Assembly (NCBI RefSeq): GCF_944390845.1
Contig: NZ_CALXRM010000017.1
Coordinates: 1-50,952, forward strand
Direction: 5' to 3'
Length of the DNA: 50,952 nt
Origin: an uncultured Brachyspira sp.
Lineage (GTDB): Bacteria; Spirochaetota; Brachyspiria; Brachyspirales; Brachyspiraceae
Both the position numbers and the translations under genes were made by a program. The notes below the pieces were generated by a model. The model was not told where the DNA came from. It saw only the letters and a program-made list of their open reading frames with translations, and made no database searches. Shown here piece after piece: positions 1-50,952 of the stretch (position 1 is its first letter; each line of letters opens with the position of its first letter).

Positions 1-77
1 GAGTGCCTTTTAGGTATGGCGTGCGGCGGGAAAAAGAACAACAAAAAATTGACAAACTTAAAAATTTTCAGTATATA
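1..77 (+). repeat. Partial interspersed element, right end with outward promoter
   Basis: The left edge is cut by the window. A GC-richer stretch (about 14-30) is followed by the same kind of end seen in four other places: TTGACA at 49-54, a 17-base spacer and TATATA at 72-77. The preceding bases (GGGAAAAAGAACAA, from about 28) recur inverted near 43255-43272. The promoter-like end points right, into the 3' end of the convergent OmpA-type gene, so any transcript would be antisense to it. Confidence 0.6.
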
Positions 78-190
78 CTGAAATAATTTTAGTTTATAAA
101 AAATGATTTTTTTAATATTGTAAGACTATTACAAACAATCTATATCACAAAACTGTTTATACATATATTTGATTAAAAAATATAAATGCA

Positions 191-1402
191 TTATCTTAAT
201 TTTATTATAATATCAACTCTTCTGTTTTTGCTTCTGCCATCTGAAGTTTCATTTGAAGCTATAGGTTCTTCGTCAGCTAATCCTTTATAAGATAATTTGT
301 CATGCTCTAAATTAGGAAGCATATAATCAGCAACTGATTTTGCTCTTTTTTCAGATAATTCCTGATTGTATTCTTTTCTTCCTGTATTATCAGTATGACC
401 TTCTACTATAATTTCTCTATCTGGATAAGTTTCTTTTATCGCTTTAACTATATTATCTATTGTATTTTTAGCCTCTGGTTTTAAAGTATATGAATCAGTA
501 TCAAAAAGTATTTCACCAAGTCTTACAACCAAACCTTCCGGAACTGTGTCTACGGTAACACTATCATCATTATAAAGATTATCTTCTAATTTTTTTCTAT
601 TATACTCTTCTTCTTCTCTTGTAATAGTATCATATATTTTATATGTACTTATAATGTTCATCTTATACTGTAAACTGGCATAAGACAATTCTCTGCCGTA
701 ACCAAATAATATTTGATATCTTTCCTGCTGAGATACTGGAATATTTTTCTCCATATCCCATAAAAAAGTACCATAATTAAAACCATAAATTCTTTCCGGA
801 TATCCTTTCCTTGAAAGTCCAGCTTGAAGTAAATCTTTATCTGTCATAATATGATATTGTATAACAGCATTTCTGCTTCCATCATCATTAGTTTCAACAT
901 TTGCAAATAAATAATCTGAAGACAAAGCCATTGTTAAATTAGGAGCATTATTTACTTTAACAATTTCTATAGACTCTCTATTCCAAGATTCAGTAAGTTT
1001 TACTTCATTATCTGGGAATGTAGGTACATGTCTGACATTAGGCATAAAATAATTATAAGGAACTTCAAATTTACCATTAGTATGAATAATAAAGTCGCTT
1101 GTATATTCTTCATCAAGATGAAAAACTTTTTCACCTTTCATCATTCTAAAGATTTTGAATACTCCGCTTACTCTATATCCGCCTTTAGGGGCAATAGCAA
1201 TAACAGTTAAATCAACAATATTTCTCTCTTTATATGTGCTTGTTAATATACCATTTTCATAATATTCAACATCTGCAGTTTTTACAGATTCTATTCTTTT
1301 TCCCTGCTCTAAATTCCAATAGAATTTATGAGATATCTCTGAATGTACTATACTAAATAGTAATAGCTGAAATAATAAAATAAAAATACTAACTCTTTTC
1401 AT
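191..1402 (-). CDS. OmpA-family outer membrane/periplasmic protein
   Basis: A 403-residue exported protein. Residues 1-21 form a hydrophobic signal peptide. The middle (about 22-290) resembles no family I can name. The C-terminus (about 292-403) is a peptidoglycan-binding OmpA domain, with EGHTDNTG at 334-341 and the closing NRRV near 393-396. OmpA domains bind diaminopimelate in the cell wall, so the likely role is to anchor an envelope structure to peptidoglycan. Only 15 bases separate it from the upstream chemoreceptor gene and no ribosome-binding site is evident, so it is probably cotranscribed and translationally coupled. The domain call is firm; the specific function is unknown. Confidence 0.88.
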   Translation of the reverse strand: MKRVSIFILLFQLLLFSIVHSEISHKFYWNLEQGKRIESVKTADVEYYENGILTSTYKERNIVDLTVIAIAPKGGYRVSGVFKIFRMMKGEKVFHLDEEYTSDFIIHTNGKFEVPYNYFMPNVRHVPTFPDNEVKLTESWNRESIEIVKVNNAPNLTMALSSDYLFANVETNDDGSRNAVIQYHIMTDKDLLQAGLSRKGYPERIYGFNYGTFLWDMEKNIPVSQQERYQILFGYGRELSYASLQYKMNIISTYKIYDTITREEEEYNRKKLEDNLYNDDSVTVDTVPEGLVVRLGEILFDTDSYTLKPEAKNTIDNIVKAIKETYPDREIIVEGHTDNTGRKEYNQELSEKRAKSVADYMLPNLEHDKLSYKGLADEEPIASNETSDGRSKNRRVDIIIKLR

Positions 1403-1417
1403 AATAAAATCAAAATA

Positions 1418-4276
1418 TTATTTTTTTTCTCTATTACTCTCTCTTCTTAACTCTTTTAATCTCTTCTTCTCATCTTTCATTCTTTGTTTTTCGGCTTTTC
1501 TCTCTAATTTCAATTTAGCTTTATCTATAACAGTAATTTTAGCTTTTTCTCTAGCAATATCCTCTTCTGTTTTTTCTGTTTTGAAAGAAATAACCAATTT
1601 ATATAATTGCAAGAATATATATTGCAGCTCTTTTATTCTTTTATCCATTGTCTGCATATTGTTACTGCTTGTTGTGGATAAATTAGAAACATTTTGTATA
1701 GAAGTAACGAGGTCTTTCATCTCACTTTCTGTAGCATTAACTACATTAACTACATCTTCTGCCAATTTATCAACACTTGCAATATTCTGACTAACTGCTG
1801 AACTCATCTGCATTTGTTTAAGAGAAAGTTCCTGAACATCTTCTGTAATATTATTTAAGTTAGTAATATTCATTAATATTTCTCTTCTTCCTACATCAAG
1901 TTCATCATTAGCACCGGATATTGTAGCTATTAAATCTGCAAGAGTGCTAGAACCTTCCAAAATCTTTTCCATAGATTCTGAACTTCTAAATGCTAAAGAT
2001 ACTGTATGATCTATTGCCTGAGTTGTTTCATTAATAATTTCATTAATGATTTTTGAGTTCTCTCCAGTATCTTCTGCCAATTTTCTAATCTTATCAGCAA
2101 CTACTGTAAATCCGCGTCCATGTTCTCCAGCATGGGCAGCTTCTATAGCAGCGTTCATTGCTAAAAGGTTAGTTTGTTCAGCAATATTATGTATAACTTG
2201 AGTAATATTTGTTATCTGTTTAGAATACTCTTTAATATTTTGTATAGAACTTACCACAGATGCACCAAGTGTACTTCCATCTTGAGATTCTGTATAAAGT
2301 ATTTTAGCATAATCATTAGCTTTAGTAGCACCATGGCTTACTGTAACAATATTAGCCATCATCTGCTGAACTGAACTGCTTGTTTTAGAAACAGACTCTG
2401 ACTGCAATTTCATTTTATTATTAATATCATTAATATTTTCTAATAATAATTGAACTGTTTCATTCACTGCTGTAAATCTAGTTCTTTGCATAAAACTTAC
2501 CCTAGCAGCATTTGATGAAGATTCAGCAATTTTACTAGAATTTTCAAGTTCTGTTTCAAATTCTTTATATATAGTACTAAAATCGCTTATACTTATACTA
2601 ATAGAAGCCCTCATGTTTTGAATGTTTCCTGTCAAAGTATAAGCATTGTTTTTTACACTAACAATAATATTCTTTATCTTATCTAAGAATTTATTGAATG
2701 AATGAACCAATTCTCCAGATTCATTATTACTAATAACCGGAAGCCTTATAGTTAAATCTCCTGCACCTTCACTCAAAGACTCTGAAACGTTTTTAGCAAA
2801 TACTAAAGTCTTTCTCAAAGAAAATATTAAAAGAAGAATTACAAATAAGAATGCTGTCAACCCTAAGTATATTGTTATAGAAGATTTAATAATAGTTTCT
2901 CTGAATAATTTATTATCATAAGCATTAACATGTTCCCATACATTAATCATATATAAATTAAATATGGAATACTTTATAACAAATCTATTTAAGTCTTTCA
3001 AGTAAATAACCTTCACATCACTAATATTATTCCTGTAGCTATTATTTCTCACATCTTTTATTTCTTTAGCAAAATCAGCCTCATCCAAGTTTTTTTGCGT
3101 AGCTGCCAACAATGCAGGATTATTTGAAGCTTTTATAGAATATAAATCATCTACTAAGAAAATGTCTAAAACATTTTTGAAAACTGCATCATTTATTATA
3201 TCCTGATATACTGAACTTCTAACTTCTAAAGTAACAAATCCAACATTTTTGCTGTTTATAATAATAGGATTATATATATAAAATGTTTCAGCATTTTGAG
3301 GTATCTCTATCAAAAAATTAGTATCTTGAGATAATCTTGTAAGGTTATTTCCAGAAATATTAGGTCTGAAATTAGTATTTATTGTAACTAAATTGTTAAT
3401 ATCATATCTCCAATTTAGAAGCAAATTATTCATATCTGTTTTATCAAGAGCTATATTAACAGTATCTAAATCATTAATAAATATTGATAAGGTAGAAATG
3501 TTGTGGTTATTGGCATATCTTGTACTCAAATATAATGATATATTTTCAATATAATCATTTAATGTATAAGTACTTCCATTTAATATATTCATATAAGTAG
3601 ATACATTTTCAGTAATATTTGCGTATCTTCCAACACCATTATAAAAGTTATTTATAAAATCATTAGCATAACCTTTTCTGGATATAACACTATATTCTCT
3701 GTCATAAATTATTTCAGCTCTATAATGCATACCATTAATCAATGTAACAATGAATATCATAGTAGCCATAGAAACAGGCAAAAAACTGTACACCATAGGC
3801 AAATAATATTCTTTTCTTCCGCTACTTTTATATAAAGGCTTTACTAAAACATTGAAAAATATAGATGCAACCGTCATGGCAATAGTAATCAAAAATATTA
3901 CCATTATAAGACGTATATTGATTATTTCAAATAAAGTAACACTGCCGTCTAATATATAGATTGTATATGATAAAATAGCAACTAAAACTACAGCAATACC
4001 AGATTTAATTACATATATTCTTCCTAATGGTATTGATTTTCCTTTTTCTACCTTTAATCCATCAAAAAACATACTCAATGCAGTAAATAAAGCTAAAAAA
4101 AGTATAAATATATATACATAACCTCTTAATGAACTTGCCTGTCTATAAATTGTTTTAAGCAAAAGTGAATAAGAACCAACAGAAACAGAAGCTACAATAA
4201 GAAAACCTATTGGTATATAAAATTTTAACTTTCTTTTTAATTTATCTTCATTTACTTGAAAAATCATATAATACAA
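1418..4276 (-). CDS. Methyl-accepting chemotaxis protein (tandem copy 1)
   Basis: A 952-residue chemoreceptor. The first ~185 residues hold several hydrophobic segments, followed by an extracytoplasmic sensor region (about 190-465), a transmembrane segment at about 465-487, a HAMP-like linker, and the long signalling hairpin, whose tip reads NIAEQTNLLAMNAAIEAA near residue 700. The tail is rich in Lys/Glu and probably coiled coil. It relays ligand binding to CheA/CheW. Residues of about 581-904 are encoded by DNA identical to the neighbouring receptor gene, while the sensor halves differ clearly, so the two should sense different ligands but signal identically. The multi-helix N-terminus is unusual for a classical two-helix receptor. 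Confidence 0.95.
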   Translation of the reverse strand: MYYMIFQVNEDKLKRKLKFYIPIGFLIVASVSVGSYSLLLKTIYRQASSLRGYVYIFILFLALFTALSMFFDGLKVEKGKSIPLGRIYVIKSGIAVVLVAILSYTIYILDGSVTLFEIINIRLIMVIFLITIAMTVASIFFNVLVKPLYKSSGRKEYYLPMVYSFLPVSMATMIFIVTLINGMHYRAEIIYDREYSVISRKGYANDFINNFYNGVGRYANITENVSTYMNILNGSTYTLNDYIENISLYLSTRYANNHNISTLSIFINDLDTVNIALDKTDMNNLLLNWRYDINNLVTINTNFRPNISGNNLTRLSQDTNFLIEIPQNAETFYIYNPIIINSKNVGFVTLEVRSSVYQDIINDAVFKNVLDIFLVDDLYSIKASNNPALLAATQKNLDEADFAKEIKDVRNNSYRNNISDVKVIYLKDLNRFVIKYSIFNLYMINVWEHVNAYDNKLFRETIIKSSITIYLGLTAFLFVILLLIFSLRKTLVFAKNVSESLSEGAGDLTIRLPVISNNESGELVHSFNKFLDKIKNIIVSVKNNAYTLTGNIQNMRASISISISDFSTIYKEFETELENSSKIAESSSNAARVSFMQRTRFTAVNETVQLLLENINDINNKMKLQSESVSKTSSSVQQMMANIVTVSHGATKANDYAKILYTESQDGSTLGASVVSSIQNIKEYSKQITNITQVIHNIAEQTNLLAMNAAIEAAHAGEHGRGFTVVADKIRKLAEDTGENSKIINEIINETTQAIDHTVSLAFRSSESMEKILEGSSTLADLIATISGANDELDVGRREILMNITNLNNITEDVQELSLKQMQMSSAVSQNIASVDKLAEDVVNVVNATESEMKDLVTSIQNVSNLSTTSSNNMQTMDKRIKELQYIFLQLYKLVISFKTEKTEEDIAREKAKITVIDKAKLKLERKAEKQRMKDEKKRLKELRRESNREKK
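1563..2534. repeat. 972-base block identical to 4623-5594
   Basis: Read line by line, this block matches 4623-5594 with no difference at a constant offset of 3060 bases. It begins just after a mismatch at 1562/4622 and ends at a C/T difference at 2535/5595, beyond which similarity continues with scattered changes. It covers the signalling hairpins of the two chemoreceptor genes. Confidence 0.92.
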
Positions 4277-4489
4277 CCTATTAAATATTTTGGTTATTAA
4301 TTTAATTTTCGGTATAATAATCTCAATATTTAGAAAAATAGAATATTAATATAAATATGCTATTTTTCATATAATCATTAAATACCATTAATATTCAGCT
4401 ATATAGCTTATAAATTACAATAAAAAATTATGAATTATTTCAAAAATATAATAATTCAAATATATTACTAAATATTTTTATTTCTTTTT

Positions 4490-7336
4490 TTATTGCTTTC
4501 TTTTTTTAATTCTTTTAATCTTCTTTTTTTCTTCTTTCAATCTTCTTTTTTCTTCTTTTCTTTCCAATCTCAATTTAGCTTTATCTGCAGCTCTAGTTCT
4601 GCTTCTTTCTATATCAATATCTTCTTCTGTTTTTTCTGTTTTGAAAGAAATAACCAATTTATATAATTGCAAGAATATATATTGCAGCTCTTTTATTCTT
4701 TTATCCATTGTCTGCATATTGTTACTGCTTGTTGTGGATAAATTAGAAACATTTTGTATAGAAGTAACGAGGTCTTTCATCTCACTTTCTGTAGCATTAA
4801 CTACATTAACTACATCTTCTGCCAATTTATCAACACTTGCAATATTCTGACTAACTGCTGAACTCATCTGCATTTGTTTAAGAGAAAGTTCCTGAACATC
4901 TTCTGTAATATTATTTAAGTTAGTAATATTCATTAATATTTCTCTTCTTCCTACATCAAGTTCATCATTAGCACCGGATATTGTAGCTATTAAATCTGCA
5001 AGAGTGCTAGAACCTTCCAAAATCTTTTCCATAGATTCTGAACTTCTAAATGCTAAAGATACTGTATGATCTATTGCCTGAGTTGTTTCATTAATAATTT
5101 CATTAATGATTTTTGAGTTCTCTCCAGTATCTTCTGCCAATTTTCTAATCTTATCAGCAACTACTGTAAATCCGCGTCCATGTTCTCCAGCATGGGCAGC
5201 TTCTATAGCAGCGTTCATTGCTAAAAGGTTAGTTTGTTCAGCAATATTATGTATAACTTGAGTAATATTTGTTATCTGTTTAGAATACTCTTTAATATTT
5301 TGTATAGAACTTACCACAGATGCACCAAGTGTACTTCCATCTTGAGATTCTGTATAAAGTATTTTAGCATAATCATTAGCTTTAGTAGCACCATGGCTTA
5401 CTGTAACAATATTAGCCATCATCTGCTGAACTGAACTGCTTGTTTTAGAAACAGACTCTGACTGCAATTTCATTTTATTATTAATATCATTAATATTTTC
5501 TAATAATAATTGAACTGTTTCATTCACTGCTGTAAATCTAGTTCTTTGCATAAAACTTACCCTAGCAGCATTTGATGAAGATTCAGCAATTTTATTAGAA
5601 TTTTCAAGTTCTGTTTCAAATTCTTTATATATAGTACTAAAATCACTTATACTTATACTAATAGAAGCCCTCATGTTTTGAATGTTTCCTGTCAAAGTAT
5701 AAGCATTATTTTTTACACTAACAATAATATTTCTTACCTTATCTAAGAATTTATTGAATGAATGAACCAATTCTCCAGATTCATTATTACTAATAACTGG
5801 AAGCCTTATAGTTAAATCTCCCTCTCCTTCACTCAAAGACTCTGAAACAGCTTTAGCAAACACTAAAGTTTTTCTTAAAGAAAGAATCAAAATAAATGTT
5901 ACTATCAAAAATGATAATAATCCCAAATATATTGTTATAGATGAATTTATGATTGTATTTCTAAATAATTGATTTCTATAAACATCATTATGACTCCAAG
6001 TATTTATAACATATAAATTATTAAATAAGAAATATTTAATAAGATACCTATTGGAATCTTTAATCTTAATAACTTTCAAATCAGTTATTTTATTCAAATA
6101 GTTATTATTTAATGGATCTTTTATTTCTGATCCTGTAACAAGATTATTCAAATCTTTTTGCATACCAGCTATTAAATCAGGATTATTTGAAGCTTTTATA
6201 GCATATAAACTATCTGCTATAAAAACATTTAAATTAGTTTTAATAACAGAATTATTTAATGCTTCAAGATAAACAGAATTTTTAACATCTATACTGACAA
6301 AACCTATATTTCTATTGTTTAACAAAATAGGAGTATAAATTGAAAATGCATCAGAATTAATATCCATGTTTATTATACTATTTGTTTCTGTTGCAAGTTT
6401 ATAAATATTATCTCCGGAAACACTAGGATTGGCATTAGTATTAACAGTTATATCATTATTAATATCATATCTCCAATTTAATAATAATTTATTAATGCCA
6501 TTAGTATTAATATTAAAATTTTCTACATCATTAAAAAATAACTGCAATGATACCACATTATAATCATTATCAGCATACATTATATTTAAGTATTTTGATA
6601 AAGTATTTAAATAATCATTAAAGTTATAATTACGAGATGAAATAAAAGTAACATACTCTGATACATTTTGAGATAATTTAACATATTTTGAAATAGAATC
6701 TGATATATTATTAACTAAGTCATTAGCATAACCTTTTTTTACGTTTATATCATATTCTCTGTCATATACTATCTCAGATCTATAATGCAAACCATTAACA
6801 AGAGTAACAACAAATATTACAGTAGCCATAGAAATAGGCAGGAAATTATATGCTATAGGAAGATAATATTCCACTTTTCCTGTTTTTTTATACAATGGTC
6901 CAACCAATAAGTTAAAAAATATAGAGGAAATAGACATAGCTATACTTATCAAAAATATAACCATTATAAGACGTATATTAAGCATTTCAAATACAGATAT
7001 TCGGCCAAGATATATGTGAACACTATATGAGAAAATAGCTACTAAAACTACAGCTATTCCAGCTTTTACTACGAATACCTTACCTATAGCAAAAGATTTT
7101 CCTTTCTCTAATTTAACACAATCAAAATAAATACTTACACAAAAAACAACTACCAAAACAAAGATAAATAAATATAAATAACTTACCAATGAACTTGATA
7201 ATTGATAAACTGTTCTCAATAAAATAGAAAAAGTAGCTACCGAAAGAATTCCTGTCACAAGAAAAAGTGCAGGCATATAAAATTTTAATCTTCTTTTTAG
7301 TGTTTCCTCGTTCACCTTAAAATTCATATCATACAA
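4490..7336 (-). CDS. Methyl-accepting chemotaxis protein (tandem copy 2)
   Basis: A 948-residue paralogue of the next gene downstream, with the same order: multi-helix N-terminal region, sensor region (about 190-465), transmembrane segment, HAMP-like linker, identical signalling hairpin and a basic C-terminal tail. The first ATG follows a sequence ending ATAGGTTGT, also found before the other copy. A 213-base AT-rich gap separates the two receptors. Both upstream regions share an ACCGA-N2-ATT motif that might be a promoter element; this is a weak inference. The sensor halves are clearly related but diverged, in contrast to the identical signalling halves. Confidence 0.95.
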   Translation of the reverse strand: MYDMNFKVNEETLKRRLKFYMPALFLVTGILSVATFSILLRTVYQLSSSLVSYLYLFIFVLVVVFCVSIYFDCVKLEKGKSFAIGKVFVVKAGIAVVLVAIFSYSVHIYLGRISVFEMLNIRLIMVIFLISIAMSISSIFFNLLVGPLYKKTGKVEYYLPIAYNFLPISMATVIFVVTLVNGLHYRSEIVYDREYDINVKKGYANDLVNNISDSISKYVKLSQNVSEYVTFISSRNYNFNDYLNTLSKYLNIMYADNDYNVVSLQLFFNDVENFNINTNGINKLLLNWRYDINNDITVNTNANPSVSGDNIYKLATETNSIINMDINSDAFSIYTPILLNNRNIGFVSIDVKNSVYLEALNNSVIKTNLNVFIADSLYAIKASNNPDLIAGMQKDLNNLVTGSEIKDPLNNNYLNKITDLKVIKIKDSNRYLIKYFLFNNLYVINTWSHNDVYRNQLFRNTIINSSITIYLGLLSFLIVTFILILSLRKTLVFAKAVSESLSEGEGDLTIRLPVISNNESGELVHSFNKFLDKVRNIIVSVKNNAYTLTGNIQNMRASISISISDFSTIYKEFETELENSNKIAESSSNAARVSFMQRTRFTAVNETVQLLLENINDINNKMKLQSESVSKTSSSVQQMMANIVTVSHGATKANDYAKILYTESQDGSTLGASVVSSIQNIKEYSKQITNITQVIHNIAEQTNLLAMNAAIEAAHAGEHGRGFTVVADKIRKLAEDTGENSKIINEIINETTQAIDHTVSLAFRSSESMEKILEGSSTLADLIATISGANDELDVGRREILMNITNLNNITEDVQELSLKQMQMSSAVSQNIASVDKLAEDVVNVVNATESEMKDLVTSIQNVSNLSTTSSNNMQTMDKRIKELQYIFLQLYKLVISFKTEKTEEDIDIERSRTRAADKAKLRLERKEEKRRLKEEKKKIKRIKKRKQ
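4623..5594. repeat. 972-base block identical to 1563-2534
   Basis: Second copy of the identical block, inside the other chemoreceptor gene. The two copies are in direct orientation, so they are also a potential site for deletion by recombination, which would fuse the two genes into one hybrid receptor. Confidence 0.92.
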
Positions 7337-7400
7337 CCTATAAAAATTATATACTCTTTAAATCGTCGGTAAATACTCTTAATTATTTAGCAGTAATATA

Positions 7401-8873
<1,473 letters not shown>

Positions 8874-9794
8874 TTATTCAAGTACCTTTATCATTTCTTT
8901 GTGAATTTTTTTATTACTTGCAATATACTGTTTTTTAGAGAAAATATCATATTCTTTCATATTTATATTGCTTACTGTACCGCCTGCACGTTTTAATATT
9001 ACCGTACCTGCACATACGTCCCAAGGAGAAAGACCATATTCAAAGAATCCGTCTGCTAACCCCTCCGCAACCATACAAATATCAAGAGCTGCTGAACCAT
9101 CGCGTCTTAATGCTAAAGTTCTTTTTACCATATTAGCAAAATCTACCATTCTATCATGCAAAAAGTCATCATCTGTGCTTGCATTGTAATAAAAACCAGT
9201 TATTATCATAGATTCTATTAATTTATTTGTATCACTTACTCTAATAACTTTTTTATTCTTAAATGCTTTTGATTTTACATGTGCCTTATAAACAGTATCT
9301 GTTAAAGGAGCATATACAACTCCAAGTATAGGAATACCTTTATAAGCAAGACCTATAGAAACACAATAAAAAGGATAACCATGTATAAAATTACTAGTAC
9401 CGTCTATAGGATCAACAACCCAAGTAAATCTTTTCTCATCTGATTTATCTGAAGCACTTGATTCTTCGCCATAAAATCCAAATTTAGGATAACATTTTAA
9501 CAAATATTCTCTAATTATTCTTTCATTTTCCACATCAACTTCTGTAAATAAATCTGTTTTTCCTTTTTTAGATATTTTTCTAGGGCATCCGAAATATTTC
9601 AACGAATATTTACCAGCTTTTATAGCTATATGCTCTGCTGCCTTCAAACATTTATCAAGTTTTGCTTTAGGAAGCTCTTTTATTTCTCTTTGTATATTCA
9701 TATACTCAATTTCTTTTTCTGATAAAGGCTTTTTAACATCTTCTTTTTTTGAAGAAAAAGACTTCATGAATAATGTTACGATATCATCTATCAT
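8874..9794 (-). CDS. Inositol monophosphatase family protein
   Basis: A 306-residue Mg-dependent phosphatase of the SuhB/inositol-1-monophosphatase fold. The metal-binding motifs are present: GEES at 109-112, DPIDGT at 128-133 and the WD pair at 258-259. A basic N-terminal extension of about 40 residues precedes the usual start of the domain. GGAG lies upstream of the ATG. Family members hydrolyse inositol phosphate, fructose-1,6-bisphosphate or PAP; the sequence alone does not fix the substrate. It sits 29 bases downstream of the MCE gene in what looks like one operon. Confidence 0.9.
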   Translation of the reverse strand: MIDDIVTLFMKSFSSKKEDVKKPLSEKEIEYMNIQREIKELPKAKLDKCLKAAEHIAIKAGKYSLKYFGCPRKISKKGKTDLFTEVDVENERIIREYLLKCYPKFGFYGEESSASDKSDEKRFTWVVDPIDGTSNFIHGYPFYCVSIGLAYKGIPILGVVYAPLTDTVYKAHVKSKAFKNKKVIRVSDTNKLIESMIITGFYYNASTDDDFLHDRMVDFANMVKRTLALRRDGSAALDICMVAEGLADGFFEYGLSPWDVCAGTVILKRAGGTVSNINMKEYDIFSKKQYIASNKKIHKEMIKVLE

Positions 9795-9823
9795 AATATA
9801 TTATACTCCATTAAATACAGATA

Positions 9824-10600
9824 TTATTTCTTGGTTTCTCTAAATAGCAAAATTGATGGATTTTCTTTCAACTTTTCACTAAATATCTTAAAATTATTTA
9901 CTATTTCTGTTAAATTGGTTTGTAAAGTTGGATCTTTCATAACAGAACCTATAGCACCTTTTCCGCTTTCAATATCATTTATAACATAAGATAAATCTCT
10001 AGTTATATTGTTAATATGAGATAAACTGTCATTAACATTTGAAATAGCTTTTGTAATTGTTGTTTCATTTGTTCCTATAACATCAGCTATTATATCTATA
10101 GTCTGTGCCAAATTTGTTATTACTGAAGAAAACTGCTCAAAATTAAGGTCTTTTCCTATATCACCAATAGAACCCAAAGTAGTTTCTATACTAAATGGCT
10201 CAACACCTTTTAATACCGTTCCAGCTGGAATACTAGCCATACCTGTAGTAGTAGTTGAAGGAGGTGAAACCATTATATATTTTTCTCCCAATCCTAAACC
10301 AACTGTTTGTATTGAAAATTTTGTTCCTTCCGGTATTATAACTGTCTTATCTGTTATAAATAATGTTACTCTTATTGTTCCATCAGGATTAATACTTATT
10401 TTTTCAATAAAACCTATTTGTATTCCGCCGCCTCTATATGAAACTTTACCATTTTCCTGCAAATCGCCAATGAAAACATAATCTACATATAGTCTGTAAC
10501 CATCACCTTTCAATTTTATTTTACCTAATAATATTATAGCACCTACAAATATTATTAATGTAATAATAAAGAATATACCTAATTTAACTTTATTTTTCAT
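9824..10600 (-). CDS. MCE-domain (MlaD-like) lipid transport protein
   Basis: A 258-residue protein with one N-terminal membrane anchor (about 7-27) followed by an MCE domain (about 36-118) and a helical C-terminal part. In the Mla system MlaD hexamers form the periplasmic lipid-binding ring of the ABC complex MlaFEDB, which moves phospholipids between outer and inner membranes. AAGGAA precedes the ATG. The ATPase partner is the adjacent upstream gene; no MlaE-like permease is visible in the window. Confidence 0.88.
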   Translation of the reverse strand: MKNKVKLGIFFIITLIIFVGAIILLGKIKLKGDGYRLYVDYVFIGDLQENGKVSYRGGGIQIGFIEKISINPDGTIRVTLFITDKTVIIPEGTKFSIQTVGLGLGEKYIMVSPPSTTTTGMASIPAGTVLKGVEPFSIETTLGSIGDIGKDLNFEQFSSVITNLAQTIDIIADVIGTNETTITKAISNVNDSLSHINNITRDLSYVINDIESGKGAIGSVMKDPTLQTNLTEIVNNFKIFSEKLKENPSILLFRETKK

Positions 10601-10638
10601 AATAGTTTCCTTATCCTAAAAATTATATATAAACAACT

Positions 10639-11418
10639 TTAATCTTTTGGTCTAATACTTTCTATATCTTCACCTTTTTTAGCAATACTGCTCATGAAGA
10701 AGAATTTCAAATGAGGATTTTCTGTTTCATGTAAATGATCCGGATCTCCCCCCTCAATAATTTGTCCTTTATAAAGCATAACAACCCTATCAGACATTCT
10801 AAATACACTTGTCATATCATGAGTTATAACTATACTTGTAACATTAAGGAGTTCCTGCATTTTTACTATTAAATCATCTATAACCCTAGACATAACTGGA
10901 TCAAGCCCTGTTGTAGGTTCATCATAAAGCAATATTTCTGGGTCCATAGCAATAGCTCTTGCCAAACCAACACGTTTTTTCATACCTCCCGAAAGCTCTG
11001 AAGGCATTTTATGTTCTATATTAGGCATACCAACCATTTCAAGAACCTCAGCTACTTTTACTTTAATCCTATCTTCTGGCATATCTTTTTTTATTCTTCT
11101 AAGCCCAAAGCTGACATTCTCATATACATTTAATGAGTCAAATAAAGCAGCTCCTTGAAACACCATAGCAAATTTCTTACGCACTTCTGTAAGTTCATTA
11201 TCAGATATTTTATTAATATCATGTCCGTCTACTACTATAGTTCCGGAATCGGGCTGAAGTAAACCTATTAAATGTTTTATAAGTACACTTTTTCCGCAGC
11301 CTGAATTACCTATAACAGATAAGGTTTCTCCTCTATTAACCCTCAAATTAACACCATTAAGTACTTTTTGCGGTCCAAATGTTTTATAAACATCTTTTAA
11401 TTCTATAATTGTATCCAT
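10639..11418 (-). CDS. ABC transporter ATPase, MlaF-like
   Basis: A 259-residue ATP-binding subunit: Walker A GNSGCGKS at 37-44, signature LSGGM at 142-146 and Walker B LLYDEP at 163-168. The sequence style (GMKKRVGLARAIA) is that of the Mla/Ttg2A lipid-transport family. It lies between manA (3-base gap) and the MCE gene (38-base gap). The usual order is ATPase-permease-MCE; here the permease is missing from between them, so it must be encoded elsewhere or the complex is atypical. Confidence 0.9.
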   Translation of the reverse strand: MDTIIELKDVYKTFGPQKVLNGVNLRVNRGETLSVIGNSGCGKSVLIKHLIGLLQPDSGTIVVDGHDINKISDNELTEVRKKFAMVFQGAALFDSLNVYENVSFGLRRIKKDMPEDRIKVKVAEVLEMVGMPNIEHKMPSELSGGMKKRVGLARAIAMDPEILLYDEPTTGLDPVMSRVIDDLIVKMQELLNVTSIVITHDMTSVFRMSDRVVMLYKGQIIEGGDPDHLHETENPHLKFFFMSSIAKKGEDIESIRPKD

Positions 11419-11421
11419 TTT

Positions 11422-12393
11422 TTATATAGTTACCCTCAAAAATTTCATACCTTTACTGCTTTTTATTGTATAATCCCCTAAGCTAGCAGGTACCAACACA
11501 GTTTTTCCTATCTTTAAATCTATACTATTAACACTAGATTCTATTGTTCCGTCACCCTCTAAAACAATTATTATTTCAAAACTTTCTTCATTAGTTTTTG
11601 AAGTATAATCTCCGCTAATAATATATTCTTCTGTTGTAAAATAATCATTAGTAAAGACTGTATTAATTTCTAGTGTATTAGTTTTTATTTTATTATTTTT
11701 ACTAGATTTTAAGCTGAAAGCGTTAATATTTTTTATAACATTAAATGAATCTTCAATATGAAGTTCTCTTGATTTTCCATTTTTATCAACTCTATTCCAG
11801 TCATAAAGTCTGTAAGTAACATCGCTAGGAGTTTGAATTTCAGCTATAATAACATTTCCCAATATAGCATGTATACAACCGCTTGGTATATAAAAAGCAT
11901 CGCCTTTTTTAATATCAAAGTAATTGAACATATCTTCTATATTTTCTTTATTATCTATAGCCTTTTTTAAATCTTCCTTAGTTACATTTTCTTTAAGACC
12001 TATAAGAAGCTTAGCATCGCCGTAAGTATCCATTACATACCACATTTCATTTTTGCCATGCTTATTATGTCTTTTATTGGCATATTCTTCATCTGGGTGA
12101 ACTTGTATTGATAATTTATCCTTTGCATCTATCAATTTTATAAGCAATGGAAAATAATTTTCTTTATATTTAGTTCCTAACAATTTAGAACCATATTCTT
12201 TTACTAAATAAGATAAAGTTTTTCCTTTTAGTTCGCCATTAGATACAACATTATTATCATTAGGCAAATCACAAATTTCCCAACTTTCACCTATAGTTTT
12301 ATCTTTATCAAATGGTTTTGAATATACTGTGGATAAAGAATTTCCACCCCAAATAACTTCTTTTGATATTTCATCAAATTCTATTAAATACAT
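11422..12393 (-). CDS. manA: Mannose-6-phosphate isomerase, class I
   Basis: A 323-residue cupin-fold zinc enzyme interconverting mannose-6-phosphate and fructose-6-phosphate. The zinc ligands are visible: QVHP at 97-100, Glu116 in NEMWYV, and His175 in SGCIHA. The length fits the short Bacillus-type ManA. The ATG has no clear ribosome-binding site, but a good promoter lies close upstream (12400-12427), so the transcript may be nearly leaderless. It heads the operon leading into the mla-like genes. Confidence 0.9.
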   Translation of the reverse strand: MYLIEFDEISKEVIWGGNSLSTVYSKPFDKDKTIGESWEICDLPNDNNVVSNGELKGKTLSYLVKEYGSKLLGTKYKENYFPLLIKLIDAKDKLSIQVHPDEEYANKRHNKHGKNEMWYVMDTYGDAKLLIGLKENVTKEDLKKAIDNKENIEDMFNYFDIKKGDAFYIPSGCIHAILGNVIIAEIQTPSDVTYRLYDWNRVDKNGKSRELHIEDSFNVIKNINAFSLKSSKNNKIKTNTLEINTVFTNDYFTTEEYIISGDYTSKTNEESFEIIIVLEGDGTIESSVNSIDLKIGKTVLVPASLGDYTIKSSKGMKFLRVTI

Positions 12394-12399
12394 AGTCTA

Positions 12400-12427
12400 A
12401 TTATATAAGATAAAATAAATAATTCAA
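12400..12427 (-). promoter_or_regulatory. Promoter for manA operon
   Basis: On the minus strand, TTGAAT (12427-12422) and TATAAT (12405-12400) are separated by 16 bases. The -10 box ends only 6 bases before the manA ATG, implying a very short or absent leader, which agrees with the missing ribosome-binding site. Confidence 0.6.
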
Positions 12428-12431
12428 TATA

Positions 12432-12869
12432 CTATAATTTAAAATATTCTCTTATCTTACTTTCTCCTATAATTTTTATTTTATTATTAAAAAGCAAATC
12501 AGCACAAATGCCGTTGCCATTTATAAGCCTTTTACTAAAAGTTCCATCATATATTTCCCCAAAACCGCATGAAGGACTTCTTTCTTTTAAGATAGCATAT
12601 TCAGCATTATATATTTTTGCTAATTTTAATGCTTCTTCAGCTCCTTTTATAAATTCATTAGTAACATCTTCACCTCATTTATTAATAACTTTACCTTCAA
12701 TAATTTCTGACGGCTCTCTTGGAGTTGCAAGTCCTCCTAATTGTTCAGGACATATCGGTATAATATTATATCCTTTAGATATGAGTTTATGCAAATAACA
12801 ATCTCCATTATCCTTTCCATCATATCAGCATTTAACATCAAGCAAACATGCACTAACCAATATATTCAT
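12432..12869 (-). pseudogene. DUF523 family gene with two in-frame TGA codons
   Basis: The minus-strand frame from ATG at 12869 to TAG at 12432 spans 146 codons, with no frameshift, and resembles DUF523 throughout: NILVSACLLDVKC at the start, CPEQLGGLATPREP at 40-53, GEDVTNEF at 66-73, and KERSPSCG at 95-102 with IYDGTFS after it. TGA replaces codon 15 (12825-12827), where the family usually has Arg before YDG, and codon 65 (12675-12677), just before GEDVT. Everything else, including the conserved cysteines, is intact. The simplest reading is a young pseudogene. TGA serves as a stop elsewhere in the window (for example in frr), so general reassignment is unlikely. Confidence 0.8.
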
Positions 12870-12967
12870 AAAACATACTCTATTTTTAATTGTAACATTA
12901 TATATCAAAATAATTTTATTTGTATAGAATATAAAAAATAATTTATCTATTATAAAAATAAATTGCA

Positions 12968-14950
12968 TTAATGCTTAATAAATTTAACATTATTCTCAAG
13001 ATGTACTTTTTTTGATTCTTTAACAGGCAAAAAACGGTTATAATATTCTATTCCTGCCTTAATTTGATTTATTATTTTATAGTATTTTTTTGATTCATCA
13101 TATCTGCCAATTTTTTTATATAAATCTACTAAACGCTCTAATACATCTTTATATTTAGGATATATTTTTTTAATTTCTAAAAATACATCAATAGCTTTCT
13201 GATATTCATTATTATCAGTATAAACAATACCAATACAATATAAAATAGAAATATCATTAGGAAATAATTCTAAAGCTTTTTTCAAAGTTTCCAAAGCCTT
13301 TTGATATTCTCCATTATTATTATATGAAAGTCCTAACAAATACCATACAGAAATATTATCTGCATCTAATTTTATACATTTTTTTAATGCATTAATAGCA
13401 TCATTATATTTTTTCTTGCTACAAAAAGAAATACCAAGCCAATAATAACTATTAGAATAACAATCATTTAAATCTACCGCTTTTTTTAATGCTTCTATTG
13501 CTTCATCATATTGTTTATTATTATAATAAGAAGCACCAACCCAATTCCAAATAAGATAATCATCAAACTTTAAATCAGCAGTTTTTTTAAATGCCTCTAT
13601 AGCTTTATCATAATCTTTATTATTGTAATAAGAACAGCCAAGCCAGTACAAATTTTCAATATCAGAAGAATCTAATACTATTGTTTTTTCAAATGCATTT
13701 ACAGATTTACCATATTGTTTTTTACTATAAAAAGAAATTCCTAACCAATGCCAAGCAAGTTTATCATCAGCATTTAATTCAACTAGTTTTAATAATACAG
13801 CTATCGCTTCATCATAACATTCCTTTTTACTATAAGATACACCAAGAAAATATAGTGATTTTAAATCATTTATATTGAATTCCAAATATTTTTTTAATGC
13901 ATCTATTGCCTCATCATAATACTTAAGATTATGATAATAAACACCTATCCAATAATAATTTTCTATTTCATTAGGAAATAAACTCATAGCTTTCTTTATA
14001 ATATTTAAAGCTTCTTCAAATTTACCAATTTCATTATATGAGCTTCCTAGCCATATCCAGCTTTGATAATAATTGAAATCCAATTCTATAGATTTTTTCA
14101 ATGCATTAATAGCAAGTTCATAATCTTTATTTTTATGATAATTACGTCCAAGATGAAACCAAATAAACACATTATTTGGTTCTAATTCTGATAATCTTTT
14201 TAATATTTCTGCTGCTTTATCAAATTCATTTTTCTCAGAATAAGAAAGTCCTAGCCAATACATATTATCTAAATAATTTGGATTTAACTCCATAGCTTTT
14301 TGAAATGCATTTACAGCTTCATCATATTTATGTTTCTCATAATAAGCATTTCCTAGCCAATACCAATTATTCATATTATGAGGCTTTAACGAAACAGACT
14401 TTTGAAATAATTCTATAGATTTATCATATAAGCCTTTTTGATAAAAAGCATATCCAAGCCAATAATATATACCTGCATTATTTAAATCCAATTCTTCTGC
14501 TTTTTCTAAAGATAATATAGCGTCATCATATTGACCATTCTTTGCATAAGAACTTCCAAGCCAGTACAAATTATCAATATCATCAGGCAATAATTCACAT
14601 GATTTTTTTAATGCATTTATTGATTCCTCATACTCAAAATTTATATGATAAGAACAGCCAAGCCAATACCAATTAATACCATTATTTGGATCTAAATCTG
14701 CAGATTTCAAAAAAGCTTTTATAGATTCTTTATATTGATTATCTTTATAATAAGAAAAACCAAGCATAAATATATAAAATGATTCATCAGTATATAAATC
14801 TTTTAATTTAATAAAAACTTCTATTGCTTTTTTATAATTATAATTAAGTAAATATTTCTTTCCTAAATGTAGTAATTTTCCGTTCTTTAACTTATCAAAC
14901 AAACTCATTTTGTCTTCAAATTCTTTATAAATATTAAATATATCTTTCAT
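12968..14950 (-). CDS. Long tetratricopeptide-repeat protein
   Basis: A 660-residue soluble protein made almost wholly of about 17 TPR units with a 34-residue period, marked by repeats such as WYWLGCSYY and YDEAIEALKK. There is no signal peptide or membrane segment. TPR solenoids bind peptides or other proteins and have no catalytic activity. The units are very similar to one another, which points to growth by internal duplication. The gene stands alone between the DUF523 gene and the divergent frr operon. The partner is unknown. Confidence 0.88.
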   Translation of the reverse strand: MKDIFNIYKEFEDKMSLFDKLKNGKLLHLGKKYLLNYNYKKAIEVFIKLKDLYTDESFYIFMLGFSYYKDNQYKESIKAFLKSADLDPNNGINWYWLGCSYHINFEYEESINALKKSCELLPDDIDNLYWLGSSYAKNGQYDDAILSLEKAEELDLNNAGIYYWLGYAFYQKGLYDKSIELFQKSVSLKPHNMNNWYWLGNAYYEKHKYDEAVNAFQKAMELNPNYLDNMYWLGLSYSEKNEFDKAAEILKRLSELEPNNVFIWFHLGRNYHKNKDYELAINALKKSIELDFNYYQSWIWLGSSYNEIGKFEEALNIIKKAMSLFPNEIENYYWIGVYYHNLKYYDEAIDALKKYLEFNINDLKSLYFLGVSYSKKECYDEAIAVLLKLVELNADDKLAWHWLGISFYSKKQYGKSVNAFEKTIVLDSSDIENLYWLGCSYYNNKDYDKAIEAFKKTADLKFDDYLIWNWVGASYYNNKQYDEAIEALKKAVDLNDCYSNSYYWLGISFCSKKKYNDAINALKKCIKLDADNISVWYLLGLSYNNNGEYQKALETLKKALELFPNDISILYCIGIVYTDNNEYQKAIDVFLEIKKIYPKYKDVLERLVDLYKKIGRYDESKKYYKIINQIKAGIEYYNRFLPVKESKKVHLENNVKFIKH

Positions 14951-14994
14951 TTATACTCATTTACAATAAAAATTAATAATTTTAATAATGACTG

Positions 14995-15022
14995 AGTGTA
15001 TATATTTTACAATCTTTGTCAA
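14995..15022 (-). promoter_or_regulatory. Possible promoter for the TPR gene
   Basis: On the minus strand, TTGACA (15022-15017) is followed after 16 bases by TACACT (15000-14995), 45 bases before the ATG. The -35 box is perfect and the -10 box moderate. Confidence 0.45.
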
Positions 15023-15070
15023 TTATAAAACTGAACAAATACTGTTTAAATTTATAAATAAAGAATTAAC

Positions 15071-15099
15071 TTGACAATAGTATTATATTAAATTATAAT
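15071..15099 (+). promoter_or_regulatory. Promoter for frr-uppS-cdsA
   Basis: TTGACA at 15071-15076 and TATAAT at 15094-15099 with a 17-base spacer match the housekeeping sigma-70 consensus exactly. The frr ATG lies 44 bases downstream. Confidence 0.8.
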
Positions 15100-15142
15100 C
15101 TATAGAAATAAATATATTAAAAATTAAAGAGGTTTTTTATCT

Positions 15143-15691
15143 ATGTCAAAAGAATCATATAAAGATAGAATGGAAAAAGCTGTTTCAAGTTTACAGAATG
15201 ATTTAAAAGGTATAAGAACAGGAAGAGCAAATGCATCTATATTAGACGGAGTAAAAGTAGAAGCTTATGGCAGCAATATGCCATTAAAACAAGTTGGAAA
15301 CGTTTCAACACCAGATTCAAGAACTATTATGATACAGCCATTTGATAAAGGATTGGTTAGCGACATAGAAAAAGCAATATTAAAAGCAGATTTAGGTTTT
15401 AACCCTTTCAATGATGGCGGAAATATTAGAATAGTAGTACCAGAATTAACTAAAGACAGAAGAGAAGAATTAAAAAAAGGTGTTAGACATAGAGGCGAAG
15501 AAGCTAAAATTGCTATACGTAATATAAGAAGAGATGAAAACGACAGAATAAAAAAAGAATTAAAAGATAAAGTTATCACAGAAGACGAATCAAAATCACA
15601 AGAGAAAAAAATTCAAAATGAAACTGATTCATATATAAAAAAGATTGACGATTTAATTACTACTAAAGAGAAAGAACTAGATACTATATGA
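15143..15691 (+). CDS. frr: Ribosome recycling factor
   Basis: A 182-residue protein of the usual length that, with EF-G, splits the post-termination ribosome. The start (MSKESYKDRMEKAVSSLQ) and the conserved RTGRAN stretch near residues 26-31 are typical, and the C-terminal half has the charged helical pattern of domain I. GAGG precedes the ATG. The TGA stop overlaps the uppS ATG (ATGA), which indicates translational coupling. Confidence 0.96.
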   Translation: MSKESYKDRMEKAVSSLQNDLKGIRTGRANASILDGVKVEAYGSNMPLKQVGNVSTPDSRTIMIQPFDKGLVSDIEKAILKADLGFNPFNDGGNIRIVVPELTKDRREELKKGVRHRGEEAKIAIRNIRRDENDRIKKELKDKVITEDESKSQEKKIQNETDSYIKKIDDLITTKEKELDTI

Positions 15692-16410
15692 TTACTGAAA
15701 AGTCTCAAATACCCGTTCATGTAGCAATAATCATGGACGGTAATGGAAGATGGGCCAAAGCTCATAATAAAAGCAGAAGTTACGGACACAGAGCTGGAAG
15801 CGAAAATGTTATTAACATAGTAGAAGCATGCTGTGAACTTAATATAAAGTACTTAACATTATATGCTTTTTCTACAGAGAATTGGAAAAGACCGGAAGAA
15901 GAAAAAAAAGCCCTATTTCAGTTATTGAAAGAATTCTATAAAAAAGAAATTAAAAGACTTATTTCTAATAATATTCTAGTAAAACATATAGGCGATATAT
16001 CTGCTTTTCCGAAAGATACTATAAATACTATAGTAGAAACAGAAAAAGAAACTTTAGAAAAATGTAAAAATCCGATATTAACAGTAGTATTGGCTTTAAA
16101 TTATGGTTTTAGAGATGAATTAAAAAATGCCATAAGAAATATATGCAATGATGCTAAAAATAATTCTATAGATATAGAAAATATTGATGAAAATACAATC
16201 AAAGATTATCTATATACAAAAGAAATGCCGGATCCTGATCTTATAATAAGAACTTCAGGGGAAGCAAGATTAAGCAATTTTTTAATGTATCAAGCATCAT
16301 ACAGTGAATTATATTTTACAGATGTATTATGGCCTGATTTTTCTAAAGATAATTTTAAGCAAGCTATAGAAGAATATTCAAACAGAAACAGAAGATATGG
16401 AGGTCTGTAG
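15688..16410 (+). CDS. uppS: Isoprenyl (undecaprenyl) diphosphate synthase
   Basis: A 240-residue cis-prenyltransferase that extends farnesyl diphosphate with isopentenyl diphosphate to the C55 carrier used for peptidoglycan and surface polysaccharides. The catalytic Asp17 lies in MDGNGRWAK, and the conserved C-terminal RTSGEARLSNF and SELYF stretches are present. It overlaps frr by four bases and is followed by cdsA, the common frr-uppS-cdsA order. Confidence 0.95.
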   Translation: MITEKSQIPVHVAIIMDGNGRWAKAHNKSRSYGHRAGSENVINIVEACCELNIKYLTLYAFSTENWKRPEEEKKALFQLLKEFYKKEIKRLISNNILVKHIGDISAFPKDTINTIVETEKETLEKCKNPILTVVLALNYGFRDELKNAIRNICNDAKNNSIDIENIDENTIKDYLYTKEMPDPDLIIRTSGEARLSNFLMYQASYSELYFTDVLWPDFSKDNFKQAIEEYSNRNRRYGGL

Positions 16411-16417
16411 TTATAGT

Positions 16418-17323
16418 ATGAAGAAAAGACTAATCTCTGTAGCGCTTACTCTGCCGCTATTCACTATTATACTGCTTTATGATAAAGTTATTTATTTATT
16501 TCATTTACTTATATTATCCATATCAATTTTCAGTGCTTTAGAAATATTCTATATGGCTAAAGTACATAGACAAAAGAATTTAAGAACAGTTATTGCCACT
16601 ATGATAGCTATGGTTTTAGGATATGTAATCACCATTTGCGGTATTAATATATTTAAAGGCGATTTTTCTGCTCTTTATAAAATAATAGAAACAAAAAATC
16701 CTTCTATGGATTTATCATTAGTAATGGTTTTCGCTTTAATAGCTACCCTATTTATCATCAATATGTTCAAAGTACATGTATCAACTTTTGAAGAAAGAGG
16801 AAGAGCTATATTAACCGCTGTTTTTTGTTTCATATATGTGGGATTAGGTGTTTGGCATATGTCGCTTATGCGTTTTATGCCTAGCGGAAAATATTATATA
16901 GTATTTATTTTATTATGTGCTTGGATGAGTGATACAGGCGGATATGTTGTAGGAAGAAAATTAGGAAAACATAAACTTTCAAATAGTGCCTCACCAAATA
17001 AAAGTTATGAGGGATTGGTAGGAATGTTCTTATTCACTATACCAATAGGTCTATTATTTTATTATTTATCAGTTAAAGGATATTTAGCACCTGTACTTGG
17101 AAAAAATATACCAAATTTAACATTGCCTCAAATGATGTTATTAACTTCAATATTTACAATAACAGGTTTCCTTGGAGATATGGGAGAAAGTCTTATAAAA
17201 AGAATGTATGACACTAAAGACTCAAGTAAATTATTCCCAGGACATGGAGGAGTATTTGATATATTTGATAGTGTAATATTAACAACTCCTATATCATATT
17301 ATATATTCCTTCTTCTACAATAA
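16418..17323 (+). CDS. cdsA: Phosphatidate cytidylyltransferase
   Basis: An integral membrane enzyme making CDP-diacylglycerol from CTP and phosphatidic acid, 301 residues from the ATG chosen here. An in-frame ATG at 16397 lies inside uppS without a ribosome-binding site, whereas GGAGG at 16399-16403 precedes 16418, though at a longish 14 bases. Several hydrophobic helices come first. The C-terminal signature SLIKRMYDTKDSSKLFPGHG is nearly complete, but the Arg of the usual D-R-x-D is Ile here (DIFD, about residue 282). That Arg is strongly conserved, so the change is worth noting although the rest looks functional. Confidence 0.9.
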   Translation: MKKRLISVALTLPLFTIILLYDKVIYLFHLLILSISIFSALEIFYMAKVHRQKNLRTVIATMIAMVLGYVITICGINIFKGDFSALYKIIETKNPSMDLSLVMVFALIATLFIINMFKVHVSTFEERGRAILTAVFCFIYVGLGVWHMSLMRFMPSGKYYIVFILLCAWMSDTGGYVVGRKLGKHKLSNSASPNKSYEGLVGMFLFTIPIGLLFYYLSVKGYLAPVLGKNIPNLTLPQMMLLTSIFTITGFLGDMGESLIKRMYDTKDSSKLFPGHGGVFDIFDSVILTTPISYYIFLLLQ

Positions 17324-17346
17324 TATATAATAACTTTATATAAAAA

Positions 17347-17374
17347 TTGATTTTTTATAGTAAATGTTTATAAT
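17347..17374 (+). promoter_or_regulatory. Promoter of first solute-binding gene
   Basis: TTGATT at 17347-17352 and TATAAT at 17369-17374 with a 16-base spacer. The AAATTGATTTTTT core recurs before the next three paralogues. The promoter remains intact although the gene it serves is broken. Confidence 0.6.
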
Positions 17375-17399
17375 ATATAAAAAATTAAGGAGTTATTAT

Positions 17400-18729
17400 A
17401 TGAGACATTATCTAAATGTTTTTATAGTTCTTTTATTATCTGTATTTCTTTTTTCATGTGGCGGCGGTAATAAATAAGCAGAAACTAAAGCTGTTGAATT
17501 ACCTACAATAGATGAAAATACAGAAACAGAACTTATCGTTTGGGGTTGGAATGTTGCTGCTAAAGCTTTAGAAGAAACAGCAAAAACATTTAATGAAAAA
17601 TATCCAAAAATAAAAATTACAGTACAAGAATTCGGCGGTGCCGGTCAATTATATGAAAAAGCTGGTGTTGTACTTTCTTCTGGTCAAGGTGTTCCAGACA
17701 TAATGCAATTAGAAAGCGACTATGTACAAACTTATGCTGAAAATTATCCTCAGCATTTCTTAGATTTAAAATCATTAGCACCTGCTGATATAGATACTAA
17801 AGTGGATCCCATCTAAAGTATCAACTAGCTATGATACTACAGGAAAATTAGTTGCTATAGCTTGGGATTCCGGTCCTGTAGTTATGTTCTATAGAGCTGA
17901 TTTATTTAAAGAAGCTGGTATAGATCCTAATTCTATAGAAACTTATGATGACTATATTGCTGCTGGTAAAAAATTCCAAGAAAAATTCCCTAACATGAAA
18001 TTCTTTGGTAATATGTATGTACAAGATGACGGAGTTTGGAGAAATATGATGGTTCAAAATGACACTTATTATCTAAACAAAAATGGTGAAATAACTATAG
18101 CATCTCCAAAAACAATAGAAGCTACAAAAGTATTAAGAAGTTTTGCTGATGAAGGTATAATGATAAATACTGTTAACTGGGACGGATCAATAAGAGCTAA
18201 TAAAAGCGGAGAAGTAGCTACTTATATGTCTGGTGCTTGGTGGGCTGGTACTATAAAAGACCAAATGCCTGAAATGAAAGGTAAATGGGGAATTATGCCT
18301 ATGCCTGCTTATACTAAAGGCGGTATTAGAGCTTCTTCTCATGGCGGTTCTACTTTAACTATAACTGCTTCTGATCCTGTTAAACAAGCTGCTGCTTGGG
18401 CTTTTGTAGAACATTCATTATTAAATGTTGACAATCAAATATTAATGTATAAAAACTATGGATTATTCCCATCTTATTTACCTGTTTATGACGATCCTAG
18501 ATTCCAAGAAGCTGATGAGTATTTTGGAGAAGGATTTAATCAAATGTTAGGTCAAATAACTAAAGAAATACCTGCTGCAATATATACTTCTTCTGATTAT
18601 TCTGAAGTTAGAAACATTTGTGTAGGTGCTTATGAAGCTATTTTAAATAATAATGCTGATATAGAAAAAACTTTACAAGATTCAGCTCAGCAAATAAGCA
18701 GTGCTACTGGAAGAAAAATAGCTAAATAA
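17400..18729 (+). pseudogene. Sugar ABC transporter solute-binding lipoprotein, broken copy
   Basis: This first of four tandem paralogues carries two lesions. The ATG at 17400 (GGAG upstream) opens a lipoprotein signal with Cys20, but codon 26 is TAA (17475-17477), where the paralogues continue through NK-TEQ. The reading then resumes to 17808, where an extra C in CCC shifts the frame and gives a TAA at 17814. Removing one C restores DPSKVSTSYD and the frame runs to 18729. The remainder matches the intact copies closely, so the damage is recent. An internal ATG at 17884 could at most yield a 281-residue fragment without export signal. Confidence 0.85.
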
Positions 18730-18750
18730 TAATAGCTAAAAAATATAAAG

Positions 18751-18787
18751 AAAGTGTCTGATATCTATATATTGGGCACTTTTTTTA
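18751..18787 (+). terminator. Terminator after the broken binding-protein gene
   Basis: The stem AAAGTGTC (from 18751) pairs with GGGCACTTT around an AT-rich loop and is followed by a run of T. Confidence 0.7.
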
Positions 18788-18835
18788 TTGCATTAAAAAA
18801 TTATAAAATAATATTATATTTTTTCATATTTGAAA

Positions 18836-18863
18836 TTGATTTTTTTATAAATGCTATTAATAT
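18836..18863 (+). promoter_or_regulatory. Promoter of second solute-binding gene
   Basis: TTGATT (18836-18841), a 16-base spacer and TAATAT (18858-18863). The stretch TTTTTCATATTTGAAATTGA just upstream is shared with the next two copies and could be a common operator. Confidence 0.55.
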
Positions 18864-18898
18864 GTGTATAAAGTTATAAAAATAAAAAAGGAGTTCTT

Positions 18899-20218
18899 AT
18901 GGTAAAGAATTTTTTTACTAGAACATTATTAGTATTAACTGCAATAGTTATGTTATCATGTTCCGGAAACAAAGTTGAACAGCAGCAAAACGTTGAGCTT
19001 CCTACAATAGATGCCAACACAGAAACTGAATTAGAGATATGGGGCTGGAATGTTGCTGCTAGAGCATTAAAAGAAATGGCAGATATTTTTATGCAAAAGT
19101 ACCCAAAAATAAAAGTTAATGTTCAAGAATTTGGCGGCGTACAAGCTTATGAAAAATATGGTGTTGTATTAGCATCTGGAAAAGAAATACCTGATATAAT
19201 GCAAATGGAAAGCGATTATGTTCAAACATATACAGAAACTTATCCTCAAAGATTCTTTGATTTCAAAAACTATATAGATATTGAAGGTAAAGTAGATCCA
19301 TCTAAAATTTCAACAAGTTATGACAGTGAAGGAAGATTAGTATCTATACCTTGGGATTCTGGTCCTGTAGCTATGTTTTATAGAACAGATTTATTTAAAG
19401 AAGCTGGAATAGATCCTAATTCTATAGAAACTTATGATGACTATATTGCTGCTGGTAAAAAATTACAAGAAAAATTCCCTGAAGTAAAAATGACTGGTTT
19501 CCCTTATAGTAAAGATGATAATTTATGGAGATGTCTTTTAGTACAAAATGAAGTATACTTTTTGAACTCTAATGGAGAAATTACAATTTCAACTAAAAAA
19601 GCAAATGAAAGTATTTCTATGTTAAAAAGATTTATAGATGAAGGCATAGCAATGAATACTGTTAATTGGGATAGCTCTATTATGGCAAATAAAAATGGAA
19701 ATATAGCTTCTTATATAATAGGAGGCTGGTGGGGCGGTACTATAAAAGACCAAATGCCTGAAATGAAAGGCAAATGGGCTATTATGCCTATGCCTGCGTA
19801 TACTAAAGGCGGTATTAGAGCTTCTTCTTTAGGAGGTTCTGATTTAACAGTTACTGCTACAGACCCTTTAAAACAAGCTGCTGCTATAGAATTCATAAAA
19901 CAAACATTAATGGATGTTGATAATCAAATATTAATGTATGAAAAATATGGTTTATTCCCTTCATACCTTCCAGTTTATGATGATCCAAGATTCTTAAAGT
20001 CTGATGATTACTTTGGTGATGAATATAATAAAATTTTAGCAGATATAACAAAAGAAATACCACAAGTAATATATACAACAAAAGACTATGCTGAAATTAG
20101 AAGCATATCTATGAGCACTTATGAAGAAATTCTTAATAATAATGCCGACATAGAAAAAACTTTACAAAATGCTGCCGATCAAATAAGCAGTTCTACTGGA
20201 AGAAAAATAGCAAAATAA
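18899..20218 (+). CDS. Sugar ABC transporter solute-binding lipoprotein (copy 2)
   Basis: A 439-residue family 1 extracellular solute-binding protein. The lipobox ends in LSC with the lipidated Cys21. The mature protein has the two-lobe pattern, with conserved IPWDSGPVAMFYR and WWGGTIKDQMPEM segments. It would capture a sugar or oligosaccharide for the two permeases downstream. AAAGGAG precedes the ATG. It has its own promoter and terminator, so it can be expressed independently of its paralogues. The substrate cannot be read from the sequence. Confidence 0.92.
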   Translation: MVKNFFTRTLLVLTAIVMLSCSGNKVEQQQNVELPTIDANTETELEIWGWNVAARALKEMADIFMQKYPKIKVNVQEFGGVQAYEKYGVVLASGKEIPDIMQMESDYVQTYTETYPQRFFDFKNYIDIEGKVDPSKISTSYDSEGRLVSIPWDSGPVAMFYRTDLFKEAGIDPNSIETYDDYIAAGKKLQEKFPEVKMTGFPYSKDDNLWRCLLVQNEVYFLNSNGEITISTKKANESISMLKRFIDEGIAMNTVNWDSSIMANKNGNIASYIIGGWWGGTIKDQMPEMKGKWAIMPMPAYTKGGIRASSLGGSDLTVTATDPLKQAAAIEFIKQTLMDVDNQILMYEKYGLFPSYLPVYDDPRFLKSDDYFGDEYNKILADITKEIPQVIYTTKDYAEIRSISMSTYEEILNNNADIEKTLQNAADQISSSTGRKIAK

Positions 20219-20238
20219 TATAAATAAAAAATATAATG

Positions 20239-20274
20239 AAAGCGTCTGATATTAAAATATTGGACGCTTTTTTA
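20239..20274 (+). terminator. Terminator after copy 2
   Basis: AAAGCGTC pairs with GACGCTTT around an AT-rich loop, with extra TGATATT/AATATTGG pairing inside, followed by T residues. Confidence 0.75.
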
Positions 20275-20324
20275 TTATTCTAAAAAAATAATAAAAATAA
20301 CCTACATTTTTTTCATATTTAAAA

Positions 20325-20353
20325 TTGATTTTTTTTATAAATATCATTAATAT
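20325..20353 (+). promoter_or_regulatory. Promoter of third solute-binding gene
   Basis: TTGATT (20325-20330), a 17-base spacer and TAATAT (20348-20353), with the shared upstream stretch TTTTTCATATTTAAAA. Confidence 0.55.
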
Positions 20354-20388
20354 GTAGTCATAAACTTATCAAATAAAAAGGAGTTCTT

Positions 20389-21711
20389 ATGGTAAAGAAT
20401 TTTTTTACTAGAGCATTGTTAGTATTAATTGCAGTAGTTATGTTATCATGTTCTGGAAACAAAGCTTCAGAAGAAAAAAGTGTTGCTCTTCCTACAATAG
20501 ATGCTAACACTGAAACTGAAATTACAGTATGGGCTTGGAATGTTGCTGCTAAAGCTTTAATGGAAACAGCAAAAACATTTAGCGAAAAATATCCAAAAAT
20601 CAAAGTAAATGTACAAGAATTTGGTTTAGCTCAAAATGTATATGAAAGATATGGAGTAATATTATCTTCTGGAAATGGCGTACCTGATGTTATACAAATA
20701 GAAAGTGATTATATACAAACTTACGCAGAAAATTATCCGCAATACTTCTTTGATATGAAAGATTATATAAAAATTGATGGTGTTGTAGACCCTTCAAAAA
20801 TCGCTTCAAGCTATGACAGTACAGGAAAATTAGTATCTATACCTTGGGATTCTGGTCCTGTAGTTATGTTCTATAGAGTTGATTTATTTAAAGAAGCTGG
20901 AATAGACCCTAATGCAATAGTAACTTTTGATGACTACATTGCTGCTGGTAAAAAATTACAAGAAAAATTCCCTAATGTATATATGACTGGCTTACCTTTC
21001 ACTCAAGATGAAAATTTATATAGAGCATTATTAATAGCAAATAAATCATATTATTTAAATAGCAAAGGTGAAATAACAGTTGCTTCTCCAAAAGCAATAG
21101 AAACTCTTCAAATGGTAAAAAGACTTATAGATGAAGGAGTTGCTAAAAACGTTGTTAACTGGGACGGTTCTATAGTTGCCAACAAAAATGGAGAAGTTGC
21201 TTCATATATAATTGGCGGATGGTGGGGCGGTACTATAAAAGACCAAATGCCTGAAATGAAAGGTAAATGGGGAATTATGCCTATACCTGCTCTTAATAAA
21301 GATGCTGCTAGAGCTTCTTCATCTGGCGGTGCTGGATTATCAATAACTGCTACTGACCCTGTTAAACAAGCTGCTGCTTTAGAATTCATAAAATATAGTT
21401 TAATGAATGTAGATAATCAGCTTATGATGTATGAACAATTCAGTTTATTCCCATCTTATTTGCCTGCTTATGATGATCCTAGATTCTTGAAAGCTGATGA
21501 ATATTTTGGAGATAATTTCAATAAAATATTGGCAGATGTAACTAAACAAATACCTAATGTTATATACAATTCTGATGACTTTGCTGAAGTTAGAAATACA
21601 GTTGTAAGTACTTATGAAGATGTATTAAACAATAATAAAGATATAGCTGCTGCATTAAATGATGCTGCTAATCAAATAAGCAGTTCTACTGGAAGAAGCA
21701 TAGCTAAATAA
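20389..21711 (+). CDS. Sugar ABC transporter solute-binding lipoprotein (copy 3)
   Basis: A 440-residue paralogue of the preceding gene with an almost identical signal peptide (MVKNFFTR) and lipidated Cys21. The fold markers IPWDSGPVVMFYR and WWGGTIKDQMPEM are kept, while the segments between them, such as ALNKDAARASSSGG near residue 303, differ from the other copies. Since the core is constant and the pocket-facing stretches vary, a distinct ligand preference is plausible but unproven. Confidence 0.92.
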   Translation: MVKNFFTRALLVLIAVVMLSCSGNKASEEKSVALPTIDANTETEITVWAWNVAAKALMETAKTFSEKYPKIKVNVQEFGLAQNVYERYGVILSSGNGVPDVIQIESDYIQTYAENYPQYFFDMKDYIKIDGVVDPSKIASSYDSTGKLVSIPWDSGPVVMFYRVDLFKEAGIDPNAIVTFDDYIAAGKKLQEKFPNVYMTGLPFTQDENLYRALLIANKSYYLNSKGEITVASPKAIETLQMVKRLIDEGVAKNVVNWDGSIVANKNGEVASYIIGGWWGGTIKDQMPEMKGKWGIMPIPALNKDAARASSSGGAGLSITATDPVKQAAALEFIKYSLMNVDNQLMMYEQFSLFPSYLPAYDDPRFLKADEYFGDNFNKILADVTKQIPNVIYNSDDFAEVRNTVVSTYEDVLNNNKDIAAALNDAANQISSSTGRSIAK

Positions 21712-21733
21712 AAACAGCTAAAATATAATAAAT

Positions 21734-21775
21734 GCGTCTAATAATATATATACTATATTGTTAGACGCTTTTTTA
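21734..21775 (+). terminator. Terminator after copy 3
   Basis: GCGTCTAA (21734-21741) pairs with TTAGACGC (21761-21768) and is followed by T6. Confidence 0.8.
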
Positions 21776-21861
21776 TACTGAATAATTTCTATAAAAATCA
21801 CAAAAATATAACACATATCAAACATTATAGATCATTTTAGTCATATTTTTCATATTTAAAA

Positions 21862-21889
21862 TTGATTTTTCTTCAATTATTACTATAAT
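21862..21889 (+). promoter_or_regulatory. Promoter of fourth solute-binding gene
   Basis: TTGATT (21862-21867), a 16-base spacer and TATAAT (21884-21889), again preceded by TTTTTCATATTTAAAA. Confidence 0.6.
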
Positions 21890-21921
21890 ATACTGTATAA
21901 ATAATAAATAGGAGAATTTTT

Positions 21922-23256
21922 ATGATTAAGAAACTTTCAATTTTCCTATTGTTGGTATCGGTTACAATCATGATATCTGCTTGTTCAGGCGGTAACAAAA
22001 CAGAACAAACAGTTGTTGATTTACCAACAATAGATGCAAACACTGAAACAGAACTTAATGTTTGGGGTTGGAATGTTGCAGCTAAAGCTTTAATGGAAAC
22101 TGCAAAAACATTCAATAAAAAATACCCTAAAATCAAAATTAATGTACAAGAATTCGGCGGACCACCTCAATTATATGAAAAAGCTGGCGTTGTACTTTCT
22201 TCTGGTCAAGGAATACCTGATGTAATGCAAATCGAAAGCGATTTCATTCAAACTTATGTAGAAACTTATCCGCAAAGATTTTTAGATTTAAAAACTCTAG
22301 CTCCTGCTGATATAGATTCTAAAGTTGACCCTTCAAAAGTACCTACAAGTTATGATACTGAAGGAAGATTAACTTCAATACCTTGGGATTCAGGTCCTGT
22401 TGTAGTATATTATAGAGAAGATTTATTCAAACAAGCTGGAATAGATGTAAATACTATTGAAACTTATGATGATTTAATAAAAGTTGGTAAAGATTTACAA
22501 GCTAAATTACCTAATGTTAAATTAACAGGTTTCAGCTTTACTCAAGATGATGGTATATGGAGAACTTTAATGGTTCAAAATAACACTTATTATCTCGACA
22601 CAAATGGAAATATTACTTTATCTTCACCAAGAGCTATAGAAAGTATGCAAATGGTTAAAAGACTTATAGATGAAGGTTTAGTATTAAATACTGTAAACTG
22701 GGATACTGGAATAAGAGCTCATAAAAATGGAGAAATAGCTATAAGCTTCAACGGCGGATGGTGGGGCGGTACTATGAAAGACCAAATGCCTGAAATGAAA
22801 GGAAAATGGAGAGCTATGGAAATGCCTGCTTATACTAAAGGCGGCGTTAGAGCTTCTTCTCTAGGCGGTTCTACTTTAACTGTAACTGCTACTGATCCTA
22901 TAAAACAAGCTGCTGCATGGGCTTTCGTAGAACATTCTTTACTTAACACAGACAGTCAGCTTTTAATGTATGAAAAATATGGTTTATTCCCTTCATATCT
23001 TCCTGCTTATGAAGATGAAAGATTTAAACAGCCTGATCCTTATTTCGGCAATCAAAATTATAACGAATTATTAGGTAAGGTAACTAAAAATATACCTCCT
23101 GCTTTATATAACTCAGATGACTATTCTGATTTAAGAAACGTAGCAGTAAGTGCTTATGAAGAAATCATTAATAATAACTCTGATATAAAAGAAACTTTAG
23201 ATGCTGCTGCTCAACAAGCAAATAGTATAACTGGAAGAACTATTATAGATAAATAA
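21922..23256 (+). CDS. Sugar ABC transporter solute-binding lipoprotein (copy 4)
   Basis: A 444-residue solute-binding lipoprotein with signal peptide and lipidated Cys21 (ISAC). It is closest in layout to the broken first copy, sharing an APADID insertion near residues 130-135 that copies 2 and 3 lack. It is the copy nearest the permease genes, about 110 bases upstream, with only a hairpin between, so it is probably the main partner of the importer. AGGAG lies before the ATG. Confidence 0.92.
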   Translation: MIKKLSIFLLLVSVTIMISACSGGNKTEQTVVDLPTIDANTETELNVWGWNVAAKALMETAKTFNKKYPKIKINVQEFGGPPQLYEKAGVVLSSGQGIPDVMQIESDFIQTYVETYPQRFLDLKTLAPADIDSKVDPSKVPTSYDTEGRLTSIPWDSGPVVVYYREDLFKQAGIDVNTIETYDDLIKVGKDLQAKLPNVKLTGFSFTQDDGIWRTLMVQNNTYYLDTNGNITLSSPRAIESMQMVKRLIDEGLVLNTVNWDTGIRAHKNGEIAISFNGGWWGGTMKDQMPEMKGKWRAMEMPAYTKGGVRASSLGGSTLTVTATDPIKQAAAWAFVEHSLLNTDSQLLMYEKYGLFPSYLPAYEDERFKQPDPYFGNQNYNELLGKVTKNIPPALYNSDDYSDLRNVAVSAYEEIINNNSDIKETLDAAAQQANSITGRTIIDK

Positions 23257-23274
23257 AATCTATAATTCACAATT

Positions 23275-23310
23275 CATGCGGTATTAAATACATAATTTTA
23301 ATACCGTATG
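23275..23310 (+). promoter_or_regulatory. Intercistronic hairpin before the permease genes
   Basis: CATGCGGTATTAAA (23275-23288) pairs with TTTAATACCGTATG (23297-23310) with one G-T pair. No T run follows immediately, so it probably protects the 3' end of the binding-protein message or lowers permease expression rather than ending transcription. Confidence 0.6.
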
Positions 23311-23365
23311 AAATACAAATTATTATATTAATTTATATTTTTCATAATATAAGGATGGTAGCATT

Positions 23366-24223
23366 ATGAAAATAAAAAAAAATATTACTCCTTGGCTGTT
23401 TATTGCTCCAGCTTTAATATTCATAATATGTTTTAGTATATATCCTCTTATAGAGACTATATTCTTAAGCTTTATGACTCAAACAAGAGGACATTTAGTT
23501 TTTAATGGTATTGATAATTTTAAAAGACTTTTATCCGACCAATATTTTTATGTATCTCTAAAAAATTCACTTATATATTTACTTATACAAGTTCCAATAA
23601 TGACAATACTAGCTATACTATTATCTATAGCTTTACATAAAGGAATTACTAAATTAAAAGGTTTATTTAGAACTGTTTTCTTTATACCATTTATTGTAGA
23701 ATCAGTTGCTTATAGTTTAATGTTCGTATTATTATTCCAAGAAAGAGGTGTAGTGAACTATATACTATCTTTATTCCATCTTGGACCTGTTATGTGGTTA
23801 ACTCAGACTTGGCCTGCAAGAATAGTAATAATGCTTATAATGACTTGGAGATGGACTGGATATAATATGATAATAATATTGGCAGGGCTTCAGGGAATAC
23901 CAGATGATTATTATGAAGCTGCTAGAATAGATGGTGCTAATGCTATACAGCAGTTTGTACATATAACAATACCAATGCTTAAACCTGTTATATTATTCTC
24001 AACAATATTATCAACTATAGGTACTCTAAACTTATTCACTGAACCTTACTTGTTGACTAATGGAGGCCCTAACAACTCTACTATAAGTTTAGGATTATAC
24101 ATATACAGACAGGCATTCCAATCAGTTAATTTGACTTATGCCGCAACAATATCTGTAGCAATACTTGTAATAGTTGGACTTCTTTCTAGATTACAATTAA
24201 AATTTGGAGGGGATAAAAAATGA
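23366..24223 (+). CDS. Sugar ABC transporter permease, MalF type
   Basis: A 285-residue inner-membrane protein with about six helices and the cytoplasmic EAA loop (EAARIDGANAIQQFVHITIP, about 190-209) that contacts the ATPase. The order, binding protein then two permeases, is that of family 1 carbohydrate importers. The TGA overlaps the next ATG (ATGA). No ATPase gene is in the locus, so a shared MsmK/UgpC-type ATPase encoded elsewhere is inferred. Confidence 0.93.
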   Translation: MKIKKNITPWLFIAPALIFIICFSIYPLIETIFLSFMTQTRGHLVFNGIDNFKRLLSDQYFYVSLKNSLIYLLIQVPIMTILAILLSIALHKGITKLKGLFRTVFFIPFIVESVAYSLMFVLLFQERGVVNYILSLFHLGPVMWLTQTWPARIVIMLIMTWRWTGYNMIIILAGLQGIPDDYYEAARIDGANAIQQFVHITIPMLKPVILFSTILSTIGTLNLFTEPYLLTNGGPNNSTISLGLYIYRQAFQSVNLTYAATISVAILVIVGLLSRLQLKFGGDKK

Positions 24224-25053
24224 CAAATGCAAAACAGCAAAAAATAACTAGAATAATATTATACATAGTACTATCAATAGGAATGATAGCTTGTGTTTAT
24301 CCGCTATTTTTCATGTTGATAGCTTCTACAAGGGTATCTGGTGATATATTCCTATTTCCGCCTCCTATAACTTTTGGTGACAATTTCTTTGAAAACCTTA
24401 AAAATTTACAAGAAAGAATACCTATTTGGAATGCATTATTTAATTCATTTAAAATAGCTGCTGTATACACATTAATCAATTTACTTGTATGTTCTATGGC
24501 TGCATACTCAATTTCTAAATTTAACTACAAAGGAAGAAATATAGTATTTATAATCATAATGCTTACTATGATGCTGCCAGCTCATGCTAAATTAGTTCCT
24601 TTATACAGAATGATGACTACTTTAAATATACAAGATACTCATTTAGCTATAATATTACCTGATATAGCTGGTGCTTTCGGTATATTCTTAATGAGACAAA
24701 ATTTCCATTCTGTACCAGATACATTAATAGAAGCAGCTAGAATAGACGGAGCTAATGAATGGACTATATTCTTAAAAATAGTTATGCCTTTAATGGTTCC
24801 TGCTTTAACTGCTTTAGGCATATATATGTTTGTTGCTCAATGGACTAACTTCACTTGGCCATTGATTATATTAAATACTCCAGAAAAATTCACTTTGCCT
24901 GTAGCATTGGCTCAATTAAAATCTGATACTAGAATAGACTACGGACAAATAATGGTAGGTGCAATATTTGCTGTTGTTCCTATAATGGCTGTATTCTTGG
25001 CATTACAAAAACACTTTATATCTGGTTTGACTGGCGGTGCTGTAAAAGAATAA
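24220..25053 (+). CDS. Sugar ABC transporter permease, MalG type
   Basis: A 277-residue inner-membrane permease with about six helices and an EAA loop (EAARIDGANEWTIFLKIVMP, about 168-187). It overlaps its partner permease by four bases, which supports equal synthesis of the heterodimer. It ends the importer locus; a strong bidirectional terminator follows. Confidence 0.93.
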   Translation: MTNAKQQKITRIILYIVLSIGMIACVYPLFFMLIASTRVSGDIFLFPPPITFGDNFFENLKNLQERIPIWNALFNSFKIAAVYTLINLLVCSMAAYSISKFNYKGRNIVFIIIMLTMMLPAHAKLVPLYRMMTTLNIQDTHLAIILPDIAGAFGIFLMRQNFHSVPDTLIEAARIDGANEWTIFLKIVMPLMVPALTALGIYMFVAQWTNFTWPLIILNTPEKFTLPVALAQLKSDTRIDYGQIMVGAIFAVVPIMAVFLALQKHFISGLTGGAVKE

Positions 25054-25102
25054 TTAATTAAAGAATAATTTTAATCAATTAATTTAGTTTGATGTATAAA
25101 AT

Positions 25103-25138
25103 AAAAGGATTTAGTAAATTGCTTACTAAATCCTTTTT
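25103..25138. terminator. Bidirectional terminator
   Basis: AAAAGGATTTAGTAA (25103-25117) pairs perfectly with TTACTAAATCCTTTT (25123-25137) around a 5-base loop. It has an A run on one side and a T run on the other, between the convergent permease and amidohydrolase genes. Confidence 0.9.
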
Positions 25139-25159
25139 AATTATGAAATATAATCAAAA

Positions 25160-26740
25160 TCAAGCACTATAAACTATATCACCATCAACTATAGTTTTTA
25201 ATACTTTTATATCTTTTATTTCTTGTGTATCTACTTCAAATATATCTCTGTCTAATACTATAAAGTCAGCTAATTTATCTTCTTCTATGCTTCCTTTAAC
25301 ATTATCTTCAGAAGACATATAAGCACTTCCCATAGTATACAAATAAACTGCTTCTTTAACAGTAAGTTTTTCTTGAGGCATCCAACCGCCTTCAGGCCAG
25401 CCATTCAAGTCTTGTCTATTAACCGCACAGTATATACCTTCCATAACACTTATGCCATCAACGAAACCTGCAGAACCAAATGCCACATTAACTCCCATAT
25501 CCATAGCTGTCTTATAAGCGTAACTTGTAGAAGCTTTCTCCTTACCTACTCTCTCCTCGGCAATATGCATATCATTATGAAGGAATATAGGCTGATAATA
25601 TACACCTACATTTAATTCTTTCATTCTTTCAAATAAATCTTTATCTGTTATTTGACAATAAACTAATCCGTTTCTTCTATATTTGAAATTTTTAGTATCT
25701 TTTATTTTTTCTATAGAATTTAATGCCATTTCTATAGCACCATCACCTGTAGCCTGTATAGCAAGAGAGTAATCCAAACTATTAGCATAGCTTACTAAAT
25801 CATCAAGTTCTTCCTGATTATACTGAGTAACACCTCTAAATCCTGAAAGATCATTATAATCATCTCTTAAAAATGCTGTTCTTGAACCTATACCTCCGTC
25901 TATAACAAGTTTAATACGTGATACTTTAAATCTATCATCATTTATATATTGATAATAGTAGTATTGTCTAAAATCATCTATATCTTTTTTATTTATAAAT
26001 TGAGCATGTTCACAAACTCTTATTTTTAGTTTTTTCTCTCTATGTAATTTTTGATAAGCATCTATAATCTTTCTATAATCAAAATCCGGCAAACTTCTTA
26101 AATCATCTGTTTGTATTGAAGTAATACCCATTTTGAAGAATCTTTCCTGAGCATCTAATATTATTGATTTTAAAGTATCTATTTCCAATGATTTAATCTT
26201 TGATAAAATCAAAAACATATCTTTAGAACTGATTAAACCATTTTCAAAATCTATACTATCTGATGACATTTCATCTGTAATGCCGCATATTTCAAGAGCC
26301 TTACTATTAGCAACTATCATTTCACCGCAGCATCTTCTAAAAGCAACTGGAATTTCACTGGATATCTCATCTAAATCTTTTTTATTAAGCATTCTTTGTT
26401 CTTCAAAATAATCCTGATTCCAGCCCCAGCCTATAATCCAGCCTTCATATTGTTCAGCTTTTTGAGCAAGTTCTATTACTTGTCTTATAGATTCGCATTC
26501 ACTTAAATCAAGCATAGTATTAAAACGTGCATAACCAACTAAATTAACACTGCTGTCATTAAAACCCGGTATTACTGTCTTTCCCTCTAAATCAATTACT
26601 TCTTCAGCATTTGGATATTTTTTTAATACTTCTTCATTAGTTCCGGCAAAAGAAATTCTTCCATTCTCAACTGCAAGAGCTTCATAAATACTATCTTTTT
26701 TATCCATAGAATAAATTTTAGCATTCTTAAAAATTCTCAT
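25160..26740 (-). CDS. Amidohydrolase-fold protein (YtcJ-like) lacking metal ligands
   Basis: A 526-residue full-length member of the amidohydrolase 3 (YtcJ) family with AAAGGAG before the ATG. Landmarks align along the whole length: VIPGFNDS at 57-63, the WIIGWGW stretch at 101-107, NSKALE at 145-150, KLVIDGGIGSRTA at 277-289, ATGDGAI at 330-336 and GSIEEDKLADFIVLD at 483-497. Yet the expected metal-binding residues are replaced: the HxH pair is Ser64/Asn66, the His of HAxGD is Gln329, the His of the EH pair is Tyr361 and the Asp of GSD is Ala424. It is probably a pseudoenzyme with a binding or regulatory role, or a very recent functional loss without frame damage. Confidence 0.85.
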   Translation of the reverse strand: MRIFKNAKIYSMDKKDSIYEALAVENGRISFAGTNEEVLKKYPNAEEVIDLEGKTVIPGFNDSSVNLVGYARFNTMLDLSECESIRQVIELAQKAEQYEGWIIGWGWNQDYFEEQRMLNKKDLDEISSEIPVAFRRCCGEMIVANSKALEICGITDEMSSDSIDFENGLISSKDMFLILSKIKSLEIDTLKSIILDAQERFFKMGITSIQTDDLRSLPDFDYRKIIDAYQKLHREKKLKIRVCEHAQFINKKDIDDFRQYYYYQYINDDRFKVSRIKLVIDGGIGSRTAFLRDDYNDLSGFRGVTQYNQEELDDLVSYANSLDYSLAIQATGDGAIEMALNSIEKIKDTKNFKYRRNGLVYCQITDKDLFERMKELNVGVYYQPIFLHNDMHIAEERVGKEKASTSYAYKTAMDMGVNVAFGSAGFVDGISVMEGIYCAVNRQDLNGWPEGGWMPQEKLTVKEAVYLYTMGSAYMSSEDNVKGSIEEDKLADFIVLDRDIFEVDTQEIKDIKVLKTIVDGDIVYSA

Positions 26741-26756
26741 TCAGTACTCCTTTTAT

Positions 26757-28574
26757 TTATTGTAACATAGATTTTATATTATCTATATCTTCATTGACTA
26801 AGAGCCATTCATTCTCTGTTTCTTCTATTAATTTTTTTACTTCCAATAAACGTTTGCTTTTTTCATCATCATAGCTGGAAGAAGTTTCAAAAAATTTCAA
26901 TATTTCAGCTTCTTCTTTTTTATAATCTTCTATTTGCTTTTCATGTTTTTTTAACAATGATTCGCATTTAGAAAGTTTATTTCTGATTTTTTTTCTTTCT
27001 TCATAGCTATTATTGTTTTTATCTTCATTACTTACATTTTCTTTATTATTATTTGCCTGATATTCAAGTTCTTTTTCTTCTTCTTCTAAAGCATCAAGTC
27101 TTACTCTATAAACATAAGCCTCATAATCTCCAGAATAAAGCGAAAGTTTTTTATCTTTAACTTCTATTATTGTATCAGCAAGCAAACTAGCAAATGTTCT
27201 ATCATGCGATGTAAAGAATATTGTTCCGCCGTAATCTCTCAAAGAATTAGCAAGTGCCTCAACTGTTTCAAAATCCAAATGGTTTGTGGGTTCGTCTAAT
27301 ATAAGAACATCAGCACATTGTGTAATAGCAGCCAAAAGAGATAATCTTGCCATCTCTCCTCCGCTTAGCACCTTAACATCTTTATTAACATCATCACCAG
27401 AAAATAAAAAACTTCCTAAAAGTGTTAAAAGTTCCTGTGTTAATAATCCTTGTTTAGCATTCTTTTTTAGATATGATAATACCGTATCATTAGAAGTTAC
27501 ATTTTTATAAGTATCTTCACCAAAATATGCTATTTTTATACCATAAGAATAATTATAAGTACCTGATACTGGATTAAGTCTTCCTGCTATAGTTCTTAAA
27601 AAAGTAGTTTTACCTTCTCCGTTTTGACCAAGTACAGCTACCCTGCTTCCTCTTGTTATTTCTATACGTCCGCTTTTAGCAACTATCTTATCACCATACC
27701 CAACAGCTAAATCATCTGAAATAAGAGCAAAACCTTTCTTTTCCGGAACCTCTGGAAGTTTTATTCTAACATTCTTTGCCGGGTGAGTTATTTCTATAGT
27801 TTTTAATTTCTCTATTTGTTTTATACGTGATTGTACTGCTTTTGCCTTTGTAGCTTTATATCTGAATCTTTCTACAAATCTCTCTAAATGAGCCTTTCTT
27901 TCCTCAACATTCTTATTATACTTTTTTATTGTATATTCTTTTTCTTCTTTATATTCAAAATAATCTTCTATATTTCCAGGAAAATATGTTAACTTTCCGT
28001 TTTCCATTTCCACAGTTTTATCACAAGTAGTTTTCAAGAACTCCCTATCGTGAGAAACAATTAAAAAGCCTCCATTATAATCCATTAAAAAATTTTCTAA
28101 ATCTATTAATGTGTTCAAATCCAAAAAGTTTGAAGGTTCGTCCAATATTAAGAAATTTGGTTCATAAAGCATCATTTCTGAAAGTTTTACTCTCATTCTA
28201 TAACCGCTTGATAAACTTCCCAAATTATAATTTATTTTAATATGGTCTATACCAAATCGGCTGGCTATTTTAGAACATTTCCAAGATTCTTTTGATGTAA
28301 CTCTTGTAAGATAATCTATTACTTTTTCATTATCATCAAAATCACCCTGCTGACGCAAATAACCAATTCTTACATCATCTGAAAATACTATTTCTCCGTC
28401 GTCAGGTTCTTCAATTCCCATAAGAATTTTTAAAAGAGTAGTTTTACCTGCCCCATTGCGTCCTATCATACCTATTTTGGATTTTTCCTCTATAAGTAAA
28501 TTTACGCCGTCAAGCAAAACTTTATGAACAAATCTTTTAGATATATTTACTATATTTATTATACTTCTAGCCAT
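26757..28574 (-). CDS. ABC-F family ATPase
   Basis: A 605-residue soluble protein with two ABC domains in one chain and no membrane segment. Walker A motifs are GRNGAGKTTLL (first) and GQNGEGKTTFL (second); signatures are LSSGYRMRV and LSGGEMARL; both Walker B/H-switch segments (LDEPSNFLDL, LDEPTNHLDF) are intact. The basic helical linker between domains (about 215-270) matches the tRNA-interacting linker of ABC-F factors, and a C-terminal coiled coil follows. Family members act on the ribosome to relieve stalling or protect from antibiotics; the subtype cannot be assigned. It lies 16 bases upstream of the amidohydrolase-fold gene. Confidence 0.9.
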   Translation of the reverse strand: MARSIINIVNISKRFVHKVLLDGVNLLIEEKSKIGMIGRNGAGKTTLLKILMGIEEPDDGEIVFSDDVRIGYLRQQGDFDDNEKVIDYLTRVTSKESWKCSKIASRFGIDHIKINYNLGSLSSGYRMRVKLSEMMLYEPNFLILDEPSNFLDLNTLIDLENFLMDYNGGFLIVSHDREFLKTTCDKTVEMENGKLTYFPGNIEDYFEYKEEKEYTIKKYNKNVEERKAHLERFVERFRYKATKAKAVQSRIKQIEKLKTIEITHPAKNVRIKLPEVPEKKGFALISDDLAVGYGDKIVAKSGRIEITRGSRVAVLGQNGEGKTTFLRTIAGRLNPVSGTYNYSYGIKIAYFGEDTYKNVTSNDTVLSYLKKNAKQGLLTQELLTLLGSFLFSGDDVNKDVKVLSGGEMARLSLLAAITQCADVLILDEPTNHLDFETVEALANSLRDYGGTIFFTSHDRTFASLLADTIIEVKDKKLSLYSGDYEAYVYRVRLDALEEEEKELEYQANNNKENVSNEDKNNNSYEERKKIRNKLSKCESLLKKHEKQIEDYKKEEAEILKFFETSSSYDDEKSKRLLEVKKLIEETENEWLLVNEDIDNIKSMLQ

Positions 28575-28671
28575 AATATTTTCAAATCTTCTTTATAATT
28601 AGTGAATAATTCTATAATAATTTTAAAAAATATTCAAATATAATAATGAATTATTTTTGATTAATTTTTAA

Positions 28672-30087
28672 TTATTCTTTTGTAATGGTATCAAGTTTAT
28701 AAACTAAACTCTTGAAATATTTTCCCCTTTCCTCGTAATTTTTAAACATATCAAAACTAGTACATCCAGGAGATAATAAAACTGTATCACCATTGATTGA
28801 TATAGCAGAAGCATAATTAAATGCATCTGTAATATCTTTAATAATTATTTTATTCTCAAAACGAATCATATCATTGAGTGCCTCAGCTGCCTCTCCAATA
28901 AGAATAAGTTTTTTAACCCTGCTTTCTATAAGATTATTTAATGATGAAAAATCTATATTCTTATTGCGTCCGCCCATTATAAGTATGATATTATTATCAA
29001 AAGATTTCAAAGCACTCATAACAGCATTCATTGATGTGGCTTTAGAATCATTAATATATTTTACTCCATTTATAGTGGCAACAAGTTCAACTCTATGCTC
29101 TATGCCGTTAAAATTATTAACAACATGTTCTATATGCTCTGCTGGTATATCATTTTTTAAACATACCAAAACTGCTGCCAATATATTTGCTACATTATGT
29201 TTACCTATTACTTTTCTGTCTTTTATAGAAAATAATTTTTCATTTTCATAATATATATATTCATCTTCTTCATTATAATATATAGTAGCAAATTTACTTT
29301 TTAAAGAAAATGTTAAAAGCTTCATTTTGCAATTGTTATTAAGTTCATTATAATAAATATTTGTATATATATTATCATAATTTAATATAAGAAAATCATT
29401 TTTATTCTGATTAATACTTATATTCTTTTTAGCATTAAAATATTCATCTATGTTTGCATATCTGTCAAGATGATCCTCTGCTATATTAAGTATTGCTGCT
29501 ATATGAGCATGAAATTTCTCAAGAGTTTCTAATTGAAAACTAGATAACTCTAATACTATATCCTCATCTTCCTCTATGCTTTCAATTTCTTTAGAAAAAG
29601 TATTTCCAACATTGCCTACAAGTCTTGCTTTTTTATATGAACTTATTATTTTATGAATAAGTGTAACTGTTGTTGTTTTTCCATCTGTACCAGTTACTGC
29701 AATATAGTTTCTATTAGGCAATAAATTATAAGCAAATTCAATTTCACCTATAATTTTTATGCCTCTCCTTTTTGCCTCAACTACTAATGGTATACTTTGA
29801 GGAACACCAGGAGATATTATAATAAGTGTAATATCATCTAAAATAGATAATTCCTGATTACCAAAAAAAAGTTTAGCATCTTTATCTTTCAATGCTTGTA
29901 TACTTTCTTGAAGTTCTTCCTCTGTTTTACTGTCGCTTAAAGCATATTTTATATTAACATCCATATTAGTATTAATGTCATATAAAACATTTGCTATACT
30001 CACTCCGCTTCTAACTGTTGCACCTAATATCAAAATATTCTGTTTTTTTAATACTTTTATATATGTCTTATTTAAATCTAAAATCAT
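28672..30087 (-). CDS. murD: UDP-N-acetylmuramoylalanine--D-glutamate ligase
   Basis: A 471-residue cytoplasmic Mur ligase adding D-Glu to UDP-MurNAc-L-Ala. The ATP loop GTDGKTT lies at 133-139, followed by ELSSFQLE, the AEDHLDRY stretch and NDSKATS, all typical. The N-terminal Rossmann region (1-120) is somewhat diverged. Here murD is not inside a dcw cluster but stands beside an ABC-F gene. An interspersed repeat whose left end carries a weak leftward promoter lies about 140 bases upstream. Confidence 0.93.
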   Translation of the reverse strand: MILDLNKTYIKVLKKQNILILGATVRSGVSIANVLYDINTNMDVNIKYALSDSKTEEELQESIQALKDKDAKLFFGNQELSILDDITLIIISPGVPQSIPLVVEAKRRGIKIIGEIEFAYNLLPNRNYIAVTGTDGKTTTVTLIHKIISSYKKARLVGNVGNTFSKEIESIEEDEDIVLELSSFQLETLEKFHAHIAAILNIAEDHLDRYANIDEYFNAKKNISINQNKNDFLILNYDNIYTNIYYNELNNNCKMKLLTFSLKSKFATIYYNEEDEYIYYENEKLFSIKDRKVIGKHNVANILAAVLVCLKNDIPAEHIEHVVNNFNGIEHRVELVATINGVKYINDSKATSMNAVMSALKSFDNNIILIMGGRNKNIDFSSLNNLIESRVKKLILIGEAAEALNDMIRFENKIIIKDITDAFNYASAISINGDTVLLSPGCTSFDMFKNYEERGKYFKSLVYKLDTITKE

Positions 30088-30223
30088 CTTTTACACCAAA
30101 AAAATTATGTTACTTCTATTATAACAAAAGAACAATAAATTTAAATGCTTTTTTATCATATTAATATACTTAATATAGCAAAACATATATATTTTGATGC
30201 AAAACTGTAATATTTCTATTAAT

Positions 30224-30831
30224 ATACCTAAATAACTATATTTTATAAATTTCTATATTTTTATAAATGCATTATCAACTTTTTTGACGCATACACTCTG
30301 CGGGCTTCGCCAAAGTTGCTGCCATACATACACCTACGGTGGACTTCATCAGGTACTCCCTTCGGTCGCTGCAAACGCAAATACTACAGATTAATATTTT
30401 AAGAATATGCATCAAATATGGTATAATACCCTAGTTTTAAGTAAAAAATGCACTCTTTCACAAAGCCTATAAAAGTTTATGAAGTATTATAATACTCTTT
30501 TGGCTGCAAAAAAAACCTTATATCCTCAACAGGCTCGGATACGCTTCGCGAAAGTGCAAGGATAGAATTAGTACTAAATCATACTAATTTTATTTTACAT
30601 GTAATATAAACTATTAATTTAAGCACACCTAAAGGTGTACTTCGTCAAGTCAAATATAGCCTTTTTGCTTCTCTCCGTAGGCTGGCTTCGTCTGTGGCAT
30701 ACCACAGGGACTCCATGCAGTCGCAAAGAAGTTGGGTCTTGCGTAAGCACACAGAGTGGTAGGCAAAGCCCCATATATAAAAAAGAAAATATAATTTTAT
30801 TTTTGACAAAATATAGTTGTTTAGGTATATA
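30224..30831. repeat. Interspersed element with outward promoters (copy R2)
   Basis: This copy fills most of the gene-free stretch 30088-30837. Both ends are inverted versions of the same sequence: the left starts TATACCTAAATAACTATA at 30224, and the right ends with TTGACA (30803-30808), a 17-base spacer and TATATA (30826-30831). GC-richer modules lie inside: TCTGCGGGCTTCGCC near 30297, TCGGATACGCTTCGCGAA near 30534, and the GGCAAAGCCCC module near 30762. About 100 bases (30517-30625) closely match 43304-43412. No convincing protein is encoded. The right promoter fires into the 3' end of the convergent efflux gene. Confidence 0.7.
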
Positions 30832-30837
30832 TTAAAA

Positions 30838-31716
30838 TTATTTATAAGCTTCTATATGTATAGTAGGCTCTATATTTAACTTTTCTCTAATAGCATTCTC
30901 AAAAGTACTAGCATTCTTATGTGCTTCAAGTACAGTCATATCTTGAGGAAAACGCATATGGAAAGTAATTTCTGTATGTGCCCCATAAGTATGTATATGA
31001 AAATGGTGCAAATTAGTAGAATCGCTGTTTATATTAAGTTCATTGGCAATATTATTTATTTCTTTTATAATATCCTCTGAAGGACTTTCACCTATTAATG
31101 GTTTTACACTGGATCTAATAACATCATAAGCAGCATAAAATATTACAAGTGAAACTAATATACTTAAAACACTGTCTATCCACCAGAAACTTTTACCGAA
31201 TACAATACCAACCAATATAATTATAGATGTAATACTGTCGCTTCTATGGTGCCAAGCATCAGCATATAATGATTTAGAACCAGATTTTCTATATCCCCAA
31301 AAAGAATATTGAGCCAACAATTCTTTTATAAGTATAGAAACTACCATAGCAATTATAGCCATAGTTGTAAATGAAGCTGTTTTTTTATTCATAATATTTT
31401 TTATAGCTTCAGAAAAGAAACTATAACCTATAAATACAAGCATTATTCCAACTATAAAACTTGTTATAAGTTCTATTCTTCCATGTCCGAATGGATGTTC
31501 TTCATCAGGCGGTCTTTTAGAGAATATTCCGCCTATAATAACAATAACACTGCTTATACAGTCACTCAATGAATGCCATGCATCTGCCATAATAGAAAGA
31601 GATCCAGTCAAAACCCCTACTGCATATTTAAAAACAAACAATACTATGTTAACGATAACAGATACAATACCTTCAATTATCATATATTTAGATTTTTTCT
31701 CATCACTCATATTCAT
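30838..31716 (-). CDS. Cation diffusion facilitator transporter
   Basis: A 292-residue membrane antiporter exporting divalent metal (Zn, Fe, Mn or Co) in exchange for protons. About six helices carry two metal-site motifs, ADAWHSLSD at 44-52 and ADAWHHRSD at 152-160, and a soluble C-terminal domain (about 205-292) contains HHFHIHTYGAH-type histidines. CGGAG lies 8 bases before the ATG. The TAA stop sits only 6 bases from the end of a repeat element whose promoter points into this gene from the 3' side. The metal is not identifiable. Confidence 0.92.
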   Translation of the reverse strand: MNMSDEKKSKYMIIEGIVSVIVNIVLFVFKYAVGVLTGSLSIMADAWHSLSDCISSVIVIIGGIFSKRPPDEEHPFGHGRIELITSFIVGIMLVFIGYSFFSEAIKNIMNKKTASFTTMAIIAMVVSILIKELLAQYSFWGYRKSGSKSLYADAWHHRSDSITSIIILVGIVFGKSFWWIDSVLSILVSLVIFYAAYDVIRSSVKPLIGESPSEDIIKEINNIANELNINSDSTNLHHFHIHTYGAHTEITFHMRFPQDMTVLEAHKNASTFENAIREKLNIEPTIHIEAYK

Positions 31717-31878
31717 ACCAATACTCCGAACATTTTAATTGTTTATCATTTAAAGATAATCAATTTAATATAAAATGTCAATTGTAGAAATATAAATTGT
31801 TGTTTACAGATTAGAATGTTGTAACTTTAATTAAAATCATATAACTAATATAAGAATCATCAAAATCAAATTAATATC

Positions 31879-31907
31879 TTGATAAAAGTGCAGTTTTTTG
31901 TTAATAT
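31879..31907 (+). promoter_or_regulatory. Promoter for fabD
   Basis: TTGATA (31879-31884), a 17-base spacer and TAATAT (31902-31907), 50 bases before the chosen ATG. Confidence 0.5.
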
Positions 31908-31957
31908 TTTATAAAACAATTATGTTAATAAAAAATATATTAAAAAGGAGAATAAAT

Positions 31958-32869
31958 ATGTCTAATATAGCTTTTCTATTTCCTGGTCAAGGTTCTCAAA
32001 GTGTAGGTATGGGAAAATCTTTATATGATAATATTGCTGAATCTAAAGCAATATTTGATAAGGCTGCTAATATTTTAGATGATGTAGATATTAAAGCATT
32101 ATGTTTTGAAGGAACTGAAGAAGACCTTAAAAAGACTGAAAATACTCAGCCTGCTTTAGTTACTGTTGGTATGGCTGCTTATGAAGCTTTAAAAGCTAAA
32201 GGTGTTAAAGGTAATTTATTTGCAGGACACAGTTTAGGAGAAATCACTGCTCTTTCAGCTGCTGGTTATATATCATTTGAAGATGCAGTAAAAATTGCTA
32301 GAACAAGAGGTTTATTAATGGCTAAAGCTGGTGCTGATGCTCCTTATGGTATGGCTGCTGTATTAGGATTAACTTATGATGATGTAGCAAAATGCATGCC
32401 TGAAAATAAAGAAGTTGTTGCAGCTAATTATAACTTAAAAGATCAAATAGTTATATCCGGATTATTAAGTGCTATTGAAGCAGTTACTCCAAAACTTCAG
32501 GAAGCTGGTGCTAAAAGAGTACTTCCTTTAAAAGTATCTGGTGCTTTCCATTCACCATTTATGAAACCTGCTGCTGACAGTTTAAAAGAATTCTTAGAAA
32601 AAATAGAATTCCATAATAATGAAAATAAAGTTTTATCAAATGTTACAGCTGAAGTTCATGAATTTGACTCTATTAAAGAAAATTTATATAAACAAATGTT
32701 CTCTACTGTTAGATGGTATGACAGTATGATCAATATGCAGAAATTAGGAATTACTAAAGTATTTGAATGCGGTCCTGGAAAAGTATTGATTGGTATGAGT
32801 AAAAAAATTACTCCTGATATTGAAGCATTACCTGTATTTGATATTGATTCTTTAAATGCTGCTTTATAA
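31958..32869 (+). CDS. fabD: Malonyl-CoA:ACP transacylase
   Basis: A 303-residue enzyme moving malonyl from CoA to acyl carrier protein for fatty acid synthesis. I chose the ATG at 31958 because AAGGAG precedes it and the protein then begins directly with the family start (FLFPGQGSQ). The in-frame start 20 codons upstream has no such site. The nucleophile Ser92 lies in GHSLGE and the catalytic His198 in GAFHSP. The gene stands alone, without other fab genes. Confidence 0.95.
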   Translation: MSNIAFLFPGQGSQSVGMGKSLYDNIAESKAIFDKAANILDDVDIKALCFEGTEEDLKKTENTQPALVTVGMAAYEALKAKGVKGNLFAGHSLGEITALSAAGYISFEDAVKIARTRGLLMAKAGADAPYGMAAVLGLTYDDVAKCMPENKEVVAANYNLKDQIVISGLLSAIEAVTPKLQEAGAKRVLPLKVSGAFHSPFMKPAADSLKEFLEKIEFHNNENKVLSNVTAEVHEFDSIKENLYKQMFSTVRWYDSMINMQKLGITKVFECGPGKVLIGMSKKITPDIEALPVFDIDSLNAAL

Positions 32870-32896
32870 TTTTATAATATAGTTAAATAAAAATAA

Positions 32897-32934
32897 AAGC
32901 TGATAATTGATATAAAGTTGATTATCAGCTTATT
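32897..32934 (+). terminator. Terminator after fabD
   Basis: AAGCTGATAAT (32897-32907) pairs with ATTATCAGCTT (32921-32931), followed by a moderately T-rich tail that runs into the repeat element. Confidence 0.7.
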
Positions 32935-32936
32935 TA

Positions 32937-33269
32937 TATATACCTAAACAACTATATTTTGTCCAAAATAAATTTATATTTTTGTTTTTATATCTGGGGC
33001 TTTGCCCACCACTCTGTGTGCTTCTCAAGTACCCCAGTTCTTTTGTTGGCACAAAGAACCAAAAAGACTGCATTTTTATGGTATATCCTACATTTAATCG
33101 GCATGTTTTTTTAGTATAAAGTTATAGCGATTGCGTTTTCGCAAAGCGTATCCGAGCTTGCCGAGGATATAGCTACTTTGACGAAGTCCGCAGAGCGTAT
33201 GCGGCAAAAAAGTAGATAAAATTTACATAAAGTGCATCATTTGACAAACTTAAAAATTTTTAGTATATA
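32937..33269. repeat. Interspersed element with outward promoters (copy R3)
   Basis: This copy fills the 425-base gap after fabD. The left end reads TATACCTAAACAACTATA and on the minus strand carries a -10/-35 pair with a damaged -35. The right end has TTGACA (33241-33246), a 17-base spacer and TATATA (33264-33269) overlapping TATAAT. Its interior aligns with copy R5: the GGGCTTTGCCC module, the GACTGCATTTTTATGGTATA stretch, ATAAAGTTATAG and GTAGATAAAATTTA. A GC-rich insert at about 33140-33210, absent from this position in R5, interrupts it. Confidence 0.75.
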
Positions 33270-33271
33270 AT
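33241..33271 (+). promoter_or_regulatory. Repeat-borne promoter for the ankyrin gene
   Basis: TTGACA (33241-33246) with TATATA at 17 bases (33264-33269) or TATAAT at 19 bases (33266-33271). The ankyrin ATG follows 24 bases after the -10 box, with no other promoter between, so the element's end is positioned to drive that gene. Confidence 0.65.
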
Positions 33272-33294
33272 AATAAAATAAATAGGAAAAAACA

Positions 33295-33936
33295 ATGATA
33301 AAAATTATAAATTATTCTGCAATTATAATATTATTTATATCAGCAAATCTTTTTGGAAATACAGATTTTTTTAATGCTGTACACCGAGGTGACATTAATG
33401 CAGTATCTAAATATATAAAAAATGGAATTGATATAAATATTCAAGACAATAGAAAAAGAACTGCTTTAATGATAGCCGTTTATAAAAATGATATAAATAT
33501 GGTGAAACTTTTAGTGAATAATAATGCTGATGTTAATATACAAGATGAAAATCTGAACTCTCCTTTTTTATATGCAGGTGCCAGAGGCTTGCTTGATATA
33601 TTAAAATTATTATATAAAAAAGCTGATAGTATAAATGTTCTTAATATTTATGGAGGAAATGCCTTAATACCAGCATGCGAAAAAGGACATTTAGAAACTG
33701 TTAGATTTTTACTTGAAAATACTGATATAAATGTTAATCATATAAATAAATTATCTTGGACAGCCTTACTTGAAGTTGTAATATTAGGTAATGACAGTAA
33801 AAATTATGTTGAGATAGTGAAATTACTTTTAAAGCATGGTGCCGATAAAAATATAAAAGATAATAATGGTAATGATGCCTTATATTATGCTAAAACTAAA
33901 GGATTCAAAAATATAGAAAAATTATTAACAAATTAA
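33295..33936 (+). CDS. Secreted ankyrin-repeat protein
   Basis: A 213-residue protein with an N-terminal signal-like hydrophobic segment (about 1-20, ending SANLFG) followed by five to six ankyrin repeats (about 24-213), recognised by phrases such as NSPFLYAGARG, GNALIPACEKGHLETVRFLL and LLLKHGADKNIKDNNG. Ankyrin repeats mediate protein binding; export suggests a periplasmic or surface role. AGGAA precedes the ATG. The only visible promoter is the right end of a repeat element. A good terminator follows. Confidence 0.85.
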   Translation: MIKIINYSAIIILFISANLFGNTDFFNAVHRGDINAVSKYIKNGIDINIQDNRKRTALMIAVYKNDINMVKLLVNNNADVNIQDENLNSPFLYAGARGLLDILKLLYKKADSINVLNIYGGNALIPACEKGHLETVRFLLENTDINVNHINKLSWTALLEVVILGNDSKNYVEIVKLLLKHGADKNIKDNNGNDALYYAKTKGFKNIEKLLTN

Positions 33937-33952
33937 AGTTATTATAAAAAAT

Positions 33953-33984
33953 AAGGGCATATAAAATTAATTATATGCCCTTTT
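33953..33984. terminator. Bidirectional terminator
   Basis: AAGGGCATATAA (33953-33964) pairs with TTATATGCCCTT (33971-33982), flanked by A and T runs, between the convergent ankyrin and ahpC genes. Confidence 0.88.
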
Positions 33985-34007
33985 CATTTATGGTATATTT
34001 ACAATAA

Positions 34008-34571
34008 TTATAGTTTACCAACTAAATCAATTCCTGGTTTCAAAGTGCTAGCACCTGGTTTCCATTTAGCAGGACAAACTTCTCCGCCATGTTCAGCTAC
34101 ATATTGAGCAGCCTGAACTTTACGTAATAATTCATTAGCATCTCTACCGATTCCCATGTCATGTACTTCATAAGCTTTGATTTCACCTTGTGGGTTTACA
34201 ATAAAGCTTCCGCGTAATGCTTTACCTTCTTCTTCTACATATACTTCAAAGAATTTTGCTAATACTCCTGTTGGATCTCCTAGCATTGTATATTTAAGAT
34301 TTTTAATAGTTGGTGTAGCATCTGCCCAAGCTTTGTGTACAAAATGTGTATCTTCAGAAACTGAATATACTTCACAATTAATTTTCTTTAATTCATCATA
34401 TACTGTTCCTAAATCAGCTAATTCTGTAGGACATACAAAAGTAAAGTCTGCTGGATAAAAGAAGAATACACTCCATTTTCCCAAAACATCTTTAGTTTCA
34501 ACTGTTTTGAATTCTCCGTCTTGATAAGCTTCTACTTTAAAATCTATAAGTTTTTTATTTATTAAACTCAT
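34008..34571 (-). CDS. ahpC: Typical 2-Cys peroxiredoxin
   Basis: A 187-residue alkyl hydroperoxide reductase subunit C reducing H2O2 and organic peroxides. The peroxidatic Cys47 lies in FTFVCPTE and the resolving Cys166 in EVCPAKW, both intact; the C-terminal GASTLKPG segment is typical of AhpC. AAGGAG precedes the ATG. No ahpF gene is adjacent, so the reductant is supplied from elsewhere. It would be important for an oxygen-sensitive gut anaerobe. Confidence 0.95.
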   Translation of the reverse strand: MSLINKKLIDFKVEAYQDGEFKTVETKDVLGKWSVFFFYPADFTFVCPTELADLGTVYDELKKINCEVYSVSEDTHFVHKAWADATPTIKNLKYTMLGDPTGVLAKFFEVYVEEEGKALRGSFIVNPQGEIKAYEVHDMGIGRDANELLRKVQAAQYVAEHGGEVCPAKWKPGASTLKPGIDLVGKL

Positions 34572-34605
34572 TTATAACTCCTTTTACTAATGTTCGTATA
34601 CTCTA

Positions 34606-34634
34606 ACAATACATTAAATAATAGTTTTTGTCAA
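34606..34634 (-). promoter_or_regulatory. Promoter for ahpC
   Basis: On the minus strand, TTGACA (34634-34629) and TATTGT (34611-34606) are separated by 17 bases; the ATG is 34 bases downstream. Confidence 0.65.
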
Positions 34635-34723
34635 GTAAAAAATAATACAAATTGAGAAAAATTACTAAAAAATTAAAATATATTTTTATAATTCATATAA
34701 AATAAAAACTTAAGCAAAATAAA

Positions 34724-34752
34724 TTGACAAAATAATTTCAGTATAATAAAAT
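34724..34752 (+). promoter_or_regulatory. Promoter for yqeK-hflX
   Basis: TTGACA (34724-34729), a 17-base spacer and TAAAAT (34747-34752), 36 bases before the ATG. Confidence 0.6.
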
Positions 34753-34788
34753 AATTCAATAAAAATAATTAATAATCAGAGTGCGATA

Positions 34789-35358
34789 ATGAAAGAATTT
34801 ACTAATCAAGAATTAGAAATAAAAAATTATATAGAAAAATATTTACCATTTAGAGAAAAACATATACTTTCAACTAGGGAGCTTTCTATTGAAATAGCTG
34901 AAAAATATAATGCAGATACAAATAAAGCTTCACTTGCCGCATTATGTCATGATTTAGGAAAAAGATACAAAGATGATGAAATGCGTAAAATAATACTTGA
35001 AAATGATAAAATGGAATATCCTAATTATATAACAGGAGCTTTATTGCATGCCAGAGTAAGTGCTATAATAACAGAAAAAGAATTTAATATAACAGATAAA
35101 GAAATTATAGATGCTATAGAAAGTCATACTGTAGGACATGGAAATATGACTATGCTTGAAAAAATAATATATGCATCTGATTATCTTGAACCTACACGCA
35201 AACTTGAAGCTGCTGATAGAATTAGAGAAAAAATATTCATAGATTTTGACGGGGCATTCTTAGATGTTGTGTTAGAATCTATACAGTTTGTATTGAGCAA
35301 AAAGCAATATTTATCTGATAAAACAATAGAACTTTATAATTCATTAGTAATTAGGTAA
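34789..35358 (+). CDS. yqeK: HD-domain hydrolase, YqeK-like Ap4A hydrolase
   Basis: A 189-residue HD-superfamily protein. The metal residues are visible in LCHDLGKRY (about 63-71), LHARVSA (about 85-91) and ESHTVGH (about 109-115). The motif spacing, length and C-terminal ASDYLEPTRK stretch match YqeK, a symmetrical diadenosine-tetraphosphate hydrolase, often encoded with nadD and rsfS; neither is here. It lies 9 bases upstream of hflX, probably in one operon. Confidence 0.85.
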   Translation: MKEFTNQELEIKNYIEKYLPFREKHILSTRELSIEIAEKYNADTNKASLAALCHDLGKRYKDDEMRKIILENDKMEYPNYITGALLHARVSAIITEKEFNITDKEIIDAIESHTVGHGNMTMLEKIIYASDYLEPTRKLEAADRIREKIFIDFDGAFLDVVLESIQFVLSKKQYLSDKTIELYNSLVIR

Positions 35359-35367
35359 CGATTTTTT

Positions 35368-36483
35368 ATGAACGAAGAATTAAACAAACCAAAAAAAGCA
35401 TATATAATATTTGTAGCAGACAGTAAACAGTATAGAAACAGTAAAATAAATATAAATAATATACTTAATGAGCTTTCTATGTTATGTGATACTGCTGGTT
35501 ATGAAGTCGTTAATAGATACTCTTTTATACAGCAAAAAATAACTGCCGGAACATATATAGGTACTGGTAAATTAGAAAGTCTTAAAGAAAGTGCTGTAAC
35601 TGACGGTGTAGAATATTTCATATTTGATAATGAATTAAGCGGTTCACAGGTTAATGCTATAGAAGAAGGTTCTAATATAACTGCATTAACAAGAACTGAA
35701 ATAATATTAGAAATATTCGCTATGCGTGCCAAAACCATGACTGCTAAAATGCAGGTAGAATTGGCATTCTTGGAATTTGAATACCCTAGATTAAAAGGTA
35801 AAAGAACTAATTTAAGCCAAATAAAAGGCGGTATCGGTTTAAGAGGCGGTGCTGGTGAAAAGCAATTGGAATATGACAGAAGACGAGCAAGAGAAAGAAT
35901 ACATAAATTAAAATCACAATTAAGCAGAGTGGAAAAATCAGCAAGCACTGGAAGAAAAGGCAGAGGAAGTACATTCAGAATAGCAATAGTAGGTTATACA
36001 AATGCTGGTAAAAGCACCTTATTTAATTTACTTTGTAAAGAAAGTGTATATGTTGAAGATAAATTATTTGCTACTTTAGACACACATACAAGAAAATTAT
36101 ATATAAGCGATGATACCCCTGTAGAAGTTATAATAAGCGATACAGTTGGTTTTATAGACAGACTTCCTCATACTTTGGTAGCTTCATTTAAATCTACTCT
36201 ATCAGAAGTTGTTGAGGCTGATTTACTTCTTCATTTGGTTGATTCAAGCGATGAAAATATAGAAGAAAAAATGATTCAAGTTGAAAGCATTATTAAAGAA
36301 ATAGATGCCTCACATATAAAACGTATTGTTGTATTTAATAAAGTTGATGATATAGATGAAATACAAAAAAATAAAATATCAACTTCTTATGATGATTCAA
36401 TGTTTATAAGTGCCAGAAACAATATTAATATAGAATTGCTTAGAAAGAAAATACTTGACACTATATTAGAATTAAATAATTAA
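35368..36483 (+). CDS. hflX: Ribosome-associated GTPase HflX
   Basis: A 371-residue GTPase that splits stalled ribosomes under stress. The order is the HflX N-terminal domain (about 10-130), a glycine-rich stretch GGIGLRGGAGEKQLE (154-168), a basic coiled coil (about 170-195), and the G domain with the P-loop GYTNAGKST at 209-217, the DTVGFIDRLP switch and NKVDD. The protein is complete. The start follows the yqeK stop closely. Confidence 0.94.
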   Translation: MNEELNKPKKAYIIFVADSKQYRNSKININNILNELSMLCDTAGYEVVNRYSFIQQKITAGTYIGTGKLESLKESAVTDGVEYFIFDNELSGSQVNAIEEGSNITALTRTEIILEIFAMRAKTMTAKMQVELAFLEFEYPRLKGKRTNLSQIKGGIGLRGGAGEKQLEYDRRRARERIHKLKSQLSRVEKSASTGRKGRGSTFRIAIVGYTNAGKSTLFNLLCKESVYVEDKLFATLDTHTRKLYISDDTPVEVIISDTVGFIDRLPHTLVASFKSTLSEVVEADLLLHLVDSSDENIEEKMIQVESIIKEIDASHIKRIVVFNKVDDIDEIQKNKISTSYDDSMFISARNNINIELLRKKILDTILELNN

Positions 36484-36489
36484 AATAAA

Positions 36490-36948
36490 TTAATTCAATC
36501 TTCTTAGCTGGGCGAATATAATTACCCAAAAGTCTTCACCATTAATAGCATAATGTGATATTCCAAGATGTGTAAATTTATCACTCAGTATATTCAGTTT
36601 ATATTGATGCGAATTCATCCAGTAACTTACAACAGTTTCAGCATTTTTAAACCTATATGCAATATTCTCATCTGATGAAAATACTCTTATTCTATTTTCA
36701 TAAAGAAGCTCATCATACCTAGTATTATTGGGCCTTACATGAGAAAAACTAATAGCAAGCTCTTTTGCCCTTATATTAGCTATATTATTTAATTCTTCAC
36801 TTATTTCTAAAGGATATAACCCATCATTTTCTCTTATTTCATTAATAGATTTTAAAGCCAATTCTACATCTGAATTATTTTGAGAATATAACAGTACTGC
36901 ATTTAAGCAGCAAAATATAAATAAAATCTTAATTACTATATTATACAT
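36490..36948 (-). CDS. CAP/SCP-domain secreted protein
   Basis: A 152-residue protein with a signal peptide (about 1-21) and one CAP (SCP/PR-1-like) domain. Conserved cavity residues are visible: His in SFSHVRP (about 68-74), Glu in DENIAY, His in SHQYKLNILS and the closing WVIIFAQ. Bacterial CAP proteins are secreted or envelope proteins of varied and mostly unproven function. It is convergent with hflX, only 6 bases between stops. Confidence 0.82.
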   Translation of the reverse strand: MYNIVIKILFIFCCLNAVLLYSQNNSDVELALKSINEIRENDGLYPLEISEELNNIANIRAKELAISFSHVRPNNTRYDELLYENRIRVFSSDENIAYRFKNAETVVSYWMNSHQYKLNILSDKFTHLGISHYAINGEDFWVIIFAQLRRLN

Positions 36949-37018
36949 ATTTTACTTTTCAATTTATAATGAATTTTATATTTATTTATTCAACGGATAA
37001 TAATATAATATGTTTTAA

Positions 37019-38773
37019 TTATTTTTCAAGTCTCACCAGTAATTTATTTTTGTTATTTTCCGGTATATTAGAATGCGTTATATTATATATTATTCTTTTT
37101 CTTATCTTATCAATTATGCTTATTTCTTTATTTTGACAATATGACATAATATCTAAAATATTATTTGTTATATCAACTAAATACTCATTAGATTTTTTAG
37201 AACATAATCTAGTGTAAACTTTTAATATATATTCACCAAAATACTTTATAAGCTTTACATTATTAGCCAATATAGCAGCATTAAAATGATAGGCATATAC
37301 TTGTAATGCACTAATATTATCTTCTTTTATATATCTATCCAAAAATAAAGAAAACATTTTTATATATTCTAAACTTTTATTCTGAAGTTTTCTGCATATT
37401 TCTTCTTTATTTATTATATGAGTTGAATACTGTAAATCTAATACTAGAATATCATTTCTATCATAATCAAATACAATACTATCCTTAGAACAATCTAAAG
37501 GACTTTCTAATTTCAATCTTATATTTTCTATATATTTTAAATTTTTATTTATATTATTTGAATGAGATTTTTTCTTTCTAGTATTAACAACGAATAAATA
37601 TTCAACATTTTTAGTTTTATTGACTACAGACCTTTTAGCACCTCTATACTTAGTATACTCAGAAGTAACAATATCCAGCTTACCCACACTTTCAAGCATA
37701 GAAATTAAATCATCATATTCTATTATGCCGTCAGTAGAATAACTCATAATAATATGATTAGCATCTATATTATTTATCAAATTCATTAAAGCATCTTTTG
37801 CAGTTTTTTTATAACAATACAATGATTTAGTTTTTATCCAATCCTTTCTAATTCCGCCTTTATTAGTTTTCTTTCCATCAATATAAATATCTTTATTAAT
37901 AGCAGGCTTATCCCATAAAGCTATTGTATTTAATAAATGATAATTACTTCCATATTGATGCTGATTATAAGGCGGGTCTAAATATACTAAATCAAAATGC
38001 TTATTCTTATTTTGCTTCACAAATTCATTAGCATCTAACATACTTGCATGACATTTCTTTCCTTGAAATAAAGGAATCTGCTTTAATGATATATGAGATA
38101 ATATTCTATTTAAAGCATCTTTATTTCTTCCTCCGAAACCAGCATGAAAAGCTTTAAAAACACCAGATGTATTTGTATGAGTTGCTGATTCATATATGAT
38201 AGAAGCTATCAAATAATAATACTCTTTTTGATTTATAACTTTATTTTTGTAAAGTTCTTCTACATTATGTCTTATAATATCTATTCTTGAAGCATTATAC
38301 TGAGTATAAAAAAGTCTTTCATTCAATAAATCAGGATTATCATCATCTAAAGGAGCATAGTATTTGGATATATATCTGTCTTCATCATTAATAAAATCAA
38401 TATTATTAATCATATCTATAGTATTATTTACCCCTCCGGTATGAATAAACATATTATTTAAATCTTTAATATTAATTGTAAGGTGAGCATAGTTTAAAAC
38501 ATAAGAATAATATTCCCAATCATTTGAATAAACTTCCAAATTCATAGTTTTTAAAAGTCTTGACACACTGCCGCTTCCTGCAAATAAATCAAGTGCAGTA
38601 TTAATAGTATTATCTTCTTCTAGAATACTGAAAATAGTTCTTTCTATGAAAGGAAGAAGTCTTCTTTTATTACCAATATATGCTATTAAATTTTCTTTTA
38701 AATAATTATCTTTTATATTATTTTCCGTATTAGTTATCATAATCTTATTATCATAATATAGTTTACATAACAT
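37019..38773 (-). CDS. D12-class adenine-N6 DNA methyltransferase, probably orphan
   Basis: A 584-residue protein (573 if the Met at codon 12 is used; neither start has a clear ribosome-binding site). AYIGNKRRLLPFI (31-43) and DLFAGSGSVS (62-71) form the SAM site, and LDPPYN (265-270) is the catalytic motif IV, so the D12 adenine methyltransferase assignment is firm. Residues of about 410-584 form an extra helical region I cannot assign, possibly for target recognition or another activity. No restriction gene is adjacent; it may act in regulation or as phage protection. Isolation and added domain suggest horizontal acquisition. Confidence 0.85.
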   Translation of the reverse strand: MLCKLYYDNKIMITNTENNIKDNYLKENLIAYIGNKRRLLPFIERTIFSILEEDNTINTALDLFAGSGSVSRLLKTMNLEVYSNDWEYYSYVLNYAHLTINIKDLNNMFIHTGGVNNTIDMINNIDFINDEDRYISKYYAPLDDDNPDLLNERLFYTQYNASRIDIIRHNVEELYKNKVINQKEYYYLIASIIYESATHTNTSGVFKAFHAGFGGRNKDALNRILSHISLKQIPLFQGKKCHASMLDANEFVKQNKNKHFDLVYLDPPYNQHQYGSNYHLLNTIALWDKPAINKDIYIDGKKTNKGGIRKDWIKTKSLYCYKKTAKDALMNLINNIDANHIIMSYSTDGIIEYDDLISMLESVGKLDIVTSEYTKYRGAKRSVVNKTKNVEYLFVVNTRKKKSHSNNINKNLKYIENIRLKLESPLDCSKDSIVFDYDRNDILVLDLQYSTHIINKEEICRKLQNKSLEYIKMFSLFLDRYIKEDNISALQVYAYHFNAAILANNVKLIKYFGEYILKVYTRLCSKKSNEYLVDITNNILDIMSYCQNKEISIIDKIRKRIIYNITHSNIPENNKNKLLVRLEK

Positions 38774-38918
38774 ATTAACATAATATCATCAAAATATCAA
38801 TATTATATAATTAATTATTTTAGATAATAGTATTTACTATTTTTTATAATAGTTTATAGTATTTGCATTATTCTTTTATAAAAGAATTGATAGTAGATTA
38901 AATGAAGGGGTTGAGTTA

Positions 38919-40751
38919 ATGTCAAAAGGAAGTTTAAAAAAATCTAAAGGAAATAGTTTAATATTAAAATTTTTGATACCGTATACAATATCACTTGGAA
39001 TTATTTGTATTGCAGTATATATGGCATATTTTCCGCAATATAAAATAAGGTTTTTAAATTCAAACAGATATAATGTAGCTAATATATCAAATGAATTAGA
39101 AAATAATATATCTTCATTATACGGCAGAATAAATATATTTTGTTCTTATGTAGAAAAAGAAACTGATCTGAACAAGTTGGCATCGGTATTTGCAAATGTA
39201 TTGGATGAAGAAAAGGATTTAATGAATATATATTATGCTGATGATGTTCCTTTTAAAAATGGAGGGACTGTATTAAATATTGTTGGACAATTACCAAGCG
39301 ACTATGACCAAACAGTTAAAGAATGGTATAAAAAAGCATTAGCAGAAAATAAAATAGTTATATCAGAACCTTATATTGATGCTATTACAAAAAAGGTGGT
39401 CATAACTTTTTCAAGAGCAATATATATAGACGGACAATTATATGGTGTAGTTGGAATAGATGTGGATTTCTTCAAATTAATATCAAATACTTTAGAAGAA
39501 TCAAAAAAATACAATTATGATATAAGTATTGTAAATGAAAATGGTCTATACATATTCAGTAATAATGAAAGTTATATACTAAAAGAAAATATATTCAATA
39601 ACAGTATAGTAGCTCCTCATAAAAATGATATGTTAAATAATGCTTCTTATGAATGGATAGGAAACAAAAATTCTTATATATCAATGAATATAAAAAACAG
39701 TACTTGGTATTTATTTGCTATTATTCAAAACAGTGATTTAAACAGTTCTCTTTTTAAATTAGGCTTACTTGTTGTATTTGTATTTATATTACTATCTTCT
39801 ATTGAAACCATATTGGTTATTATGATAGCTACACCAATATCAAATACATTAGATAATACAATATCAATAATACAGTCAATGTCAAAAGGTAATTTCAATA
39901 CTTCTTTCAATGAAATAGAATTACATAAGAAAGATCAAACTGGAGATGTTATAAGAGCATTAAATGAAATGCAAAAACAGCTTGGAAATATAATTCATGG
40001 CATGAAAGATGAAATTAATGGAATAAATAATTCTGTAAATATAATTACAAATGGAAATATAAATTTATCTGACAGAGCAACATCTCAGGCAAGTTCATTA
40101 GAAGAATTAACAAGATCCATAGAATTTGTATTTTCATCTCTTAGAGAAACAGCAGAAAATGCCGGTAATGCAAAAAGCATGAGTGAAAAAGTATCTAATG
40201 CAACAAGAAACGGAGTTAATGCTATAAATGCTACTTCTCATAATATGGAAGAAATATCTGAATACAGTAAAAAGATATCTGATATAACTAAAATAATAGA
40301 GTCTATTGCTTTTCAAACTAATATATTAGCATTAAATGCCTCTGTAGAAGCTGCACGTGCTGGTGATCAAGGAAAAGGATTTGCTGTTGTAGCAAGTGAA
40401 GTAAGAAACTTAGCAATCAATGTTGGAAATGCAGCTAAGGATATCACAAATATAGCAAATGAAACTATAGAGAAAATACAAATGGGAAGTACTTCTGTTC
40501 AGGCCTCATCATATATATTGAATCAAATAGAAGCATCGGTTAATGAAGTGCTTACATTATTAACAGAAATATCAAGTGCGATAATAAAAGAAGAAAACAG
40601 TGTATCTGAAATAAATACTGCTGTTATAGAAATAAACAGAATAACTCAAGATACATCTAAAATTGCCCATGAAGGTGCTGATGCCAGCAGAGATGTATTA
40701 GAAAAATCAAATAATATAGTTGATCAGGTTTCATATTTCCGTTTTAATTAA
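38919..40751 (+). CDS. Methyl-accepting chemotaxis protein with Cache-type sensor
   Basis: A 610-residue chemoreceptor of classical layout: membrane helix about 16-36, extracytoplasmic double-Cache-like sensor about 45-275 (with the [10 protein letters not shown] and GVVGIDVDF phrases of dCache domains), second helix about 282-305, HAMP about 305-360, and a signalling hairpin with tip [20 protein letters not shown] near residue 470. AAGGGG precedes the ATG. The family usually binds amino acids or other small ligands. It is unrelated in its sensor to the two receptors at 1418-7336. Confidence 0.94.
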
Positions 40752-40777
40752 AAATAAAGTTTGTTTAATAAACTAAT

Positions 40778-40818
40778 TATGTTTTGTCAAAATAAAAAAT
40801 AAATTTTGACAAAACATA
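40778..40818. terminator. Long perfect hairpin between convergent genes
   Basis: A 16-base arm starting TATGTTTTGTCAAAAT at 40778 pairs perfectly with 40803-40818 around a 9-base loop, between the chemoreceptor and the convergent MATE gene. It is AT-only apart from one C and two G per arm, so it is weaker than its length suggests; most likely a bidirectional terminator. Confidence 0.65.
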
Positions 40819-40884
40819 AAAATATATAGATAACTTTATAAGACTTTAATAAAAATTGAATGAATATAAAATTATATACATAAA

Positions 40885-42270
40885 TTAATCATGTACAAAC
40901 TTTATCCATTTATTACTAAAATATCTATAAGTAAATATAATAGCCTTTAATATCCAATCTACAAACATAGCTATCCAAGTTCCAATCATACCCATTTTAA
41001 AGTATAATGCAAATACATAAGCTAATACTATTCTGCATAATACCATTGAAACCGAAGCAACTATCATAGGAAATTTTGCATCTCCTGATGCTCTAAATAC
41101 CACAGGCAAAGAATATCCCAAAGGCCATATAATCATCATAATAGCATGATACCATGATAATTTATAAGTATATGAAGTAGCCTCTGCTGATAAATGATAA
41201 ATATTAAGTATAAAAGGCAAAAGAGCCAATATTATAATACTCGTTATAGTTTGAGATACATAAATAATAGCTATAATTTTTTTAGCATAATATTTAGTTT
41301 GATTATAGTCATTAGCACCTACACATTGTGATATAACAGTAGTAAGTCCTAAACCTATAGCCATTCCGGGTAAAACTTCAAAACTAGCTATTAATGTAGA
41401 AACAGAATTAGCAGCTATTGAAGCAGTTCCAAATGTAGATATTAAACTCAATATAAGAAGTCTTCCCAAATAAAACATTCCATTTTCTATACCATAAGGA
41501 ATGCCTACTGATAATATTCTTTTTATTGTATTTAAATCCATCTTATACATTATTTTATTTTTTATATATATAAGATTTTTTTCATTAAGTCCCAATATTA
41601 TAATTATTAATGCCGAACCTACCCTGCTTACTAATGTAGATATTGCTGCTCCTGCTATACCCATTTTAAATACATAAATTAAAACAGCATTTCCTATCAC
41701 ATTAAGAATATTCATAGATATCATAATTTTCATTGATATTTTTGAATTCCCTATAGTTCTAAACATAGAAGCTCCGCCGTTATAAATAGCCAGAAATGGT
41801 ATTGAAGCTGCCACTATTAGCATATAAATATTTGCATCGTTTCTAACTTCGTCTGTAATGCTTCCGAATAATGTACTTAATATAGCATCTCTAAACAAAT
41901 ATATAAATATTGTTATAACTACAGAAAATAATATTAAAAATCTTATTAACTGATTAATAGAATCATCTGCTTTTTCTATATTTTTAGCTCCTATATATTG
42001 ACCGCTTGCAACAGCTCCTCCTGTAGCAATAGCAGCAAATATGCTAATAAGAAATGCTATAACAAAATCAACCAAAAATACTGCAGATACAGCTGATTCT
42101 CCGACATTAGCAACCATTATAGAATCTATTAATCCTACTAAATATTCCAAAAAAACTTCTATAATAAGAGGAATGAATAATTTAATAAGATATTTATTAG
42201 AAAACATATAATTAGTTTTTATGTTATTATTTAAATCCGAGTAACTTATGTCGCTCACTTTCCACCCCAT
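40885..42270 (-). CDS. MATE family efflux transporter
   Basis: A 461-residue integral membrane protein of about twelve helices with the two-fold repeat of MATE exporters; the MVANVGESAVSAVFLVDF and later GLGLTTVISQCVGAND phrases mark the two halves. It exports cationic drugs or metabolites using a Na+ or H+ gradient. The ATG at 42270 has no strong ribosome-binding site; GTG at 42258 is an alternative. It lies 24 bases after a flavoprotein gene with a MerR-type promoter upstream, so the two genes probably form a stress-induced operon. Confidence 0.88.
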   Translation of the reverse strand: MGWKVSDISYSDLNNNIKTNYMFSNKYLIKLFIPLIIEVFLEYLVGLIDSIMVANVGESAVSAVFLVDFVIAFLISIFAAIATGGAVASGQYIGAKNIEKADDSINQLIRFLILFSVVITIFIYLFRDAILSTLFGSITDEVRNDANIYMLIVAASIPFLAIYNGGASMFRTIGNSKISMKIMISMNILNVIGNAVLIYVFKMGIAGAAISTLVSRVGSALIIIILGLNEKNLIYIKNKIMYKMDLNTIKRILSVGIPYGIENGMFYLGRLLILSLISTFGTASIAANSVSTLIASFEVLPGMAIGLGLTTVISQCVGANDYNQTKYYAKKIIAIIYVSQTITSIIILALLPFILNIYHLSAEATSYTYKLSWYHAIMMIIWPLGYSLPVVFRASGDAKFPMIVASVSMVLCRIVLAYVFALYFKMGMIGTWIAMFVDWILKAIIFTYRYFSNKWIKFVHD

Positions 42271-42294
42271 CAATACAATTTATTAAACATTTTA

Positions 42295-42834
42295 TTAAAC
42301 ATTTAATCCCAAATTATAAGCGTCCTGCATATATTTTTTATCTTTAACTTCTTCTTTATTCCAAACACTATGTGCTAATATAACACCTTTTTCTCTTACA
42401 TCTTCTAAACAATCCAAGAAGCCTCTAAATCCGTCAATAGTTCTAACCATTTCTTTTTCATCTTCTGTAGCAGCTGTTGCAATGAAATAAAAATCTTTAT
42501 TTTTAATTTCTAAATATTTTGTAACGCATCTGTCTATAAAAGTTTTCATTTGAGCATTCATAGTATAGAAGTACACAGGTGTAGCCATTACTATTACATC
42601 AGCTTCAAGCATTTTATCTAATATTTCTTTCATATCATCTTTTTGTACGCAAGGTTTATTATTCTTATAGCAAGTACCGCAGTCTTCACAGTAATTTATT
42701 TTCTTATCTTTTAGAAATATTTTTTCTGCATCATGTCCTGCTTCCTTTGCTCCTTTTAAAAACTCATCGCATAGTAAATCTGAATTTCCTCCTCTCCTAG
42801 GACTAGATGATATTATTAATACTTTCTTACTCAT
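42295..42834 (-). CDS. NAD(P)H-dependent FMN reductase / iron-sulfur flavoprotein
   Basis: A 179-residue flavodoxin-fold protein. SSSPRRGGNSD (about 9-19) is the FMN phosphate site and ATPVYFYTMNAQMKTFIDR (about 84-102) the second FMN loop. Between them CEDCGTCYKNNKPC (49-62) gives C-x2-C-x2-C-x6-C, like the compact cysteine motif of iron-sulfur flavoproteins, so a 4Fe-4S cluster is plausible. GAGG lies before the ATG. Such proteins reduce quinones, nitro-compounds or oxygen species. The promoter upstream has MerR-type geometry. Confidence 0.88.
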   Translation of the reverse strand: MSKKVLIISSSPRRGGNSDLLCDEFLKGAKEAGHDAEKIFLKDKKINYCEDCGTCYKNNKPCVQKDDMKEILDKMLEADVIVMATPVYFYTMNAQMKTFIDRCVTKYLEIKNKDFYFIATAATEDEKEMVRTIDGFRGFLDCLEDVREKGVILAHSVWNKEEVKDKKYMQDAYNLGLNV

Positions 42835-42873
42835 TTTAAAACCTCTTTTAATTTGTATTTTTTAATTGAGGGT

Positions 42874-42904
42874 ATTATAGCATTGGAGTGCACTCTAATG
42901 TCAA
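42874..42904 (-). promoter_or_regulatory. MerR-type promoter with 19-base spacer and palindromic operator
   Basis: On the minus strand, TTGACA (42904-42899) and TATAAT (42879-42874) are both perfect but 19 bases apart. The spacer contains the perfect 10-base palindrome GAGTGCACTC within a nearly symmetrical 16-base site. A 17-base spacer is optimal for sigma-70; an over-long spacer filled by a palindrome is the hallmark of promoters that a MerR-family activator untwists. It should control the flavoprotein and MATE genes. No merR gene is in the window. Confidence 0.75.
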
Positions 42905-42950
42905 ATGATTTTTAAGATTTTTTTATTAGTTTTTTGATTTAATTTTTATT

Positions 42951-43226
42951 ATATACTGAAACGATTTCATTTTGCCGACTACTGCACATTATGTAATATT
43001 ATCAACTTTTTTGCCGCACAAAAAAGTTGCAAAAAACGCAATTGCTAGAACTTTATATTAAAAAATATATGTATTAAATGTATGGTATAACCTAGATTTA
43101 AACTAAAAATGCAGTCTTTTTGGTTCTTTGTGCCAACAAAAGAACTGGGGGTGTGGGGGCAAAGCCACCACAAACAATAAAATTGAAAAAACAAAAATTG
43201 ACAAAATATAGTTGTTTAGCTATATA
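42951..43226. repeat. Interspersed element, inverted copy R4a
   Basis: The right end has TTGACA (43198-43203), a 17-base spacer and TATATA (43221-43226). Reading leftward, the interior matches R3 and R5 in order: GGCAAAGCC near 43160, TTCTTTGTGCC near 43121, AATGCAGTCTTTTTGG near 43107, and CAACTTTTTTGCCGCAC near 43005. This copy lacks the GC-rich TCGGATACGCTTCGCG insert altogether, so it may be closest to an uninterrupted form. Its left end is poorly defined. Confidence 0.65.
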
Positions 43227-43249
43227 CTAAGAATTTTTAAGTTTGTCAA
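43198..43249. promoter_or_regulatory. Symmetrical back-to-front promoter pair sharing one TATATA
   Basis: TTGACA (43198-43203), 17 bases, TATATA (43221-43226), 17 bases, TGTCAA (43244-43249). The palindromic TATATA can act as -10 box for both strands, so two perfectly spaced promoters face each other over 52 bases. It is where the ends of two element copies abut. Confidence 0.7.
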
Positions 43250-43611
43250 TTTGTTTATTGTTCTTTTTCCCACCGCATACGTTCTGCGGACTTCGTCAAA
43301 GTTGCTTATATCCTCGACAAGCTCGGATACGCTTCGCGAAAGTGAAAGTATAAAATTAGTACTAAATCATACTAAAATTGTTTTATATATAATATAAATT
43401 ATTAATTTAAGCAAAAATATAGTCCTTCGCCGTAGGCGGGCTGTGCCTGCTTCTTTGGGTCACCACCGAGTAGGTGCCTTGCCTACGGCACGCAGAGCGT
43501 CGGCAAAAGAAGTGGGGTGCTGCGTAAGCACACAGCGTGGTGGGCAAAGCCATGCAGATATTTAAAATTAAAAAAATTATTTTTGACAAAATATAGTTGT
43601 TTAAGTATATG
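43221..43611. repeat. Interspersed element, copy R4b
   Basis: It abuts R4a, sharing TATATA at 43221-43226. Left end: TATACTAAGAATTTTTAAG through TGTCAA (43249). Right end: TTGACA (43583-43588), 17 bases, TATATG (43606-43611), pointing into the 3' side of moaC. Inside are the modules GTTCTGCGGACTTCGTC (about 43281), TCGGATACGCTTCGCGAA (about 43323) and the inverted pair GCCGTAGGC/GCCTACGGC near 43430 and 43482. Bases 43304-43412 are closely similar to R2. No coding region is credible. Confidence 0.7.
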
Positions 43612-43685
43612 TTAAAAATATAGGAAGCGTATTAATTATTATAAAATTGATTTTTTATTATTTTTTATTTACTCAACAATTATAA

Positions 43686-43722
43686 AATACTGCTATAAAA
43701 AACATATTTCTATAGCAGTATT
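43686..43722. terminator. Bidirectional terminator after moaC
   Basis: AATACTGCTATA (43686-43697) pairs perfectly with TATAGCAGTATT (43711-43722), with T-rich sequence on both outer sides. Confidence 0.8.
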
Positions 43723-43765
43723 ATTTTGTAATCTTTAACAATATTTAAAAAGTTATAATAAAAAA

Positions 43766-44224
43766 TTATATAATTTCTTCTTTAGTTTTTGATAAAAGAG
43801 TTATATCAGATATTTTCATATTTTTATCAACTGCCTTACACATATCCCATATAGTAAGTGCCGCAACACTAACTGCTGTTAATGCTTCCATTTCTATACC
43901 AGTTTTATAACTGCATCTGCAATAAGACTTTATTCTTATTCCATCTTCTTCCAAAGAAAAATCTAAACTAACCTTTTCTATATTAATATTATGACATAAA
44001 GGAATTAAATCGGAAGTATGTTTAGCACCCATTATTCCTGCAATTCTAGCAACTGATATAACATCGCCTTTTTTTATATTATTTTCTTCTATTAACTTGA
44101 GAGTTTCTTTTGATAAATATATTTTTCCTGAAGCCTCTGCAGTTCTTTTCACAATATCTTTATTACCTACATCAACCATATTAGCATTGCCGCTTTCATC
44201 TATATGTGTTAATTTATCACTCAT
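43766..44224 (-). CDS. moaC: Cyclic pyranopterin monophosphate synthase
   Basis: A 152-residue enzyme completing, with MoaA, the first step of molybdenum cofactor synthesis from GTP. ARIAGIMGAKHTSDLIPLCH (about 58-77) and GIEMEALTAVSVAALT (about 109-124) carry the catalytic Lys and substrate residues. GGAG precedes the ATG. It is the last gene of moeA-moaA-moaC; moaD, moaE and mogA are not here. Confidence 0.94.
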   Translation of the reverse strand: MSDKLTHIDESGNANMVDVGNKDIVKRTAEASGKIYLSKETLKLIEENNIKKGDVISVARIAGIMGAKHTSDLIPLCHNINIEKVSLDFSLEEDGIRIKSYCRCSYKTGIEMEALTAVSVAALTIWDMCKAVDKNMKISDITLLSKTKEEII

Positions 44225-44256
44225 ATTTTTTCACTCCAATAATTATATAAAAATTA

Positions 44257-45057
44257 TTATCCGCCTATCATACTAACAGACTCTACATCACTATAAGCAC
44301 CATTCTCTGGTTTTCCTTCAATACATTTTATAATAGAACCTCTTATATCATCAAAATCTACTTTAAATTTTATATTACTATGCAAACAGCTTAATAAATA
44401 ACCATCTGATAATAATCTTATTCTATTACAATATTTGCATTTTGCTGGTCTGTCATATTCTATTGCATCTTGTTTTTGCTTGTTAATATTATAATACTGT
44501 ATTGTCTGAAGTTTAGCATTCACACTATCAGCATATTTTTGAATAATAGGAAGTTCTTCTTTAGATTTTTCATCGTATATAACAACATTAATTTTTAATT
44601 GAAAACCTAATTCCGATGCTTTTTTTATTCCTTCCATAGCATCATAAAGATTTCCGCCTCTTGTAATATATTTATATCTTTCACTATCTAAAGTATCAAG
44701 AGATATATTTATTGAATCAAGACCTGATATTTTTAATTTTTCTGCAATTTTAGAAAGTAAAATAGCATTTGTTGTCATAGCAATAGTTTCTATTTTTTTT
44801 ATTGATCTAATCATAGAAACAAGCTCATCAATATTTTTTCTGACTAAAGGCTCCCCTCCTGTTATTCTAACCTTTTTAATTCCTAATTCAGAAGCTTCTT
44901 TTACTATATTATATATATTTTCATAACTTATAATGTCATTATGTTCTTTTTTAATTACTCCGTCTTTCGGCATACAATAAATACATCTTAAATTGCATCT
45001 ATCCGTTACCGAAACACGCATATAATTAATTTCTCTATCAAAGGAATCTAACATCAA
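44257..45057 (-). CDS. moaA: GTP 3',8-cyclase, short form
   Basis: A 266-residue radical SAM enzyme. The SAM cluster motif CNLRCIYC (21-28) and the second cluster cysteines CKYCNRIRLL (207-216) plus Cys224 are present, as is the C-terminal Gly-Gly needed for activity. Typical MoaA has about 330 residues; about 60 are missing between about residue 175 and Cys207, where the conserved RFIE/MP segment and following barrel strands normally lie. The reading frame is clean and all catalytic groups remain, so it may be a functional compact variant. It overlaps moeA by 20 bases. Confidence 0.88.
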   Translation of the reverse strand: MMLDSFDREINYMRVSVTDRCNLRCIYCMPKDGVIKKEHNDIISYENIYNIVKEASELGIKKVRITGGEPLVRKNIDELVSMIRSIKKIETIAMTTNAILLSKIAEKLKISGLDSINISLDTLDSERYKYITRGGNLYDAMEGIKKASELGFQLKINVVIYDEKSKEELPIIQKYADSVNAKLQTIQYYNINKQKQDAIEYDRPAKCKYCNRIRLLSDGYLLSCLHSNIKFKVDFDDIRGSIIKCIEGKPENGAYSDVESVSMIGG

Positions 45058-46249
45058 CTATGCTCCCTTTTGAAATCTCTGATACTCCAATATCTATTTT
45101 GAGTATTCCGTTAGCCTCAGAAAAAGATGATATCATAGAAGAATTATTATATTTTATAAGTTTAACTGATAATTTAGTTTCATCAAAAAATAAATTAACA
45201 GGAACGAATTCAAGTCTTTCAATATCTTTTCTCTTGAAATCATCTGCAAGTACAGCTTTAATATAATTATTTTTAGGATTCAAACCCAAACAATTCAATA
45301 TATATGATTTAACCATTATTTCAAAAGTCATAAAAGAAGAAACAGTATTTCCAGGTAAGGCAAACACAGCCTTTTTATCTAATTTACCAAAAAATAAAGG
45401 TTTTCCTGGCTTCATAGCAACACCATGGAATATTTGATTAACACCAAGTTCCAATAATTCTTTATGAACATAATCAAAATCTCCCATAGATACTCCGCCG
45501 CTTATAAGAACAATATCATTTTCTTTTATTGCTTTTGATAGCATATCTTTTATTTCTTTTTCATCATCATTTACTTTACCATAAAATTTACTATTGCATG
45601 ATAATGCTGATGTTCTTGAAACAAGCATAGGAGCATTAGCATCGTATATTTGTCCTTCTTTTAAACTATCTCCTATATTTGCTATTTCATTTCCTGTAGA
45701 TATCACAGCAACATTAATTTTCTTTTTTACTTCAACATCGCTATATCCAAAACCTGCAAGTATAGCAATATCTTTTGGAAGAAGAAATTTCTTATCTAAT
45801 ATTTTATCGCCTGATTTTTTATTATTTCCTTTTTTTATAACATTATTAGTCATTTCTTTTTTTGTAAAGTTAATAATAGTTCTTCCATTCTCTTTTTTTT
45901 CTTCTGTCCATTCCACTCTTTGAACGAAATCGCAATTATCCGGAATCATAGCACCAGTCATTATTTTTACACATTCACCGCTTTTTACTTCAATCTTTTC
46001 AAAAAGCCCAGCATATATAATTTTATCCTCAATCAATACATAACTATTTTTATTTTCATCTTCTTTTTTATAAGCATACCCGTCCATAGAAGATTTACTG
46101 AAAGGAGGATCATCATTAATGGCATAGATATCATCAACTAAAACTCTGTCATAACAATTTAACACTGATATTTTCTCATTGCCGTAATCTTCAGAATTTT
46201 TTAATACTAACTCTAATGCTTCATCAGGATGTAAAAAAGTTCTAGACAT
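45038..46249 (-). CDS. moeA: Molybdopterin molybdenumtransferase
   Basis: A 403-residue enzyme inserting molybdate into adenylated molybdopterin. Recognised segments are SSMDGYA (about 50), VISTGNEI (about 179), ISGGVSMGDFDYV (about 250), VAMKPGKPLFFG (about 281) and FALPGNTVSS (about 301), the full MoeA core. AGGAG precedes the ATG. It heads the moeA-moaA-moaC operon. Its leader contains a tandem 140-base repeat, and the nearest clear promoter (46581-46609) is the end of a repeat element. Confidence 0.94.
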   Translation of the reverse strand: MSRTFLHPDEALELVLKNSEDYGNEKISVLNCYDRVLVDDIYAINDDPPFSKSSMDGYAYKKEDENKNSYVLIEDKIIYAGLFEKIEVKSGECVKIMTGAMIPDNCDFVQRVEWTEEKKENGRTIINFTKKEMTNNVIKKGNNKKSGDKILDKKFLLPKDIAILAGFGYSDVEVKKKINVAVISTGNEIANIGDSLKEGQIYDANAPMLVSRTSALSCNSKFYGKVNDDEKEIKDMLSKAIKENDIVLISGGVSMGDFDYVHKELLELGVNQIFHGVAMKPGKPLFFGKLDKKAVFALPGNTVSSFMTFEIMVKSYILNCLGLNPKNNYIKAVLADDFKRKDIERLEFVPVNLFFDETKLSVKLIKYNNSSMISSFSEANGILKIDIGVSEISKGSIVDVRFL

Positions 46250-46263
46250 AATAAACTCCTATT

Positions 46264-46580
46264 ATTGCTAATAAAATTACTTATTTAAAAATAAAAATTA
46301 TTCGCTAAAAGTTTCTAGTAACTAAAGTTACTAGAAGCTCATAATTTTTATACTCAAAGTATATGGCAAATAAATTTGCCAGATGCTCGTAATTTTATAA
46401 GTTATTGCTAATAAAATTATTTATAATAAATAAAAATTGTTCGCTACTATGTTCTAGCAACTAAAGTTACTAGAAGCTCATAATTTTTATACTCAAAAGT
46501 ATCTAACAAATAAATTTGCCAGATGCTCGTAATTTTATAAATTATTGCTAATAAAATTATTTATAATAAATAAAAATTGT
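46264..46580. repeat. Tandem 140-base repeat, 2.3 units, in the moeA leader
   Basis: Units start with ATTGCTAATAAAATTA at 46264, 46404 and 46544 (the third cut after about 37 bases), a period of exactly 140. Each unit holds two related halves, each with a GAGC-TCT segment and its own short palindrome (TAGTAAC...GTTACTA and TGGCAAAT...ATTTGCCA). They differ at only a few positions. No protein is encoded. If transcription starts at the promoter at 46581-46609, the moeA leader would contain both units as a series of hairpins. Confidence 0.88.
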
Positions 46581-46609
46581 ACTATACCTAAACAACTATA
46601 CTTTGTCAA
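46581..46609 (-). promoter_or_regulatory. Repeat-borne promoter pointing to moeA
   Basis: On the minus strand, TTGACA (46609-46604), a 17-base spacer and TATAGT (46586-46581) form the left end of element copy R5. It is the only strong promoter I see upstream of moeA, about 330 bases from its ATG. Confidence 0.6.
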
Positions 46610-46870
46610 AATTAAAATTATATTTTCTTTTTTATATCTAGGGCTTTGCCCCAGACCCCACTTCTTTTCTTGCCACAAAGAAGCTTATATCCTCGACAGG
46701 CTCGAATACGCTTCGCGAAGAACTGCATTTTATAGGTTATACCCTATATTTAATAGGCATGTTTTTAATATAAAGTTATAGAGATTGCGTTTTTTGCTAC
46801 TTTTTTGTGCGGCAAAAAAGTAGATAAAATTTATATAAAGTGCATCAGTTGACAAACTTAAAAGTTTAAC
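46583..46870. repeat. Interspersed element with outward promoters (copy R5)
   Basis: Same order as R3: left end TATACCTAAACAACTATA, GGGCTTTGCCCC, CTGCATTTTATAGGTTATA, ATAAAGTTATAGAGATTGCG, GTAGATAAAATTTATATAAA, then right-end TTGACA at 46849-46854, whose -10 box has been lost. The GC-rich insert (46684-46719) interrupts the element at a different place from that in R3, which implies the insert arrived independently. Confidence 0.72.
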
Positions 46871-46894
46871 GAATTTTTTAAAATCTATAAGAAA

Positions 46895-46980
46895 GCGGTA
46901 CAAGGCTTTATTTTTATTGCAAACCAAAATACAAGCAGGACATAAACTATTTGAGAGATAGTTTTTCACACTTGTACCGC
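46895..46980. repeat. Inverted repeat GCGGTACAAG with nested hairpin
   Basis: GCGGTACAAG (46895-46904) and CTTGTACCGC (46971-46980) are perfect inverted copies; with AGAAA flanks the match extends to about 15 bases. Inside, AAACTAT (46944-46950) and ATAGTTT (46958-46964) form a second stem. The 86-base span could fold into a compact RNA or cruciform, or be a recombination site. It lacks tRNA landmarks. Confidence 0.6.
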
Positions 46981-47067
46981 ATTTCTAGCTATTAAATTAA
47001 AAGAACTATTATTAACCTTACTCAAAGTATACAATATACCAGAGCATAATACAACTATATTATACAT
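46966..47067 (-). CDS. Possible 33-residue ORF with promoter and leader hairpin
   Basis: The ATG at 47067 is preceded by AAGGAA. The ORF begins MYNIVVLCSGILYTLSKVNN and stops at 46966 inside the inverted repeat. A GTG two bases into the last sense codons could start an overlapping 79-codon frame. Upstream a hairpin (47079-47117) and a promoter (47141-47168) are in the right order. I do not recognise the product and the case rests on gene architecture alone. Confidence 0.3.
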   Translation of the reverse strand: MYNIVVLCSGILYTLSKVNNSSFNLIARNAVQV

Positions 47068-47078
47068 GTTTTTCCTTC

Positions 47079-47117
47079 AATGCTAAAAGGTTTCTCACGC
47101 CTTTTTTTGATAGCATT
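47079..47117 (-). promoter_or_regulatory. Leader hairpin
   Basis: AATGCTA and TAGCATT close the stem; AAAGG and CCTTT pair inside around a CGTGAGAAA loop on the minus strand. It ends just before the AAGGAA ribosome-binding site of the 33-codon ORF. Confidence 0.45.
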
Positions 47118-47140
47118 TAATAATTTTATCCGCATTAACT

Positions 47141-47168
47141 AATATACACAAAATAATTTTAAAGTCAA
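47141..47168 (-). promoter_or_regulatory. Possible promoter
   Basis: On the minus strand, TTGACT (47168-47163), a 16-base spacer and TATATT (47146-47141). Confidence 0.4.
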
Positions 47169-47573
47169 CAAAATACAAAAAATTTTTAAAACTAATTTTT
47201 TAATAAAATAAATTTGAGTAAGTCAATCTGTCAGTATGTTTGTTTTGGCACATTTTTTGCAAAGTTAGTTAACTGACTAACTGACTTTAAAAACTTTCTT
47301 TTTGATTTAAAGATTTTAAAAATAAAAAACTAAAAAACATAGTTATCTAGTATTTATAAAAAAGCCGTGTTTTTGAAGTTTTTTAATTGGGCATACATAA
47401 ATCTATATTAAACCTAAAAAAGCCCTAAAAACAAGCCTCTACGCTTCAAATAAAGCCCTTCAAATCAAAAATCAAAACTCAATTTTTGATAATGTTATCG
47501 CAATAGCATAAATTAAAAATTAAAATAGCTCCTAAATAGAAAAAACGCAGTAAATAAAATCATAATTTTTTAT

Positions 47574-47747
47574 AGTAAAGTGTACAAAGCGTGCATGTTC
47601 ACTTCGTGCATCTTACCAGTAAAGTGTACAAAGCGTGCATGTTCACTTCGTGCATCTTACCAGTAAAGTGTACAAAGTGTGCATGTTCATTTCGTGCATC
47701 TTACCAGTAAAGTGTACAAAGTGTGCATGTGCATTTCGTGCATCTTA
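47574..47747. repeat. Four tandem 44-base repeats, iteron-like
   Basis: Units begin with AGTAAAGTGTACAAAG at 47574, 47618, 47662 and 47706. The first two are identical; the last two carry C-to-T changes in GCGTGC and CACTTCG, and the last is 2 bases short. Within each unit AAGTGTAC and GTTCACTT form an imperfect inverted repeat and CGTGCA occurs twice. The period is not a multiple of three, so it is a DNA-level array. Such arrays often bind a replication or partition protein; no rep gene is visible. Confidence 0.85.
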
Positions 47748-47856
47748 TAAAAAGTCACCAAATTAATGATAAAAGTTACATCAAAAAGTTTTGAGTTAAT
47801 TTTTAATGAGCTTATATTCTCTAATGATTTTTGATATTGATATATGTTTTGATTTT

Positions 47857-47949
47857 TTAATCATAATTGATTATTTTGATGAAAAAAGTTAAAATGTACT
47901 TTACTATTTTTAAAAACAGTAATATAATTTTGATGTTAATATAGGACAT
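47857..47949 (-). CDS. 30-residue hydrophobic peptide, short paralogue
   Basis: ATG at 47949 with GGAGA 9 bases upstream; TAA at 47857. The peptide (MSYINIKIILLFLKIVKY...) matches residues 1-27 of the 56-residue protein encoded at 50599-50769 almost exactly (IILLFLKIVKYILTF in both), then ends early at YD. It is preceded by the stem-loop at 47984-48009, as its paralogues are by theirs. It may be a truncated copy or a functional single-helix peptide. Confidence 0.55.
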   Translation of the reverse strand: MSYINIKIILLFLKIVKYILTFFIKIINYD

Positions 47950-47983
47950 TGTTTTATATCTCCATTTAAAATGATGTTTTCAA

Positions 47984-48009
47984 GGGTAAGGTTTGGCAGA
48001 ACCTTAGCC
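47984..48009 (-). promoter_or_regulatory. Conserved stem-loop before the 30-residue ORF
   Basis: GGGTAAGGTT (47984-47993) and AACCTTAGCC (48000-48009) pair, with one mismatch, around a 6-base loop. It is a member of the family also seen at 48362-48390 and 50538-50566, each about 35-50 bases ahead of a small hydrophobic ORF. Confidence 0.65.
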
Positions 48010-48019
48010 TGTATATTGC

Positions 48020-48082
48020 TTATTTTTTTATTTCTTGTATAAGCAAGATTAATAAAACTAAAAACAATATAGTGTCTTGCAT
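48020..48082 (-). CDS. 20-residue hydrophobic micro-ORF with strong ribosome-binding site
   Basis: AGGAGG lies 6 bases before the ATG at 48082, the strongest type of Shine-Dalgarno sequence. The peptide starts MQDTILFLVLLILL and ends with charged residues, a single short membrane helix. It lies between two hairpins. It has no sequence similarity to the neighbouring hydrophobic ORFs that I can see. The size and make-up fit a type I toxin or a small membrane regulator, but a function cannot be assigned. Confidence 0.45.
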   Translation of the reverse strand: MQDTILFLVLLILLIQEIKK

Positions 48083-48110
48083 ATTAGACCTCCTAATATG
48101 TTGGATTCAG

Positions 48111-48136
48111 GGCTGGAACTTTGCAGAGTTTCAGCC
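48111..48136. terminator. Hairpin with T-rich tail on the plus strand
   Basis: GGCTGGAAC (48111-48119) pairs with GTTTCAGCC (48128-48136) around an 8-base loop with one G-T pair, followed on the plus strand by TTTATTATTTATTTTTT. It lies between two minus-strand ORFs, so it would stop antisense transcription or structure the sense message. Confidence 0.55.
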
Positions 48137-48144
48137 TTTATTAT

Positions 48145-48330
48145 TTATTTTTTATAAAAAAATATTTCATAATAAAATATTGGTTTGTTTTTAATATTTA
48201 ATTTCATTTCAATACTGCAGTTATTAATAACTATTAAAAAGATTATTATACTTGCTATTAAACATATTAATGATATAATAATACTGTTTACTATTTTTAA
48301 AAATAGTATTATATTATTTATGTTAAACAT
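48145..48330 (-). CDS. 61-residue hydrophobic small protein
   Basis: ATG at 48330 after GGGAG. The protein begins MFNINNIILFLKIVNS and has two hydrophobic stretches (about 7-18 and 18-36) with a basic tail. The first 14 residues resemble the 56- and 30-residue proteins (NIILLFLKIVK), so it is the middle member of a three-member family. It follows a ribbon-helix-helix-like gene by 77 bases with a conserved stem-loop between. The layout repeats, inverted, at 50339-50769. Product unknown. Confidence 0.6.
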   Translation of the reverse strand: MFNINNIILFLKIVNSIIISLICLIASIIIFLIVINNCSIEMKLNIKNKPIFYYEIFFYKK

Positions 48331-48361
48331 TTTGTTACTCCCATAGTAATTGATGTTTTTT

Positions 48362-48390
48362 AGGGTAAGGTTCTAGGAAAACCTTACCCT
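48362..48390 (-). promoter_or_regulatory. Conserved stem-loop between the minus-strand RHH and hydrophobic genes
   Basis: AGGGTAAGGTT (48362-48372) pairs perfectly with AACCTTACCCT (48380-48390). Seen from the sense (minus) strand, A runs flank it on both sides and no T run follows, so it should not end sense transcription; it would end a plus-strand transcript, where T7 follows. Confidence 0.75.
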
Positions 48391-48407
48391 TTTTTTATTT
48401 AGGCTGA

Positions 48408-48581
48408 TTACTTTTTATATATTTCATTCACATACATTTTATGCAGTTCTAATAAATACTTGCTTACTCTCATATTCAAACTGTCAGCCTCTTTCTTCAT
48501 TTCTTGAAATGCTGTTTTTGTAACTCTCAAAGTTATCCCTATATTTTTTTCTTCTTTGACAACAGGTTTTAATTTTTGCAT
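48408..48581 (-). CDS. 57-residue ribbon-helix-helix-like protein
   Basis: ATG at 48581 after AAGGAG. The protein has a basic start, a beta-strand-like NIGITLRVT (13-21) and two helices (about 22-37 and 40-55, with SLNMRVSKYLLELHKMYV). This is the MetJ/Arc/CopG pattern of small DNA-binding dimers found in plasmid copy-control, relaxosome and antitoxin proteins. It shares the helix pattern (M-S/R-x-x-x-Y-L/I-E-x-x-H-K-x-Y-V) with the 61-residue protein at 50339. Its promoter region contains one copy of the 21-base inverted repeat. Confidence 0.7.
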   Translation of the reverse strand: MQKLKPVVKEEKNIGITLRVTKTAFQEMKKEADSLNMRVSKYLLELHKMYVNEIYKK

Positions 48582-48619
48582 ACCGCACTCCTTATAATTT
48601 ATTTTTTGTATACTCTTAG

Positions 48620-48640
48620 TAAAAAAATATAAGGAAATAT
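48620..48640 (+). repeat. 21-base inverted repeat, left copy
   Basis: Contains AAAAAAATATAAGGAAATAT. It is a perfect inverted match to 50066-50086. Outside the perfect part, TTTTGTAT similarity continues on the same side in both copies. It lies just upstream of the minus-strand RHH gene. Confidence 0.85.
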
Positions 48641-48770
48641 AAGCCGCTCTTTATTTATTTTTTAAAAAAATTCATACCAACATCATTTTTTTTAAAAAAG
48701 CGTCCGCAAATATAAATTTATTTATATTTTATTATACGGTATTACGGTATGGTATTAATATATAGCCTAG

Positions 48771-49925
48771 CTATCCATTTTTTATACTCAGTTTATCAAT
48801 CCTATTATTAAGCTCATTCATTTTTAGAACTATTGTATTAAGTGTATTTGTTATATTTTCCTGAAAATCATTTTTTATATTTTTGATTTCATTATCTCTA
48901 TTTATTTTTTCTGTATTTGCTTTATTAAATGGGTGATTACTCATTGCATTTTTTATCATATTCATAAGCACATAAATATATCTGCTTGTTGTTGTGTTAA
49001 TATTTGAATGTCCCATCATCTTGCTTATTAAATAAGTTTCTGTTCCGCTCTCTGCCATGTCAGTTGCAAAACCACGTCTGAAAGAATGGCAGGTGATTTT
49101 TACTTTATTTCTTTTTGATATTATTCTCATAATCATAGTCATAGTTTCTATTGCTAAATCATGACCATTGTTTTTTATAAAAAGATTATTCTGTCCTTTA
49201 ATTTTATTTTTTCTTAATATCTCATCACGTTCTGCTATATAATCAATTAATACATCTTTAATCATATCAGAAAAAACAACTATGCGGGGCTTGCTTCCTT
49301 TAGTTTTATAAATAGTTATAGTTTTGTTTTCAAGATTTATATTTCTAATATCTATGCCTGCAGTTTCTTTTCTGCGAATGCCTGTGTTTGACATTAAAAG
49401 CATCATTAAAATATTTCTTTGATTTGTGAAACTTTCTTTTGAAGTTCTTTCTATTTTTTTTATAATATCTAAAGTTTGATTTGCTTTTACTACCAACTGT
49501 TCTTTAATTATTGGCTTAGGTCTTTTTATATCATCAAAAGTATCTATTAATATTTTAGCTTCTATTATTTTTTTCTTATGTAAAAACTTTAAATAACTTT
49601 TAACAACATTTATTCTGCAGTTAATAATATCAGATGATAATTGATGTTCTGTTTGATATGATATATATTTTTCTAATAGTTCTTTATTTATATTTTTGTA
49701 TAAAACTTCAGTACTGCAAATATAGAGATAATCTTTTTCAGACGCCGCAGCGATAGAATAATCATTATCTTGTTTAATTATGAACTTGAAAAAATATATA
49801 ATATTATTTTTATATGTTTTTACAGTTGATGGGCTTTTATCTATAGAAAGATAATCAGCAAATTGAAGAATAAAATTGACATCTTTGGAATAATCATAAA
49901 GATTATATTTTTCAGCATTAAGCAT
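48771..49925 (-). CDS. Tyrosine recombinase / integrase
   Basis: A 384-residue XerC/D-type site-specific recombinase. The N-terminal SAM-like core-binding domain spans about 15-125; the catalytic domain about 145-325 shows Arg184 (NTGIRRKE), Lys209 (YKTKGSK), His280 and Arg283 (HSFRRGFATDM), His306 (MMGHSNINTTTSRY) and the nucleophile Tyr316, so the active site is complete. A C-terminal tail (about 330-384) is predicted coiled coil. GGAG lies 9-10 bases before the ATG, inside a long hairpin. It probably mobilises the surrounding small genes. It may instead be a multimer-resolution enzyme of an integrated plasmid. Confidence 0.93.
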   Translation of the reverse strand: MLNAEKYNLYDYSKDVNFILQFADYLSIDKSPSTVKTYKNNIIYFFKFIIKQDNDYSIAAASEKDYLYICSTEVLYKNINKELLEKYISYQTEHQLSSDIINCRINVVKSYLKFLHKKKIIEAKILIDTFDDIKRPKPIIKEQLVVKANQTLDIIKKIERTSKESFTNQRNILMMLLMSNTGIRRKETAGIDIRNINLENKTITIYKTKGSKPRIVVFSDMIKDVLIDYIAERDEILRKNKIKGQNNLFIKNNGHDLAIETMTMIMRIISKRNKVKITCHSFRRGFATDMAESGTETYLISKMMGHSNINTTTSRYIYVLMNMIKNAMSNHPFNKANTEKINRDNEIKNIKNDFQENITNTLNTIVLKMNELNNRIDKLSIKNG

Positions 49926-49928
49926 AAA

Positions 49929-49991
49929 AAAACAACTCCATTTTTATTCTAAAAAATTTGCTTGACTTTTGAAAAAGAATAGAGTTGTTTT
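49929..49991 (-). promoter_or_regulatory. Inverted repeat covering the recombinase ribosome-binding site
   Basis: AAAACAACTC (49929-49938) and GAGTTGTTTT (49982-49991) pair perfectly, and pairing continues inward with a few mismatches for roughly ten more bases. In the recombinase message the GGAG site lies in the 3' arm, so the hairpin would hide it. Confidence 0.7.
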
Positions 49992-50065
49992 CTTAGATAT
50001 AATTATTATCGGCTTAAATAATTTTTCATTAAATATTTTTTCTATTTCATTTTATCCCTCCATCG

Positions 50066-50086
50066 ATATTTCCTTATATTTTTTTA
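50066..50086 (-). repeat. 21-base inverted repeat, right copy
   Basis: Perfect inverted match to 48620-48640. It lies upstream of the plus-strand operon (28-residue ORF, RHH gene, hydrophobic gene), followed by GTATGGGATAC, a short palindrome-like site; the left copy is accompanied by GAGTATAC. Confidence 0.85.
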
Positions 50087-50160
50087 TATATGTATGGGAT
50101 ACAAAATATTTTTTAATCTGATAAAAAAATATTTTTACTAAATAAAAAAGGAGGTAAATT

Positions 50161-50247
50161 ATGACTTTTAATTTAGAAAAAGCTATTAGAGCAATATTTG
50201 TTATAGTTAATACCGTAATTGCTCTAATAGACATATTCAAAGATTAA
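50161..50247 (+). CDS. 28-residue amphipathic micro-ORF with perfect ribosome-binding site
   Basis: AAGGAGGT ends 6 bases before the ATG at 50161, an almost full anti-16S match. The peptide (MTFNLEKAIRAIFVIVNTVI...) is a single amphipathic or membrane helix with charged ends. A good hairpin (50268-50295) follows. Such a strong site before so short a frame argues that the frame is translated. A type I toxin, a phenol-soluble-modulin-like peptide or a small membrane regulator are possible; none can be proved from sequence. Confidence 0.5.
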   Translation: MTFNLEKAIRAIFVIVNTVIALIDIFKD

Positions 50248-50267
50248 GGTTAATACCTTATTAAAAG

Positions 50268-50295
50268 CACCAAATATAGAGCAATATATTTGGTG
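50268..50295 (+). terminator. Hairpin after the 28-residue ORF
   Basis: CACCAAATATA (50268-50278) pairs perfectly with TATATTTGGTG (50285-50295). The tail (TTAAAATTATAAT) is only mildly T-rich, so it may attenuate rather than stop transcription into the RHH gene. Confidence 0.6.
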
Positions 50296-50338
50296 TTAAA
50301 ATTATAATATTAAAATAAATAATATCAAGGAGTTGTAT

Positions 50339-50524
50339 ATGGCTAATGAATTAGAAAAAAAAGAAGAGTTAAAAAAAGCACCCAAAAAACTGCACTGGGC
50401 TTTTACAGCCCCAGAAGAATGTATTAATGAAATGAAAGACTATGCAAGAAAGTACAATATGTCTTTAGGCGAATATATAGAGGCTATTCATAAAAGATAT
50501 GTAGAAAGCATACAAAAAAAATAA
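50339..50524 (+). CDS. 61-residue ribbon-helix-helix-like protein
   Basis: AAGGAG lies 6 bases before the ATG at 50339, which I prefer to the TTG two codons upstream. A charged N-terminus (about 1-18) is followed by LHWAFTAPEECINEMKDYAR (19-38) and NMSLGEYIEAIHKRYVESIQ (40-59), the strand-helix-helix pattern of small RHH DNA-binding proteins. It is a diverged paralogue of the minus-strand protein at 48408-48581 and occupies the same place in an inverted copy of the module. Confidence 0.7.
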   Translation: MANELEKKEELKKAPKKLHWAFTAPEECINEMKDYARKYNMSLGEYIEAIHKRYVESIQKK

Positions 50525-50537
50525 TTTAATAAAAAAA

Positions 50538-50566
50538 GAGGGTAAAGTCCCCAAAACTTTACCCTC
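50538..50566 (+). promoter_or_regulatory. Conserved stem-loop between the plus-strand RHH and hydrophobic genes
   Basis: GAGGGTAAAGT (50538-50548) pairs perfectly with ACTTTACCCTC (50556-50566). A runs, not T runs, follow in the sense direction, as in the minus-strand copy. The shared core is GGGTAA-R-G-T. Confidence 0.75.
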
Positions 50567-50598
50567 AAAAATCAAAATATCACTTGCGAGGTAATAAA

Positions 50599-50769
50599 AT
50601 GATTACTACAAATATAATACTACTGTTTTTAAAAATAGTAAAGTATATTTTAACATTTTCTATAAAAATAATTAATAAAGATAAATACAAAAAACTTCAT
50701 TATATATTAGATAAAGCAGATTCTTTTTTAACTCTTATTGTAAATATTTTATCAATAATTTATTTATGA
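50599..50769 (+). CDS. 56-residue hydrophobic small protein
   Basis: GAGGT lies 6 bases before the ATG at 50599. The protein (MITTNIILLFLKIVKYILTF...) has an N-terminal hydrophobic helix (about 5-25), a basic-polar middle (about 26-41) and a second hydrophobic stretch (about 42-56). It is a paralogue of the 30- and 61-residue proteins at 47857 and 48145. It is the last gene of the plus-strand module. Function unknown; a membrane-active peptide or holin-like protein would fit. Confidence 0.6.
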   Translation: MITTNIILLFLKIVKYILTFSIKIINKDKYKKLHYILDKADSFLTLIVNILSIIYL

Positions 50770-50952
50770 ATATTTATAAAATATTAAAGTCAATTACAGT
50801 TATTGCGGACGCCGTCTTCAAAGGATAAAAAATCCTAAAAAATATGTCAGGTATATTGTTATAAAAGAAAAAATATTTTTTTGCACAGGAGCCAGACATA
50901 TTGCATTAAGTATTCCTTAGTTTTTTAAAGTATAACATAGGTGTATCATAAT
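50770..50952. other. Window end, no gene seen
   Basis: About 180 bases without a supported ORF. TTGCGGACGC at 50801-50810 is the inverted copy of GCGTCCGCAA at 48700-48709, again flanking the recombinase gene. The short inverted pair GGAT/ATCC near 50822-50834 is too small to interpret. Confidence 0.5.

Follow-up and report, generated by a model that had tools for sequence, protein, structure and literature searches.

The gene at 25160-26740 of this stretch raises the question of what becomes of an amidohydrolase-fold protein once most of the residues of its metal centre have been replaced. It lies in a 50,952-nt stretch of DNA from an uncultured Brachyspira sp. (NZ_CALXRM010000017.1, positions 1 to 50,952; hereafter, the window) and is read from the minus strand. 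The frame has an ATG start, encodes 526 aa, and contains no internal stop codon. Its product covers the PF07969 (Amidohydro_3) profile in its entirety (1-472 of 472; 275.3 bits versus a curated cut-off of 29.7; 2e-81). An AlphaFold2 model of the 526-aa protein has a pLDDT of 93.8 with no residue below 50. Among solved structures, the nearest are two metal-dependent hydrolases of Pyrococcus, 3igh (Z 47.7, rmsd 3.7 over 477 residues) and 3icj (Z 45.8). The amidohydrolase fold is thus present, and the initial annotation, which described a full-length protein of this fold, is backed by both the whole-profile match and the confident model. The N-terminus runs directly into the domain and has no signal sequence apparent by eye; a cytosolic location is most likely.

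A dinuclear amidohydrolase site is formed by the two His of an HxH motif, a bridging Lys that is often carboxylated, two more His, and one Asp. For BwBSH1, a metallo bile salt hydrolase of PF07969, a preprint (PMC13081902) gives a six-ligand dinuclear site (H110, H112, K373, H441, H474, and D583), places His196 near the scissile amide bond, and reports that an Ala mutant of each single ligand, or of the catalytic His196, abolished activity. The ligand positions of the window protein are, by alignment, S64, N66, K277, Q329, Y361, and A424 (Table 1). The five replacements named in the initial annotation are all found where it placed them and in ligand columns. Its broader statement, that every metal ligand had been replaced, holds for five of the six; the bridging K277 is kept, as it is in all 23 orthologues. 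An additional replacement that was absent from its list is the loss of the catalytic His at column 140, where the protein has Glu. Column 140 is probably the equivalent of BwBSH1 His196, as judged from an R-x-C-x-H...N-S motif.

Table 1. Coordinates of the pseudoenzyme gene, its altered catalytic positions, and adjoining features in the window.
Feature	Position	Strand	Basis
Amidohydro_3 (YtcJ-like) pseudoenzyme, 526 aa	25160..26740	(-)	ORF, profile match, orthologue alignment, model
Former HxH motif, now Ser64-Val-Asn66	26543..26551	(-)	Alignment; position computed from ORF start
Glu140, replacing the conserved catalytic His	26321..26323	(-)	Alignment; His role from PMC13081902
Lys277, retained bridging (carboxylatable) lysine	25910..25912	(-)	Alignment
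Gln329, replacing the strand-5 His	25754..25756	(-)	Alignment
Tyr361, replacing the strand-6 His	25658..25660	(-)	Alignment
Ala424, replacing the strand-8 Asp	25469..25471	(-)	Alignment
ABC-F family ATPase, same strand, upstream	26757..28574	(-)	Neighbourhood comparison, profile match
16-nt intergenic gap with Shine-Dalgarno-like AAAGGAG	26741..26756	(-)	Sequence scan
Predicted intrinsic terminator after the pseudoenzyme gene, 16-pair stem	25103..25137	(-)	Consensus scan only

If the metal centre had been rebuilt from histidines at shifted positions, then the protein could still be an ordinary metallo-amidohydrolase, and the presence of K277 in 23 of 23 copies and of His at column 361 in 10 of 23 would be in keeping with this. 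However, the window protein contains only four His in all (233, 245, 388, and 392), and column 392 is the sole His column that is invariant among the 23 Brachyspira copies. The check for ligand rescue by realignment, which the initial annotation had suggested, found no shifted histidines. Relocated ligands were therefore ruled out, and an ordinary enzyme of this kind is very improbable. From the full set of an enzyme (HxH, His, His, Asp, and Lys), the window protein retains Lys alone, and Glu takes the place of the catalytic His at column 140 in every one of the 23 orthologues.

The extent of these losses is best seen against intact relatives. Two peptide patterns were matched by 548 stretches, of which 389 were confirmed, and the best 80 of the 389 were used. 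These comprise 13 from Brachyspira (L039-L051, which overlap the genomes already surveyed and were counted once) and 67 others (L052-L118), the latter divided by record origin into 62 Bacillota, two Mycoplasmatota, one labelled Bacteroidota, one Pseudomonadota, and one without a phylum; a structure alignment (A2) took in 51 of the 67 and 10 of the 13 Brachyspira rows. The 67 non-Brachyspira relatives among these best 80 are 36 to 45% identical to the window protein in the alignment. All seven catalytic residues are intact in 66 of them, the sole exception (L071) being a His-to-Tyr change at column 64, and column 140 is His in 67 of 67. At least 90% conservation among the same 67 relatives is found in 85 columns. 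In 66 of these, every one of the 23 Brachyspira copies keeps the family residue; another 8 show a mixture, and in the remaining 11 the residue has been lost entirely. Catalytic columns account for five of these 11 complete losses, with P values of 2.6e-4 for the seven-column set and 2.1e-3 for the six ligands alone, both of which are rough because alignment columns lack independence; the second value is given because column 140 joined the catalytic set after PMC13081902 had been read. As judged from these columns, the loss is centred on the catalytic centre, and most of the remaining conserved columns are retained. The initial description of an intact 526-residue frame with its other conserved segments in place agrees with the absence of an internal stop and with the 66 of 85 unchanged columns.

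Catalytic residues are also kept in both paralogues of the same genome (contigs C34 and C43), which are approximately 30% identical to the window protein, have all seven residues, and carry lipoprotein-like N-termini. A second PF07969 clade, from another family of the spirochaete phylum, includes five members with piecemeal catalytic losses (L033, L147, L148, L149, and L150) and one that is intact (L151). L033, which is approximately 25% identical to the window protein, reads H-N-N-K-Q-F-D at columns 64, 66, 140, 277, 329, 361, and 424, and L148 reads H-R-G-S-Q-Y-N at the same columns. Some of these losses, such as the H66-to-N and H329-to-Q changes of L033, are shared with the Brachyspira copies, but the clade is distant and residue loss is piecemeal in those five of its six members. 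Loss of the catalytic centre in PF07969 may therefore be commoner than annotation shows.

If the replacements were specific to one strain, then orthologues in other Brachyspira genomes would be expected to retain the ligands. An orthologue is present in 23 of the 26 Brachyspira genomes searched, the window's own included: 21 of the 24 other Brachyspira genomes carry one at 81 to 88% identity, and one further genome came from a phylum-wide search that drew 392 genomes out of the larger number in the phylum. The three genomes without an orthologue are G006 (88% complete), G010, and G021, and the gene is therefore not required throughout the genus. Reading frames are intact in all 23 copies, which together read [NCS]-[NR]-E-K-Q-[HYN]-[AS] at the seven catalytic columns. 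Column 64 is Cys in 13, Asn in 8, and Ser in 2; column 66 is Asn in 20 and Arg in 3; column 361 is Tyr in 10, His in 10, and Asn in 3; and column 424 is Ala in 12 and Ser in 11, with Glu140, Lys277, and Gln329 invariant. Columns 64, 66, 329, and 424 thus hold a non-ligand residue in 23 of 23 copies, so that four of the five replacements are conserved throughout the orthologues and the fifth, at column 361, is not, His being present in 10 of 23. Together with column 140, these four columns rule out a strain-specific loss; only column 361 varies with His. The window copy differs from most others in having Phe at column 426, which is Pro in 21 of 23.

In a quick tree, the 23 Brachyspira copies form one side of a single branch (SH-aLRT 100); the stem measures 0.99 changes per site and the crown is shallow. 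Within Brachyspira, median dN/dS is 0.10 over 253 pairs, somewhat higher than the 0.064 of the neighbouring ABC-F gene, which served as a yardstick (252 pairs, partial sequences of 480 to 493 residues). The gene is now under purifying selection. With catalytic residues lost, and with the fold and the gene kept under such selection, the protein is a pseudoenzyme. Much change along the stem, with constraint thereafter, agrees with a functional shift and not with decay. A decaying gene caught ahead of frame loss might be suspected from the window copy, whose terminal branch is the longest of the 23 (0.098 and 0.11 in two trees). However, intact frames in 23 of 23 copies and the median dN/dS speak strongly against this, the losses cluster in catalytic columns, and a ribosome-binding site is present. 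Decay, which the initial annotation had considered the less likely course, can accordingly be called very unlikely.

The order of the losses can be partly reconstructed. Rows L024-L028, which lie on early branches, read N-N-E-K-Q-H-A at the seven columns; in the common ancestor, four ligands and the catalytic His were therefore probably missing already, and His361 was still present and disappeared later. Parsimony requires three changes at column 361. The nearest relatives found among the best 80 of 389 are mostly Bacillota, which suggests that the gene may have been acquired by transfer into an ancestor of most Brachyspira. In the ABC-F tree, the three genomes without the pseudoenzyme fall outside the gene-bearing rows, with weak support (33/90), and tblastn searches (E up to 10) of the stretches around their ABC-F genes found no pseudoenzyme remnant.

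The pseudoenzyme gene starts 16 nt past the ABC-F stop codon, and in every one of the 23 Brachyspira loci ABC-F is the immediately upstream gene on that strand, with farther neighbours varying. ABC-F and murD had both been named as neighbours at the outset. The first is a constant one; the second is not, as B. pilosicoli-like loci pair ABC-F and the pseudoenzyme without an adjoining murD, and murD was therefore discarded as a constant partner. The ABC-F protein matches the NCBIfam model for a ribosomal protection-like ABC-F protein barely above its cut-off (385 versus 380 bits). The two genes are presumably co-transcribed. The consensus scan that predicted the terminator found 2 such sites in the region versus a shuffle mean of 0.7. 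ABC-F occurs without the pseudoenzyme in G006, G010, and G021, and the sister-genus genomes G066 and G148 have an ABC-F orthologue with no pseudoenzyme copy adjoining. Any dependence would therefore run from the pseudoenzyme to ABC-F and not the reverse. Beside the 67 non-Brachyspira relatives from the best 80 of 389, tblastn with the window's proteins as queries (E up to 1e-5, more than half of the query, some flanks being short) found no ABC-F match.

The constant neighbour allows for a structural or regulatory partner, in which the ABC-F ATPase, or another enzyme, would use the fold as a subunit for assembly or allostery and the pocket would be idle. There is a precedent in pDHO, an inactive chain that is required for aspartate transcarbamoylase activity according to PMC7053772. 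In contrast, the 66 of 85 family-conserved columns that are unchanged (as defined from the best 80 of 389) exceed what a bare scaffold should need, and the ABC-F genes that stand without the pseudoenzyme in 3 of 26 Brachyspira and two sister-genus genomes indicate that ABC-F generally has no need of it. A mixed oligomer with the paralogues is also unlikely, given their low identity and lipoprotein-like N-termini. Such a role is therefore unlikely, although it ranks next after metal-free ligand binding.

The reading that we favour, and which is probably correct, is that the gene encodes a pseudoenzyme conserved in the genus, that this pseudoenzyme descends from a metal-dependent Amidohydro_3 hydrolase, and that its kept pocket binds a small ligand, metal-free, in the cytosol. 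The phrase used initially, a metal-free binding protein, appears to be the best fit to the evidence; the Brachyspira protein most likely binds something instead of cutting it. On the Brachyspira stem, four ligands (both HxH His, the strand-5 His, and the strand-8 Asp) and the catalytic His would have been lost while the barrel and the majority of the other conserved residues were retained, and the strand-6 His would have been lost later in some lineages, including that of the window. A dinuclear metal centre should then not form. Both metals would lack part of their ligand set, and the catalytic His has been replaced as well, so that no hydrolysis by the mechanism of the family is expected; the retained conserved columns suggest that a pocket is still formed. 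This pocket would bind a small ligand in the cytosol, with the protein acting as a sensor, carrier, or helper that is presumably produced from a single operon with the ABC-F ATPase. The invariant E140, K277, and Q329 may occupy the empty metal site, for instance through a putative E140-K277 salt bridge.

A counterpoint to this metal-free reading is K277 itself, which is kept in 23 of 23 copies and which a wholly metal-free pocket would seem not to require. Since 10 of the 23 copies also have His361, a weak single-metal site may exist in those 10. It is likewise conceivable, if improbable, that the protein is an altered enzyme that performs a different reaction, either metal-free or with one metal on K277 (and on H361 where present), using E140, K277, and Q329. 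The invariance of these three residues in 23 of 23 copies while columns 64, 66, 361, and 424 vary is what a new role would predict, but columns 64, 361, and 424 drift among unlike residues, and every single-ligand mutant of BwBSH1 described in PMC13081902 was inactive. Within the binding reading, one specific version is that the pseudoenzyme is a Brachyspira-specific cytosolic small-molecule sensor that acts with the co-encoded ABC-F and links a drug or a metabolite of the gut to translation; this remains speculative, and we regard it as improbable in that form.

The Brachyspira copies resemble the Amidohydro_3/YtcJ-like hydrolases (PF07969; 3icj, 3igh, and BwBSH1) in the whole domain, the fold, and the bridging lysine. 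They differ from these enzymes in having lost the HxH motif, the strand-5 His, the strand-8 Asp, and the catalytic His in 23 of 23 copies, and the strand-6 His in 13 of 23. Amidohydrolase-type pseudoenzymes are already known, namely pDHO and the CRMPs. The CRMPs are not known to have hydrolase activity. As described in PMC7325199, these CRMP/dihydropyrimidinase-like proteins have a dihydropyrimidinase-like fold and a non-enzymatic role; they are animal neuronal proteins of a separate family. The pDHO of Pseudomonas aspartate transcarbamoylase is described in PMC7053772 as an inactive dihydroorotase homologue with missing zinc ligands, and it is similar to the Brachyspira protein, which is presumably inactive too, in being a retained amidohydrolase-type homologue. 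However, pDHO belongs to the dihydroorotase family and its partner is the transcarbamoylase, whereas the Brachyspira neighbour is an ABC-F ATPase. Titles and abstract openings of the open-licence papers searched yielded no described pseudoenzyme of this type in PF07969 or in Brachyspira. The hydrolase label that follows from Pfam is very probably wrong for most of this gut spirochaete genus. The locus offers a clean natural example of catalytic residues lost from a fold that is under selection, with intact relatives for comparison, and its constant ABC-F neighbour is a concrete candidate partner.

A protein of this family has been recorded in B. pilosicoli. LC-MS/MS of one immunoreactive band of sample OLA9 identified five proteins, one of which is given in Table 1 of PMC5415613 as 'Amidohydrolase 3' (D8IAM3, 60.6 kDa); the sample would be B. 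pilosicoli according to the accessions in its table rows. In the B. pilosicoli-like genome G007, three genes match the query: the pseudoenzyme gene, with a product of 60.56 kDa, and two paralogues of 63.1 and 63.6 kDa if translation begins at the first start, one of which would be brought to 60.0 kDa by a later in-frame TTG start. D8IAM3 is likely to be the B. pilosicoli pseudoenzyme, as judged by mass alone. The band contains five proteins, and therefore nothing follows for the antigenicity of the pseudoenzyme.

Elsewhere in the window, four solute-binding protein genes stand in tandem, and the first of them (17364-18729) is broken: its frame is stopped after 37 codons and changes further on. 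The frames of the three downstream of it are open. Additionally, the 584-aa product of 37019-38773 contains a D12-class adenine-specific DNA methyltransferase domain.
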